Of a stretch of DNA of 64,000 bases, positions 1-64,000 are shown piece after piece. Within the stretch, counting starts at the first letter, position 1. Each line of letters begins with the position of its first letter. This stretch comes from Rhodococcus sp. HM1 (GTDB taxonomy: Bacteria > Actinomycetota > Actinomycetes > Mycobacteriales > Mycobacteriaceae), in contig NZ_JALPTB010000012.1 of the NCBI RefSeq assembly GCF_023218075.1, positions 1 to 64,000 of the forward strand, given 5' to 3'. The notes below the pieces were generated by a model that saw only the letters and a list, made by a program, of their open reading frames with translations, did no database searches and was not told where the DNA came from. The translations under genes were made by a program, and so were the position numbers.

Positions 1-1
1 G

Positions 2-808
2 GTGAACGTCGCGAAGGTCGCCCGGGTGCTGGGCGCGTCCGCTGCGGCGGTGTACCCGGCGGGTGGGGCACGCGGTAAGCAGATGAGCGGGCTGCTCGAC
101 GACGACGACGTCGAAGAGCACATCGTGGAGATCGCCGACGACACCCGCGAGTGCTTCACCGCCATCGACCGCAGCACCGGGAAGGAATACCGGTTCGTCA
201 CCCCCGGTCCCGAGCTGACCGCCGACGAACAGGAACGCTGCCTCGAGGCGCTGGTGGCCGCCGCCTCCGGCGCCCGCTACGTCGTCGCCAGCGGCAGCTT
301 CCCTCCGGGCGTGCCCGGCACGTTCGTGCGGCGCATCGCGGACGTCGCGCACAAGGTCGGCGCCCGATTCGTGCTCGACTCCTCCGGCGACGCGCTGACC
401 AGCATCGAATCGGGGGTCTTCCTCGTCAAGCCGAGCCTCGACGAGCTGTGCGAGTGGGTCGGCCGGGACCTGCCGGACACCGAGACCCGGTCCGCCGCGG
501 CCCGGGAACTCGTCGACGCCGGGGTCGCCGAGATCGTCGTGGTGTCCCTCGGCGCGCAGGGCGCGATCATGGTGTCCGCCGACAACGCCGTCGAAGTACC
601 GGCGCTGGACGTGCCGGTGCGCAGCGCCGTGGGCGCGGGCGACAGCATGGTCGCGGGCCTGGTCGTGGGTCTGCTGCAGGAACGGTCGCTGCGCGATGCG
701 CTCGCGCTCGGCATCGCCTGCGGATCGGCCGCGCTGCTGACCGCCGGCAGTCACGTGTGCCGGCGCGAGGACATCGACCGGTTCTACGAGCTCGCCCGAT
801 CCCGCTGA
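2..808 (+). CDS. pfkB: PfkB-type 6-phosphofructokinase, 5'-partial
   Basis: Ribokinase/PfkB-family sugar kinase, most like 6-phosphofructokinase II, which phosphorylates fructose 6-phosphate in glycolysis. The N-terminus lies outside the window: the first visible residues, VNVAKVAR, correspond to the family's GGGxNVA substrate-binding segment, so roughly 40 residues are missing. The PAGG segment, the SGSFPPG loop, the VSLGAQGA motif and the GAGDS anion-hole and catalytic-base motif (visible residues 211-215) are all present. It ends one base before surE, which runs the opposite way, so no terminator fits between them. PfkB enzymes of this type belong to the hypoxic DosR regulon in mycobacteria (family knowledge), but the promoter is not visible here. 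Other PfkB-family substrates such as tagatose 6-phosphate or fructose 1-phosphate are possible. Confidence 0.85.
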   Translation: MNVAKVARVLGASAAAVYPAGGARGKQMSGLLDDDDVEEHIVEIADDTRECFTAIDRSTGKEYRFVTPGPELTADEQERCLEALVAAASGARYVVASGSFPPGVPGTFVRRIADVAHKVGARFVLDSSGDALTSIESGVFLVKPSLDELCEWVGRDLPDTETRSAAARELVDAGVAEIVVVSLGAQGAIMVSADNAVEVPALDVPVRSAVGAGDSMVAGLVVGLLQERSLRDALALGIACGSAALLTAGSHVCRREDIDRFYELARSR

Positions 809-809
809 T

Positions 810-1580
810 TTAGGGGAGCCCGGGACCCGTCCACGGGAGTGCCTCCAGGTCGACGTCGGCCGCTTCGACGGGCGCCCGCAACGCCGTCGCCGTCGCCCAC
901 CCCTGCGCGACGAGACCCGCGTCGGTCTCGTCGCGCTCGTCGGCACGGATCTCCCGGAAGGTCACCGTCACGAACTCCTTGCCGATCTCCCCGATGTCGG
1001 CCTGGACCGCGCCGAACGCGGCCAACGGAGCCAACCGGAGCCCACGGAACTCGTCCGGCGGAACATCCGGAACGTTGATGTTCAGCACCGAACCGCGCTG
1101 CCCGGACTCGATCACCCATTCCAACGCGCGGCGGGAAACCTGTTCGGCGGTGTCCCAGTGCTGCGGATCCGCCGAGGCCACGGATACCGCGAGCGCGAGC
1201 GCGCCGTGTGTTGCCGCGGTCAGCGCGGCCCCGACGGTTCCCGAGTGCAGAATCGCGTGGCCGGTGTTGGGGCCGTGGTTGATTCCGGACAGCACCACGT
1301 CGGGTGCGGGGCCGAACGCCCCGTGTGCCGCGACGAAACCGATCAGCGCCGGCGAGGCCTCCACCGCTCGGATCGGCACCTCGGGCAGATCCGGCCACTG
1401 TCGTTCGGTGACCGCCAGCCGGCCGTCCTCGGCGAGCGCGGTCAGCGATGCGCTCGCACCGCTGCGCTCGGTGTGCGGGGCCGCCACCACCACGTCCAGT
1501 CCGGCCTCGACCGCGAGCCGGGCGAGAACACCGAGGCCGCGGCTGTCGATACCGTCGTCGTTGGTCACCAACGCGCGCAT
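810..1580 (-). CDS. surE: SurE 5'/3'-nucleotidase
   Basis: Metal-dependent survival-protein phosphatase that removes phosphate from nucleoside 5'- and 3'-monophosphates in the cytoplasm. The 256-residue length is normal. The metal-binding NDDG motif is at residues 7-10, the SGINHGPNTG motif at 98-107 and HSGTVGAA at 112-119, all hallmarks of SurE. The ATG is preceded by AGGAG about five bases upstream and overlaps the stop of a possible small upstream ORF (TGATG). It converges on the pfkB-like gene with a one-base gap. Confidence 0.93.
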   Translation of the reverse strand: MRALVTNDDGIDSRGLGVLARLAVEAGLDVVVAAPHTERSGASASLTALAEDGRLAVTERQWPDLPEVPIRAVEASPALIGFVAAHGAFGPAPDVVLSGINHGPNTGHAILHSGTVGAALTAATHGALALAVSVASADPQHWDTAEQVSRRALEWVIESGQRGSVLNINVPDVPPDEFRGLRLAPLAAFGAVQADIGEIGKEFVTVTFREIRADERDETDAGLVAQGWATATALRAPVEAADVDLEALPWTGPGLP

Positions 1581-1816
1581 CAGGACTCCTTACCGTCGGC
1601 GCGCCGAACGCCGACCGATTCGACGAGGCGGGTGGCCAGGTCGCGGCGTCCCGTCGTCGACCCCGTCGGGTGAGTTCCTCGCGCACCCGTGTGTGGACAC
1701 GACACCTCCTTTTCGAGCAGATGGCGCACGATTCGACCGGTCTCCCCGCCGAACACGTCGCACAGGGTGACGTCCGGATTCGGCGCGGGACTCGGGCATC
1801 GGGTGGGCTCCCTCAC
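1580..1816 (-). CDS. Small hypothetical ORF upstream of surE
   Basis: A 78-codon ORF whose TGA overlaps the surE ATG (TGATG), an arrangement typical of translational coupling. No family is recognised. The middle reads TGRIVRHLLEKE and the C-terminus RRDLATRLVESVGVRR, both helix-like. A second minus-strand frame carries a helix-like REELTRRGRRRD stretch opposite the low-quality centre, so this may be a frameshifted remnant of a longer protein. It lies in the roughly 340-base space between surE and the MFS gene, which otherwise shows nothing. Confidence 0.25.
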   Translation of the reverse strand: MREPTRCPSPAPNPDVTLCDVFGGETGRIVRHLLEKEVSCPHTGARGTHPTGSTTGRRDLATRLVESVGVRRADGKES

Positions 1817-1922
1817 GCGCGGGACATGCCCTGGGGTACCCGTTCACCCCGAATCGATTCGCTCGGGGCGTGCGGCCGGTCGAGGCCCGGTCCGCGGCGC
1901 CGCCCTTCCGGCGCCGTATCCG

Positions 1923-3230
1923 TCAGGAGCGCCGGGCCCCGTATCGCCGATCCTCGAGGAGTGCGGTTTCGGCGAGGACTGCTTCCTCCTCGACGGTCGG
2001 TACCGAGTGCACGGCATCCTCGGCCGCGCGACGCTCGGCGGATTCCGGTTGTTGTTCCTCCCGGTCGGCGGCGTCGAGCGCCGGCCGGACCGTGCTCAGC
2101 ACGATGGCGCCGACCAGCACCACGACCGCACCCAGCACGAACGGGACGTGCGCGTCGAAGTGTTCGACGAGCTTTCCCGCCACGAACGGAGCAAGACCGC
2201 CGCCGATGAACCGGACGAAACCGTAGGTGGCGGATGCGACGGGCCGCGGCACCGGAGCGATGCTCATCACCGCGGTCGTGACGAGCGTGTTGTTCAGGCC
2301 GACGAAGATGCCGGAGACGATCACGGCGCCGACGACGATCCATCGGTTCTCCGCCCAGATCCCGATCACGAGTGACACCACCGCCATGCCGAGCAGCGCG
2401 CCGTAGAGCGTGCGCGGCGTGCCGAACCGCGTCTTGAGCAGTGGGGCGCCGAACACCGCGAACAGGGCGACGAGCAGGCCCCAGCCGAAGAACACGAACC
2501 CGAGCTGCATCGCGGTCAGGTGCATCAGGAAGGGCGCGTAGCCGAGGATTGTGAAGAAGCCCCAGTTGTAGAGCAGGCCGGTGACGCTCGTGGTGGCGAG
2601 GCTGCGGTGCTTCAGTGCGACGATCGGCTCGACGATCGACGGTTTGTCCTTCGGTACCGGCGTCGGTTCGACGAGCACTGCAGTGGCGACCAGCGCGATG
2701 AGCATGAGGGCGGCGACACCGAAGAACGGCCCGCGCCAGCTGATGTCGCCGAGCAGCCCGCCGAGCAGCGGGCCGGTGGCGATACCGATGCCGAGCGCCG
2801 CTTCGTACAGCACGATCGCGCCGGAGAAGCCACCGCTCGCTGCGCCCACGATGACGGCCAGAGACGTCGCGATGAACAGGGCGTTGCCCAGTCCCCATCC
2901 GGCCCGGAATCCGACGATCTGATCGATCGAGCCGCTGGCGCCGGCCGCGGCGGCGAACACGACGATCAGGATCAGCCCGACGATCAGCGTGCGTTTGGCG
3001 CCGATCCGGCCGGACACCCAGCCGGTGAACAGCATGGCGACCGCGGTGACGACGAGGTAGCTCGTGAACAGCAGCGTGACCTGCGACGGCGTGGCGTCCA
3101 GTTCGCTGGACAGGGCGGGGAGGATCGGATCGACCAGGCCGATCCCCATGAAGGAGATCACGCACGCGAACGCGACCGCCCACACCGCCCTGGGTTGACG
3201 GAAGGAGCTGGCGAGGGAAGTTGAAGACAC
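1923..3230 (-). CDS. MFS drug-type efflux transporter
   Basis: Major facilitator superfamily protein of the DHA1/drug:proton antiporter type, 435 residues with about 12 membrane segments. The first segment reads VWAVAFACVISFMGIGLVDPILPALSSEL and the loop 2-3 signature GRIGAKRT is present. A roughly 60-residue charged cytoplasmic tail (ADREEQQPESAERRAAEDAV) is longer than usual. The start at 3230 is GTG with no Shine-Dalgarno, but a -10-like TATCTA or TATGTA lies just upstream on the minus strand, so the mRNA may be leaderless. It is divergent from a MarR gene across a palindromic operator, the common layout of an efflux pump repressed by its neighbour. The substrate cannot be told from sequence. 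Confidence 0.85.
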   Translation of the reverse strand: MSSTSLASSFRQPRAVWAVAFACVISFMGIGLVDPILPALSSELDATPSQVTLLFTSYLVVTAVAMLFTGWVSGRIGAKRTLIVGLILIVVFAAAAGASGSIDQIVGFRAGWGLGNALFIATSLAVIVGAASGGFSGAIVLYEAALGIGIATGPLLGGLLGDISWRGPFFGVAALMLIALVATAVLVEPTPVPKDKPSIVEPIVALKHRSLATTSVTGLLYNWGFFTILGYAPFLMHLTAMQLGFVFFGWGLLVALFAVFGAPLLKTRFGTPRTLYGALLGMAVVSLVIGIWAENRWIVVGAVIVSGIFVGLNNTLVTTAVMSIAPVPRPVASATYGFVRFIGGGLAPFVAGKLVEHFDAHVPFVLGAVVVLVGAIVLSTVRPALDAADREEQQPESAERRAAEDAVHSVPTVEEEAVLAETALLEDRRYGARRS

Positions 3231-3236
3231 AAATAC

Positions 3237-3262
3237 ATAGATACTCTATATAGAAGCTCTAT
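3237..3262. promoter_or_regulatory. Double palindromic operator (probable MarR sites)
   Basis: Two perfect palindromes of form ATAGA-N3-TCTAT lie back to back (3237-3249 with spacer TAC, 3250-3262 with spacer AGC), giving a 13-bp period. They fill the 65-bp space between the divergent MFS and MarR genes and cover the likely -10 of the MFS gene. Inference: binding sites of the adjacent MarR-family dimer. Confidence 0.6.
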
Positions 3263-3282
3263 GCAATCGGCCGCGGTCCGCC

Positions 3283-3288
3283 TACACT
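3283..3288 (+). promoter_or_regulatory. -10 element of marR, likely leaderless
   Basis: TACACT matches the actinobacterial TANNNT -10 and ends seven bases before the ATG at 3296. No Shine-Dalgarno is present, so transcription probably starts at or next to the start codon. Confidence 0.4.
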
Positions 3289-3295
3289 GATATCC

Positions 3296-3787
3296 ATGAC
3301 CGATATGCCCGTTCGCTCCGACGTCCCCGCCGACACCCGAAACCGGCAGACGGCGGACGGCGTCGGCACCGTGGAAGCCACCGCGGATGTGTTGTACTCC
3401 CTGATGTCCGACTTCCTGCGTCAGCTCCCGCGCGACCTGAGCCTGACGGCCTCGTCCACCCTCGCGACGCTGCGTCGTCGCGGTCCGCTGCGCATCACTG
3501 CCCTGGCTGCGGCACAGGGCATCACCCAGCCGTCGATGACCTCGCTCGTCACGTCGCTCCAGAAGGCCGGGATGGTGACGCGGCGGGACGATCCGGCCGA
3601 CGCCCGCGCGACCCTCATCGAACTCACGGACAAGGGACTCGACTACGTCGTCGCCCGCCGCGAAGGCGGAATCGACCGGATCAGCGGACACATCCGCAAC
3701 CTCCCCGACGATCAGTGCCGGAACCTGCTCGCCGCGTTCGACGCGTTGTGTTCGCTCGAGGAACTCGCCCGCGAACGGGCTCACTGA
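3296..3787 (+). CDS. MarR-family transcriptional regulator
   Basis: A 163-residue winged-helix repressor. The MarR core spans about residues 25-155: helix 1 (DVLYSLMSDFLRQLP), the HTH region (LRITALAAAQGITQPSMTSLVTSLQKAGMV) and the wing (RRDDPADARATLIELTDKG), with a dimerising C-terminal helix. The R-R-x-D-x-x-D-A-R wing motif is diagnostic. Divergent from the MFS gene with a double palindrome between; the natural reading is ligand-relieved repression of the exporter and of itself. Confidence 0.9.
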   Translation: MTDMPVRSDVPADTRNRQTADGVGTVEATADVLYSLMSDFLRQLPRDLSLTASSTLATLRRRGPLRITALAAAQGITQPSMTSLVTSLQKAGMVTRRDDPADARATLIELTDKGLDYVVARREGGIDRISGHIRNLPDDQCRNLLAAFDALCSLEELARERAH

Positions 3788-3970
3788 GTCCGGCGGGACC
3801 GGGATTCCGGCAGGACACGGGCAGTCTGATTCCGAACGCCGAATGCATCCCGCACGAGCGCACCGGTGGCGATGTAAATCCTCGAAATCCGTCCAGCCGG
3901 AATTCACCAAGGGGTCGCACATGTGGAGGAGTCGGTCTCGATCGCCGCGTGTACAGCGCACACTGGTTAC

Positions 3971-4339
3971 ATGACGAACTGGGCCGAGGTGGTGGAAGCA
4001 GTCGCGGACCTGCCGGAGGTCACCGAATCGACGTGGTACCGGACCCCGGCGCTGACGGTGCGCGGGCGCGGGTTCGCGCGGCTGTGTTCCGAATCGGAGG
4101 GCGCGCTGATGGTGCTGTGCGAGATGGCGAAGAAGAAGGAACTGCTCGCGTCCGGCGATCCGGCCTACTTCACCACAGAAAGCTACGACGGCTACGGCGC
4201 CATCCTCGTCGACCTCGACCGCGTCGACCCCGAGGAACTGCGTGACCTGCTGTTCGACGCGTGGCATCTCGCCGCGCCGGAAGCATTGCACGCGAGCGCA
4301 CCGGCTGCACGGCGGGAAGATCGGACCCGACTAGACTAG
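3971..4339 (+). CDS. MmcQ/YjbR-family protein
   Basis: A small protein of the MmcQ/YjbR fold, related to DNA-binding proteins with a CyaY-like structure; its biochemical role is unknown. Typical features are the N-terminal VVEAVADLPEVTESTWYRTPALTVRGRGFARL stretch and the ESYDGYGAILVDLDRVD segment near the end. The ATG at 3971 is preferred over upstream in-frame codons because homologues begin near TNWAEV; it gives 122 residues. The 180 bases after the marR gene show no other feature. The stop codon overlaps the -10 proposed for rpe. Confidence 0.7.
   Translation: MTNWAEVVEAVADLPEVTESTWYRTPALTVRGRGFARLCSESEGALMVLCEMAKKKELLASGDPAYFTTESYDGYGAILVDLDRVDPEELRDLLFDAWHLAAPEALHASAPAARREDRTRLD
4332..4337 (+). 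promoter_or_regulatory. -10 element of rpe, likely leaderless
   Basis: TAGACT fits TANNNT and ends eight bases before the GTG start of rpe at 4346. It lies within the last codons of the preceding gene. No ribosome binding site precedes the GTG. Confidence 0.4.
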
Positions 4340-4345
4340 GCCGAC

Positions 4346-5029
4346 GTGGCCCACCCGATGATCGCTCCTTCCATCCTGTCCGCGGATTTCGCGCGCCTCG
4401 CCGACGAGGCCGCCGCCGTCGCCGGTGCCGATTGGCTCCACGTCGACGTCATGGACGCGCACTTCGTTCCGAACCTGACGCTGGGCCTGCCGGTCGTGCA
4501 GTCGCTGCTCGCCGCGACCGACATCCCGCTGGACTGCCATCTGATGATCGAGAATCCGGGCCGGTGGGCACCCCCGTACGCGGAGGCCGGCGCCCACAAC
4601 GTGACCTTCCATGCCGAGGCCACCGACAACCCGGTGGCCGTCGCCCGCGACATCCGCGCGGTGGGCGCCAAGGCCGGGCTGTCGATCAAGCCGGGCACCC
4701 CGATCGAGCCGTACCTGGAAATCCTGAAGGAATTCGACACGCTGCTGGTGATGAGCGTCGAGCCGGGCTTCGGCGGTCAGTCGTTCATCCCGGACGTGCT
4801 CGGGAAGGCCCGTGCCGTCCGTCGCCTCGTCGACTCCGGGGAACTGACCCTGCTCGTGGAGATCGACGGCGGCATCAACACCGACACCATCGAGGCGGCC
4901 GCCGAGGCCGGTGTCGACTGCTTCGTCGCCGGCTCCGCGGTGTACGGGGCGGCGGATCCCGGCGAGGCCGTCCGCAAGCTGCGCGCCCAGGCCGGTGCCG
5001 CCTCCGCCCACCTGACCCTGGCCCCGTGA
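4346..5029 (+). CDS. rpe: Ribulose-phosphate 3-epimerase
   Basis: Interconverts ribulose 5-phosphate and xylulose 5-phosphate in the pentose phosphate pathway. It is a TIM barrel of 227 residues, normal for the family. Visible motifs are SADF (12-15), [14 protein letters not shown] (32-45) carrying metal/catalytic residues, [10 protein letters not shown] (135-144) and the phosphate-binding EIDGGI (171-176). The stop overlaps the ribD start (GTGA), so it probably leads the riboflavin operon; ribulose 5-phosphate is also the substrate of the RibBA DHBP synthase downstream, a metabolic reason for the linkage. Confidence 0.95.
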
Positions 5030-6054
5030 CCGATTCGGCGCTGGTCGAGGCCCTGCGGCGTGCCGTCGACGCGTCGGAGGACGTGCGGGGACGAACCAGC
5101 CCGAACCCGCCGGTGGGCGCCGTCGTGCTCGACGCCGACGGCCGGATCGCCGGGGTCGGCGCGACCCAGCCCCCCGGCGGGCCGCACGCCGAGGTGATGG
5201 CGCTGCGCGCGGCAGGGGAGCGGGCCCGCGGCGGCACCGCCGTCGTCACCCTCGAACCGTGCAACCACACCGGCCGTACCGGCCCGTGCACCCGGGCGCT
5301 GATCGACGCGGGCATCGCGACCGTCTACTACTCGGTGCCCGACCCGAACCCGTCCGCCGCCGGGGGAGCCGCCGCGCTGCGCGCCGCCGGAATCGTCGTG
5401 CACGAGGGGCTCGGCGCGGATGTCGTCGCGGCCGGCCCGCTCCGGGCGTGGCTGCACCGCACCCGCACCGGGCGTCCGCACGTGACGTGGAAGTACGCGG
5501 CCACCTTGGACGGGCGCATCGCCGCCGCCGACGGCACCAGCCAGTGGATCTCCGGCCCGGAATCCCGCGCGATCGTGCACGCCGAGCGGGCCCGCCTCGA
5601 CGCGATCGTCGTCGGCACCGGCACCGTCCTCGCGGACGACCCGTGGCTCACCGCCCGGCTGCCCGACGGTTCCCTCGCCCCGCACCAGCCGCTGCGGGTC
5701 GTGGTCGGTACCAGCGAACTGCCGACCCGGGCCCGGGTGCTCGACGACGCCGCGCCGACGCTGGTGCTGCGCACCCACGACGTCGACGAGGTCCTCGACG
5801 CACTCACCGACCACCCCGACGTGCTGCTCGAAGGCGGTCCGCGGCTGGCCGGGGCATTCCTCGCCGCCCGGCGTGTCGACCGCATCCAGGCGTACATCGC
5901 ACCGGTACTTCTCGGCGACGGCTGGTCCGCTGTGAGGGACGCCGGAGTGCACACGATCTCCGAGGCGATACGGTTTCGTCGGGAGCGCGTCGAAACGGTC
6001 GGCGCCGACGTGTTGATGACCCTGGTCCCCGACCGGGAGCAAAGGAGCGGGTAG
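5026..6054 (+). CDS. ribD: Bifunctional riboflavin deaminase/reductase RibD
   Basis: Performs the second and third steps of riboflavin synthesis: deamination of the pyrimidine product of GTP cyclohydrolase II and NADPH-dependent reduction of its ribose side chain. The N-terminal zinc deaminase domain has HAE at residues 54-56 and the two PC pairs with cysteines 79 and 88. The reductase domain covers about 145-335, with [16 protein letters not shown] and [12 protein letters not shown] motifs. The GTG at 5026 overlaps the rpe stop and gives 342 residues, close to the usual size. It is followed directly by ribE. Confidence 0.95.
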
Positions 6055-6663
6055 GTGTTCACCGGGATCGTCGAGGAACTGGGTGAGATCGTCACGCGCG
6101 AGGACCTGGCGGATGCGGCACGCTTCACCGTCCGCGGGCCGCTGGTGACCTCGGACGCGAAGCACGGCGAGTCGATCGCCGTCAACGGCGTGTGCCTGAC
6201 CGTCGTCGACGTCGTCGACGGAGACAAGTTCACCGCGGATGTGATGCAGGAGACACTGAACCGTTCGAGCCTCGCGCAGCTCGCCGCCGGCAGCCGCGTC
6301 AACCTCGAACGGGCCGCCGCGCTCGGCAGCCGTCTCGGGGGTCATCTGGTGCAGGGTCACGTCGACGGCACCGGCACGGTGATCTCCCGTTCCCCCTCCG
6401 AGAACTGGACCGTCGTGCGGATCTCCTTGCCGGACACCGTGTCCCGTTACGTCGTGGAGAAGGGGTCGATCACCGTCGACGGTGTGTCGCTGACCGTCTC
6501 CGGTCTCGGCGGCGAGCCGGGCGCGGAATGGTTCGAGATCTCGTTGATCCCCACCACCCTGTCGCTGACGACCCTCGGCACCGCCGAACCGGGCACCGTC
6601 GTCAATCTCGAGGTGGATGTGATCGCCAAGTACGTGGAGCGCCTGCAGAACGCGGGCCGCTGA
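6055..6663 (+). CDS. ribE: Riboflavin synthase alpha chain
   Basis: Dismutates two 6,7-dimethyl-8-ribityllumazine molecules into riboflavin and its pyrimidine precursor. The 202 residues form two lumazine-binding repeats: MFTGIVEELG at the start with SIAVNGVCLTVV, and the second half with GSITVDGVSLTVSG. The GTG start abuts the ribD stop with no spacer. Confidence 0.95.
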   Translation: MFTGIVEELGEIVTREDLADAARFTVRGPLVTSDAKHGESIAVNGVCLTVVDVVDGDKFTADVMQETLNRSSLAQLAAGSRVNLERAAALGSRLGGHLVQGHVDGTGTVISRSPSENWTVVRISLPDTVSRYVVEKGSITVDGVSLTVSGLGGEPGAEWFEISLIPTTLSLTTLGTAEPGTVVNLEVDVIAKYVERLQNAGR

Positions 6664-6678
6664 GTCGTACTGTTGAAT

Positions 6679-6699
6679 GCGGCAGTTTCCGCGTGCCGC
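6679..6699. other. Small hairpin between ribE and ribBA
   Basis: GCGGCA and TGCCGC flank a nine-base loop in the 82-base leader before ribBA. It is too small to be an FMN riboswitch and no conserved RFN pattern is visible. It may only be leader structure. Confidence 0.2.
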
Positions 6700-6745
6700 G
6701 GTTGTGCAAGCAGTTGTTGGAAATCGAGATTTGGAGCCCAGGCAA

Positions 6746-8954
<2,209 letters not shown>

Positions 8955-8963
8955 CCTGGACCC

Positions 8964-11123
8964 GTGCCCGACCCCTCCACCTACCGCCCCGCTCCCGGAT
9001 CCATCCCCACCGAGCCGGGTGTCTACCGGTTCCGTGATCCGCACGGCCGCGTCATCTACGTGGGCAAGGCGAAGAGCCTCCGCTCGCGCCTGAACTCGTA
9101 CTTCGCCGATGTCGCGTCGCTGCATCCGCGGACCCGGCAGATGGTCACCACGGCGGGCAGCGTCGAATGGACGGTGGTCAGCACCGAGGTCGAGGCGCTG
9201 CAGCTCGAATACAACTGGATCAAGGAATTCGATCCGCGATTCAACGTCCGCTACCGCGACGACAAGACCTATCCGATGCTCGCGGTCACCCTGAACGAGG
9301 AGTATCCGCGGCTGTTCGTCTACCGCGGTCCGCGGCGCAAGGGGGTGCGCTACTTCGGTCCGTACTCGCACGCGTGGGCGATCCGGGAAACACTGGATCT
9401 GCTGCTGCGGGTGTTTCCCGCCCGGACATGCTCGGCCGGGGTCTTCAAACGGCACACGCAGATCGGCCGGCCCTGTCTGCTCGGGTACATCGACAAGTGT
9501 TCGGCGCCGTGCGTCGGACGGGTCGACGCCGCCGAACACCGCCGCATCGTCGAGGACTTCTGCGACTTCCTCGCCGGCCGCACCGACAAGCTGGTCCGCG
9601 ACGTCGAGGCACGCATGCAGGCCGCGGCGTCGGAACTGGACTTCGAGACCGCCGCTCGGCTCCGCGACGACCTGGGGGCGCTGCGCCGGGCACTCGAGAA
9701 GCAGGCGGTCGTGCTCGGCGACGGCACGGACGCCGACCTGGTGGCGTTCGCCGGTGACGACCTCGAGGTCTCGGTACAGGTCTTCCACGTCCGCGGGGGC
9801 CGGGTCCGCGGGCAGCGTGGGTGGGTCGTGGAGAAGTCCGGGGACGTCGTCGATCGTCCCGACTCCGCCGACCGGATCGACACCGAGCACACCGGCGAAC
9901 ACACGGAGGAGTCGCTGCTCGTCGAGCAGTTCCTCACCCAGTTCTACGGCGAGGAAGCCGCGCTCACCGCGACAGCGCCCACCGACAGCGGGGACGCCGA
10001 ACCGACCGGCAGTGCCGTGCCGCGCGAGGTCCTGGTGCCGGCACTGCCCCCGGACCCGGAGGAGATGAGCCGCTGGCTCGCCGGGCTGCGCGGTGGACCG
10101 GTCCGGTTGCGGGTGCCGCAGCGCGGTGACAAGAAGGCCCTGGCGGAGACGGTGCAGCGCAACGCGCAGGAGGCCCTCTCCCAGCACAAACTGCGCCGCG
10201 CCGGAGACTTCACCGCGCGGTCCGCGGCATTGCAGGGCATCCAGGACGCGCTCGACCTGGACTCGGCGCCGCTGCGCATCGAGTGCGTCGACATCAGCCA
10301 CGTCCAGGGCACCGACGTCGTCGCCTCGCTGGTGGTGTTCGAGGACGGCCTGCCCCGCAAGTCGGACTATCGGCACTACGCGATCAAGGAAGCCGCCGGC
10401 GACGGCCGCTCCGACGACGTCGCGTCCATCGCGGAGGTCACCCGCCGCCGCTTCCTGCGGCACCGTCGCGACGTCGCGGGGACGGAGGGTGCCGAAGGTG
10501 GGGACGGGGGCGATTTCTCCACCGAGGCCGCGCTCGACCCGGCGACCGGCAAGCCGCGGCGCTTCGCGTACCCACCGAACCTGTTCGTCGTGGACGGCGG
10601 CGCCCCGCAGGTCGCCGCGGCCGCGAAGGTCCTCGACGAACTCGGGATCACCGACGTGTCGGTGATCGGCCTGGCCAAACGACTCGAGGAGGTGTGGGTC
10701 CCGGGCGAATCCGACCCGGTGATCCTGCCGCGCACGAGCGAGTCGCTGTACCTGCTGCAGCGGGTCCGCGACGAGGCGCACCGTTTCGCGATCACCTTCC
10801 ACCGCAGCAAGCGGTCCCGGCGGATGACCGCGTCCGCCCTGGACGGGGTCCGCGGACTCGGGCAGACCCGGCGCACCGCGCTGGTCAAGCACTTCGGGTC
10901 GGTGGCGCGGCTGCGGGAAGCGAGCGTCGAGGAGATCACCGCCGTCCCGGGCATCGGAGCGGCCACCGCCCGCGCGGTGCTCGACGCGTTGCGCGCGGAC
11001 GATCCGGGCGCCGCCGACACGCCGTCCGTCCTGCCCGTCGCCGATGAGGCTGCGCAGGACACGCCGGTACGTGATGATGACATCGTCGGCGTGTCGGGAA
11101 CGGGAGCGGAGCCGCAACTGTGA
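8964..11123 (+). CDS. uvrC: UvrABC excinuclease subunit C
   Basis: Makes both incisions during nucleotide excision repair after UvrA/UvrB damage recognition. Domains in order: GIY-YIG nuclease (GVYRFRD...VIYVGKA, about residues 14-92), a cysteine-rich linker ([24 protein letters not shown]), a UVR UvrB-binding helix pair near 210-245, the RNase H-like endonuclease ([20 protein letters not shown]) and C-terminal helix-hairpin-helix motifs ([32 protein letters not shown]). At 719 residues it is some 60-70 longer than typical; acidic, low-complexity inserts ([22 protein letters not shown]) and a long tail account for this. Its stop overlaps the rapZ start. Confidence 0.95.
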
Positions 11124-12052
11124 ACCAACAATCTGCGATCGAGACGGAGCCGGGCAGCGCCGAGGCCGTCCCGGGGGATCGACGTGCCGAGGTGACGCTG
11201 GTCACCGGGCTGTCCGGGGCCGGCATGAGCACCGCGGCCACCGCCCTCGAGGACCTCGGCTGGTACGTGTCCGACAACGTGCCGCCGCAGCTGGTCATCG
11301 CCATGGTCGATCTGGCGGTGCAGGCGGAACCGCCGCTCGAGCGGCTCGCCGTCGTGATGGACGTGCGCAGCCGGTTGTTCACCGGCGACCTCGGATGGGT
11401 CGTGACCGAACTCGCCGCCCGACCGGTGCGCACCCGGGTGCTGTTCCTCGAAGCCACCGATGCCGTGCTGATCCGGCGGTTCGAGCAGGTGCGCCGCAGT
11501 CATCCGCTGCAGGCCGACACCGCCGACCGCACCCTCGCCGACGGCATCGCCGCCGAACGCGCCCAGCTCGCCCCCGTCAAGGCCGCCGCGGACCTGGTGG
11601 TCGACACGTCCGCGCTGTCCGGGCCGGAACTGCGCCGCAAGATCGAATCGGCGTTCGGTGACGCGGCCGCCGACACCATCCAGGTCACCGTCGAGTCCTT
11701 CGGATTCAAGTACGGTCTGCCGATGGACTCGGACCTGGTGTGCGACGTGCGCTTCCTGCCGAACCCACACTGGGTGCCGCAGTTGCGTGACCACACCGGG
11801 CAGGACGCCGACGTGCGCGACTACGTGCTGTCCCGAGACGGCGCGGACGAATACCTGCAGACCTATCATCGAGTGCTCCGATTGACCACGGCCGGCTACC
11901 GTCGGGAGGGAAAGCGCTACATGACGATCGCGGTGGGCTGCACCGGCGGCAAACACCGGAGCGTGGCGATGGCGGAAGCGCTCGCCGCGCGTCTCGAGCA
12001 GGACCCGGCGTTGACGGTGCACGTCGTGCACCGGGATCTGGGCCGCGAATGA
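11120..12052 (+). CDS. rapZ: RapZ-family protein with degenerate Walker A
   Basis: Homologue of RapZ/YvcJ. In enterobacteria RapZ is an RNA-binding adaptor for the GlmZ sRNA; the actinobacterial role is not established. The N-terminal P-loop reads GLSGAGMS (30-37): the Walker A lysine is replaced by methionine (M36). The C-terminal half has the conserved [30 protein letters not shown] and [16 protein letters not shown] motifs. The GTG start overlaps the uvrC stop, and its own stop overlaps yvcK. The rapZ-yvcK-whiA order is conserved across Gram-positive bacteria. Confidence 0.92.
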
Positions 12053-13050
12053 CCGGGCCCGCGATCGTTGCACTCGGCGGCGGTCACGGACTGTACGCGA
12101 CCCTCAGCGCGGTCCGACGCCTCACCGACCGGGTCACCGCCGTCGTCACCGTCGCCGACGACGGCGGATCGTCGGGACGCCTGCGCGCCGAACTCGGCGT
12201 CATCCCACCCGGCGACCTGCGCATGGCGCTGGCGGCGCTGGCCGCCGAGACCCCGGAGATCCGGGTGTGGACCGAAACCGTGCAACACCGGTTCGGGGGC
12301 ACCGGTGCGCTCGCCGGGCACTCGGTCGGCAATCTGATCCTTGCCGGGCTCACCGAGGTCCTCGGCGACCCGGTCGCCGCGCTGGACCGGCTCGCCGCCG
12401 TCCTCCACGTCCACGGCCGCGTGCTGCCGATGTCGCCGATCCCGCTGGACATCGAGGCGGACGTCTCCGGTCTCGAATCCGATCCCCGGGTCAGCCGCGG
12501 CATCCGCGGTCAGGTCGCGGTCGCGACCACCCCCGGCAAGGTGCGCCGGGTCCGGCTCATCCCGGCCGATCCGCCGGCGTGCCCGGACGCGCTCGACGCC
12601 GTCGACGCCGCCGACCTCGTGGTGCTCGGTCCGGGCTCGTGGTTCTCGAGCGTCATCCCGCACGTCCTCGTGCCCGATCTGCTCGACGCGCTCATCCGCA
12701 CCCCGGCCCACAAGGTGCTGGTGCTGAACCTGGCGGCGGAACCGGGGGAGACCGCCGGGTTCTCCACCGAGCGTCACCTGCACGTGCTGGCGCAACACGC
12801 CCCGGGCTTCCGCGTCGACCACATCGTGGTCGACGCGACGACGGTGCCGCCCGGACGGGAACGCGAACACCTGTGCCGGGCCGCCGCCGGCTTCGGCGCC
12901 GAGGTCGTCTACGCGGACGTCGCGGAACCCGGTACCCATCGACACGACCCCGCCAAACTGGCGGAGGTTCTGGCAACACATCTGCCTGCCGCGTCCGGCA
13001 CCGCCGGCGCACGCGACAGCAGCCGAAGGGAGAACGTCTCGTGGCAATGA
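12049..13050 (+). CDS. yvcK: YvcK/CuvA-family gluconeogenesis factor
   Basis: Conserved UDP-sugar-binding regulator required for growth on gluconeogenic carbon and for cell-wall homeostasis in Bacillus and mycobacteria (family knowledge). The 333-residue protein has the N-terminal GGGHG (10-14), [24 protein letters not shown] and [12 protein letters not shown] motifs. The ATG overlaps the rapZ stop (ATGA), and its end overlaps the whiA start. Confidence 0.92.
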
Positions 13051-14024
13051 CAGCGGAGGTCAAGGACGAGCTGAGCAGGCTCGTGGTGACCCGCACCAGC
13101 AGCCGCAAGGCCGAGGTGTCCGCTCTCCTGCGTTTCGCCGGTGGCCTGCACATCGTGGGCGGCCGGGTGGTGGTCGAGGCCGAGGTGGACCTCGGTTCGA
13201 TCGCCCGTCGACTGCGTCGCGAGATCTTCGAGCTGTTCGGCTACTCCGCGGAAGTGCACGTGCTCGGCGCCGGTGGTCTGCGCAAGAGTTCGCGGTACGT
13301 CGTCCGGGTCGCCAAGGACGGGGAAGCGCTCGCCCGCCAGACCGGTCTGCTCGACCTGCGCGGACGTCCGGTGCGCGGGCTGCCCGCCCAGGTCGTCGGC
13401 GGCAGCATCTCCGACGCCGAAGCCGCCTGGCGCGGCGCCTTCCTGGCGCACGGCTCCCTCACCGAACCGGGGCGGTCGTCGGCGCTCGAGATCAGCTGCC
13501 CGGGTCCGGAGGCGGCCCTCGCGCTCGTCGGCGCGGCGCGGCGCCTCGGCATCACTGCGAAGGCCCGCGAGGTGCGTGGCGCCGACCGCGTCGTGGTCCG
13601 CGACGGGGAGGCCATCGGCGCCCTGCTCACCCACATGGGCGCCCAGGACACGAGGCTGACGTGGGAGGAACGGCGCATGCGCCGCGAGGTGCGGGCCACC
13701 GCCAACCGGCTCGCGAACTTCGACGACGCGAACCTGCGGCGGTCGGCGCGGGCCGCGGTCGCGGCCGCCGCGCGGGTCGAGCGGGCACTGACGATCCTCG
13801 GCTCCGACGTGCCCGACCACCTCGCCGCCGCCGGGTCGCTGCGCGTGCAGCACCGGCAGGCGTCCCTCGAGGAACTCGGGCAGCTCGCGGATCCGCCGAT
13901 GACGAAGGACGCCGTCGCCGGCCGCATCCGGCGGCTGCTGTCGATGGCGGACCGCCGCGCCAAGGAACTCGGCATCCCCGACACCGAGTCCGCGGTGACG
14001 ATGGAGCTGCTCGACGAGGCTTAG
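13041..14024 (+). CDS. whiA: WhiA DNA-binding regulator
   Basis: Sporulation/cell-division regulator with an N-terminal LAGLIDADG-like domain (about 1-215) and a C-terminal helix-turn-helix ([26 protein letters not shown]). Very close to the mycobacterial sequence through [18 protein letters not shown] and [21 protein letters not shown] at 13041 is chosen because GGGAG lies eight bases upstream; the ATG at 13047 is the alternative and differs by two codons. Length 327 residues. Confidence 0.94.
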
Positions 14025-14026
14025 GA

Positions 14027-14053
14027 CCCGGCGCGGGGTTCTTCGACGCCGGG
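14027..14053 (+). terminator. Weak terminator-like hairpin after whiA
   Basis: CCCGGCG and CGCCGGG form a 7-bp stem around a 13-base loop three bases after the whiA stop, with no U-tract. It separates the uvrC-whiA run from gap. Confidence 0.3.
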
Positions 14054-14095
14054 TTCAAATCCCACCTTCCTCGACTCGGCGGATTAGGGTGAGGG

Positions 14096-14141
14096 CACAA
14101 GCTGCACCACCATCGAGACACAAGCTGCACCACCATCGAGG
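14096..14141 (+). repeat. 23-bp tandem duplication in the gap leader
   Basis: Two copies (14096-14118 and 14119-14141) differ only in the last base. Each contains AAGCTGCACCACCATCGAG. They lie between a possible -10 (TAGGGT, 14085-14090) and the AAGGAG ribosome site of gap, so they would be part of the 5' untranslated region. Confidence 0.85.
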
Positions 14142-14144
14142 TAA

Positions 14145-15217
<1,073 letters not shown>

Positions 15218-15243
15218 CAACGATTGAATAGGACACTCGAACA

Positions 15244-16455
15244 GTGGCAGTTCAGACCCTGAAGGATCTGCTGGACGCGGGGGTCGAAGGGCGCGGTGTG
15301 CTCGTGCGCTCGGACCTCAACGTCCCGCTGGACGGCGCGACGATCACCGACCCCGGTCGGATCCTCGCGTCGGCCCCGACGATCAAGGCGCTCGCCGATG
15401 CCGGCGCCAAGGTGGTCGTCACCGCGCACCTCGGCCGCCCCAAGGGCGAGGCCGACCCGAAGTTCTCGCTCGCGCCCGTCGCGGCGAAGCTCGGGGAGGT
15501 GCTGGGCCGCAACGTCCAGCTCGCCGGTGATGTCGTGGGGCAGGACGCCCTGGCCCGGTCCGAGGGCCTGACCGACGGCGACATCCTCCTGCTGGAGAAC
15601 ATCCGCTTCGATCCGCGCGAAACCAGCAAGGACGACGCGGACCGCCTGGCGCTGGCCCGCGACCTGGTCGAGCTGGTCGGCGACGACGGTGCGTTCGTGT
15701 CCGACGGCTTCGGTGTCGTGCACCGCAAGCAGGCGTCGGTGTACGACGTGGCGACGCTGCTGCCGCATTACGCGGGCACGCTCGTCGCCGCGGAGGTCGA
15801 GGTGCTGGCCCGTCTGACGGCCGATCCGGAACGTCCCTACGCGGTCGTGCTCGGCGGTTCGAAGGTCTCCGACAAGCTGGCCGTGATCGAGGCGCTCGCA
15901 CCGAAGGTCGACACCCTCGTCATCGGTGGCGGCATGTGCTTCACCTTCCTTGCCGCGCAGGGCATCTCGGTGGGCAACTCGCTCCTCGAGGAATCGATGA
16001 TCGAGACCTGCAAGGACCTGCTCGAGCGGTTCGGCGACGTCATCCACATCCCGCAGGACGTGGTGATCGCCGACAGCTTCTCCGCCGACGCCGAGGCGAA
16101 GACGGTGCCCGTCACCGAAATCGAGGACGGGTGGATGGGCCTGGACATCGGCCCCGAGTCGGTGGCCCGGTTCGCGCACCACCTGGCGGGCGCGAAGACC
16201 GTGTTTTGGAACGGCCCGATGGGTGTGTTCGAGTTCGCGAAGTTCGCCGACGGCACCAAGGGTGTCGCCGAGGCCATCATCGAGGCCACCGGCAAGGGCG
16301 CGTTCAGCGTCGTCGGCGGTGGCGACTCGGCCGCGGCCGTGCGTCTGCTGGGTCTGCCCGAGGACGGCTTCTCGCACATCTCCACGGGCGGCGGGGCCTC
16401 CCTCGAGTACCTCGAGGGCAAGGAACTCCCCGGCATCGCGGTTCTGGAGGGCTGA
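15244..16455 (+). CDS. pgk: Phosphoglycerate kinase
   Basis: Transfers phosphate from 1,3-bisphosphoglycerate to ADP. At 403 residues it is of standard size. Visible are the substrate signature [13 protein letters not shown] near the start, the HLGRPKG motif, [10 protein letters not shown], and the C-terminal nucleotide segment [15 protein letters not shown] followed by [19 protein letters not shown] start with only a weak AGGA upstream. Separated from gap by the tandem repeat region and from tpiA by four bases. Confidence 0.96.
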
Positions 16456-16459
16456 TCGG

Positions 16460-17245
16460 ATGGCACGCAAGCCGCTCATCGCCGGCAACTGGAAGATGAA
16501 CCTCAACCATCTCGAGGCCATCGCCCTGGTGCAGAAGATCGCCTTCACGCTCCCGGAGAAGTACCTCGACAAGGTCGACGTGACGGTGCTCCCGCCGTTC
16601 ACCGACATCCGTTCGGTGCAGACCCTGATCGAGGGCGACAAGATCAAGTTCACCTACGGTGCGCAGGACCTGTCCGTCCACGACTCCGGCGCCTACACCG
16701 GGGAGATCTCCGGCGCGATGCTCGCCAAACTCGGCTGCACGTTCGTCGTCGTCGGCCACTCGGAGCGGCGCACGCTGCACGGGGAGACCGACGAGATCGT
16801 GCGGGACAAGGCCAAGGCCGCGCTGCGGCACGGCCTGACGCCGATCGTGTGCATCGGCGAGGGTCTCGACATCCGCGAGGCCGGCAACCACGTCGAGTAC
16901 AACGTCGAGCAGTTGAAGGGCTCGCTCAAGGGCCTGACCGCAGACGAGATCGCGAAGACCGTGATCGCGTACGAGCCGGTGTGGGCCATCGGCACCGGCA
17001 AGGTGGCCTCGGCCGCCGACGCGCAGGAGGTGTGCGCCGCGGTGCGCGCCACGCTCGGCGAGCTGGCCTCGCCTGAGGTGGCCGCGACCGTCCGCGTCCT
17101 CTACGGCGGCTCGGTGAACGCCAAGAACGTCGGCGAACTCATCGCGCAGACCGACGTCGACGGCGGCCTGGTCGGCGGTGCGTCGCTCAAGGCCGACGAG
17201 TTCGCGCAGCTCTCGGCGATCGCCGCGGGCGGTCCGCTGCTGTAG
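16460..17245 (+). CDS. tpiA: Triosephosphate isomerase
   Basis: Interconverts dihydroxyacetone phosphate and glyceraldehyde 3-phosphate. 261 residues from the ATG at 16460, four bases after the pgk stop and preceded by GGAGG inside pgk. Catalytic residues are visible: N10 and K12 in GNWKMN, H100 in [10 protein letters not shown]172 in [11 protein letters not shown], plus the phosphate loop YGGSV. Confidence 0.96.
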
Positions 17246-17427
17246 CGGACGACTGTTCCATTTCGTGGGGCGCAGGATCGGCACCGATCCTGCGCCCCAC
17301 GGCATTCATCCGACCGGTGGGCGTCGGGGCTCGTCACCGGCACCCGCACGGGGCACAGCGTGATCTGCAGCTGCCACGACAACAGGTCGCGCTGCTGCTC
17401 GACGAGGCTGTGGACCACATCGAACAC
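17101..17427 (-). CDS. Small hypothetical ORF, possibly C-terminally altered
   Basis: GTG at 17427 is preceded by TAGGAGG, a strong Shine-Dalgarno. The first 40 residues ([20 protein letters not shown] and following) use strongly coding-like codons. After about residue 45 the frame runs through the tpiA terminator and antisense to the tpiA 3' end, which looks unnatural. It follows the frameshifted lipoprotein gene on the same strand after a 78-base gap. No family recognised. It may be a real short gene whose end was lost by frameshift. Confidence 0.3.
17265..17300 (+). terminator. Strong hairpin terminator after tpiA
   Basis: A perfect 17-bp inverted repeat (17265-17281 and 17284-17300) around a tight two-base centre, 20 bases after the tpiA stop. 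No clear T-run follows, as is common in high-GC genomes. Confidence 0.75.
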
Positions 17428-17505
17428 CTCCTACGCGGAATCGCCGACGTCCCGGCCACGACCGCTCGACCGGCCGTCTGCGGAAGCCGTCCCGAATACG
17501 TGGCT

Positions 17506-18527
17506 TCAGGTCGTGGGCTCGAACTCGTACAGCACCGGCCCGTCGCCGGCGCCCTTCGGGATCGGGAAATAGGTGTGATGTGTTGCGGGATCGAGTGCCA
17601 ACGTATGGGCCCCGTCGGCCAGATGTGCGGCGCCGACCGTCACGGTGTTGTTGTCGCGGCGGTCGAACACGCTGACCACTCCGCTTTCGGCTGCAACGTA
17701 GACCCGGTGCGCGCCGGGGTCGTAGACCAGAACGTCAGGGGTGTCTCCGACGGGGTCCTGGCTGGTGACGGTACGGGCGGCCAGGTCGACGGTCGCCATG
17801 GCGGCGCCGGTCTCGCAACCGACGAACATCACCTGATCGGCGGCGTCGAGGGCTTCACCGTGCGGACCGTCGCATCCGGGCGTAGGTATGCGGTCGGTGA
17901 CGGTGAACCCGGCCGGATCGATCACCGCGAGATGGCCGCGGCCCTGCACCGCCACCACCATGCGGTCGATGGCCGGGTCGTAGACGACGTTGCCGACCTC
18001 GCCACCGAGGTCCACGGTCGCTCGCACCGCCCCCGAATCCGCGTCCACCACGGTTTCCGTTCCGGCGTGCTCGTCGGTGGTCCACACCGCGTGGCGGACC
18101 GGATCGTAGGCCAACCCGTCGGGGTAGTCGCCGGTCGGCGCGGCAAACAGGACCTCGCCGGTGTCCTCGTCGAAGGCGACCAGCTGGTCGCGTCCGGTGA
18201 CGGTGGCGTACAGCGTCGGATGTCCGGGACAACGAGCACTCCGTGTACGTCCGGAACGTCAGTGATGGTGCGGACGACCCGACGGCCGTGCACGTCGACG
18301 TCGATGATCTCTCCGGCACCCATATGGGCGATGAACATCAGTCCGAGTGCGGGATCGAGACTGGTGTAGTCGAACCGTGCCGGGCCACCGGTCAACTCCG
18401 TCTGCGCGACCTGCCGCAGCGGTAGATCGCCCGTCTGCGGGGACTCGGACGGCACCGTCGACGAGCATCCGAGTGCCAGGACGGCTATCAGGCCCAGTAG
18501 TGTCGCGACGTCTTGGTGCGGCCGCAT
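17506..18527 (-). pseudogene. Frameshifted lipoprotein with YVTN-type beta-propeller
   Basis: The N-terminal part starts at the ATG at 18527 with an excellent AGGAGGT ribosome site. It encodes a lipoprotein signal with C21 in the lipobox LALGC, then beta-propeller repeats (GGPARFDYTSLDP, GEIIDVDVHGRRVVRTITDV, VHGVLVVPD). Near 18211-18217 the frame breaks. The propeller continues in another frame from GLAYDPVRHAVWTTDE to the stop at 17506, with repeats such as VVDADSGAVRATVDLGG and VYDPAIDRMVVAVQG. One inserted base after CGACG would restore an uninterrupted protein of about 340 residues. It is either a genuine frameshift mutation or a sequencing error in GC-rich DNA. The likely role is an extracytoplasmic binding protein; ligand unknown. 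Confidence 0.7.
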
Positions 18528-18664
18528 CTCCACCTCCTGAGCCGATGCAACCGTGGTTGTAACACTACGCGCGGGTACATCAACGGGGAGTCCTCGGTCG
18601 TCGAGCCGCCCCAGTCCTGCCGACGGTCGTGCAAACCCGCGGCGGGTATCGTGACTCGACACCC

Positions 18665-19879
18665 ATGACTGCCGTCGGTTCCGTACCTTCCGCCCCGACC
18701 CGCCGAACCGTATTGTTCGGCCTGCTCGCCGTGCTGATCGTCGCGGCGTGCCTGCGTCCGCCGATCACCGCGGTCGGCCCACTCCTGGGCTCGATCGGGG
18801 CCGACACCGGCCTGGGTAGCACCGGGCTCGGGATCCTCGGAGCGGTCCCGCTGCTGTGCTTCGCGGTGGTGTCCCCATGGATCCACCGGCCCGCGGCCCG
18901 GTTCGGATCGCAACTGCTGATCCTGCTCGCACTGGGGGTGCTCGCCGCCGGGATCCTCGTGCGGTCGCTGCCGGGTGCCGTCTGGCTGTGGTCGGGCACC
19001 GTGGCGATCGGCGCCGGGATCGCGGTCGCGAACGTGCTGCTGCCGGCAGTGGTCAAACGCGACCACGCGGGCCGGCTCGCGACCGTCACCGGTGTGTACT
19101 CGTCGGTCACCACCGGTGCCGCGGGGCTCGGTGCGGGTCTGGCGGTGCCGCTGGCGGACGCGACCGGTGACTGGCGGACCGCGTTGGCGGTGTGGGCGAT
19201 CCTGCCGTGTGTCGCCGCCGCGGTGTGGTTCCTGCGCGGCCGCGCGCTGCGCGCGGTCGCGGCGACCGCGCCGCCGGCACCGGAATCCGGGCCGGCCCGG
19301 TCGATGTGGCGCTCGGGTGTCGCGTGGCAGGTCACCGCGTTCATGGGCCTGCAGTCGACCACCTTCTATCTACTGGTGACCTGGCTGCCGTCGGTGGAGG
19401 CGAGTCTCGGTGTCGACGCGGCCACCGCCGGCTGGCATTCGTTCGCGTACCAGGTCGTCGGGATCGTGGCCGGGCTCGGTGCGACCGTGCTGATGGGACG
19501 GCGCGCCGACCAGCGCATGCTCGCGATCGTCGGTGGGGCGATCCTCGTGGTCGCGGTGGCCGGGTTGCTGCTCGTCCCGGATCTGGTGCTGCTGTGGGCG
19601 ATCGTCGCCGGGATCAGTTCGGGTACGACGTTCGTGCTCGCCATGGCGTTGTTCGGGCTGCGCACCCGCACGGTCGCGCAGACGGCGCAGCTGTCCGGGA
19701 TGGCGCAGTGCGTCGGCTACCTGCTGGCGATGTGTGGTCCGATCGCGGCGGGCGTGCTCTTCGACGTCACCGGGACCTGGACGCCCGTGCTGATCCTGAT
19801 CGCGGTGTGCGCGGTCGGGCAGAGCCTGGTGGGTGGGTTCGCCGGGCGCGACCGCTACACCCACGCGGCGGCCGGGTAG
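18665..19879 (+). CDS. CynX/NimT-family MFS transporter
   Basis: A 404-residue MFS protein of the cyanate/nitroimidazole transporter type. The N-terminal ACLRPPITAVGPLLGSI stretch and later VTGVYSSVTTGAAGLGAGLAVPLA are characteristic; about 12 membrane segments. ATG at 18665 is chosen because the cytoplasmic N-terminus and first helix follow directly. It is divergent from the lipoprotein gene. The 137-base space holds a short palindrome CAACC-GT-GGTTG (18548-18559) of unknown meaning. Substrate unknown. Confidence 0.85.
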   Translation: MTAVGSVPSAPTRRTVLFGLLAVLIVAACLRPPITAVGPLLGSIGADTGLGSTGLGILGAVPLLCFAVVSPWIHRPAARFGSQLLILLALGVLAAGILVRSLPGAVWLWSGTVAIGAGIAVANVLLPAVVKRDHAGRLATVTGVYSSVTTGAAGLGAGLAVPLADATGDWRTALAVWAILPCVAAAVWFLRGRALRAVAATAPPAPESGPARSMWRSGVAWQVTAFMGLQSTTFYLLVTWLPSVEASLGVDAATAGWHSFAYQVVGIVAGLGATVLMGRRADQRMLAIVGGAILVVAVAGLLLVPDLVLLWAIVAGISSGTTFVLAMALFGLRTRTVAQTAQLSGMAQCVGYLLAMCGPIAAGVLFDVTGTWTPVLILIAVCAVGQSLVGGFAGRDRYTHAAAG

Positions 19880-19888
19880 CGCGGGCCG

Positions 19889-20803
19889 TCACGAGTCGGC
19901 CCAGGCGTCGGGCCGGGACCCGTCGACGTCGGTGACGCGATAGGCGCGCGCGAGATCGGCCGACGTCACCGACCGCTGATTCCAGCGGGCCCGCGCGGGG
20001 TCGGCGGCCAGCGCCGCAACGCCACGGCCCACATACCGCGGTGATTCCGAGTTCGCGAAACCCGGTGGTGCCGTGGGCAACCCGTCCGGCCTGCCGGGGT
20101 CGAGGGCGTCGCGCCAGTTGTCCTCGGTGACACCGTAGTTGTCGAGCATCATCTCCGAGCGCAGCCAGCCGGGCGTGACCGAGACGGCGGTGCCGCCGTG
20201 TGCGGCGAGTTCGTGCCCCTGCGAGAATGCCAGCCGGTTGACCGCGTTCTTCACCAAGTCGTAGAAGACGGAGATGCGGTAGTGGGTGGCGTTGTAGCCC
20301 GCCGTCCCGTCGGTGACCTCGACGAGCAGACCGCCGGGCTCGGACACGAGCAACGGCAGCAGGTGATGCGACGTGATCAGGTGGGTGTCGAGGCCGAGTC
20401 GCACGATCCGGAGCCCGGCGTCGAGATCGTGCTCCCAGATCGGGGTGTTCCACTGCGCCGGTGCGCCTTTGAGAATCTCCGCGCCCCAGATGTCATTGAC
20501 GAGAACATCGATGTGCCCGAACTCGGCACGGAGACGCCCCGCGAGCGTGGCCACCCGGTCGGGATCGAGGTGGTCGACCTGGATCGCGACACCGGTTCCA
20601 CCGAGTGCGGTGACGAGCTCGGCGGTCTCCTCGATGGTCTCCGGCCGGTCGTAGTCGGACGTCTCGCGACCGTGCGTCCTGCTGCTCCGGCCGGTGCAGA
20701 TCACGGTGGCGCCGGCCTCGCCGAGCCCGGCCGCGATGCCGCGGCCGGCGCCGCGGGTCGCTCCGGCCACCACCGCGATCTTCCCGTGCAGGGGTGCACT
20801 CAT
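19889..20803 (-). CDS. SDR-family oxidoreductase
   Basis: A short-chain dehydrogenase/reductase of 304 residues, longer than the classical 250 because of a C-terminal extension. The nucleotide motif GATRGAGRG (14-22) follows IAVVAGA, and R39 in CTGRSSRT favours NADP(H). The active site reads YRISVFYDLVKNA, and PGWLRSEMM follows. Substrate unknown. Convergent with the CynX-type gene after nine bases. Confidence 0.85.
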   Translation of the reverse strand: MSAPLHGKIAVVAGATRGAGRGIAAGLGEAGATVICTGRSSRTHGRETSDYDRPETIEETAELVTALGGTGVAIQVDHLDPDRVATLAGRLRAEFGHIDVLVNDIWGAEILKGAPAQWNTPIWEHDLDAGLRIVRLGLDTHLITSHHLLPLLVSEPGGLLVEVTDGTAGYNATHYRISVFYDLVKNAVNRLAFSQGHELAAHGGTAVSVTPGWLRSEMMLDNYGVTEDNWRDALDPGRPDGLPTAPPGFANSESPRYVGRGVAALAADPARARWNQRSVTSADLARAYRVTDVDGSRPDAWADS

Positions 20804-20936
20804 CGACTCCGATGATGCCCGGTGGCGACGGCAGTGCGGTGGAGATCGGCGGCACTGTCACCTGCGGTGGCCGACCCCCACCGTCGATCACCCTGCTCGG
20901 CCGGCCGGGCCGCTGCCCGGCCGGCCTGCGCGTCGG

Positions 20937-21857
20937 TCAGCCGACGAGCTTGGCGGACAGCGCCGCGACGGTCTGCGGGCTCAAACCCAGCCCGGTGATC
21001 AGGTAGTTGTGGACGGTGCCGAAGTCGTGTTCGAGTTGGGTGAATCCGGCCTCGAGGTAACTACGTTCGACGGTGAGGAGCGGCGCGTAGATCGCCGCCA
21101 CCTCGGGACCCCGGGATTCGGCGAGCGCAGCAAGTGTCGCGCGGATGTGGTCGCCGGAGTATTCGTTCGACAGCAGGTAGTCCGTGTACACGGTCTCGCG
21201 GTCCACGCCGGCGAGGGACAACAGTACGGCCGCGGTCCAGCCGGTGCGGTCCTTCCCGGCGGTGCAGTGGAACAGCTGCGGTCCGTCGGTGCGGGCGAAC
21301 TCGGTGAACATCGCGCCGAGTTCCGCGCGGATCTCGGGATCGGCGACGAATGCGCGGTTGATGTCCTGCATGACCGCGCGCGCGTCCTCCGGTGTCCTCA
21401 GGCTCGCCAGGATCGAGGTCGAACTCAGGTTCCCGGACAGCAGCGGGTGCCGGATGTACTGGGCACCGGCCGGGATGCGGTCCGGGGCATCGGCGATCTC
21501 GCCGTCGGTGCGCAGGTCGTACACCGCCGCGATGCCGAGGGAGTCGAGCACCGCGGCGTCTTCGTCGTTGCTGGTGAGGGCGTTGGATCGGTAGAAGACG
21601 CCGGGCTGTACCCGCAGCCCGAACGCCGCCGGGTAGCCGCCGCCGGATCCGGCGAGATCGCGGAAGTTGTCGACCGACGACAGCCTGGGAGTCTCGACGA
21701 CGGCCGGTGCACCGATGCCGGACGACCCGGTCGGGAGATCGAAGGGGGCGGCGCCGACCGTGGCGGAGCCGGTGAGCAGCAGTGCGGCGCTGAGGGTGAC
21801 CGTTGCGGCGAGCCGGGCGCTGCGGCGCCCGGCGGGGAGGACAGTGCGAGACAACAC
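20937..21857 (-). CDS. Secreted tyrosine/lipid phosphatase-like protein
   Basis: Belongs to the Y_phosphatase3 family, which includes mycobacterial PtpB. The P-loop HCTAGKDRTG (197-206, C198 and R204) is the Cx5R active site with the PtpB-like K and D. Unlike cytosolic family members it starts with a clear Sec signal (RRSARLAATVTLSAALLLTG, cleavage near GAAP), so it should act outside the membrane. The GTG at 21857 is chosen because GGAAGG lies about seven bases upstream; the long upstream in-frame extension is low complexity. 306 residues. A secreted effector or extracellular phosphatase are both possible. Confidence 0.85.
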   Translation of the reverse strand: MLSRTVLPAGRRSARLAATVTLSAALLLTGSATVGAAPFDLPTGSSGIGAPAVVETPRLSSVDNFRDLAGSGGGYPAAFGLRVQPGVFYRSNALTSNDEDAAVLDSLGIAAVYDLRTDGEIADAPDRIPAGAQYIRHPLLSGNLSSTSILASLRTPEDARAVMQDINRAFVADPEIRAELGAMFTEFARTDGPQLFHCTAGKDRTGWTAAVLLSLAGVDRETVYTDYLLSNEYSGDHIRATLAALAESRGPEVAAIYAPLLTVERSYLEAGFTQLEHDFGTVHNYLITGLGLSPQTVAALSAKLVG

Positions 21858-22036
21858 AAACCTTCCTTCGGGGTATGGTTTTTCTTGCGTCTCATTTAGA
21901 TCACATTCGTCCGAATTCTGCTCTCGTTTTCGAGAATCACGTTTCCGACCGGAAGGTACCGCCGGCACGGACGGCGGGGATCACCGGGTAAGCTGACGGC
22001 CGACGTCACCGACCATCGAAGGACACCGAGCGCCGC

Positions 22037-22270
22037 ATGGAACTGTTCCTGGACATCCTGCTGATTGTCACCAGCCTGCTGCTGATCCTGCTGGTGCTGC
22101 TGCACCGCGGTAAGGGCGGCGGCCTGTCCAGCCTGTTCGGCGGTGGCGTCCAGTCCAGCCTCTCCGGATCGACGGTCGCGGAGAAGAACCTGGACCGCCT
22201 CACCGTCTTCACCGGCATCATCTGGCTGATCTCCATCCTCGGCATCGGGCTGCAGATCAAGTTCAGCTGA
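22037..22270 (+). CDS. secG: SecG preprotein translocase subunit
   Basis: Small inner-membrane subunit that speeds SecYEG translocation. 77 residues with two membrane helices (about 2-22 and 54-74) and the conserved [16 protein letters not shown] loop. The usual actinobacterial order tpiA-secG-ppc is interrupted here by about 4.7 kb of variable genes. A GAAGGA lies about 13 bases upstream of the ATG. Confidence 0.93.
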
Positions 22271-22304
22271 CCGGCTTCCGGTCGCGCGACCAGCGCCTTC
22301 AGTC

Positions 22305-22310
22305 GATACT
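22305..22310 (+). promoter_or_regulatory. -10 element of ppc, possibly leaderless
   Basis: GATACT ends six bases before the ppc ATG at 22317, with no Shine-Dalgarno between. Confidence 0.3.
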
Positions 22311-22316
22311 GACCGG

Positions 22317-25067
22317 ATGAGCGTCCCGACCGGAACAGCCGCCACCGAGCCGCTGCGCGACGACATCCGCCTGCTCGGCAGCATCCTCGGACAGATCGTG
22401 CGCAAGCACGCCGGGGAAGCCGCCTACGAACTCGTCGAGAAGGCCCGGATCGAGAGCTTCCGGGTGCGCCGCTCCGAACTGGACCGCGCCGACCTCGCCG
22501 CCATGTTCCGCGAGGTCGCCACCGCCGACACGATTCCGGTCATCCGCGCCTTCAGTCACTTCGCGCTGCTCGCGAACCTCGCCGAGGACCTGCACCGCGA
22601 GCGGCGCCGCGCGCTGCACGTCGCCGCGGGCGAACCGCCGCAGGACAGCTCGCTGGCCGCTACCTACGCCAAACTCGACGCCGCCGACCTCGACCCGGAT
22701 GCGGTCGCTGCGGCGCTCGAGCACGCGCTGGTCTCGCCGGTCATCACCGCGCACCCCACCGAAACCCGCCGACGCACCGTGTTCGTCGTGCAGTCACGGA
22801 TCACCGATCTCATGCGCCGCCGCGGTCGCGCCGAGGACGCCACCGAGATCGCCGAGATCGACCGGCAACTGTGGCGGCACATCCTGACGCTGTGGCAGAC
22901 CGCGCTGATCCGCCTGGCGCGCCTGCGGATCCAGGACGAGATCGAAACCGGTCTGCGCTACTACGAGGCCTCGCTGTTCGCGGTGGTGCCCGCCCTCGAC
23001 GCCGAGGTCCGCCGCGAACTGCGGTCCCGCTGGCCCGGCACCGCCCTGCTCACCGAACCGATCGTGCGGACCGGCTCGTGGATCGGCGGCGACCGCGACG
23101 GCAACCCGAACGTCACCGCCGAGGTCGTCCACCGCGCCACCGACCGCGCCGCGACCACGGTCTTCGGCCACTACCGCACCGAACTCGCCGAACTCGAGCA
23201 GGAACTGTCGATGTCCGAGCGGCTCGTCCCGATCACCGCCGAACTGAAGGCGCTCGTCGAGGCCGCCGCCGACGACGTGCCCGCACGCGCCGACGAACCC
23301 TACCGGCGCGCGATCCACGGCATCCGCGGCCGCCTCGCCGCCACCGCGCAGCGTCTGCTCGACGACCCGCCGAACTTCGGTGTCCCCCTCCTCGAGCCCT
23401 ACCCGGGCCCGGCCGAACTGCTCGCCGACCTGGACGTCCTCGACGCCTCGCTGCGGGCCGCCGGCGACGACGTCATCGCCGACGACCGCCTCGCCCACCT
23501 GCGCAGCGCCGTCGAGGTGTTCGGGTTCCACCTCAGCGCCCTCGATCTGCGGCAGAACTCCGAGGTCCACGGCCGGGTCGTCGCCGAACTGCTCGCCTGG
23601 GCCGGCGTCACCGACGACTACGAGGCGCTGCCCGAAGACCGCAAGGTCGAACTGCTCACCCGCGAGCTCGCCACCCGGCGCCCGCTCAGCGCCCCCGGCG
23701 CCCGGCTCGGGGAGCTCACCACCGCCGAACTCGGGGTGCTCCGCGCCGCTGCCGAGGCCATCCGGCTGCTCGGCGCCCACGCCGTGCCGCACTACATCAT
23801 CAGCATGTGCGCGTCGGTCAGCGACCTCCTCGAAGCGGCGGTGCTGCTCAAGGAGGTCGGGCTCGTCGACCACACCGACACCGGCCCGCGCTGCCCGGTC
23901 GCGGTGATCCCGCTGTTCGAAACCATCGAAGACCTCCAGCGCGGCGCCGCCATTCTCGGTGCAGCCCTGTCGATCCCGGAGTTCCGCAGCCTCGTCGACT
24001 CGGCCGGGTCGGTGCAGGAGGTCATGCTGGGCTACTCGGATTCCAACAAGGACGGCGGCTACCTCGCCGCGAACTGGGCGCTGTACCGCGCCGAACTCGA
24101 CCTCGTCGAATGCGCCCGCGAGCACGGTATCCGGCTGCGGCTGTTCCACGGCCGTGGCGGCACCGTGGGCCGCGGCGGCGGCCCCAGCTACGACGCGATT
24201 CTTGCGCAACCCCCGGGCGCGGTCACCGGGTCACTGCGGCTGACCGAGCAGGGCGAGGTGATCGCCGCGAAGTACGCCGAACCCCGCTCGGCGCGCCGCA
24301 ACCTCGAAAGCCTCGTCGCCGCGACCCTCGAATCCACGCTGCTCGACGTCGAAGGCCTGGGCGCCGACGCGCCCGCCGCCTACGCGATCCTCGACGACCT
24401 GGCCGCCCGGGCCCGCGCGGCCTACGGCGAACTCGTGCACGAGACCCCCGGATTCGTCGAATACTTCCGCACCGCCACGCCCGTCGGCGAAATCGGGCAA
24501 CTCAACATCGGCAGCCGTCCCACCTCACGCAAACCGACGTCGTCGATCGCGGATCTGCGGGCTATCCCGTGGGTGCTGGCCTGGACCCAGTCCCGCGTCA
24601 TGCTCCCCGGCTGGTACGGCACCGGCACCGCCTTCGAATCGTGGATCGGCGACGACGACACCCGCCGTGCCACGCTCACCGACCTGTACGAGCGGTGGCC
24701 GTTCTTCCGCACCGTGTTGTCCAACATGGCGATGGTGCTCGCCAAATCCGACATGGGGCTGGCCGCCCGCTACGCCGAACTCGTCCCCGACACCGACCTG
24801 CGCGACCGCGTCTTCGGCAAGATCGTCGACGAACACGCGCGCACCGTCCGCACCTATCTGGCGATCACCGGACGACCGGACCTGATGGCGGACAACCCGG
24901 CGCTGGCGCGGTCGGTGCACAACCGGTTCCCGTACCTCGAACCGCTCAACCACCTGCAGGTGGAGTTACTGCGGCGACTGCGCGCGGGGGAGGACACCGA
25001 CGAGGTACGGCGCGGCATCCAGCTCACCATGAACGGCCTGGCCACCGCACTGCGTAACAGCGGCTGA
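22317..25067 (+). CDS. ppc: Phosphoenolpyruvate carboxylase
   Basis: Anaplerotic enzyme that carboxylates PEP to oxaloacetate. 916 residues, full length. Catalytic His146 sits in [14 protein letters not shown]; other signatures are [46 protein letters not shown] and the C-terminal [14 protein letters not shown]. In this lineage it normally sits in the gap-pgk-tpiA-ppc region, so this is the last core gene before the accessory block. Confidence 0.96.
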
Positions 25068-25120
25068 CGCCGGAGGTAACAGCGGCTGACGCCGGAGGCG
25101 ACAGTGGCTGACGCCCGAAA
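25055..25120 (+). repeat. Three 22-bp tandem units at the 3' end of ppc
   Basis: Units 25055-25076, 25077-25098 and 25099-25120 share the core GGCTGACGCC. The first contains the last codons and stop of ppc; the second is a perfect copy and the third diverged. The period is the same 22 bp as at the gap 3' end. Confidence 0.85.
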
Positions 25121-25161
25121 CGACGGTCGGTGTACCGAAATATCGGTGCACCCACCGTCGT
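25120..25161. terminator. Bidirectional hairpin between ppc and the SRPBCC gene
   Basis: Arms 25120-25139 and 25142-25161 pair at 17 of 20 positions. It lies between two convergent genes and directly follows the ppc tandem repeats, so it can end transcription from both sides. Confidence 0.6.
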
Positions 25162-25176
25162 ACAGGGCTCCTGTGT

Positions 25177-25665
25177 TCAGCGGTACGCCTCGCCGAGTTC
25201 CGGATAGTCCGCCCAGCGCGGCTCCCGCTGCCCGGCCAGCAGCGCGTCGAGCCGATCGAGGTAGTACTGCCAGCCCGGACCGATCTCGGCCGCCTCCGAA
25301 CGGGGAACGTGCCGATGCGTGAACTCGAGGGTCGTGACCCGGCCGACCTGACGCAACCGCAGCTCGAGCCTCCACCCGTCCACGTCGACGACGAGCATCC
25401 GCGGACCCGCGCACTCGACGATCGTGACATCCGTTGTCGTCGAGTCGTGCTCGTCGGTCATCGTCAAACGCACCCGGCCCGACGACGAATCCCCGGTCCA
25501 CCGTCCGTACCAGCGGGCGAGCACGTCCGGCTTGGTCAGCGCCGCCCACACCTCGCCGATCGGCAGCGCGAAACTGCGCTGATAGTGCAAGGTTACGAGG
25601 ATCGAACCGTGCGGACAGTCGTGCTCGGGGCGGACCTCGCCGAGCACGGTGGACGGGGTGCTCAT
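25177..25665 (-). CDS. SRPBCC/AHSA1-domain protein
   Basis: An activator-of-Hsp90-ATPase/START-like hydrophobic-pocket protein of 162 residues. The N-terminal LHYQRSFALPIGEVWAALTKPDVLARWYGRW pattern and C-terminal GWQYYLDRLDALLAG are typical. The ATG at 25665 has GGAGG upstream. Ligand unknown. Confidence 0.8.
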   Translation of the reverse strand: MSTPSTVLGEVRPEHDCPHGSILVTLHYQRSFALPIGEVWAALTKPDVLARWYGRWTGDSSSGRVRLTMTDEHDSTTTDVTIVECAGPRMLVVDVDGWRLELRLRQVGRVTTLEFTHRHVPRSEAAEIGPGWQYYLDRLDALLAGQREPRWADYPELGEAYR

Positions 25666-25752
25666 CGGAATGCTCCCTCCGGTCGTCGGATGCCGGACAC
25701 CGACAATTCTTCCGTGCGAGACATCCACCGGTGCGGTTTCCGGCGCGATCCG

Positions 25753-25970
25753 TGACCGACGCGAGACCGGCCGCCGCGGATACGGGGGAGGGCGCCGCAC
25801 CGGACCGGCTCGAGGCGATCTTCGAGCGATTCCACCGGGTCGATCCCGCACGCAGCACCGCCGGCACGGGTCTCGGACCGATCATCGCGCGCGGGCTCGC
25901 GACCGTGCACGGTGGCACTCTCACCGGCGACGGGCCGGGGATGCGGGGCTCGCTTCGAGCTGGACCTGCC
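25753..25970 (+). pseudogene. Remnant of a histidine kinase ATPase domain
   Basis: The reading DTGEGAAPDRLEAIFERFHRVD, then GTGLGPIIARGLATVHGGTL, is the G1/F/G2 part of a sensor-kinase HATPase domain. The frame then shifts, and GARFELDLP (the domain's last strand) appears one frame over near 25940-25970. The G2 box has a proline (GLGPII). There is no start codon, dimerisation domain or sensor, so this is a degraded 3' fragment. It contains the left copy of the 33-bp repeat that recurs after the ATPase gene. Confidence 0.7.
25795..25827 (+). repeat. Left copy of a 33-bp direct repeat bracketing the ATPase gene
   Basis: Matches 28515-28547 at 30 of 33 positions (shared core ACCGGCTCGAGGC). This copy encodes PDRLEAIFE of the kinase remnant. 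The two copies lie 2.7 kb apart on either side of the ATPase gene. Confidence 0.7.
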
Positions 25971-26083
25971 GTGCCGTGGTCCGGCTGCACGGTACGGGTC
26001 GGACCACTACGGTGATATCGAGTCGTATCGGTCGCGCCCGCCCGATCACCGAGATTCCCGACGCCACCCGGCCGTCATCCGCA

Positions 26084-26143
26084 GTGATCTCCATCGGCGG
26101 ATGGTGATTCCGATCGGCGGACGGTGATCGCGATCGGCGGACG
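26084..26143 (+). repeat. Three 20-bp tandem units before the ATPase gene
   Basis: Units start at 26084, 26104 and 26124; each has the form GTGAT-N4-ATCGGCGGAYG. The array ends where the AGGAG ribosome site of the ATPase gene begins, so it lies in its leader or promoter. Confidence 0.85.
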
Positions 26144-26155
26144 AGGAGCACAGCA

Positions 26156-28510
26156 GTGGCGGGAGATCCGGTACCGCATCCGACCGGGCGGGAACGATGG
26201 CGGCGATTCGTGGAACCGGCTCTGCTGGTTCTCACCCTGACGTTTCTGACGGGCGGCGTTGTCGCCTGGCTCGCGGGCGCAGCCGCGGTCGCGAACAGGT
26301 TCTGGATCACCGGCACGGTGATCGCGATCGTGCCCGCGGTGTGGTGGGTGCTGACGGCATTGCGCCGCGGGAGGGTGGGGGTCGATCTGATCGCCGTGCT
26401 GTCGCTGCTCGGCACATTGCTGGTCGACGAGTACCTTGCCGGCGCCCTCATCGCCGTCATGCTGGCCACCGGCCAGAGTCTCGACGCCGCGGCGAACCGC
26501 CGCGCGTCCAAGGACCTGCGAAGCCTGCTCGACCGTGCGCCGCGCTCGTCCCGGCGCCGGCGCGGGGAGATCGTCGAGACCGTGGCCATCGACGCCATCG
26601 CGGCAGGCGACGTCCTCGTCGTCGGATCGGGTGAAACGGTTCCGGTCGACGGCTGGATCATCGGTCCTGTCGCCGTCCTCGACGAATCGACGCTCACCGG
26701 TGAACCGATGAACGTCCGGCGCGGCGCCGGCGAGGCCGTGCGGTCCGGTGTCGTCAACGCCGGCGCCGTCTTCGAAATGGAGGCACGCGCGACCGCCGAG
26801 GAGAGCACCTACGCCGGAGTGGTCCGGCTCGCCCGCGATGCTGCTGCGGAATCCGCCCCGGTCGTGCGGCTGGCCGATCGGATCGCAGCGTGGTTCCTCC
26901 CGGTCGCACTGATCCTCGCTGCCGTCGCGTGGGTGGCGAGTGGTACTGCGGTGCGGGCGGTCGCTGTCCTCGTGGTGGCGACCCCGTGCCCACTGCTGCT
27001 CGCAGCCCCGGTCGCGATCGTGTCCGGGCTCTCTCGGGCTTCTCGCAGGGGAGTGGTGATCCGTAGTGGGGGCGCTCTCGAAAACCTGGGCCAGGCAACC
27101 ACACTCGTCATGGACAAGACCGGGACTCTGACCACCGGCCGGCCCGCGGAGTCCGACATGGTCACGGCGCCCGGTTACGACGCTCCCGAGGTTCTGCGGT
27201 TGGCCGCGTCCGCCGACCAGGTTTCCGCACACGTCCTCGCCGACGCCCTCGTCGAAGATGCGAGAATCCGGGGTCTGACGCTGTCCTATCCCACCGAGGT
27301 CGTGGAGGAACCCGGCACGGGGATCGCGGCCACCGTGGACGGTCGCCGCGTGACCGTCGGCACGCTGGTCCTGCCGGCACACGCACCGTCGTGGGCCCGC
27401 GCGGTGGTGGCTCGAAGCGTTCTCGACGGCGCGGTCGTCGTGTGGGTGACCGTCGACGGCGAACTGGCCGGCGCGATCCTGCTGACCGACCCCCTGCGCC
27501 GGGACGCGCCGCGCACGCTCAGACGCCTACGGTCGGCGGGTCTGAACAGGCTGGTGATGCTGACCGGCGACCGGCGTGCGCCCGCCGCGGAGATCGGCGC
27601 GATTCTCGGCCTCGACCACGTCTATGCGGAACAGACGCCGGCGGACAAGGTGTCCCGGGTGCGAGCCGAGTGCGAGTCGGCGGTGACGGTCATGGTGGGC
27701 GACGGCGTCAACGACGCTCCTGCCCTGGCCGCCGCAACGGTCGGGGTCGCGATGGGTGCGCGCGGGTCGACGGCAACCTCCGAGGCTGCCGACATCGTCC
27801 TGACCACGGACCGGCTCGACCGCATCGCCGACGCGATGGAAATCGCGCGCCGATCCCGCCGCATCGCTCTCCAGAGCGCCGGCATCGGGATGACGTTGTC
27901 TGTGGTGGCGATGGGATGTGCGGCAGCCGGCTGGTTGGCTCCGGCAGTGGGCGCGTTGTTGCAGGAAGCCATCGACGTCGCCGTCATCCTCAATGCGCTC
28001 CGGGCGCTGCGCGGCGAACATACCCGCGACGCGGTGCTGCCCGAGGACACCGAGAAGATGCTGCAGCGATTCTCGTGTGAGCACGAGGAGATGAGGGACC
28101 GGCTCTCGATACTGCGCGTCACCGCGCAGCTCCTGGCGGCCGGAGACCGGCAACGAGCGGTGGAATCGCTGCGGGACGTCGACGACTTCCTCACCGGAAC
28201 TCTGCTTCCGCACGAGCAGGCCGAGGAGACCGAACTCTATCCGGCGCTGGCCGCGCCACTCGGCAGCGGTGAGGCCACCGCGACGATGAGCCGGATGCAC
28301 GCCGAGATCGAGCGGCTCGCTCGCCGACTGCACACCCATCGCCGGCAGATCGACTCGCGCGGCGCTGTCGACCCGGACCGGTGCGACGACCTCCTCGCAT
28401 GTCTGTACGGCCTGCACGCGCTGCTGCGCCTGCACTTCCTTCAGGAGGAGGAGAACTACTTCACCCTCGTCGAAACGGGCGAGCATCGCGATGACCCGCC
28501 CTCGCTGTGA
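26156..28510 (+). CDS. P1B-type cation ATPase fused to a hemerythrin-like domain
   Basis: A 784-residue integral membrane pump. ATPase landmarks: actuator TGEP (181-184), membrane metal site TPCP (276-279), phosphorylation DKTGT (320-324) and hinge GDGVNDAP (515-522). There is no N-terminal HMA metal-binding domain, and the usual HP dipeptide of the nucleotide domain reads HV (359-360). After the last helix, residues 635-775 form a hemerythrin-like four-helix domain with H643, H686/E690, H715, H754 and H760/E764 in diiron-ligand spacing. GTG start with AGGAG upstream. Family knowledge: P1B pumps move Cu, Zn, Co, Fe or similar ions, and hemerythrin domains bind O2 or sense redox and iron. Inference: O2- or redox-gated metal export. 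It is next to hsp20 and the hydrogenase genes. Confidence 0.88.
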   Translation: MAGDPVPHPTGRERWRRFVEPALLVLTLTFLTGGVVAWLAGAAAVANRFWITGTVIAIVPAVWWVLTALRRGRVGVDLIAVLSLLGTLLVDEYLAGALIAVMLATGQSLDAAANRRASKDLRSLLDRAPRSSRRRRGEIVETVAIDAIAAGDVLVVGSGETVPVDGWIIGPVAVLDESTLTGEPMNVRRGAGEAVRSGVVNAGAVFEMEARATAEESTYAGVVRLARDAAAESAPVVRLADRIAAWFLPVALILAAVAWVASGTAVRAVAVLVVATPCPLLLAAPVAIVSGLSRASRRGVVIRSGGALENLGQATTLVMDKTGTLTTGRPAESDMVTAPGYDAPEVLRLAASADQVSAHVLADALVEDARIRGLTLSYPTEVVEEPGTGIAATVDGRRVTVGTLVLPAHAPSWARAVVARSVLDGAVVVWVTVDGELAGAILLTDPLRRDAPRTLRRLRSAGLNRLVMLTGDRRAPAAEIGAILGLDHVYAEQTPADKVSRVRAECESAVTVMVGDGVNDAPALAAATVGVAMGARGSTATSEAADIVLTTDRLDRIADAMEIARRSRRIALQSAGIGMTLSVVAMGCAAAGWLAPAVGALLQEAIDVAVILNALRALRGEHTRDAVLPEDTEKMLQRFSCEHEEMRDRLSILRVTAQLLAAGDRQRAVESLRDVDDFLTGTLLPHEQAEETELYPALAAPLGSGEATATMSRMHAEIERLARRLHTHRRQIDSRGAVDPDRCDDLLACLYGLHALLRLHFLQEEENYFTLVETGEHRDDPPSL

Positions 28511-28514
28511 GGCA

Positions 28515-28547
28515 CCGCACCGAACCGGCTCGAGGCAATCCTCGAGC
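28515..28547 (+). repeat. Right copy of the 33-bp direct repeat
   Basis: Starts five bases after the ATPase stop and matches 25795-25827 at 30 of 33 positions. It overlaps the terminator hairpin. Confidence 0.7.
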
Positions 28548-28550
28548 CGG
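28525..28550. terminator. Bidirectional hairpin between the ATPase and hsp20 genes
   Basis: A perfect 11-bp stem (CCGGCTCGAGG paired with CCTCGAGCCGG) around the loop CAAT. It sits between convergent genes and is partly formed from the 33-bp repeat. Confidence 0.65.
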
Positions 28551-28614
28551 GCAGTGCGTTGTTCCACTCAGCGCGTCGGCGCTCTCGGACGGGCCCCGGG
28601 AGCGCTCGACGGCA

Positions 28615-29037
28615 TCACTTCGTGGTCTTGATGTCGATCTTCTTGGCGGATTCGGTTCCCTCGGCAAGCCCGATCGAGACGGTGAGAATTCCCTTGTCGT
28701 AGGACGCCTCGACGTCCTCGTCGTCGGCGGTGGGCGGCAGGGTCACCGAGCGATGGAACGAACCGTAGGAGAACTCGGACCGGCCCTTCTCGGTCTTCTC
28801 CTCGGTGCGTTCCGCGTGGATGTCGAGGCGGCCGCGGTCGACCGTGACGGTGATGTCCTTGTCCGGGTCCACTCCGGGAATCTCGGCTCGGACGATGTAG
28901 CGACCGTTGTCGATGTGGTCTTCGACGCGAATGAGGTTGTTGCCGAAGACGGTACCGAAGGAAGGCCATCGGAGCGTGTCGAAGATTTCGGACAGCTCCG
29001 GGAAGACCGAACGGGGCTGGCGAGCGGGCACAGACAT
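28615..29037 (-). CDS. Hsp20/alpha-crystallin small heat shock protein
   Basis: ATP-independent holdase chaperone of 140 residues. The alpha-crystallin domain spans about 40-130 (RYIVRAEIPGVDPDKDITVTV, GSFHRSVTLPPTAD, ASYDKGILTVSI). The ATG has GGAAGGGGG upstream. Homologues of this type (HspX/Acr) are strongly hypoxia-induced by DosR in mycobacteria, and a DosR-like box lies about 85 bases upstream in the divergent region. Confidence 0.92.
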   Translation of the reverse strand: MSVPARQPRSVFPELSEIFDTLRWPSFGTVFGNNLIRVEDHIDNGRYIVRAEIPGVDPDKDITVTVDRGRLDIHAERTEEKTEKGRSEFSYGSFHRSVTLPPTADDEDVEASYDKGILTVSIGLAEGTESAKKIDIKTTK

Positions 29038-29121
29038 CGTGTTCCCCCTTCCGTGTGTGTAACTGTCGCACCGTCAATTTTCCCCTCTTGCGGTGCCGGT
29101 CGGCACCGATGAGCCGAGGAA

Positions 29122-29135
29122 GGGACGAAGGGCCC
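29122..29135. promoter_or_regulatory. DosR-like box in the hsp20-hyhB intergenic region
   Basis: GGGAC-N4-GGCCC matches the core of the mycobacterial DosR palindrome (GGGAC-N4-GTCCC) with one mismatch. It lies 85 bases from the hsp20 start and 80 bases from the hyhB start, so it could serve both. No DosR/DosS genes are in the window. Confidence 0.45.
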
Positions 29136-29150
29136 CTATCGCCGAGGGCA

Positions 29151-29166
29151 TGTGACCTGGCTCAAT
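29151..29166 (+). promoter_or_regulatory. CRP-like site upstream of hyhB
   Basis: TGTGA-CCTGGC-TCAAT resembles the CRP/GlxR consensus TGTGA-N6-TCACA with two mismatches in the right half. It lies about 50 bases before hyhB. Confidence 0.4.
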
Positions 29167-29214
29167 GGAAGGTGAACTGTCGACGGCCGACGCGGCCGAC
29201 GAAGGAGCAGGCGC

Positions 29215-30360
29215 ATGGACGGCGCACGCATCCCGCGGGTGGACGAACGCATCCTGGACCGCCGGGGTCTCGATCTGCTGATCGACGTACTGCGAGAGCG
29301 GGGATATCGGGTCGTCGGCCCCACCGTGAGTGACACCGCGATCGTCCTCGGTGAGCTGAAATCGGGGGCCGACCTGCCGGCCGGATGGGGCGTCGAGACC
29401 GCTCCCGGCCGCTACCGGCTGCATCGACGCGACGACGCCGCCGTGTTCGCGCATTCGTCGGGTCCCCAATCCTGGAAGCAGTACCTGCATCCACCGCGAC
29501 GGCAACTGTGGTCCACCACCCGTGACGGTCCGTGGGAACCGCCCGTCGTCGACGAGACGCCCTGTGCGTTCGTCGGTGTGCGCGGTTGCGATCTCGCGGC
29601 GATCGCGGTGCTGCGCCGTGTCCTGTGTCCGGACCCGGACGCCGATACACCGACCGCGCGCCGTTTCCGCAGCCTGTTCGTCGTCGCCGCGCACTGCACC
29701 GAACCCGGCGGTGTGTGCTTCTGCGCCTCCATGGGCACCGGGCCGGCGGCCGGGGCGGGATACGACCTGGCGCTGACCGAACTCCTCGACAACCACGGCC
29801 ACCGATTCCTCGTCGACGTCGGAACCGAATCCGGTGCGGCAGTCCTCGGCGACGTCGAGTCCCGTGTCGCGGAAGCAGACGACGTCGAGGGTGCACGCCG
29901 CGCGGTCGCCGATGCGGCCCGGCACATGGGCCGCCACATGCCCGACACGGATCTGCGCGAGCTCCTCCGGCGTGCCCGGGACGCCGACGTCTGGGAAGAC
30001 GTCGCCGACCGATGCTTGACCTGCGGGAACTGCACGATGGTATGCCCCACCTGCTTCTGCACCACCACCGAGGACACGACCGACCTGACCGGTGAGCACG
30101 CGCAGCGCTGGCAGCACTGGTCGTCCTGCTTCGAACTCGACTTCAGCCACCTGCACGGCGGCGATGTCCGCACTTCCGGCGAGAGCCGGTACCGCCAGTG
30201 GATGTCGCACAAACTCGGCACGTGGTTCGACCAGTTCGGCAGTTCCGGATGTGTGGGATGCGGACGCTGCATCGACTGGTGCCCGGTCGGCATCGACATC
30301 ACCGAGGAAGCGGCACGACTGTCACAGCTGCTCCCGGCGTGGGGAGAGGACGACCGGTGA
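29215..30360 (+). CDS. hyhB: Group 3b [NiFe]-hydrogenase iron-sulfur subunit HyhB
   Basis: Beta subunit that passes electrons between the catalytic dimer and the flavin subunit. 381 residues. The C-terminal half carries two [4Fe-4S] motifs: C267, C270, C273, C277 (CLTCGNCTMVC) and C346, C349, C352, C356 (CVGCGRCIDWC). Upstream domain cysteines include GVRGCDLAAI and CTEPGGVCFC, as in sulfhydrogenase beta/AsrA-type proteins. First gene of a tightly packed six-gene run; its stop overlaps the next start. Cytoplasmic: no signal peptide. Confidence 0.88.
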   Translation: MDGARIPRVDERILDRRGLDLLIDVLRERGYRVVGPTVSDTAIVLGELKSGADLPAGWGVETAPGRYRLHRRDDAAVFAHSSGPQSWKQYLHPPRRQLWSTTRDGPWEPPVVDETPCAFVGVRGCDLAAIAVLRRVLCPDPDADTPTARRFRSLFVVAAHCTEPGGVCFCASMGTGPAAGAGYDLALTELLDNHGHRFLVDVGTESGAAVLGDVESRVAEADDVEGARRAVADAARHMGRHMPDTDLRELLRRARDADVWEDVADRCLTCGNCTMVCPTCFCTTTEDTTDLTGEHAQRWQHWSSCFELDFSHLHGGDVRTSGESRYRQWMSHKLGTWFDQFGSSGCVGCGRCIDWCPVGIDITEEAARLSQLLPAWGEDDR

Positions 30361-30818
30361 ACGCTCCCGAGCCCGTTCTCCCGGCCGCGCTCGCCGGGCT
30401 CTCCGAGGAACACCGCACCCGGCTCGCGGACTTCGCAGTCGCCGTCGGGTTCGCCCCCGGCGAGCTCGTCTTCCGGGAGGACGAACCCGCCACCCGGTGC
30501 TGGCTGCTGCACACCGGCAGCGTCGTGCTGAGCACGGTGGTACCGGGGCGAGGCACCGTGGTCCTCGAAACCGTGCACGGCGGCGACATCCTCGGCTGTT
30601 CCTGGCTCGCTGCCCGTCCCCGCTGGCAGTTCACCGCGCACGCCGCGGCCGTCACCGAGGCCACCGAGCTGGACGTCGTCGCCCTGCAGGCGACGGCCGC
30701 CGACGATCCGGCGTTCACCTACGCGGTGACGCGCGCCCTGTCGGAGATGATCGTCGCCCGCCTGCATTCGACGCGGGCCCGGTTGCTCGACCTCTACGCC
30801 GGCCGTTCCTCGGAGTGA
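30357..30818 (+). CDS. Stand-alone cyclic-nucleotide-binding-domain protein
   Basis: A CRP/FNR-type sensor domain of 153 residues from the GTG overlapping the hyhB stop. It has the beta-roll core (ELVFREDEPATRCWLLHTGSVVLS, GRGTVVLETVHGGDILGCSWL) and the dimer helix (DPAFTYAVTRALSEMIVARL), but no helix-turn-helix follows. It therefore cannot bind DNA in the usual way. Its place inside the hydrogenase operon suggests a subunit-linked or regulatory role, perhaps ligand-dependent control of the enzyme. A truncated regulator is the alternative. Confidence 0.8.
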   Translation: MNAPEPVLPAALAGLSEEHRTRLADFAVAVGFAPGELVFREDEPATRCWLLHTGSVVLSTVVPGRGTVVLETVHGGDILGCSWLAARPRWQFTAHAAAVTEATELDVVALQATAADDPAFTYAVTRALSEMIVARLHSTRARLLDLYAGRSSE

Positions 30819-30822
30819 CACC

Positions 30823-31656
30823 GTGACTCCGGATTCCGCGATTCCCCTCGGCTACCGGGTTGTCGCACGCGCGCGGGAAACACACGACACCGTCACGCTG
30901 ACGCTGCAGCCCCTCATGGAACCCGCCGAAAGACGTTTTGCACCAGGACAGTTCATGATGCTGTACGCCCACGGCGTCGGGGAGGTGGCGGTGTCGGTCA
31001 GCGGTGACCCGACGCCCGACAGTGACACGCTCGTCCACACCATCCGCAGCGTGGGGGCCGTGAGCCGGGCGCTGCACGACGCACCGGTCGGCACGGTGAT
31101 CGGTGTCCGGGGCCCGTTCGGGAACGGATGGCGGATGCACACCCGCCCCGGCGGTGATCTGGTCGTCGTCGCCGGAGGGGTAGGGCTGGCGCCCCTGCGG
31201 CCCGCCGTGCTCGCCGCGCTCGCCGCACGCGACCGGTTCCGGCGGCTCACCCTCGTCGTCGGGGCGCGGACCCCGGCGAACATCCTGTTCCCATCCGACC
31301 TGTCCGCCTGGGCGACCCGGGACGACCTCACCGTCGAGCTGACGATCGACCAACCGGTGTCCGGGTGGACGGGTGCGGTCGGATTCGTCACCGAAGCCCT
31401 ACAGAGAATCGACGTCGACCCCGCCCGCACCACCGCACTGCTGTGCGGGCCCGAACCGATGATGCGGTTCTGCGCCCGCGCCCTGATGTCGCGGGGAGTT
31501 CCCGCCGAGGCCATCCAGTTGTCCCTCGAACGGAACATGCAGTGTGGCACCGGGCAGTGCGGCCACTGCCAACTCGGGGAGCTCCTGCTCTGCCGGGACG
31601 GGCCCGTCGTCGACTACACCGTCGCCGAACCGCTTCTGCGCGTACCGGAGCTGTAG
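30823..31656 (+). CDS. hyhG: Group 3b [NiFe]-hydrogenase flavin subunit HyhG
   Basis: Gamma subunit of the ferredoxin-reductase/dihydroorotate-dehydrogenase electron-transfer type: FAD domain (about 10-105), NAD(P) domain with [10 protein letters not shown] (118-127) and CGPEPMM, and a C-terminal [2Fe-2S] site with C241, C246, C249 and C257. It exchanges electrons with NAD(P)H. 277 residues. GTG start four bases after the previous gene, with GGAG upstream. Confidence 0.9.
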
Positions 31657-32448
31657 ATGAGTACACCCTCGAAACCGACACCGACCCTCGCGGTGTGGAA
31701 GTTCGCCTCCTGCGACGGCTGCCAGCTCACCCTTCTCGACTGCGAGGACGAGCTGCTGCCGCTGGCCGAGGAGGTGTCGATCGCCCATTTCCTCGAGCTG
31801 TCCGACGCCGTCGCGGGTGGACCGTACGACCTGTCGCTGGTCGAAGGATCGATCACCACCGCGGCCGACCGCGACCGCATCCGCAGGATCAGGGAACAAT
31901 CCCGGTCCCTGGTCACCATCGGGGCCTGCGCCACCGCGGGCGGGATCCAGGCGCTGCGCAACTTCGCCGACATCGACGAGTTCCTGTCGGTCGTCTACGC
32001 CGACCCCCACTACATCGACACGCTCGCCACCTCGACCCCCGTCTCGGCGCACGTGCCGGTCGACTTCGAACTGCGCGGATGTCCCATCGATCGCCGCCAG
32101 CTCCTCGAGGTGATCACCGCCTACCTGTCCGGACGGAAGCCGAACATCCCGAACACCACCGTGTGCACGGAGTGCAAACGACGCGGTCTGACCTGCGTGA
32201 TGGTCGCCGAGGGCACACCCTGCCTCGGACCGGTGACGCACTCCGGCTGCGGCGCACTGTGTCCGGCCGTCTCCCGGGGATGCTACGGCTGTTTCGGTCC
32301 GGCGCCCGATCCCAACCTCGCGTCCATGACGGGGTGGCTGCGGACCTGCGGCATGAGCGAGGCGGACATCTCCCGGATCTTCGCGACGTTCAACGTCGCG
32401 GCGTTCGACACCGGCACGGCGGGAGCACGCGATGACCGACTCCCGTAG
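31657..32448 (+). CDS. hyhS: Group 3b [NiFe]-hydrogenase small subunit HyhS
   Basis: Small subunit holding the proximal iron-sulfur relay next to the NiFe site. It starts directly after hyhG. C19 and C22 are in the SCDGCQ motif, the third region reads [11 protein letters not shown], and more cysteines follow in ELRGCPIDR and the C-terminal [14 protein letters not shown] and GCYGCFG. 263 residues, no Tat signal, as expected for a cytoplasmic enzyme. Its 3' end overlaps hyhL by 17 bases. Confidence 0.92.
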
Positions 32449-33724
32449 GGAAATGACCGTCCGGGCGCTCGCCCGCGTCGAAGGCGAAGGCCGGCTCGAC
32501 GTCACCGTCCGCGACGGCCGCGCCGAGCGGGTGGATCTCGCGATCTACGAGCCGCCGAGATTCTTCGAATCGTTCCTGCGTGGCCGGCACTTCCTGGAGC
32601 CGCCCGACATCACCTCCCGGATCTGCGGGATCTGCCCCGTCGCGTATCAGGTGAGCGCCTGCAACGCGCTGGAGGACGCGTGCGGAGTGATCGTCGACGA
32701 CGACATCACCGACCTTCGCCGGCTCCTGTACTGCGGGGAGTGGATCGCGAGCCACGTGCTGCACATCTACTTCCTTCACGCCCCAGACTTCCTCGGCGTC
32801 CCGGATTCGATCGAACTCGCGCGCAGGGATCGTGCCGCGGTCGAACGGGGACTGGCCTTGAAGAAGGCGGGAAACGCCGTCCTCGACGTCGTCGGTGGGC
32901 GCCCGATTCACCCCGTCAACGTGCGGGTCGGCGGATTCCACCACGCCCCGACCCGGGCCGAACTCGCCCCGCTCGCAACGCAACTCGACGCCGCCCTCGA
33001 CGACGCGGTGGCAACGGTCGACTGGGTGTCCTCCTTCGACTGTCCCGACATCGACGTCGACCACGAGTTCCTCGCGTTGCAGCACCCGTCGCGCTACGCC
33101 ATCGAGGACGGCGACGTCGTCTCCACTTCCGGGTTGCATTGCACAGCAAGCGAATTCCCGAAGCACGTGACCGAACACCAGGTGCCGCACTCGACCGCAC
33201 TGCACGCTACGCTCGACGGGCGCCGCTACCTCACCGGCCCGCTGGCCCGGTATTCGCTCAACTCCGGGCAACTGACCGGGCAGGCCGCGGCGTCCGCGGC
33301 CGCGGCGGGACTCGGCCCCCGATGCCGCAATCCCTACCGCAGCATCGTCGTCCGCGCCGTCGAGGTCGTGTACGCGCTGGAGGAGGCGCTGCGGATCATC
33401 GACCGCTACCGACGGCCCGCTCCACCCGCCACCGCTGTCTCGCCGGTGCGTCGCGTCGGGCACGGTGTCAGCGAAGCGCCCCGTGGCCTGCTCTATCACC
33501 GCTACGAACTGGACTCCGCCGGCCTCGTCACCGCGGCCGCGATCGTCCCGCCGACCTCCCAGAATCAGGCGGCGATCGAGCACGATCTGCGCCGCGCCGT
33601 CGAGGCGAATCTCGCCGCCTCGGACGAGGATCTGACGATGATGTGCGAGCACATCATCCGCAACTACGATCCGTGCATCTCGTGCGCCACGCACTTCCTG
33701 ACCCTCACGGTGCAGCGCCGATGA
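32432..33724 (+). CDS. hyhL: Group 3b [NiFe]-hydrogenase large subunit HyhL
   Basis: Catalytic subunit that binds the NiFe(CN)2CO centre. The N-terminal ligand motif RICGICP gives C65 and C68; the C-terminal motif DPCISCATH gives C415, C418 and H421. Cleavage after H421 would remove nine residues, consistent with the protease gene that follows. 430 residues. Start at 32432 chosen because GGGAG lies six bases upstream; an in-frame ATG at 32453 is the alternative. No hyp maturation genes are in the window, so they must be elsewhere. Confidence 0.93.
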
Positions 33725-33731
33725 TGTGCCG

Positions 33732-34199
33732 ATGAGAACCGTGGTGCTCGGGTTGGGAAACGACTACCGCAGGGACGACGGGGTCGGACCCGCGGTCGCG
33801 CGCGACGTCGCCGCCCGGGTGGCACCGGACGTCGGGGTGTACGCGGTGGACGGCGAACCGACGCGGATGCTCGACGCGTGGGACGGCGCGGATCTGGCGA
33901 TTCTGATCGATTCCGCGGTAGGAGATTCCGCTCGTTCGGGAACGGTGACTCCGGGAACCGTGCACCGTTTCGACTCGCAGGACCTGACGCTGTCGCCGGG
34001 GGCGGCGACCAGTACCCACGGCTTCGGGTTGATCACCGCCCTCGAGCTGGGGCGTCTGCTCGATCGCATGCCCCGCCGATGGGTGCTGTACACCGTCGAC
34101 GCCGCCGACGTCGGCTTCGGCTGCGGCCTGTCCCGCACCGCCGCCCGAGCAGCCGACCGGGTGGTCGCGGCGGTGCTGGAGGAAATTACCCGCGTCTAG
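33732..34199 (+). CDS. Hydrogenase maturation endopeptidase
   Basis: HycI/HyaD-family nickel-dependent protease that trims the large-subunit C-terminus after Ni insertion. The GNDYRRDDGVG motif (9-19) with the metal-binding aspartate and the THGFG segment are present. 155 residues from the ATG at 33732; a GTG at 33726 is also possible. The last four bases overlap the convergent universal-stress gene. Confidence 0.88.
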   Translation: MRTVVLGLGNDYRRDDGVGPAVARDVAARVAPDVGVYAVDGEPTRMLDAWDGADLAILIDSAVGDSARSGTVTPGTVHRFDSQDLTLSPGAATSTHGFGLITALELGRLLDRMPRRWVLYTVDAADVGFGCGLSRTAARAADRVVAAVLEEITRV

Positions 34200-35071
34200 C
34201 GCACCACCAGCATCGGGCAGGTCACGTGGTGCAGCAGCGCGCGGCTCGTCGAGCCCAGCAGCAGGCCCGTGAACCCGCCCCGTCCGCGACTTCCGACCAC
34301 CAACAGCTGGGCGTGCTCGGACTCGTCACGCAGGGTCCGGACGGGCCGATCCAGGACCACCACCGTCCGGACCGGGACGTCGGGGAACTCCCCGGAGTAT
34401 CCGGCCAGGCTCTCGGACAGCGTCGCCCGCTCGCGTTCCTCCACCTGGGCCCAGTCGAAGTCGCTGGGGAACGGGGCGTGCACATCGACGTCGGACCACG
34501 CGTGGACCGCGACGAGCTCGGCACCGCGCATGGCCGCCTCCTCGAACGCCATCGCGATCGCGGGCTCGCTGTGCTTCGACCCGTCGGCCCCGACGACGAC
34601 CGGACCGGAAATATCGTTGACGTCGACATGCGGGAGACCCCGTACGACGGCCACCGGTGAACGGGCGTGGGTGACCACCGCGGAGCTGACCGAGCCGAGA
34701 ATCGCACGTTCGATCAGGCCGCGCCGATTCGCACCGAGGACCACCATCCGGGCGGACTTGGATCGCTCGATCAGCTCGCGGGCCGGTGCATCCTGTGACA
34801 CGGCCTTCTCGACCTCGACGGTGTGTCCCGCCGTCACCTGCGCGACCAGGCTCTCGGCCTCGGCGAGCCGCCGCTCCGCCTCGAGCTGCTCCTCCTCGTA
34901 GAAGGTGTCCGGCATTCCGATGGGGACGACGTAGCCGCCGGACACGATCGCCGTGGTGACAAGGGTGAGGGGAGCCCCCCGTCGTGCTGCTTCCTTCGCG
35001 GCCCACGCGACCGCTTGCAGAGACGAGGGTGAGCCGTCCACTCCGACGACTATCGGTTGAGGTGCGGTCAC
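34196..35071 (-). CDS. Tandem universal stress protein
   Basis: Two UspA domains (about 1-145 and 155-291). Each has the N-terminal PIVVGVDGS or PVVVGADGSK strand and an ATP-binding G-x2-G-x9-G-S/T loop (GANRRGLIERAILGSVS and GSRGRGGFTGLLLGSTS). Two-domain USPs of this size are DosR-regulated in mycobacteria (family knowledge). Convergent with the maturation protease by a four-base overlap. Confidence 0.9.
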   Translation of the reverse strand: MTAPQPIVVGVDGSPSSLQAVAWAAKEAARRGAPLTLVTTAIVSGGYVVPIGMPDTFYEEEQLEAERRLAEAESLVAQVTAGHTVEVEKAVSQDAPARELIERSKSARMVVLGANRRGLIERAILGSVSSAVVTHARSPVAVVRGLPHVDVNDISGPVVVGADGSKHSEPAIAMAFEEAAMRGAELVAVHAWSDVDVHAPFPSDFDWAQVEERERATLSESLAGYSGEFPDVPVRTVVVLDRPVRTLRDESEHAQLLVVGSRGRGGFTGLLLGSTSRALLHHVTCPMLVVR

Positions 35072-35143
35072 GTTGGCCTCCTGGGGTCGGCCGGCTGGAA
35101 TCCGTCACTGCCTATCGTCGTTGCGGCAGCGCGCTCTGCCGTA

Positions 35144-35157
35144 GGGGAGAAGGTCCT
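35144..35157. promoter_or_regulatory. Weak DosR-like box upstream of the USP gene
   Basis: GGGGA-N4-GTCCT matches the DosR core at seven of ten fixed positions. It lies about 75 bases before the USP start. Confidence 0.25.
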
Positions 35158-35293
35158 CACCTTCGGGCGCCGGCATGCAGCACGCCCGCGTCGGAGCCGA
35201 GTTCGTTCGCCGGAACCTTTTGCTGGTCTCGCTCCTCCAAGTAGGTGGCGGGCAACAGGGTTCCGCCGTAACGAGAAGGATAGGACAAACCTC

Positions 35294-35548
35294 ATGGGCA
35301 CGAAGCTGATTCGCGGCGCGATTCTGGCGACGGCAACGGCCGGCGTGGCCCTGGCGGCGGCCGGTGTGGCTCAGGCGGGCGGTGCCCCCGACGGCTGGGT
35401 CCCGGGACCGTCCGTCGAACCGGGCTACATCGCGCCGATCGTCGACCCCGCCTGCATTCCGGTGCAGCCCGGTGTCAGCATTCCCCACCCCGCGGATGTG
35501 CCTTGCTTCACGCCCGAGGGATTCAGCGGCGTCATGCCGTCCCGGTAG
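35294..35548 (+). CDS. Small exported protein
   Basis: 84 residues from an ATG with GAAGGA about 10 bases upstream. Sec signal peptide 1-28 ending AQA, followed by a roughly 56-residue mature region rich in Pro and Gly with two cysteines (DPACIPV and DVPCFTP) that could form a disulfide. No family recognised. It is divergent from the USP gene and could share its control region. Confidence 0.6.
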   Translation: MGTKLIRGAILATATAGVALAAAGVAQAGGAPDGWVPGPSVEPGYIAPIVDPACIPVQPGVSIPHPADVPCFTPEGFSGVMPSR

Positions 35549-35970
35549 CGATGCGTCGGCCCGATCCACAAGCCTGGGATCGGCGTTTGGGAACACGGTG
35601 CCTGGGCGCGATCCGTGCGTCCGGGTGCCGTCCGGTTGCGCCGGCGCAACCGGACGGTTGGGGTCGCTGCACGCCGCGTGGTCGGGAAGACTTGCCACTT
35701 CGTTATCGGACGGCATGGTTATCGGACGGCATGGGCCCGCCGGGAAACCCTGTGGATGGTCGATCGTCCGGCCTCGGTGCTGTGTTGCATCGGCAGACCG
35801 TGTACCGGCTGTCCTGTCGCAGCAGGCAACGTGCGGACCTGTGTCGACGTGGCTTGCACGATCGTGCGGGACGTGAGCGCGGACTCGACCAATGCGCGGG
35901 CACGCACGAGCAAGCGGCATGCGCCCCGACCGGGGCGCCTATCAACAGAGCGAACCCACCGGGGGAACGA
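35549..35970. other. Gene-poor stretch
   Basis: No supported gene on either strand. It holds one 16-bp tandem duplication and no recognisable promoter or RNA. Together with the following Tat-signal remnant it separates the dormancy-like block from the catabolic cluster. Confidence 0.5.
35702..35733 (+). repeat. 16-bp tandem duplication
   Basis: Two perfect copies of GTTATCGGACGGCATG, at 35702-35717 and 35718-35733, in non-coding DNA. Confidence 0.85.
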
Positions 35971-36207
35971 ATGTCGAGTCGGACGACGCTCTTCGGTTCG
36001 GAAAGTCCGTTTTCTCGACGCGGTTTCGGCGCCGTGGGGCCAGTGGTACTCGCATCCGGCCAAGCCGCGTGTCGGCAGGCGAGGCGCACAGCGGGGCCGC
36101 GGCGGGGGGCTCGGCTTCGGCAGCGCAGCATTCGGGCGACAACCATGTTGCGGCAAGCGGATACGACAGCTTTCCGCTCGTTACGTCGCCACGGTCGGCA
36201 TTGCTGA
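35971..36207 (+). pseudogene. Remnant of a Tat-exported lipoprotein
   Basis: An ORF of 78 codons with GGGGG just upstream of the ATG. The N-terminus has a twin-arginine signal (FSRRGFGAVGPVVLASG) ending in a lipobox-like GQAAC, then turns into arginine-rich sequence that looks out of frame. An alternative frame over the same DNA gives a low-complexity Ala/Gly/Ser stretch typical of lipoprotein linkers. Likely the broken start of a binding-protein gene. Confidence 0.4.
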
Positions 36208-36260
36208 TGTCGATTTCCGGTCTCGCCGCGCGCCCAAATCTACGCAAATTGCCCCACCCC

Positions 36261-36290
36261 TTGTTTTCGACGTCGACATCGAGTTAGAGT
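36261..36290 (+). promoter_or_regulatory. Candidate promoter of the catabolic cluster
   Basis: TTGTTT (36261-36266) and TAGAGT (36285-36290) are 18 bases apart, about 58 bases before the first gene. The spacer contains the palindrome TCGACGTCGA, a possible operator. Confidence 0.3.
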
Positions 36291-36347
36291 CCTCCTTGTG
36301 GCGCCGATCACGATGATGCGGCTGCTGTGACTTGAAGGATGACTCCG

Positions 36348-37124
36348 ATGAACGATGCATCTTCCGATCTGTCCGTCGAACTCGTGCAACATGTGGCGAC
36401 CGTTCGCATCCACCGAGCCCCGAACAACTTCTTCGACACCGATCTGATCGGCGCGTTGGCGGACACGTTCGAGGAACTGTCGCAGGACGCGCAATGCCGG
36501 GCGATCGTATTGTGCAGTGAGGGAAAGCATTTCTGCGCCGGCGCGAACTTCCAGGGCGGAAACCGCAAACCTCGATACGACGCCGACCGCGTGCATACCT
36601 ATGACCAGGCGCAACGCCTGTTCGAGCAGCCGCTGCCGGTTGTGGCTGCCATCCAGGGCGCCGCCATCGGCGGCGGACTCGGGTTGGCTCTTGCCGCCGA
36701 CTTTCGGATCGGCTCGAGTCGCGCACGTTTCTCCGCCAACTTCGCCGCCATCGGGTTCCATCACGGCTTCGGGCTCACCGAGACGCTCCCCGCGGTGACC
36801 GGGCAGCAACGTGCCCTCGAGATGCTGATGACCGGCCGGAACGTCGGCGCCGAGGAGGCGATGAACATCGGACTTCTCGATCGACTTGTGCCTGAATCGG
36901 AAATCGGCAGCGCTGCAATCGAATTCGCCACGGAGATCGCTTCCGCTGCACCACTGGCCGTCCGGGCGATCCGCGCCACGATGCGCGGCGACCTCGCGGA
37001 CCGCGTCAAAGCTGCGATGGCCCGCGAGAAGGTCGAGCAACAGATCCTTTCCGAAACCCAGGACTGGACCGAAGGTGTCAAGGCGGCGGCGGAACGGCGT
37101 CGTCCGAACTTCGTCGGCTGCTGA
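36348..37124 (+). CDS. Crotonase-family protein lacking both hydratase glutamates
   Basis: Enoyl-CoA hydratase/isomerase superfamily fold, 258 residues from the ATG at 36348, which has GAAGGA eight bases upstream (the ATG at 36339 overlaps that site). The oxyanion-hole motifs HFCAGANF and GAAIGGGLG are intact. However, the residues aligned with the two catalytic glutamates of classical hydratases are G112 and F132. The GFHHGFGLTETLP segment replaces the usual PGAGGTQRL. It is probably not a standard hydratase; isomerase, hydrolase or C-C lyase activity are possible. First gene of the cluster. Confidence 0.85.
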   Translation: MNDASSDLSVELVQHVATVRIHRAPNNFFDTDLIGALADTFEELSQDAQCRAIVLCSEGKHFCAGANFQGGNRKPRYDADRVHTYDQAQRLFEQPLPVVAAIQGAAIGGGLGLALAADFRIGSSRARFSANFAAIGFHHGFGLTETLPAVTGQQRALEMLMTGRNVGAEEAMNIGLLDRLVPESEIGSAAIEFATEIASAAPLAVRAIRATMRGDLADRVKAAMAREKVEQQILSETQDWTEGVKAAAERRRPNFVGC

Positions 37125-37156
37125 CCGTATTCCCGTCGACTCACGTAGGAGCTGCA

Positions 37157-39310
37157 ATGACCCACACCCTTCCCCATGCCGACCTCGATCCGCAGCGCGC
37201 AGACGATCGTGATTCCGTGCCGATGTTGCTGCGCCCGAGAGGGATAGCAATTGTGGGTGCCTCGCGACGCGAGGGGAGTGTGGCGTTCCGAACGTTGAGG
37301 AACCTGGTGGATTCGACGTTCGAGGGCGCGTTGTATCCCGTCAACCCCAAAGAGGAGGAGTTGCTGGGGCTGCGCTGCTACGGCTCGGTTCGGGAGATCG
37401 CCGACCCGGTCGATGTCGCTCTGATCATGGTGCGTGCTGCGCAGGTCGAATCCGTGATCGAGGATTGCGGCAGCATCGGAGTCAGGGTAGTTGTGGTGTT
37501 CTCCTCCGGATTCGCCGAGTTGGGGGAACAGGGACGACAAATGCAGGACCGTATCGGCGCCACTGCCCGCCGACTCGGCATCCGCGTGCTGGGTCCGAAC
37601 TGCCAGGGTTATGCCTTCACCCCGACGGATCTGACGGCGACTTTCTCGACCCCGGCCTCAGATCTCGGAGTCCCGTCGGGTATCGCCTACGTCGGTCAGA
37701 GTGGCGCCCTGGGTGGTGCCTTGGTCTACGAGTGCCGCGGGCGGGGGATCGGGCTGTCTGCATGGGTATCGACCGGTAACCAGTCCGACCTCTCGGTCAC
37801 CGATGTCGCCTTGACCTTGCTTGCCGAACCCGAAATTTCCGTGCTCGGCATCTATCTCGAGGAAATGCCCGACGGGCACGCCTGGGAAGCGGTCCTCGAT
37901 GCTGCATCTGCATACGGCAAGCGAGTTGTTGTGCTGCGCTCCGGTCGCACCGACGCCGGAAAACAGGCAGCAGCGTCCCATACCGGGGCGATGATCGGAT
38001 CCGACGCCGCATTCGTCCTGCTCTCCCGCAATCGCGGTGCCATCATGGTCGACGACCTCGACGAGATGGTCGACGTGTTCGCCGCCCTTCTCGATTCCCG
38101 GGCTACCCGTGGCGAGCGTGTCGGCATCGTCACGACCTCCGGTGGTGCCGGCAGCATCCTGGTCGATCACCTCCACGAACAGGGGCTTCACACGGCGGAA
38201 CTCCGTCCCGAGACCACGGCAGCGTTGGGCGAGATCGTTCCGGAATTCGGTTCGGTGGCCAATCCCGTGGACGTCACCGCACAACTGTTCACCGCCGACA
38301 ATCCCGCGTTCGTCTCCGTCTGCCGCATGGTTGCCGACGACCCCGGAGTCGATCATCTCGTGGTTCTGCTGACGGGGCTGAACAAGATCCGCGCAACCCG
38401 AGTGGCACGCGAGCTGGCAACAGTCGCCGACACCACCGACACGACGATCAGCTTCGTGTACATGGCCGCACCGGACGGCCGTGCCGACGTCGACGACATC
38501 CTTCACCGCAGCGGCGTAGGGGTCTTCAACTCGATGCGCGACATGGCCGTCGCTCACGGCAAGGTGCGCCGCAGCGCGACGCCCGCCCCCGCCGCCCACG
38601 AAGCGCGCCCGCGCGTCGAGGCAGCGGTCCGATCGATGGCCGGAGTGACCGGTTCCGTCACCGAATGGGCCGGCCGTCGATTTCTCGCGGCTGCAGGCAT
38701 CGAAGTCCCGGACGCGGTTCTGATCGACGAGAATTCCGTGGCAACCACCACGACCGTGTCGGACTCGCTCGGTTGGGGCCCGTTCGCCCTGAAGATCCAG
38801 TCTCCCGATGTCGTCCACAAGACCGAGATCGGAGGCGTCCGGATCGGTGTGCACCTGGCCGATGTGCCCGCGACGGTCGAACAGATCCGCAGCACGGTCA
38901 CCGCGGCCGAGCCCACCGCCGAGATCGACGGGGTCATGATTCAACAGATGGCCGAGCCCGGCCTCGAACTGATCATCGGGATCGACGGTCCCCGCGACGG
39001 ATACCCCCCGGTGCTCACCGTCGGATTCGGCGGATCCCGAGCCGAGATCTATGCCGACATCGCATCGGACCTGTGCCCTGTCACCCCTGCAGGAGCCCTG
39101 CAGTTGTTGCGGAGCCTGACCGCTTGGCCGCTGCTCGAAGGCTACCGTGGAAGCGCCCCAGCGGACATCGACGCCGTCGTCGATGCCCTCGTCACGTTGT
39201 CCCATGTAGCAATCGCCCTCGACGAACGACTGGTCGATCTCGAGATCAACCCCTTCATCGTTCGTGAACATGGCGCTGCCGCAGTCGATCTCGTTCTACG
39301 CCTGCGGTGA
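37157..39310 (+). CDS. ADP-forming acyl-CoA ligase
   Basis: Acetate-CoA ligase (ADP-forming)-type enzyme that couples carboxylic acid activation to ATP through a phosphohistidine. 717 residues: CoA-binding Rossmann domain (about 25-150, IAIVGASRREGSVAFR), CoA-ligase domains with the phospho-acceptor H275 in SHTGAM, and an ATP-grasp domain (about 500-717, KIQSPDVVHKTEIGGV). TAGGAG precedes the ATG. In this cluster it should activate the free acid imported or formed upstream; the acid is unknown. Confidence 0.87.
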   Translation: MTHTLPHADLDPQRADDRDSVPMLLRPRGIAIVGASRREGSVAFRTLRNLVDSTFEGALYPVNPKEEELLGLRCYGSVREIADPVDVALIMVRAAQVESVIEDCGSIGVRVVVVFSSGFAELGEQGRQMQDRIGATARRLGIRVLGPNCQGYAFTPTDLTATFSTPASDLGVPSGIAYVGQSGALGGALVYECRGRGIGLSAWVSTGNQSDLSVTDVALTLLAEPEISVLGIYLEEMPDGHAWEAVLDAASAYGKRVVVLRSGRTDAGKQAAASHTGAMIGSDAAFVLLSRNRGAIMVDDLDEMVDVFAALLDSRATRGERVGIVTTSGGAGSILVDHLHEQGLHTAELRPETTAALGEIVPEFGSVANPVDVTAQLFTADNPAFVSVCRMVADDPGVDHLVVLLTGLNKIRATRVARELATVADTTDTTISFVYMAAPDGRADVDDILHRSGVGVFNSMRDMAVAHGKVRRSATPAPAAHEARPRVEAAVRSMAGVTGSVTEWAGRRFLAAAGIEVPDAVLIDENSVATTTTVSDSLGWGPFALKIQSPDVVHKTEIGGVRIGVHLADVPATVEQIRSTVTAAEPTAEIDGVMIQQMAEPGLELIIGIDGPRDGYPPVLTVGFGGSRAEIYADIASDLCPVTPAGALQLLRSLTAWPLLEGYRGSAPADIDAVVDALVTLSHVAIALDERLVDLEINPFIVREHGAAAVDLVLRLR

Positions 39311-39346
39311 GCCATCCGCCCTCAAGTTCCCTGTGAAGGACTTTTC

Positions 39347-40474
39347 ATGAGATTTCCTCCCACCACCCTCACCGGTGACGAACTCACGTTGCGCTACCAA
39401 GTGCGCGAGTTCCTTGCCGAGAATCTTCCGCCCGGCACCCCCGCCCTCGGAATGGGGACTGTCGACCACGAGTTCAGCCGGGCCTTGGCCGCTCGCGGCT
39501 GGGTCGGTATGTCCATCCCCGTCGAGTACGGCGGTTCGGGTCGCACTGCTGTCGACCGCTTCGTCGTCAGCGAGGAGTTGCTGGCGGCCGGCGCCCCGAT
39601 CTCCGCTCATTGGACCGCCGATCGGCAGACGGCACCCACCCTGCTCAAGTTCGGCTCGGAGGAGTTGCGTCGTGAGTTCCTGCCCGCAATCGCCAAAGCC
39701 GAATGCGGATTCGCCATCGGAATGAGCGAACCCGGTGCAGGCTCCGATCTCGCCTCGGTTCGCACCACGGCCGTCAAGGTCGACGGCGGATGGACCGTCA
39801 ACGGCACCAAAGTATGGACCTCCGGCGCGCACTGGGCCGACTACTCCATCGTGTTGTGCCGTACCAGTCCTCCAGAAACAACCCGCCACCAGGGACTGAG
39901 CCAGCTGATCGTCAACCTGCGAGCCGACGGGGTCACCGTCAATCCGATCATCACCCTCGACGGCCGCCACCACTTCAACGAGGTCATCCTCGACGACGTG
40001 TTCGTCCCGGACCGGCACGTCGTCGGCACCATCGGAGAAGGATGGAAACAGGTCAGTAACGAACTGGCCTACGAGCGCTCCGGGCCGGATCGATGGATGA
40101 CCCCGTTCGTCCTGCTCCGCGAATTCGTCGATCGCCTCGACGCCGACTCACCGGCCGACATACTCGCAGCAGTCGGCGATCTGACCGCTCGCTACCGCAC
40201 TTTGCGGAACATGTCCTTGTCGGTAGCCCGGATGATCGACCAGGGGAAAGCGCCGGCCGCGGAAGCCGCGCTGGTCAAGGACCTGGCCACGACGTTCGAG
40301 CAGGACGTCATCGACCGCATCCGCGAACTGTCCGATCTCGAGCTCGATCCCGACTCCGAGGACACCTTCGAAGAACTACTCGCCCGCGCCGTCCAGCGCT
40401 CACCCATTCTCACCATCCGCGGAGGAACCAGCGAAATCCTTCGCTCGGTCGCTGCGAAGGAGCTCATGCGATGA
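39347..40474 (+). CDS. Acyl-CoA dehydrogenase, subunit A of a likely heteromeric pair
   Basis: FadE-type flavoenzyme, 375 residues, introducing an alpha-beta double bond into an acyl-CoA. FAD/substrate motifs: GFAIGMSEPGAGSDLASV, then VNGTKVWTSGAHWADY. The glutamate used by medium-chain enzymes (YEGT) is replaced by glycine (RGGTSE, G359); E243 in AYERSGP could act as base, as in several actinobacterial FadE proteins. GAAGGA lies upstream of the ATG. The stop overlaps the next dehydrogenase (ATGA). Confidence 0.88.
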   Translation: MRFPPTTLTGDELTLRYQVREFLAENLPPGTPALGMGTVDHEFSRALAARGWVGMSIPVEYGGSGRTAVDRFVVSEELLAAGAPISAHWTADRQTAPTLLKFGSEELRREFLPAIAKAECGFAIGMSEPGAGSDLASVRTTAVKVDGGWTVNGTKVWTSGAHWADYSIVLCRTSPPETTRHQGLSQLIVNLRADGVTVNPIITLDGRHHFNEVILDDVFVPDRHVVGTIGEGWKQVSNELAYERSGPDRWMTPFVLLREFVDRLDADSPADILAAVGDLTARYRTLRNMSLSVARMIDQGKAPAAEAALVKDLATTFEQDVIDRIRELSDLELDPDSEDTFEELLARAVQRSPILTIRGGTSEILRSVAAKELMR

Positions 40475-41568
40475 CGACCACCGTCGACCCGATGCTGACC
40501 GACACGGTGGTTCGCGCCACCGCCGCCGAATGCGACACCGAGACCGTGCGAGCGTGGGAACGCACCGGCACCGAACTTCCCACGATCTGGAAGACCTTCC
40601 TCGAGTTGGGTCTGCTCGGTCTGGCCGTACCCGAAGACCAAGGCGGCTCCGGCGGAGACCTCGCCGACGCACTGGAAGTACTCCGGCTGTGCGCAGCCGG
40701 ATCGGTGCCCGTGCCCTACGCCGAACATGTCGTTCTCGCTGGGCAATGGCTCGGTGCCGCAGGGAGATACAGCGACGTGCAGCACGAACACGTCGTCACC
40801 GTCGTCCCGGATCCACACACGATGACCCTCACCGATACCCCGACCGGCACCGTTCTCGAAGGCACCGTGCGACGGGTACCGTGGGCGCGCGACGCCGACC
40901 AGGTGTTGATTCCGTGCCGCCGCGACGACGAGCACGTCCTGGTGCTGGTCGACAGCGCGGCACTCGACATCACCGGGCGCCGCAACCTCGCTGCCGAACC
41001 ACGCGATACCGTCACGGCGTCGGCGCTGGCGGTCACCGATTCGATGGTCGTCGGTCCTGTCGATCCGGTCGCCTGGACCCTTGCCGGTGCCCTGGTTCGC
41101 TCGGTCGCGCTGGCCGGTGCCACACAACGCGCCCTGGACCTGAGCATCGACTACGTGAAGGTCCGCGAGCAATTCGGCCGTCCGCTCGGCAAGTTCCAGG
41201 CCGTCGGCCACATGCTCGCTCGCACCGCCGAGGACACGGCCGCTGCCCGTCTGGCCACCGAATCGGCGATCAACAGCGTGGCTGGGCTCCTCGCCGAGCA
41301 CTCCTGGGAGCAGGCGCTTCGCGCCGCTGAAACGGACACCGCCACCGCGAAGATCCTCACCTCCCAGGCGGCGACCTCCGTCGCCCGGATGGCACACCAG
41401 ATGCACGGGGCGATGGGCACCACCGTCGAATACGACCTGCAACTGTCGACCCGCCGAATGTGGTCATGGCGGGAGGAATTCGGCAGCCACACCTTCTGGT
41501 CCCGACGCCTCGGCCGCATCGCAGCCACGGCCGGTGCCGCTCGACTGTGGGACTTGATCTCCCGCTGA
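40471..41568 (+). CDS. Acyl-CoA dehydrogenase, subunit B of a likely heteromeric pair
   Basis: Second FadE-type protein, 365 residues. Helical N-terminal domain (FLELGLLGLAVPEDQGGSGGDLADAL), a reduced middle beta-domain without the usual MTEPxxGSD motif, and a C-terminal domain with YVKVREQFGRPLGKFQAVGHMLA and MHGAMGTTVEYDLQL. Paired, overlapping FadE genes where each subunit keeps part of the active site form alpha2beta2 enzymes in mycobacterial steroid degradation (family knowledge); that is the inferred case here. Confidence 0.85.
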   Translation: MTTTVDPMLTDTVVRATAAECDTETVRAWERTGTELPTIWKTFLELGLLGLAVPEDQGGSGGDLADALEVLRLCAAGSVPVPYAEHVVLAGQWLGAAGRYSDVQHEHVVTVVPDPHTMTLTDTPTGTVLEGTVRRVPWARDADQVLIPCRRDDEHVLVLVDSAALDITGRRNLAAEPRDTVTASALAVTDSMVVGPVDPVAWTLAGALVRSVALAGATQRALDLSIDYVKVREQFGRPLGKFQAVGHMLARTAEDTAAARLATESAINSVAGLLAEHSWEQALRAAETDTATAKILTSQAATSVARMAHQMHGAMGTTVEYDLQLSTRRMWSWREEFGSHTFWSRRLGRIAATAGAARLWDLISR

Positions 41569-41604
41569 CATCACCTGCTGCGCCGCCTCCTCGAAGGACG
41601 TTCC

Positions 41605-41841
41605 ATGGCCCGCATCTCGGCACCTCGGATACTCCACGTACCGCTCGGCGCCCACGGAATCAACCTCGAATACCCTGTCATCCGACATATCAACAATCTC
41701 GAATCGGTTCCGGCCTACGAAGGCGCTTCCGAAGTGCACCAACTGGTTCTCGGTCGGGCACTGACCGGAGAATCTGCATCCGCTGAGCACTCGGCCAGGC
41801 GGAGGCTCAATCGGAACCGGTCGCAGCGGAGAGGTGACTGA
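41605..41841 (+). pseudogene. C-terminal remnant of glutaryl-CoA dehydrogenase
   Basis: A 78-codon ORF with its own GAAGGA and ATG. Residues 15-58 (LGAHGINLEYPVIRH, then INNLESVPAYEGASEVHQL and LGRALTGESA) match the C-terminus of glutaryl-CoA dehydrogenase, including the catalytic Glu in YEGASE. The first 300 or so residues of that enzyme are missing and the tail is unrelated. Overlaps the tetR start by eight bases. Either a deletion relic or a short translated peptide. Confidence 0.75.
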
Positions 41842-42526
41842 AGTGGCAACAGAAGGACCGGGAACGTCGGCCGCGCGCCGCGAACAGTACGGCAAGGGTG
41901 AAAACGCCAAGGGAAAGCGCACGCGTGCCCTGTTGATGAAACATGCCCGCACCGTGTTCGAACGGGACGGATACATCGACGCCAGAGTCGCCGACATTGC
42001 AAAGGAGGCCGGCGTCTCCCACGGCACCTTCTATACCTACTTCGAATCGAAGCAGGAAATCCTGCGGGCAATCATCGCGGAGATCTCCGACGAGTACGCC
42101 GCCGCGACCAGATCGGACGCGGACACTCTCACCGAGGAGACCGATCCGGTACGTCGCGAATGGCTCCGAATCGATACAGCCAACCGCCGGTTTCTCGAGG
42201 TGTACCGCCGCAATCGCGGGATGATGAAGATCTACGAACTCGTCTCCGCCATGGATCCGTACCTGGAAGAGCAGCGTCTGATCGGCCGGCGCCGCAGCAC
42301 CGCCCGCATCGAACGCAGCATTTCGAGACTGCAGCAGTTGGGCATGGTGGATCCGACACTCGATGCACACACGGCCGCTGCAGCCCTGTCTGCGATGGTA
42401 GGAAACTTCGCGTATTTCTGGCTGGCGCTCGGCGAGGAATTCGATGAGCAAGTCGCCTACAACACTTTGACCCAACTATGGGCAAACTCCCTCGGTGTGC
42501 GAAAGGTTCTCGCCGAACACGAATAA
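41834..42526 (+). CDS. TetR-family transcriptional regulator
   Basis: A 230-residue repressor. The HTH is near 50-70 (ARVADIAKEAGVSHGTFYTYFESKQEI), followed by a ligand domain with several aromatic residues (MMKIYELVSAMDPYLEEQRL). It is embedded between catabolic and transport genes, so it probably controls this cluster in response to a CoA ester or acid. The 77-base space after it contains no clear palindromic operator. Confidence 0.9.
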   Translation: MTEVATEGPGTSAARREQYGKGENAKGKRTRALLMKHARTVFERDGYIDARVADIAKEAGVSHGTFYTYFESKQEILRAIIAEISDEYAAATRSDADTLTEETDPVRREWLRIDTANRRFLEVYRRNRGMMKIYELVSAMDPYLEEQRLIGRRRSTARIERSISRLQQLGMVDPTLDAHTAAAALSAMVGNFAYFWLALGEEFDEQVAYNTLTQLWANSLGVRKVLAEHE

Positions 42527-42603
42527 GTCGGCGCGCGAATCTGCCAAATTCTGCGGGACAGCCCATCGGAAATTCCTTCGGGACCACCCGGAAAGGATCA
42601 ACG

Positions 42604-43722
42604 ATGAAAGTCTCATTGTCGAAGCTGAACCTCACCTACGGAGACTTCACCGCCGTCAAGAGCTTGGATCTCACCATCGATGATGGTGAGTCCGTGGTAC
42701 TGCTGGGACAATCCGGCTGCGGAAAGACCAGCACCATGCGGTGCATCGCCGGTTTGGAACAACCCACCGGAGGGTCCATCGCCATCGGCGAGACCACGGT
42801 GTTCGATTACAACTCGAACACCAACGTGCCGTCGTTCAAACGAAACGTCGGCATGGTGTTCCAGTCGTACGCGGTCTGGCCGCACAAAACAGTGCTGGAG
42901 AACGTCAGCTTCCCGTTGCAGCTGAAGAAGGTCCCGAAGAAGGACATCCGGCGCCGCGCTCTGGCCACTTTGGAGATGGTGGGCCTGGCCCATCTCGCCG
43001 ACCGCGGCGCCAGCCAGCTCAGCGGTGGGCAGATGCAGCGAGTCGCGCTGGCACGGTCGATGGCAATGGAACCGAGTGTGCTCCTGCTCGACGAACCACT
43101 GTCGAACCTGGACGCACGACTGCGCGACGACCTGCGCGTCGAACTTCGCCGGATCCAACTCGAGCGGGGGCTGACCAGTATGTACGTCACCCACGACCAG
43201 CAGGAAGCGCTCGCTCTGGCCGATCGGATCGCGATCATGCAGTCCGGATACATCACGCAGCTCGCCGCCCCTGCCGAGCTGTACCGCCGACCCAACAGCG
43301 CCTCGATCGCACGTTTCCTCGGCGTCGCCAATGTCTTCTCGGTCGGAGCGATACACGGCAACGGGCACTACGAGCTCTCCGGGTACCCCATGAGTGTCGT
43401 TGCCGAGGACCAGCGCGTTCACGGCGAGGCGAGTGTTTGCTTCCGGCCCGAGGACGTCCTGGTCGAGTCCGCCCCGGCTCTCCCGGAGGCCGGCGCACCC
43501 AACAGTTGGAGCGGCACGGTGACCGTCGCGGTCTTCCAGGGAGCGACCGTCCGGTACCAGATCGAACTCGATGGTGGAGCGCGGATCGAAGCCACCTGCA
43601 CCGAAACGCCCGGCTCCGCAAGAGCCGCAGGCGAGCCCGTGACCGTGCGGGTGCGTCCCGAACGCGTACTCGTCCTGCCCGACGACACCGTCCCCACCGA
43701 GACTCTCGAGGTTGCAGCATGA
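42604..43722 (+). CDS. ABC importer ATP-binding protein (ferric/polyamine type)
   Basis: ATPase of the CUT1/FbpC-PotA class, 372 residues. Walker A GQSGCGKTS (35-43), signature LSGGQMQRV, Walker B LLLDEPLSNLD and the H-loop YVTHDQQEA are present, followed by a C-terminal TOBE/OB domain (about 280-370). The ATG at 42604 has AAAGGA upstream. Its stop overlaps the permease start. Confidence 0.9.
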   Translation: MKVSLSKLNLTYGDFTAVKSLDLTIDDGESVVLLGQSGCGKTSTMRCIAGLEQPTGGSIAIGETTVFDYNSNTNVPSFKRNVGMVFQSYAVWPHKTVLENVSFPLQLKKVPKKDIRRRALATLEMVGLAHLADRGASQLSGGQMQRVALARSMAMEPSVLLLDEPLSNLDARLRDDLRVELRRIQLERGLTSMYVTHDQQEALALADRIAIMQSGYITQLAAPAELYRRPNSASIARFLGVANVFSVGAIHGNGHYELSGYPMSVVAEDQRVHGEASVCFRPEDVLVESAPALPEAGAPNSWSGTVTVAVFQGATVRYQIELDGGARIEATCTETPGSARAAGEPVTVRVRPERVLVLPDDTVPTETLEVAA

Positions 43723-45488
43723 GTATCGACACCGTGGCACCGCCGGCACCACCGTCACCATCGAGTAGCTCCTCGACGACGCCGATGCCGAACAAGCGCG
43801 CACGCACACGAAGCAGCTGGCGCCCGAGCCTGCCGCTGCTCCTCGTTCTCGGCTTCCTGATCCTGATACCGGCAGGCTTCGTGCTTCTCGGCGCATTCAG
43901 CGTCAACATTCCTCGCCCAGGTAGCATCTCGCTCGATTTCACCCTCGGCAACTTCGCTGTCCTCGCCGACCCGGCGATCCGCGGAGCCGCGTCGAATTCA
44001 CTGCTCATCGCGGTCTTGTCAGCGGTACTCGCCGTCCTCATCGGTGGAAGTGTGGCGTTCCTGACGGCCCGCACCGACATTCCGATGCGGCCGCTGGTCT
44101 ACCTCATCGGTCTGACCCCGATGTTCCTACCGTCCTACGTCGGAGCACTGGCCTGGTCGATTCTCGGCAGTCCCGGAGCCGGGTTGCTCAACATCGCCTC
44201 GCGAGACATCGGCCTCGGCATCGAAATGAACGTCTACAGTATTCCCGGCATCGTGCTGATCATGGCGATGTTCTACGCGCCGTACGCCTTTCTGCTGATC
44301 CATGCGTCGATGTCGATGATGAATCCCGATTTCGAGGACGCCGCCGTCGTCCATGGCAGCTCGACATGGCGGATGATCCGCCAGGTGACCATACCGCTGG
44401 CCCTGCCGGCAATCCTGGGCTCGACGTTGCTCATCTTCGTCCTCGTCTTCGAGAACTTCCCGGTCGCTCAGGTACTGGCCAGCCCCGGCGGAATCGACAC
44501 CGTCCCCACGTTCATCTACCGCATGATGAACAGCTACCCGTCCCGGGGCAACGAAGCGGCCGCCCTGGCCGTGCTCATGGTCGCGGTGGTGCTCTTCGCG
44601 ACGTGGCTCCAGCGTCGAGCCCTGTCGAAGCGCTCCTACACCACGGTGTCCGGTAAAGGCGTCAAGGCCCGTCGGATTCGTCTCGGTGCCATGCGGTGGC
44701 CGGCCTTCGTCCTCGCCCTCGGATACCTGATGCTCGCCGTGATCCTGCCCCTGATCGCACTCGCGGTGATCGCGGTGCGCCGCGCCCAGTACACCGGATC
44801 GCTTTCCGAACTGTTCGCCCCCGGCGCGCTCGGTCTCGAATCGTTCCACGCGGTGCTCGGTTCCGCCTCGTTCTGGAAGATCGCCGGCAACAGCATCGTC
44901 GTCGCACTCGCCGCCGCCGCGGTCGGGACGGTGATCGCGTTCCTGGTCGGCTACGTCGTCTACCGCACCTCTGCTCGCGGCCGGGGCCTGATCGAGTCGG
45001 TCGCCATGCTGCCTCTGGCGGTGCCGGCCATCGTGTTGGGTATGGGTCTTCTGTGGACGTGGCTGATGATGCCGGTCAAGCTCTACGGCACTCTGTGGGT
45101 ATTGGTCATCGCCTTCATCGCCGTGCAGATGCCGCAAGGCGTGCGAAGCATCGCGGCCGCGATCCAGTCCACGGATCGCGATCTCGAAGACGCCGCAGTG
45201 CTGCTCGGGGCGCGCCGCCACCGTGCCATCTCCTTCGTCACCGTTCCGTTGATGCGCGTCGCGATCTCGTCCAGTTTCCTGATGCTGCTGATGTTGAGCA
45301 TGCGCGAGCTGACCGTTCCGCTGTTCCTCTACACCAACGACACCAAGATCTTGTCGATTGCCATCTTCGACCAGTTCGAAAACGGTGGCGCACTTCAGCA
45401 GGCAGCAGCGTTGAGCCTGGTCTACTGCGTGATCGTGTTCATCTTGTCCTACCTGCCACGCCGGTTCGGCAAGAGCATCGCCGAGTGA
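43719..45488 (+). CDS. Fused double ABC permease
   Basis: A 589-residue membrane protein with two permease domains in one chain, like FbpB/SfuB or AEP-type permeases, and about 12 helices. The two EAA coupling motifs read EDAAVVHGSSTWRMIRQVTIP and EDAAVLLGARRHRAISFVTVP. The N-terminal 35 residues are a Ser/Pro-rich cytoplasmic extension. Starts in overlap with the ATPase gene. Confidence 0.9.
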   Translation: MSIDTVAPPAPPSPSSSSSTTPMPNKRARTRSSWRPSLPLLLVLGFLILIPAGFVLLGAFSVNIPRPGSISLDFTLGNFAVLADPAIRGAASNSLLIAVLSAVLAVLIGGSVAFLTARTDIPMRPLVYLIGLTPMFLPSYVGALAWSILGSPGAGLLNIASRDIGLGIEMNVYSIPGIVLIMAMFYAPYAFLLIHASMSMMNPDFEDAAVVHGSSTWRMIRQVTIPLALPAILGSTLLIFVLVFENFPVAQVLASPGGIDTVPTFIYRMMNSYPSRGNEAAALAVLMVAVVLFATWLQRRALSKRSYTTVSGKGVKARRIRLGAMRWPAFVLALGYLMLAVILPLIALAVIAVRRAQYTGSLSELFAPGALGLESFHAVLGSASFWKIAGNSIVVALAAAAVGTVIAFLVGYVVYRTSARGRGLIESVAMLPLAVPAIVLGMGLLWTWLMMPVKLYGTLWVLVIAFIAVQMPQGVRSIAAAIQSTDRDLEDAAVLLGARRHRAISFVTVPLMRVAISSSFLMLLMLSMRELTVPLFLYTNDTKILSIAIFDQFENGGALQQAAALSLVYCVIVFILSYLPRRFGKSIAE

Positions 45489-45522
45489 GCCGATACGGCT
45501 CCGACACCATCGAGGTTCACAC

Positions 45523-46635
45523 ATGAAGCGCATCGCTCTGGCAGCGTTGGCCACCGCTACGGCCTTGACATTGACCGCCTGCGGTACAGCCCCGCAGTCC
45601 ACCGTCGAGGAATTGCTTCCGCTGCCGTCGATCAGCACCGACAACGGTCTGGTGATCGACGGGGAAGAAATCGCCGACGCCGAACTCTACGCCGCCGCCC
45701 GCGAACACTCCGTCAGCCTGGCCAGCGGAATGAGTTACGAAGCCGAACAACTGACCGTCGAGCGGTTCACCCAGGAGACAGGTATCGAGGTCGAATTCAC
45801 CCGGATGCCCTCGAACAAACTCCTCGAACGGGTGCTCAGCGAGGCAGGAGCAGGCCGTCTCTCGGTCGACGTCATCCGCACCACAGACATGAAGGCGGCC
45901 ACCACGCTCGCCGACAACGACGTCCTCGTTGCGTACACCACCCCGAATCAGGAGCAGCTGAACGCCGACGGCGTCGTGTTCGACGAGGGGAAGTTCGTCT
46001 CGAGCTTCTATTCGCTGTACTCGTTCGCGTTCAACAACCGCGTGCTTACCGGTGACCAGGTACCCGCGAACTGGGAAGACCTGCTCGACGAATCCCTACG
46101 CGAACGCATCGGTCTCGTCCAGGTCGGCGCCGGCAGCTACAACCTGGCGCTGATGGACTTTCTGATCCGCACCTTCGGCGAAGACTATCTCGCGCAGATG
46201 GGAGAGCTGTCTCCCCGCGTCTACGACAGCGCCTCGGTGCAGATCGAAGCGCTCACACGCGGCGAGATCGCGGTGGCGACACTCGGGCTGAACAACGGAG
46301 TCGCGCTGGCCCGCTCGGGAGCACCGGTGACGATGGTCCTCCCCGCCGCAGGAGCCTCGGGAGCCTACACCCCCCTCGGGCTGACCACTCGTGGGCAGGA
46401 CAACCCCGCCGCACAAGTCTTCATGAACTGGCAGATGTCGAAATCCGGCCAACGTTTCGCTGCCGCTCAGGGATTCGTCCCCTCCCGTTCGGATCTGGGA
46501 GAACTCGCCAGCAACGGCTACGTGCTCCCCGGACCCGACGATCCGACTTTCCAGGTGTTCACTCCAGAAGATCAAGCCGCACGTCAGAAAGATGTCGTCG
46601 CCGTATGGAAAGACGCCTTCAACTACAACAGCTGA
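45523..46635 (+). CDS. ABC importer substrate-binding lipoprotein
   Basis: 370 residues. Lipoprotein signal with C20 in LTAC; the mature part is a periplasmic-type binding fold of the iron/polyamine/phosphonate class (LTVERFTQETGIEVEFTRMPSNKLLERVLSEAGAGRLSVDVIRTTD). No obvious tyrosine pair typical of ferric-binding proteins was seen. In this gene setting it more likely binds an organic acid or similar carbon source; this is inference. Confidence 0.87.
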   Translation: MKRIALAALATATALTLTACGTAPQSTVEELLPLPSISTDNGLVIDGEEIADAELYAAAREHSVSLASGMSYEAEQLTVERFTQETGIEVEFTRMPSNKLLERVLSEAGAGRLSVDVIRTTDMKAATTLADNDVLVAYTTPNQEQLNADGVVFDEGKFVSSFYSLYSFAFNNRVLTGDQVPANWEDLLDESLRERIGLVQVGAGSYNLALMDFLIRTFGEDYLAQMGELSPRVYDSASVQIEALTRGEIAVATLGLNNGVALARSGAPVTMVLPAAGASGAYTPLGLTTRGQDNPAAQVFMNWQMSKSGQRFAAAQGFVPSRSDLGELASNGYVLPGPDDPTFQVFTPEDQAARQKDVVAVWKDAFNYNS

Positions 46636-46656
46636 CCTACCTTCCGAAGGAACCAT

Positions 46657-47856
46657 ATGACAGAGGTGTTCTTGATCGACGGTGTCCGCACACCGATCGG
46701 CAAATACGGTGGTGCCCTGGCGCACCGGCGCCCGGACGATCTCGCCGCCCAGGTATTGGGTAACGTCCTCGAACGCGCTCGAGTGCCCACCGAGTGCGTG
46801 GACGAAGTGATCTTCGGTGCCACCAACCAGGCCGGAGAAGACAATCGCAACGTCGCACGGATGGCGCTCCTGCTCGCAGGACTTCCGCACAGCATCCCGG
46901 GGTACACGGTAAATCGACTCTGCGCCAGCGGGTTGACAGCGATTATCACTGCGGCCCAGTCGATTCGCTGCGGTGACGCCGACGTCGTCGTTGCCGGCGG
47001 CACCGAATCGATGACTCGCGCACCCTGGGTCTCGGCCAAACCGACCAAGGCCTGGGCCGGGCCCGGCCCGACCTTCGACACCGCCATCGGCTGGCGCTTC
47101 ACCAATCCGGCCTTCCTCGACCACGACGCCGCCACTGACGAACCGATCACCCTGAGCATGGGAGAAACCGCCGAAGAGGTCGCTGCTCTGCACAACATCA
47201 CCCGCACTCGTAGCGACACCTTCGCCCTGCGCAGCCATGCCCGAGCTGTCGACGCCATCGACAACGGCCGCTTCGACGACGAAATCGTCCCCGTCCCGCA
47301 CGGGGACAAGTCGGTGACTCAGGATGAGAATCCACGGCGCGCTCTGGACCTGGATACCCTGGCCGGATTGCGGACCGTGTTCCGCACCGACGGCATCGTC
47401 ACCGCCGGGTCGTCATCGGCGCTGGCGGACGGAGCCGCGGCCGTCGTTCTGGCCAGCGCGGAGGCGGTCACCCGCCACGGGCTGGTCCCCAAGGCTCGCA
47501 TCGTTGCCAACGCTGCCGCCGGGGTCGCCCCCCATCTGATGGGGCTGGGGCCGGTACCTGCCACACACAAGGCACTCGCCCGCGCCGGCTGGAGCACAAA
47601 CGATCTGGACGCGGTCGAACTCAACGAAGCTTTCGCCGCCCAAGCCCTGGCCGTCCTCGACGAACTCGACCTCGATCCCGAAATTGTCAACCGCAACGGT
47701 GGTGCCATCGCTCTGGGGCATCCGCTCGGCAGTTCCGGCGCCCGGATCGTGGTGACACTGCTGGCCCGAATGAAACAGGAACGTGCGCGCCGCGCCATGG
47801 CCTCCTTGTGCGTGGGGGTAGGTCAAGGAGTCAGCCTGCTCATCGAAGCCGCGTAG
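46657..47856 (+). CDS. Acetyl-CoA C-acyltransferase (thiolase)
   Basis: Cleaves 3-ketoacyl-CoA to acetyl-CoA and a shortened acyl-CoA. 399 residues; nucleophile C89 in RLCASG, histidine in NGGAIALGHPLGSSG, second cysteine in SLCVGVGQG (usually CxGGGxG, so one glycine is replaced by valine). GAAGGAA lies upstream of the ATG. Completes beta-oxidation for this cluster with the dehydrogenase that follows. Confidence 0.92.
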   Translation: MTEVFLIDGVRTPIGKYGGALAHRRPDDLAAQVLGNVLERARVPTECVDEVIFGATNQAGEDNRNVARMALLLAGLPHSIPGYTVNRLCASGLTAIITAAQSIRCGDADVVVAGGTESMTRAPWVSAKPTKAWAGPGPTFDTAIGWRFTNPAFLDHDAATDEPITLSMGETAEEVAALHNITRTRSDTFALRSHARAVDAIDNGRFDDEIVPVPHGDKSVTQDENPRRALDLDTLAGLRTVFRTDGIVTAGSSSALADGAAAVVLASAEAVTRHGLVPKARIVANAAAGVAPHLMGLGPVPATHKALARAGWSTNDLDAVELNEAFAAQALAVLDELDLDPEIVNRNGGAIALGHPLGSSGARIVVTLLARMKQERARRAMASLCVGVGQGVSLLIEAA

Positions 47857-47907
47857 GCGCACGTCGCTGACATATCAGCTGCCGAATGCCGAGAACAGGG
47901 CCTACAG

Positions 47908-48075
47908 GTGCGCTTTGCCACGTCCTGCCTGATTCTCGGCGCCTCGAGTCTGCTTACAGCCGCACCGATGCTGGTCGGCCCGAACCAGGGTCCAGCCGGC
48001 CGGCTGCGCTCGCGCTCCGACGCCCTCGTCTTCGACGAACTTGTCGAAACGCCACAACGAGTCGATCTCAGTTGA
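47908..48075 (+). CDS. Possible 55-codon ORF in a gene gap
   Basis: GTG to TGA frame with a hydrophobic start (RFATSCLILGASSLLTAAPMLVG) and a charged end. No good ribosome site and no family recognised. The gap also has an inverted repeat GCCGAGAA...TTCTCGGC with a long loop. Reported for completeness. Confidence 0.15.
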   Translation: MRFATSCLILGASSLLTAAPMLVGPNQGPAGRLRSRSDALVFDELVETPQRVDLS

Positions 48076-48134
48076 GGTCATCGAACCCGCGATCGACTCT
48101 CGCCATGGAACAGATCTCAGCAGAAGAGGAAGAT

Positions 48135-48980
48135 ATGAACACTATCCCGAAGACCGTCGGTGTCCTCGGCGGCGGCAGGATGGGCGCCGGAATCGCCCAG
48201 GTGTTCGCCGCCGCCGGTGCTCAACTGGTGGTCACCGAACCCGCCGATCCCACCGGGGTCCTCGACCGCGTCGCCCGAGGGCTCGAGCACTCGGACAAAC
48301 GAGGACTGCTCGACGACACGCCTCAGAACATTCTCCGGCGCATCGAGGTCGTCGGTACACCGTCGGAACTGCCGACCGAGACCGAACTCGTGATCGAGGC
48401 AGTACCCGAGGTACCCGAGATCAAGGTTGCGGTGCTGGCCGAAGCGGAGAACCGGATCGCCGATACGGCCGTTCTCGCCAGCAACACAAGCTCTTTGAGC
48501 ATCGGGGAGCTGGCATCGGTACTACGACGACCGGAGCGGTTCCTGGGTACCCACTTCTTCAACCCGGTACCGGCCTCGGCTCTCCTGGAGATCGTCCGGA
48601 CCGACAGCACCGATGACAAGGTGGTCACTGCTGCAACCGAGTGGGCAACCGAACTCGGAAAGACGCCGATCGTCGTGAACGACTCACCCGGATTCGCGAC
48701 CAGCCGGCTCGGCGTGATGCTGGGGCTCGAGGCTATCCGTATGGTCGAGGAAGGTGTCACCGACGTCGAATCCATCGACAGGGCAATGGAACTCGGATAT
48801 CGACACCCCGTGGGTCCACTGCGCTCCACGGACCTGGTGGGTCTGGACATCCGACTCGCAGTCGCCGAATATCTGCACGACAAACTCGGCGAGCGATTCG
48901 CGCCGCCGTCCCTGTTGCGCACCATGGTCGCCCGCGGCGATCTGGGAAAGAAGACCGGGCAGGGCTTCTACGCCTGGTAA
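48135..48980 (+). CDS. 3-hydroxyacyl-CoA (3-hydroxybutyryl-CoA) dehydrogenase
   Basis: NAD-dependent oxidation of 3-hydroxyacyl-CoA. 281 residues from the ATG at 48135 (AGAGGA upstream), the size of stand-alone Hbd/PaaH proteins. Dinucleotide motif GVLGGGRMGAGIAQ, SNTSS, catalytic histidine in GTHFFNPVP and the C-terminal domain motif GFATSRLG, ending GKKTGQGFYAW. Confidence 0.92.
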   Translation: MNTIPKTVGVLGGGRMGAGIAQVFAAAGAQLVVTEPADPTGVLDRVARGLEHSDKRGLLDDTPQNILRRIEVVGTPSELPTETELVIEAVPEVPEIKVAVLAEAENRIADTAVLASNTSSLSIGELASVLRRPERFLGTHFFNPVPASALLEIVRTDSTDDKVVTAATEWATELGKTPIVVNDSPGFATSRLGVMLGLEAIRMVEEGVTDVESIDRAMELGYRHPVGPLRSTDLVGLDIRLAVAEYLHDKLGERFAPPSLLRTMVARGDLGKKTGQGFYAW

Positions 48981-49007
48981 CCCTCCGCGTACAGGAACGA
49001 GTCCGGA

Positions 49008-50210
49008 ATGAAGCACTGGTATACCCACGTCCTGATTCTGACGGCCTTCACTCAGGCGACCTACTCCGGTGCCCGAGTCCTCGTCTCCTACCGAGTCCTC
49101 GAACTCGGAGGCAGCGTCGCTCTGATCGGCATACTGACCGCAGTGTTCTCCTTGGCGCCACTCCTGCTGGCCGTGCCGACCGGACGGGCTGTGGACCGGC
49201 GGCACGCACTGGCCGTGCTGCGATCCGGTGTCGTTCTCACGGTCGTCGCTCCGGCGCTCATAGCCATCGGTCCCGGCCTCACTGCCACGACCGCGGGATT
49301 CGTTCTTCTCGGATTCGCGCAGATGCTGACCACCGTCGCCGGTCAGGGCATCGTCTCGGCGATGTCCTCACCGCGACGCAGGGACCGTCGTTTCGGGGGT
49401 TGGAGTCTGGCAGTGTCCCTGGGGCAGCTCGTCGGAATTCCCCTCGCTGGAGTACTGGCAGCAACAGGAGTCGGAGGCGGGACAACGGGAACAACGGTCG
49501 CCCTCGGTGCCATGGCGGCCGTAGCACTCGTTGCGGTCCCGTTCGGGTGGTTGATTTCCCGCCAGGACCGCCGCGCCGATTCCAGCCTATTGGAGTACCA
49601 AAAACGTTCGCTGCCCTCGCTTTTGGGCGAAAGGGGTATGAAACCGGCGATCTACAGCAGTCTGATGGTGTTGGTAGCACTCGATCTGCTGGCAGCTTAC
49701 CTGCCGGTCCTGGGGGAACAGTTGGGGTTGAGCGTGCTGGCAGTGACAGTTCTGCTGACTGTCCGCACCCTCGCAGCCATTGTCTCCCGTCTCTTGCTGC
49801 CGACAATGCTGCGATATATCGATCGAAAATCGCTGTTGATCAGCGCTCCGATCCTCTCTGCTGCCCCGATGGCACTGGTCGCCGTGGTGTCCGATCAGGT
49901 TGTCATCGGTGTGCTGCTGGCGGTCGCGGGATTCTTCTGGGGAGTCGGTCAACCACTCACCATGACCTGGGTTGTGGAGATCGCGGGGCGATCCGATCAA
50001 GCCGCGGCCTTGTCGCTGCGTTTGACTGCCAATCGGCTCGGACAGGTTGTCATCCCTGCGGGCGCAGGCGTTGCGTCGGGGATTACGGGTATCGGTGCGG
50101 TATTCATCGTCACCGGGATCCTCCTTGCCTGCGCCGGAGGTACTACTTGGCGCAGTCTCAGAGCATCCACCGAGAGGAAGGAGACGAGCCCCGTGCTCGC
50201 GGCGCGGTGA
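49008..50210 (+). CDS. MFS transporter
   Basis: 400 residues, about 12 membrane helices; loop 2-3 motif GRAVDRRHALAVLRSG. Last gene of the catabolic cluster, 27 bases after the dehydrogenase, so it may move a substrate, intermediate or toxic acid. Subfamily not assignable by eye. Confidence 0.83.
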   Translation: MKHWYTHVLILTAFTQATYSGARVLVSYRVLELGGSVALIGILTAVFSLAPLLLAVPTGRAVDRRHALAVLRSGVVLTVVAPALIAIGPGLTATTAGFVLLGFAQMLTTVAGQGIVSAMSSPRRRDRRFGGWSLAVSLGQLVGIPLAGVLAATGVGGGTTGTTVALGAMAAVALVAVPFGWLISRQDRRADSSLLEYQKRSLPSLLGERGMKPAIYSSLMVLVALDLLAAYLPVLGEQLGLSVLAVTVLLTVRTLAAIVSRLLLPTMLRYIDRKSLLISAPILSAAPMALVAVVSDQVVIGVLLAVAGFFWGVGQPLTMTWVVEIAGRSDQAAALSLRLTANRLGQVVIPAGAGVASGITGIGAVFIVTGILLACAGGTTWRSLRASTERKETSPVLAAR

Positions 50211-50687
50211 GGTGAGTTCTTGCATCCGATCGAACGGGTTCTACGCAACGGCCGGTGAGAGCGTGCTGAATCGGTCGTTCCGGTCAGGACAATGCGGATT
50301 GCGTCGGTTGACCGGATCGGTCGGCACTTCCACGCTGAGCGGTGCCCTGCCGTCGGACACGGGGGCGCCACCGTCATCTGTCGACCACAACGGTACGGGG
50401 GATTCGGGTTGTGCGAACGGAGTGGAACCGACCGAGTGAGCGCCGCGTCGAAAGAGGTAAGGACGAGCACTGTCGTCCCCGACGGGGGAGGAACACCGAC
50501 CATGGAACCACGCTCGACGCACTGCGTACGCACACGATCGCGAATGGGCTTGCTGCGCACGGCATCCCGGCCGCGAAGCGCGATCAGGCTGGGATGCGGC
50601 ACGCCGGCCGGGGACGGAACGCCGGGCTCGGACACCCGCCCGGACGACACCCGCAGCGACGGACGGGAACGATGACCGCCCGCGTGC
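50211..50687. other. Gene-free junction between the accessory block and core genes
   Basis: About 480 bases without a supported gene, tRNA or insertion-sequence end. It separates the catabolic cluster from the convergent pgl gene. No attachment-site-like repeat was found by eye. Confidence 0.4.
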
Positions 50688-51440
50688 TCAGGCGTCCGGC
50701 AGACCCGCCGCCGCCTCGGTGTCGACGAACCACACCGTCTGCTCGAGACCGCGCGCCCCGGCCGCCGGGATATCGACCGGATCGGCGCCGGCCACCGCAG
50801 CCGCGACCGCGTCGGCCTTCGCCGCGCCGGTCACCAGGAACCACACCTGCCGCGAGCGGCGAACCGCGGGCAACGTCAACGTGACCCGCGCCGGCGGCGG
50901 CTTCGGGGAATCGTCGACGCCGACGACGAACTTCTCGGACTCGCGCACCGCGGCGGTGTCCGGGAACAGCGAATTGATGTGGCCTTCCCCGCCCATCCCG
51001 AGCAGATGCACATCGAACGTGGGCACCGTGCCGTCGGGGGAGTGCGCGGCCAGCACCCGCGCGTACGCCTCGGCGGAAGTCGCTGGGGACGCGCCGCCCG
51101 GTTCCCCGAGCGCCGGCATCACGTGGATGCGCGCGGGATCGATCGGCACCCGATCGAGCAGCGCCGCCCGCGCCTGCACCTCGTTGCGGTCCGGGTCGCC
51201 CGGGGGCAGGAACCGCTCGTCGCCGAAGTACACGTCGATCGCGGACCAGTCGATGCCGCCCTGCTCCCGGCACACCTGCTCGAGCACCGCGATGCCGGTG
51301 CCGCCGCCGGTCAGCACCACCGACGCGCTCACCCGCTCACGCTGCGCGGTGACCACCGCGTCGACGAACGCGGACGCCGCCGCGCCGACCAGTGCCTCGC
51401 TCGAGGCGAAACGTTCGACGCGGACCGGTGCATCAGACAT
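50688..51440 (-). CDS. pgl: 6-phosphogluconolactonase
   Basis: Hydrolyses 6-phosphogluconolactone in the oxidative pentose phosphate pathway. 250 residues, DevB/Pgl type: VLTGGGTGIAVLEQV, DVYFGDERFLPPGDPDRN and LLGMGGEGHINSLFP motifs. Overlaps the end of opcA by eight bases; last gene of the tkt-tal-zwf-opcA-pgl operon. Confidence 0.93.
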   Translation of the reverse strand: MSDAPVRVERFASSEALVGAAASAFVDAVVTAQRERVSASVVLTGGGTGIAVLEQVCREQGGIDWSAIDVYFGDERFLPPGDPDRNEVQARAALLDRVPIDPARIHVMPALGEPGGASPATSAEAYARVLAAHSPDGTVPTFDVHLLGMGGEGHINSLFPDTAAVRESEKFVVGVDDSPKPPPARVTLTLPAVRRSRQVWFLVTGAAKADAVAAAVAGADPVDIPAAGARGLEQTVWFVDTEAAAGLPDA

Positions 51441-52337
51441 ATTCCACCTTCGAGATGCCGTTGAGTGCAGAGTGGTAGACCTCGTCGGGGTCGAGCCGTC
51501 GCAGTTCCTCGGCGAGGCACTCCCACGAGTCCCGACGCGCCAGGGTGATCAGCGAATCCGGTTTCCCGGTGCGCTTGAGCGTGGCGACGCGCCCGTCCTG
51601 CGGACGCACCAGCTCGATCGTCTGCGACCGGGTGCGCAGCTCCACCTGCAGCTTGCCGATCGCACGCTGCACCGGCCCGTCGATCCGGCTGGCGAGCCAG
51701 CCCGCGAGCAGATCCAGCGCAGGCTCGTTCGCCAGCCCCGACACACGCGCCGACTCGATCGGCTCGTGCGGGGCCTGGTCGAGCGCCGACACCAGCAGCG
51801 CCCGCCAGTAGGTGATGCGGCCCCACGCCAGGTCGGTGTCGCCGGGGGTGTATCCGGCGCGCCGGGAAGCGATCGAGGCCATCGGATCGGCGTCGTTGGT
51901 GGCATCGGTCAACCGGCGCACCGCCAGGCGACCCACCGGGTCCTTCGCGGGAACCTCCGGCGGCGACGTCGGCCACCACACGACGATCGGGGTGTCCGGC
52001 AGCAGGAACGGCACGATCACCGACTCCTGATGGTCCGCGAGGGGTCCGTGCAACGCGAGGATCAGCACCTCGGACGCGCCGGCATCGCCACCGAGACGGA
52101 TCTCGGCGTCCATGCGCGGGACGTCGCCGTCGTTGACCCGGCCGACGACGATGACGCGACACGGATGTTCGCGGGCCGCGGCGGTCGCGGCGGCGATCGC
52201 CGGTTCGAGACCGCGACCGCCGTCGGTGCACACCACGAGCGTGAGCACGCGGCCCTGCGTGACGACCCCACCGTTGCGGCGCAGCTCCACGAGCTTCTTG
52301 CCGATGTCGATCGCGGTCGCGTTGCGCAGCTGAACCC

Positions 52338-52341
<4 letters not shown>
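51433..52341 (-). CDS. opcA: OpcA, glucose-6-phosphate dehydrogenase assembly protein
   Basis: Actinobacterial/cyanobacterial factor needed for full activity of Zwf. 302 residues from the GTG at 52341, which overlaps the zwf stop (GTGA) and has GGAGG five bases upstream; an upstream in-frame ATG at 52353 is less likely. Recognised by GRVLTLVVCTDGG, the VVWWPTSPPEVPAKDPVG stretch and the C-terminal SLITLARRDSWECLAEELRRL. Confidence 0.92.
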
Positions 52342-53879
<1,538 letters not shown>

Positions 53880-53881
53880 CG

Positions 53882-55027
53882 TCAGCCCTCCGCGCCGGCG
53901 GTGTGCGCCGCAAGCTGCTCGGCCGTGGCCGCGATCAGTTCGTTCCAGGACACCTCGAACTTCTCGACGCCCTCGTCCTCGAGCTTGCGGAACACGTCGT
54001 TCAGATCGATCCCGGCCTTCTTCAGCGCGGAGAACACGTGCTCGGCGGCGGTGTCGGTGCCCGTGACGGTGTCGCCGGTGATCTCACCGTGGTCGGCGAC
54101 CGCCTCGAGGGTCTTCTCCGGCATGGTGTTGACGGTGTGCGGCGCCACCAGCTCGGTCACGTACAGCGTGTCCGGGTATGCGGGGTTCTTCACACCGGTC
54201 GACGCCCACAGCGCGCGCTGCGGCCGGGCCCCGGCGGCGGCGAGCTGCTCGAAACGCGCACCGGATTCGAAGGCCTTCCGGTAGGCCGCGTACGCCAGGC
54301 GAGCGTTGGCGACCCCGGCCTTGCCGCGCAGGGCCAGTGCCTCGTCCGTGCCGATCTCCTCGAGCCGCGCATCGATCTCGGTGTCCACGCGGGAGACGAA
54401 GAACGACGCCACCGAGTGGATCTTCGACAGGTCGTGCCCGGCGGCCTTCGCCGCGGTCAGACCGTCGAGGTAGGACTCGATGACCCGCTCGTACCGGTCC
54501 ACCGAGAAGATCAGCGTCACGTTCACGCTGATGCCCTCGCCGATCACCCGGGCGATCGCGGGCAGGCCGGCGACCGTCGCAGGAATCTTGATGAACAGGT
54601 TCGGGCGGTCGACGATCTTCCACAGCTCGATCGCCTGCTTGACGGTGGCGTCCGTCTCGTGGGCGAGTCGCGGATCGACCTCGATCGAGACCCGGCCGTC
54701 GACACCGTCGGTCGCCTCGTACACCGGTGCCAGCACGTCGCACGCGGCGCGCACGTCGTCGGTCGTGACGGTGCGGATCGTGGTGTCGACGTCCGAGCCG
54801 GCGGCAGCCAGTTCGGTGATCTGCGCGTCGTAGGCGTGGCCCTTCGACAGCGCCGCCTGGAAGATCGACGGGTTGGTGGTGACCCCGACGACCGAACGGG
54901 TCGCGACGAGCTCGGCCAGGTTGCCGGACTCGATGCGCTCGCGGGACAGGTCGTCGAGCCACACGGACACGCCTGCGGCCGACAGTGCTGCCAGATTCGC
55001 GTTCTGCGTGGTGGTTTCCTGCGTCAT
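53882..55027 (-). CDS. tal: Transaldolase
   Basis: Transfers dihydroxyacetone units between sugar phosphates. 381 residues, the actinobacterial long type. The Schiff-base lysine is in NLFIKIPAT; other motifs are [14 protein letters not shown] and [19 protein letters not shown]. Starts six bases after the tkt stop. Confidence 0.95.
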
Positions 55028-55033
55028 GACGAT

Positions 55034-57157
55034 CTATCCCTTCAGTCGCGTCAGCGAGCGGCGTGCAGCGTCGGCGACGGCCTCGGCGGTGATGCCGAAC
55101 TCGCGGTACAGGGTCTTGTAGTCGGCGGAAGCGCCGTAGTGCTCGAGCGACACGGCCTCGCCGGCGTCGCCGATCAGGCGGTACCACGGCAGCGCCAGCC
55201 CCGCCTCGACGGACACGCGGGCCTTCACCGACGGCGGCAGCACCTCGTCGCGGTACGCCTGCTCCTGCTCGAGGAACCAGTCGAGAACCGGCACCGACAC
55301 GACGCGGGTCGGGACGCCCTCGGCCTCGAGGACCTCACGCGCGGCGACGGCGAGCTGCACCTCGGAACCGGTGGCGAGCAAAAGCACCTCGGGGGTGCCG
55401 GTCGACGCCTCGGCGAGCACGTAGGCGCCGCGGGCCACACCCTCGGCGGCCTTCTCGCGGGTGCCCTCGAGCACCGGCACGTCCTGACGGGTCAGGGCGA
55501 GCGCGGTCGGGCCCGTCTTGTTCTCCAGCGCGGCCTTCCACGCGAACGACGTCTCGTTGCCGTCCGCGGGGCGGATCACCGCGAGGTTCGGGATCGCGCG
55601 CAGCGCGGTGAGGTGCTCGACCGGTTGGTGGGTCGGGCCGTCCTCGCCGAGACCGATCGAATCGTGCGTCCACACATAGATCGACGGGGTCTGCATGAGC
55701 GCGGCCAGGCGCACCGCGGGACGCATGTAGTCGGAGAACACGAGGAACGTGCCGCCGTACGGGCGGGTCGGCCCGTGCAGCGCGATGCCGTTGAGGATCG
55801 AGCCCATGGCGTGCTCGCGGACACCGAAGTGCAGGGTGCGGCCGTACGGGGTGGCCGTCCAGTCCTTGGTCGAGATCGACTCGGGACCGAACGACTCCGA
55901 ACCGGGGATAGTGGTGTTGTTCGAACCCGCCAGGTCCGCGGACCCGCCCCACAGCTCCGGCAGGATCGGGCCGAGCGCGGCGAGCGCGTTGCCGGACGCC
56001 TTCCGGGTCGCCGGGCCCTTCTCGGCCGGCTCGTAGGTCGGCAGGGCGTCGGTCCAGCCTGCCGGGAACTCGCCGGCCTGCAGGCGGTCGAACAGTTCCT
56101 TGCGCTGCGGCTCCCGCTCGGCCCACGCGTCGAACGCGGCCTGCCAGTCGGCGCGGGCCTTCGCCCCGCGGTCGACGACGCGGCGGGTGTGCTCGATCAC
56201 AGCGGGGTCCACGTCGAAGTTCTTCTCGGGATCGAACCCGAGGAACTTCTTGACCGCGGCGACCTCGTCCGCGCCGAGCGCCGCGCCGTGCACGTCGCCG
56301 GTGTTCATCTTCGTCGGGGCCGGGTAGCCGATGACGGTGCGCAGCAGGATCAGCGACGGCTTGTCGGTGACGGCCTTCGCCGCCTCGACCGCCTCGAGGA
56401 TCGCGGTGACGTTCTCGCCGCCCTCGACGGTCTGCACGTGCCAGCCGTACGCCTCGTAGCGCTTGGCGGTGTCCTCGCTCAGCGCGATCGCGGTGTCGTG
56501 CTCGATGGAGATCTTGTTGTCGTCGTAGAAGACGATCAGGTTGCCCAGTTCCTGCACGCCGGCGATCGACGACGCCTCGGAGGTGACGCCCTCCTCGATG
56601 TCACCGTCGGACGCGACGACGTAGATGTGGTGGTCGAACGGGCTGGTGCCCTCCGCCGCCTCCGGGTCGAACAGGCCGCGCTCCCGCCGAGCGGCCATCG
56701 CCATGCCCACCGCGGAGGCCAGACCCTGGCCGAGCGGGCCGGTGGTCATCTCGACACCCGCGGTGTGCCCGAACTCGGGGTGGCCGGGGGTCAGCGAACC
56801 CCACGTGCGCAGCGCCTCGAGGTCGGCCAGCTCCAAGCCGTAGCCGGACAGGTAGAGCTGGATGTAGAGGGTCAGGCTCGAGTGGCCGCAGGACAGGACG
56901 AACCGGTCGCGGCCGACCCACTGCGGGTCGGTGGGGTCGTGGCGCAGCACCCGCTGGTACAGCGTGTACGCCAGCGGCGCCAGGCTCATCGCGGTGCCCG
57001 GATGCCCGTTGCCGACCTTCTGCACGGCGTCCGCAGCAAGCACACGGGCGGTGTCGACGGCCTTGGTGTCCAGATCGGTCCAGTCGGCGGGGTGAACCGC
57101 CGCGGTGAGGGTGCGGATCTCGTCGGTGATCGACACGAGCTTCAAGTCTCCTGACAT
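55034..57157 (-). CDS. tkt: Transketolase
   Basis: Thiamine-diphosphate enzyme of the pentose phosphate pathway. 707 residues with the ATG at 57157; a GTG at 57136 is an alternative. The longer upstream open frame is non-homologous and was not used. Motifs: GNGHPGTAMSLAPL, ASDGDIEEGVTSEA (TPP binding), THDSIGLGEDGPTHQP and the C-terminal TGSEVQLAVAA. First gene of the minus-strand operon, divergent from ctaB. Confidence 0.95.
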   Translation of the reverse strand: MSGDLKLVSITDEIRTLTAAVHPADWTDLDTKAVDTARVLAADAVQKVGNGHPGTAMSLAPLAYTLYQRVLRHDPTDPQWVGRDRFVLSCGHSSLTLYIQLYLSGYGLELADLEALRTWGSLTPGHPEFGHTAGVEMTTGPLGQGLASAVGMAMAARRERGLFDPEAAEGTSPFDHHIYVVASDGDIEEGVTSEASSIAGVQELGNLIVFYDDNKISIEHDTAIALSEDTAKRYEAYGWHVQTVEGGENVTAILEAVEAAKAVTDKPSLILLRTVIGYPAPTKMNTGDVHGAALGADEVAAVKKFLGFDPEKNFDVDPAVIEHTRRVVDRGAKARADWQAAFDAWAEREPQRKELFDRLQAGEFPAGWTDALPTYEPAEKGPATRKASGNALAALGPILPELWGGSADLAGSNNTTIPGSESFGPESISTKDWTATPYGRTLHFGVREHAMGSILNGIALHGPTRPYGGTFLVFSDYMRPAVRLAALMQTPSIYVWTHDSIGLGEDGPTHQPVEHLTALRAIPNLAVIRPADGNETSFAWKAALENKTGPTALALTRQDVPVLEGTREKAAEGVARGAYVLAEASTGTPEVLLLATGSEVQLAVAAREVLEAEGVPTRVVSVPVLDWFLEQEQAYRDEVLPPSVKARVSVEAGLALPWYRLIGDAGEAVSLEHYGASADYKTLYREFGITAEAVADAARRSLTRLKG

Positions 57158-57357
57158 GGGTGTACGGGATGCCTGCGACCGCGAATGCGTCGCGCGCCCT
57201 CCCAGCCTAATGGCCGCGGCGGCCCCGTGCGGCCTACGGGTCGATTCGGCCGAGGCCTGTCCGCGGTCTACCATCGACCGTAGTAGTGCGCGTCCGTGAT
57301 CGGGCGGCGGTCGGCGGGCGAGCGAAGGTGTGTATTCGCGTGGTGCAAGGAGACAGT

Positions 57358-58335
57358 GTGCGGGCAGGGCGACGGCCGGGAGGACACGGCTTCGGTGCCC
57401 CGGAAGCCCCCAGCGCCCCGCGGCCGGACACCCCGTGGGGCCGGATCTCGGGCACCGTGCTCGCCTACATCGCGCTGACCAAGCCGCGCGTCATCGAGTT
57501 GCTGCTGGTCGCGACCATCCCGGCGATGCTGCTCGCCGACCGCGGCAACGTCGATCTCGTTCTCATCCTCAGCACCCTGTTCGGCGGCTGGATGGGCGCG
57601 GCGAGCGCGAACTCGCTCAACTGCGTCGTCGACGCCGACATCGACAAGGTGATGAAGCGCACCGCGCGGCGTCCGCTGGCGCGGCAGGCCGTGCCCACGC
57701 GCAACGCGTTCGTGTTCGGCATGGTGCTCGGCATCGCGTCGTTCGCGTGGCTGTGGTGGCGCGCGAATCTGCTCGCCGGGGCGCTCGTCGTCGCGACCAT
57801 CGCGTTCTATGTGCTCGTCTACACGATGGTGCTCAAGCGTCGTACCTGGCAGAACGTGGTGTGGGGCGGCGCTGCCGGCTGCATGCCGGTGATGGTGGGC
57901 TGGGCCGCGGTGACCGGGTCGCTGAGCTGGGAGCCGATCGTGCTGTTCCTGGTGATCTTCTTCTGGACTCCGCCGCACACCTGGGCGCTGGCGATGCGCT
58001 ACAAGGAGGACTACAAGGCGGCCGGCGTGCCGATGCTCCCCGTGATCGCCACCGAGCAGCACGTCACCAAGCAGATCCTGATCTACACGTGGGCGACGGT
58101 GCTGGCCACGCTGGTGCTCGTCCCGGCGGCAGGCGTCGTGTACGCGGCGGTCGCGGTGCTCGCCGGTGCCTGGTTCGTGTTCATCGCCCACCAGCTGTAC
58201 AACAGCGTGCGCGGGGGCGCGTCCGTCAAGCCGCTCAAGCTGTTCCTGCAGTCGAACAACTACCTCGCGGTGGTGTGCCTGGGCCTGGCCGTCGACTCCG
58301 TGCTGGACCTGCCCACCATCGCCTCGTACCTCTGA
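57358..58335 (+). CDS. ctaB: Protoheme IX farnesyltransferase
   Basis: Converts heme B to heme O for cytochrome c oxidase. Integral membrane UbiA-family enzyme, 325 residues from the GTG at 57358, chosen because AAGGAG lies five bases upstream. Prenyl-diphosphate motifs [15 protein letters not shown] and [16 protein letters not shown]; about nine helices. Works with ctaA encoded 2 kb downstream. Confidence 0.94.
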
Positions 58336-58358
58336 TCTGCTGAACCGACAGCAACGGC

Positions 58359-58384
58359 GCCGCTCTTCCCGACGGAAGGGCGGC
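58359..58384. terminator. Bidirectional hairpin between ctaB and qor
   Basis: 11-bp stem with one G-T pair (GCCGCTCTTCC and GGAAGGGCGGC) around CGAC, located between convergent genes; a few further outer pairs extend it. Confidence 0.65.
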
Positions 58385-58442
58385 GTTCGTTGCGCGGTGT
58401 GCCGTTGTGGCGGCCAGGGCCGCCAATAAGGCACACGGGCGC

Positions 58443-59408
58443 CTACGGCGCCAGCACGATCGAACCGGTGGTTTTGCGGCCCTCGAGGTCGCGGTGGGCC
58501 TGCGCCGCCTCCGCGAGCGGATAGCGCGCCCCGACGCGGATCTTCAGATCACCGGCGGCGATGGCCGCGAAGACGTCACCGGAGCGCCACAGCAGCTCCT
58601 GGCGGTCCCGCGTGTAATGCACCAGGGTGGGGCGGGTCAGGAACAGCGATCCGGCGGGGTTGAGCCGCTGCGGATCGAACGGGGGCACCGGGCCGCTCGC
58701 GGCACCGAACAGCGCGAGCGTGCCGCGGATCCGCAGCGACGCCAGCGACGCCTCGAAGGTGTCCTTGCCGACCCCGTCGTACACGGCGGCGACGCCCTCG
58801 CCGCCGGTCAGTTCCCGCACCCGCTCGGGAAGGTCGTCGCCGTAGCGGAGCACCTCCGCGGCGCCGGCCTCCCGCGACAGCGCCTCCTTCTCGTCCGAGG
58901 ACACGGTGGTGATGACCCGTACCCCCTTCGCGGTCGCGAGCTGGGTCAGGATCAGGCCGACCCCGCCGGCGCCCGCGTGCATGAGCACCGTCTCCCCGGG
59001 CTGCGCCGGATACGTCGACTCGAGCAGGTAGTGCGCGGTCATGCCCTGCAGCAGCGCGGAAGCGGCCTGGTCCGCGGGTACCTCGTCCGGGACCGGCACC
59101 GCGACCGCTTCCGGCACGACGACCAGTTCCGCGTAGGAGCCGGGGGCCGCGGCCCAGCACACCCGGTCGCCGACCGCGAACTCGCTGGTTCCGGGCCCGA
59201 CGGCTTCGACGCGGCCGGTGCCCTCGGACCCGGGTACGTAGGGCAGATCCGTCGCGTACAGGCCGGTGCGGAAGTAGGTGTCGATGTAGTTGACGCCGAT
59301 GGCGTCCGTGCGGACCAGCAGCTCACCCGGCCCCGGAACGGGATCGGGGAGCTCGGCGGGAACGAGGACGTCGGGACCACCGAACCGTGTCACTTCGATT
59401 GCGCGCAT
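58443..59408 (-). CDS. qor: Quinone oxidoreductase (NADPH, zinc-independent MDR)
   Basis: Medium-chain reductase that reduces quinones with NADPH. 321 residues from the ATG at 59408 (RAIEVTRFGGPDVL). Motifs: GVNYIDTYFRTGLY, MTAHYLLEST, GAGGVGLILTQLA and ATVSSDEKEALSR-like nucleotide region (TTVSSDEKEALSR). No zinc cysteine cluster. Divergent from the next gene with only 22 bases between the start codons. Confidence 0.9.
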   Translation of the reverse strand: MRAIEVTRFGGPDVLVPAELPDPVPGPGELLVRTDAIGVNYIDTYFRTGLYATDLPYVPGSEGTGRVEAVGPGTSEFAVGDRVCWAAAPGSYAELVVVPEAVAVPVPDEVPADQAASALLQGMTAHYLLESTYPAQPGETVLMHAGAGGVGLILTQLATAKGVRVITTVSSDEKEALSREAGAAEVLRYGDDLPERVRELTGGEGVAAVYDGVGKDTFEASLASLRIRGTLALFGAASGPVPPFDPQRLNPAGSLFLTRPTLVHYTRDRQELLWRSGDVFAAIAAGDLKIRVGARYPLAEAAQAHRDLEGRKTTGSIVLAP

Positions 59409-59430
59409 GGGCCCACAGTATTCTGCAGGC
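59409..59430. promoter_or_regulatory. 22-bp shared divergent promoter, both sides leaderless
   Basis: On the plus strand TATTCT (59419-59424) is followed by six bases and the ATG at 59431. On the minus strand TACTGT (59420-59415) is followed by six bases and the ATG at 59408. The two hexamers overlap on opposite strands. Confidence 0.5.
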
Positions 59431-59778
59431 ATGAGCGCTGAAACTCAGGTCGCGGCCGCACCCGCACCCGCCGACGTCGTCTCCTCTCTCCGTTCCTTCG
59501 TCGCCGCGCACGGTGATACCGCCAAGGCGGTCCTGCAGCCGATCGGGGAAGCCGGGGTGCGCGTGACCGTCGTCGCCGCCGACGGCACCCTGGGCGATCG
59601 TGTCGTCGCCGACCTGGCGACCGCGCACGCGGTCGTCGAGGCGCTGCCGAATGTCACGGTCTCGGACTGGGATCGCGAGGTCACCAGCATCGCCACCCCG
59701 CAGCAGGGCCACTGGAAGAAGATGGCCGGCTGGGTCGCGAACCAGACCCGCTTCCCGAAGGCGCGCAACGAGCGCTGA
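59431..59778 (+). CDS. Conserved small actinobacterial protein
   Basis: 115 residues, soluble; helix and strand pattern AVLQPIGEAGVRVTVVAADGTLGDRVVADLATAHAVVEAL and a C-terminal GWVANQTRFPKARNER. I do not recognise a characterised family. Very short upstream region shared with qor; a hairpin follows. Confidence 0.7.
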   Translation: MSAETQVAAAPAPADVVSSLRSFVAAHGDTAKAVLQPIGEAGVRVTVVAADGTLGDRVVADLATAHAVVEALPNVTVSDWDREVTSIATPQQGHWKKMAGWVANQTRFPKARNER

Positions 59779-59800
59779 CGCCGCCGACACGCGAAACGCC

Positions 59801-59834
59801 GCGGGCCCACCTCCGTTCCAGGAGGTGGGCCCGC
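59801..59834. terminator. Strong bidirectional hairpin before ctaA
   Basis: Perfect 14-bp stem (GCGGGCCCACCTCC and GGAGGTGGGCCCGC) around GTTCCA, between convergent genes. Confidence 0.75.
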
Positions 59835-59849
59835 AGCGTCGGATCGTAG

Positions 59850-60824
59850 TCAGGCGGTGGTGACGGCCTCCGGGCGCGGGGCGGCGACGCGGACGCGGCC
59901 GGCGCACCATACCGCGGCGGTCGCGGCCGTGCACAGACCGGCACCGGCCACGTGCAGCACCACGAGCACCGCGGGCACATCCGTCCAGAACTGGACGAGG
60001 CCGATGAGCGACTGGGCCAGGACCAGGCCGATCAGCACCTTCAGCCGCAGCTTCACCGCGGCCGGGGCGGCGACGGCGTACAGCGCGAACGCCAGGCCCA
60101 CCAGGAGCGCCAGGTAGCCGACGAGCAGTTCGGCGTGCAGGTGCACGAGCGTGGTGATGTCGACGTCGAGCCGCGGCACCGGGCGTTCGACACCCTTGTC
60201 GCCGGCGTGCGGGCCGGCGCCGGTGACCATCGTTCCGGCGATCAGGACGCCGGCCAGCACGGCCGCGGACAGCGCGGTCAGCCACCGCAGCGGCTGGGGG
60301 AGCACCTGCTCGACGACCCCGTCGTCGGGTTCGCCGACCTTGACGAACAGCACGACCGCGAGCCACACCATCAGCATCGAGGCGAGCATGTGGATCGCGA
60401 CGGTCCACCACGCCAGCCCGGCGAGCACCGTGATGCCGCCGATCACGGCCTGCAGCACGGTGCCGGCGGGCATCAGCCACGCCCAGGCGACGACCTCGCG
60501 GCGGCGACGGGCGCGGGTCACGGCGAGCACGATCGCGGCGGAGACGGCGACGACGACGAACGTCAGCAGGCGGTTTCCGAACTCGACGATCTGGTGGATG
60601 GTGTGCACGTTGCTGGACACGCCGACCGGCACCAGGGAGCCGGGGAAGCACTGCGGCCAGGTGGGGCATCCGAGGCCCGACGCGGTGACCCGCACGACCG
60701 AGCCGGTGACGGCGATGCCGCCCTGCACGACGATGGTGAGGAAGGCGATGATCCGCTGGATCCGCAGCGACGGAAGCGGAAGTCGGTCGACGAGGTTCAG
60801 GTAGCCGCGATACAGCACGTTCAC
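59850..60824 (-). CDS. ctaA: Heme A synthase
   Basis: Oxidises heme O to heme A for cytochrome aa3. COX15/CtaA family, 324 residues, eight membrane helices. Visible are GSVVRVTASGLGCPTWPQCFPG with the paired-cysteine loop, IHQIVEFGNRLLTF and the second-half TTLVHLHAELLVGYLALL histidines. GTG start. Confidence 0.93.
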   Translation of the reverse strand: MNVLYRGYLNLVDRLPLPSLRIQRIIAFLTIVVQGGIAVTGSVVRVTASGLGCPTWPQCFPGSLVPVGVSSNVHTIHQIVEFGNRLLTFVVVAVSAAIVLAVTRARRRREVVAWAWLMPAGTVLQAVIGGITVLAGLAWWTVAIHMLASMLMVWLAVVLFVKVGEPDDGVVEQVLPQPLRWLTALSAAVLAGVLIAGTMVTGAGPHAGDKGVERPVPRLDVDITTLVHLHAELLVGYLALLVGLAFALYAVAAPAAVKLRLKVLIGLVLAQSLIGLVQFWTDVPAVLVVLHVAGAGLCTAATAAVWCAGRVRVAAPRPEAVTTA

Positions 60825-60878
60825 GATGGTACGGGTCCGTCCACTACGCGCTGTAGTTGGGCTGGTGGGGTCCGGCCG

Positions 60879-61675
60879 TCACGTGAATCGGAAGAAGCGC
60901 CGGGCCAGCACCGCGCCGACGACGGCCCAGACGGCGAGGATCGTCATCGCGAGCCAGTCCATGCCGCCGAGCACGGCCTCCTCGAGGCCGAGGGCCAGCG
61001 CTCCGGACGGGGTCACCCGCGCCAGGTGCACGAGGGCGTCGGGCAGGCCGCCCCCGGCGAGCACGACGCTGCCGATGCCGAGCAGCACGAACCAGATGAT
61101 GTTCGCCAGGGCGAGCACGATCTCGGCGCGCAGGGTGCCGCCGAGCAGCAGCCCGAGCGTCGCGAACATCACCGTGCCGAGCGCGATGACGACGGCGCCG
61201 AGCAGCAGTCCCAGCGGGCTCGGACGCCATCCGAGGGCCACTCCGATAGCACCGAGCAGAATAGATTGCATCGCCACTACGATCGCCACCGCGGCGCTCT
61301 TACCTGCGATGATGCCCCACTTCGGGAGGGCGGTCGCGCCGATCCTTTTCAGTGCACCGTATCTGCGGTCGAATCCGACCGCGATTGCCTGACCGGTGAA
61401 CGCGGTCGACATCACCGCGACCATCATCACCGCCGGCAGGACCCGTTCCACGCGGGGATCGCCGAGATCACCGATCGGCAGCAGGGTCAGGCCGATGAGC
61501 AGGGTGATCGGGATGAACATCGTCAGCAGCAACTGCTCGCCGTTGCGCAGCAGCAGCTTGAGCTCCATGCGCGTCTGCGCAGCGAGCATCGCCGCCGGCG
61601 TGTTCGGTCGCGGGGCGGGCGCGAAGGTCCCGGCCTCGAACCGGTTGCCCGCCAGTCGATCGTGATGCGTCACGC

Positions 61676-61679
<4 letters not shown>
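60879..61679 (-). CDS. ABC-2 type exporter permease
   Basis: 266 residues, six membrane helices, ABC2_membrane family. The GTG at 61679 overlaps the ATPase stop (GTGA). Partner of the ATPase encoded just upstream. In mycobacteria the equivalent transporter also sits between ctaA/qor and mptB (family knowledge); substrate not established. Confidence 0.88.
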
Positions 61680-62616
<937 letters not shown>

Positions 62617-62620
<4 letters not shown>

Positions 62621-64000
62621 GGGTTTCCAGCGTAGGCGTCGGGGGATTCGGCGGGGCGCGGTGGTGTGCGGTCCTCCTCGCGCCACGGCAACCGGTTCCG
62701 GGTGAACACGATGAGCAGCCCGACGACGACGACCGTCGCGATCGCGGCCTGCACGATGATGAACGGCTGGTACTCGCCGCCGTTGGGCATCAGAATCACG
62801 CTGACCAGCGACGAGAAGGCCACCGTGGGGATCCGGAAGATCGGCCGGGTGGCCCACGCGGCGAGCGGGATCACCGCCCACAGCAGGTACCAGGGCTGCA
62901 CGACGGGGAACAGCAGAACGATCGCGCCGAGCGAGACCCCGAGCCCGCCGACGGGGTGGATCCGCCCGACGAGCACCGCCAGTAGCATCCGGATTGTGAC
63001 GAATGCCGCAATCATGGCGGCGATCGGCCGGGTGATCGACAGGATCGCGGTGGTGTGATCGCCCAATCCGAGCAGCACCCCCGCCAGGCCGGTCCCGACC
63101 CCGAGCAGCGTGGGGATCGACATCCAGCTGCGCACCTCGGTCGCGGTGCCCAACGTGTTCGTCCAGCCGAGCCCGAGTCCGCTGCCCCAGCTCACCACGG
63201 TGATCACCGTCAGCGACACCGCCCCCAGCAGGGCCGCCGCCGCCAGCACCGCCCGCGCGGTGGCGCCCCAGCGTCGTGCCAGCGCCATGCCCACGAATCC
63301 GAGCGCGAGCAGCGACGGGACCTTGATCATCGACGACAGTGCGATCAGCGCGGCACCGGCGAGGAGCCACGCGAGGTAGCGGCCCCGCAACGGCGTCCCC
63401 GGACCGCCGGCGTGGATGCCGCGCAACGCCAGTTCGAGCCCGGCGAGCATCAGCCCGAGCATGAGCGCCTCGTTGTGGATGCCGGCGACCAGGTGGAACA
63501 GCAGCAACGGATTGGCGGCGCCGAGCCACAGCGCGGTCACCGACGCGACACCGCAGCGCCGGGCCAGCCGCGGCAGCGCCCACACGATCAGGGCGACACC
63601 GCCGAGCGCGAGCAGCCGGTGCAGGAAGATGCCGAACACGATGTTCTCGCCGGTCAGGAACGTGATGCGTTCCCCGATCCACAGGAACGCCGGCCCGTAG
63701 GGCGCGGAGGTCTCGCGCCAGATGTTCGGCACGGTCCGGGTGAGCACGTGGTCGACGCCGAGCGCGCCGGCCGGCCCGATCGCATACGGATCCAGCCCGC
63801 GCGCGGCGATCTCACTCTGCGCCAGATAGGAGTAGACGTCCTTGCTGAACATCGGCGGCGCGACGGTCAGCGGCAGAATCCACAGCAGGAGGGTGCGGTC
63901 GAGCTGCGATCGGGACAGCCGGCGGGGCTGGCCGTCGGGATCGCGCCGGCCGACGGCGAAGCGGCCGAGCAGCAGCCAGGCCAGCACGACCAGGACGGTG
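62617..64000 (-). CDS. mptB: MptB-type alpha-(1->6) mannosyltransferase, 5'-partial
   Basis: Polyprenyl-phosphomannose-dependent GT-C glycosyltransferase that starts the mannan core of lipomannan/LAM-type glycolipids in mycolic-acid bacteria. About 461 C-terminal residues are visible; the frame is open through the right window edge. Multi-pass membrane protein; motifs PPMFSKDVYSYLAQSEIAARG and DPYAIGP (first luminal loop with the catalytic acidic residue region), SAPYGPAFLWI, AGIHNEALMLGLMLAG, and VVQPWYLLWAVIPLAAW. Confidence 0.88.

Follow-up and report, generated by a model that had tools for sequence, protein, structure and literature searches.

A P1B-5-type metal-transporting ATPase with a C-terminal hemerythrin-like domain in Rhodococcus sp. 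HM1: a further actinobacterial example of a known architecture

P1B-5-ATPases that carry a C-terminal hemerythrin-like domain are known from Acidothermus cellulolyticus (Traverso et al. 2010) and from Sinorhizobium meliloti, where the protein, Nia, transports Ni and Fe (Zielazinski et al. 2013); both are cited here through a review (PMC9388753). According to the same text, the A. cellulolyticus domain undergoes very rapid autooxidation, while that of S. meliloti has an unusually stable oxy form. The review gives H-HxxxE-HxE-HxxxxD as the ligand motif of these domains, leaves undecided whether they sense O2/redox state or iron, and doubts their place among the O2 sensors. Induction of Nia by Fe and Ni, and accumulation of both metals in a nia mutant, are cited in a second paper (PMC4932525). 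An earlier note on the Rhodococcus gene described here, made from the sequence alone, knew of no characterised example of such a fusion; these two proteins are examples.

How does the Rhodococcus locus compare? The window, a 64,000-nucleotide stretch of one Rhodococcus sp. HM1 contig, contains an uninterrupted reading frame with a GTG start codon, preceded by GAGGAG at 26143-26148 (Table 1). Pfam recognises an E1-E2_ATPase domain at residues 128-298, a Hydrolase domain at 316-527 and a Hemerythrin domain (PF01814) at 642-771, the last with E = 3.2e-13 and 50.7 bits against a cut-off of 25.3. The heavy-metal translocating P-type ATPase model of NCBIfam, TIGR01525, spans the core (E = 1.6e-148). 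TPCP lies at residues 276-279, the phosphorylation motif DKTGT at 320-324 and QEAID at 603-607 in the last membrane helix; D320-K-T-G-T324 is invariant in an alignment of 18 sequences. We take TPCP and QExxD to be membrane motifs of the P1B-5 class; SPC and HEG are those of P1B-4. An HMA domain gave no Pfam match in the pump at E <= 0.1. On both counts, a metal pump with a covalently attached hemerythrin-like domain and without HMA, the earlier note had read the gene correctly. A predicted model of the whole pump finds its best structural matches in the P1B pumps 4bbj and 4umw.

Table 1. Features of the pump locus, in positions of the window.
Feature	Position	Strand	Details or basis
Three 20-bp direct repeats, just 5' of the pump start codon	26084..26143	+	3.0 copies, 87% matches
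Hemerythrin-tailed P1B-5 type metal-transporting P-type ATPase gene	26156..28510	+	784 aa; Pfam, NCBIfam, alignment, trees
P1B ATPase core, residues 76-616	26381..28003	+	TIGR01525 match and conservation
C-terminal hemerythrin-like helices, residues 630-772	28043..28471	+	PF01814 at 642-771, models, conservation in 71 sequences
Hsp20 small heat shock protein (neighbour)	28615..29037	-	
[NiFe] hydrogenase gene cluster, six genes (neighbours)	29215..34199	+	
Universal stress protein (USP; neighbour)	34196..35071	-	

The window protein matches 77 plasmid records at E <= 1e-100, and S. meliloti 2011 pSymA is among them. The pSymA protein (L038) aligns end to end, tail included, at about 45% identity and has a Hemerythrin match of its own (E = 4.4e-7); it is presumably Nia, a name we assign to a stretch that comes without gene annotation. 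Like the window pump it has TPCP, QExID, no HMA match at E <= 0.1 and a C-terminal hemerythrin-like tail. Unlike the window pump, it belongs to a rhizobial host and has Asp at the position of E690 and Leu at 765. The A. cellulolyticus ATPase (UniProt A0LQU2), compared through its description in the review, shares the domain order actuator, ATP-binding, C-terminal hemerythrin-like. Two tail-less P1B-5 relatives, from Solirubrobacteraceae (L075) and Methylobacterium goesingense (L087), resemble the window pump in their TPCP/QExxD core and in giving no HMA match; unlike it, proteins of these types end shortly past residue 620 and have no hemerythrin match. The architecture is thus already published, and the window gene is a further actinobacterial example of a known protein type.

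Homologues were sampled from 80 loci among the genome-contig matches listed and from six of the 77 plasmid records, a non-exhaustive set. An alignment of the window protein with 17 of them, drawn from its own family, other actinobacteria, Caballeronia and S. meliloti, can be followed throughout the tail, and all 18 sequences individually match Pfam Hemerythrin, so the tail is not a chance match. The same fusion, which the earlier note had proposed to look for in other actinomycetes, occurs in at least 71 sequences, other actinobacteria included. Counted over these fused sequences (window protein included, identity down to about 45%), the columns of H643, H686, H715, E717 and E764 are invariant (71/71). 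H760 and E687 are each kept in 70 of 71, and the E690 column holds 64 Glu and 7 Asp. The conserved putative ligand set, as the alignment has it, is H643, H686/E687/E690, H715/E717 and H760/E764. The tail's conservation, and most of the ligands named in the earlier note (H643, H686/E690, H715, H760/E764), are borne out; that note overlooked the invariant E717. Its H754 is not a conserved ligand, since the column has His in only 44 of 71 sequences (Tyr in 18, Asp in 4).

These columns bear on the published motif. The fused sequences read H-HxxxE-HxE-HxxxE. Four residues after H760 stands Glu in 71/71; the position after that has 64 Glu, 6 Asp and a single Leu, which belongs to the S. meliloti copy L038. 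The alignment thus favours HxxxE over HxxxxD as the last ligand element, and the other elements match the review. The set also departs from the canonical hemerythrin ligands H-HxxxE-HxxxH-HxxxxD: HxE (H715, E717) replaces HxxxH, and residue 719 is Glu. Could the tail, then, be an iron sensor or an autoinhibitory metal-binding domain, in which occupation of the site by cytosolic Fe(II) lifts inhibition, the O2 reactivity of the tail being incidental? This reading, to which we give a little under an even chance, is in keeping with the non-canonical ligand set and with the review, which leaves iron sensing possible and doubts the P1B-5 domain as an O2 sensor. The O2 chemistry of the relatives' domains, the stable oxy form of S. 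meliloti and the autooxidation of A. cellulolyticus (PMC9388753), speaks against it.

A stand-alone relative of the tail apparently exists elsewhere in the same genome, outside the window (G000:C180:54744-55010); it matches residues 636-725 of the pump at 36% identity (E = 7.2e-7) in an open frame of 267 aa.

AlphaFold2 modelled the whole pump from 17 sequences with a mean pLDDT of 78.2. After the membrane core it places helices at residues 630-649, 651-661, 665-702, 706-735 and 740-772. Ten-residue means of pLDDT are 82-92 over residues 631-760, except for 64 at 701-710, and fall to 65 at 761-770. Modelled alone from nine sequences, the tail reaches pLDDT 87.1 and pTM 0.81, and it is predicted to fold as a four-helix bundle, in line with the helical bundle that the earlier note had expected of the C-terminal region. 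H643 lies on the first helix, H686/E690 in 665-702, H715/E717 in 706-735 and H760/E764 on the last helix; counting from the helix ends, the ligand pairs would sit at comparable heights. Foldseek found no match for the tail model alone at E <= 0.001. A second structural aligner, also given the tail alone, returned designed and unrelated helical bundles in its top rows alongside 3cax and 2p0n, which we take to be hemerythrin-like structures. Searched as a sequence profile against solved structures, the tail comes nearest to the hemerythrin-type protein YtfE (E = 1.7e-6). YtfE, an Fe-S cluster repair protein, is unlike the pump tail in that it is not fused to a pump and has a different function. 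By itself the fold evidence is weak; the tail is identified by its Pfam family and its ligand columns.

To which class of P1B pump does the core belong? TPCP and QExID occur together in 71/71 fused sequences, L038 included. The P1B rows outside the pump clade have mostly CPC, CPH or SPC, and SPCP stands in two of the clade's tail-less members. Two core trees were built, both by quick searches, with some long branches and with 14 hand-picked outgroup rows each. The first held 97 cores (70 fused, 13 tail-less, 14 outgroup), nine tail-less actinobacterial sequences being absent from it; the second held 93 (57 fused, 22 tail-less, 14 outgroup), with those nine added and 13 near-copies omitted. The pump clade has support 100 in both, contains every fused row included, and groups with the Nia copy apart from the CPC, CPH and SPC/HEG pumps. 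That the pump is instead of the P1B-2 or P1B-4 type with an accidental fusion might be suggested by its best NCBIfam names, generic heavy-metal and cadmium-family models, and by the listing of Nia itself among P1B4 iron exporters, not P1B-5, in another review (PMC7762939). Against this stand the TPCP and QEAID motifs, in place of CPC or SPC/HEG, and the separate, fully supported clade of both trees; we regard such a class as very improbable.

The label fused changes twice on the first tree and three times on the second. On the 93 cores of the second tree, the history of the tail can be read as a single gain with two losses, of which one depends on a single sequence (L196) from a genome that carries a fused pump as well (L066). 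Tail-less members of that tree come from an archaeon, from other bacteria and from a sister clade within the actinobacteria. The earlier note had suggested that the hemerythrin domain replaces HMA as the regulatory element. Tail-less relatives branch outside the fused clade, and the two tail-less members scanned also gave no HMA match, so the tail is no simple stand-in for a lost HMA domain.

Might the tail have no regulatory role at all, serving iron storage, anchoring or stability? The two losses that the tree suggests inside the fused clade, one of them L196 alone, with the core persisting, agree with such a role. So does the lower conservation of linker and tail: mean identity to the window protein over the 71 sequences is 0.31 for the linker and 0.51 for the tail, against 0.65 for the core. 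The ligand columns, mostly invariant over 71 sequences at identities down to about 45%, are hard to reconcile with it, and we think it unlikely.

The presence of both a fused (L066) and a tail-less (L196) P1B-5 pump in one genome, G289, is recorded here as an observation.

The pump is followed in the window by an Hsp20 gene and a [NiFe] hydrogenase cluster encoding an Fe-S subunit, a cNMP-binding domain protein, an NAD-binding reductase, the small subunit, the large subunit and a maturation protease. The earlier note had found its oxygen-gating idea to fit the hydrogenase and Hsp20 neighbours; they are present at this locus, and their adjacency is not general in the family. We compared regions of 15-21 kb around 32 family pumps with 20 control regions from 20 of these genomes. 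The hydrogenase large subunit lies near 4/32 pumps and Hsp20 near 2/32, each against 0/20 controls, differences that are not significant. USP lies near 8/32 against 0/20, with p = 0.014 uncorrected, the only one of eleven markers below 0.05; the eleven groups were drawn from the pump regions with a crude gene caller, and their p-values are biased in favour of the pump.

Genes for iron handling lie beside some copies of the pump, as the iron-sensing reading of the tail would have it: members of the ferritin and VIT families on a plasmid of Mycolicibacterium aubagnense, and a VIT-family member near the copy on a Rhodococcus (R. qingshengii) plasmid. They are rare near family pumps (VIT 1/32, ferritin 0/32), which weighs against that reading, and iron-handling neighbours as a general rule were rejected on these counts.

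Across whole genomes of the family, the pump and the hydrogenase tend to occur together. The pump occurs in 32/201 family genomes (E <= 1e-180) and the hydrogenase in 28/201 (E <= 1e-100); 24 of the 28 hydrogenase-bearing genomes have the pump, against 8 of the 173 others (Fisher p = 2.5e-20, ignoring relatedness). For comparison, a different P1B pump encoded by the Rhodococcus sp. HM1 genome and found in 132/201 overlaps with the hydrogenase in 22/28 (p = 0.14). Twelve of the 24 sharing genomes carry pump and hydrogenase on the same contig, and in five the two starts lie no more than 20 kb apart. Nine genomes outside the family have both, four on the same contig and three within 20 kb; one of these nine pumps (G370) is tail-less. 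Gene order and orientation vary among the linked loci. With the hydrogenase cut at E <= 1e-60, the pump occurs outside the family in 9/77 hydrogenase genomes and 25/304 others (p = 0.23); at E <= 1e-110, a cut chosen post hoc, in 9/31 and 25/350 (p = 0.0006). For these outside-family tests the 15 family genomes among the matches listed were removed, and relatedness was ignored. The phylum-wide association is threshold-dependent and close linkage is uncommon; the co-distribution within the family is a modest new lead.

Two observations concern the linked loci themselves. The cNMP-binding-domain gene (30198-30815, +) has the same place in the hydrogenase cluster in 6/7 other linked loci (L219, L221-L225), the sequence of L220 not reaching it. 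In L224 and L223 the P1B-5 pump is separated from the hydrogenase cluster by another, weakly similar P-type ATPase at about 6000-8000.

Do pump and hydrogenase form one physiological unit in actinobacteria, in which the diiron tail would tune Fe/Ni efflux to O2 or iron status and so retain metal for hydrogenase assembly in hypoxia? The co-distribution (24/28) and the repeated loose linkage in differing gene orders would count as its traces, and we consider the idea a long shot. Among titles and abstract openings of the open-licence literature, we found none that links hemerythrin, P-type ATPase and hydrogenase. Another possibility is the gating by oxygen that the earlier note had proposed. The tail would then be an O2/redox gate: an oxidised or oxygenated diiron site would alter efflux, so that Fe/Ni is kept in hypoxia and exported upon re-oxygenation. 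The reaction of the relatives' domains with O2 (PMC9388753), the co-distribution with the [NiFe] hydrogenase and the USP marker (uncorrected, one of eleven drawn from pump regions) all lean this way. Upstream sequence does not: a box like that of the dormancy regulator DosR is not enriched upstream of 51 pumps (two-base-block shuffle, a rough control). Gating by O2, which we offer as a hypothesis, seems to us somewhat unlikely.

DosR-like control of the pump found no support, with no enrichment in the window or in the 51 upstream regions. A scan of the window for DosR-like palindromes gave 197 matches, fewer than the shuffle mean of 338, and the best match upstream of the pump has four mismatches (p about 0.9). 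An imperfect DosR-like palindrome with two mismatches lies at 29122-29135, in the divergent gap between the Hsp20 and hydrogenase genes. IdeR-type control was rejected, as the window contains no IdeR-type box at up to three mismatches. The direct repeats before the start codon are a putative element, possibly an operator, possibly a coincidence. Further upstream, an ORF at 25434-26012 (+) encodes part of a histidine-kinase ATPase domain (profile positions 43-93 of 111), apparently the remnant of a sensor kinase.

Taken together, the gene very probably encodes an actinobacterial P1B-5 ATPase of the Nia/A. cellulolyticus type, most likely an Fe(II)/Ni(II) exporter whose activity a diiron tail may adjust. 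Family identity is well supported; metal binding by the tail, metal specificity and gating are what we infer. The membrane core would export a divalent transition metal from the cytoplasm using ATP; by analogy with the literature on Nia, Fe(II), Ni(II) or both are its most likely substrates. One study counts against this explanation: deletion of nia in S. meliloti CCNWSX0020 left tolerance to Cu, Zn, Cd, Pb and Ni unaltered (PMC4932525). The P1B4 listing of Nia, the scarcity of iron-handling neighbours, the lack of an IdeR-type box in the window and the outcome of the fold searches with the tail model also weigh against it. The cytoplasmic C-terminal helical bundle may hold a non-canonical diiron site, and the tail most likely adjusts pump activity, as a sensor of iron loading or of O2/redox state. 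We slightly favour iron sensing over O2 gating because the ligands of the tail differ from the canonical O2-binding set and the review decides for neither.

The main outcome is that a published architecture is confirmed in another actinomycete. The 71 fused sequences favour H-HxxxE-HxE-HxxxE as its ligand motif. If the tail was indeed gained once and lost twice, tail-less pumps are available as natural controls for its role, and the strong co-distribution of pump and [NiFe] hydrogenase in one actinobacterial family could matter as well. Together, the alignment, the history of the domain and the co-distribution bring both the choice between O2 and iron sensing and the identity of the transported metal within reach of tests in laboratory strains.
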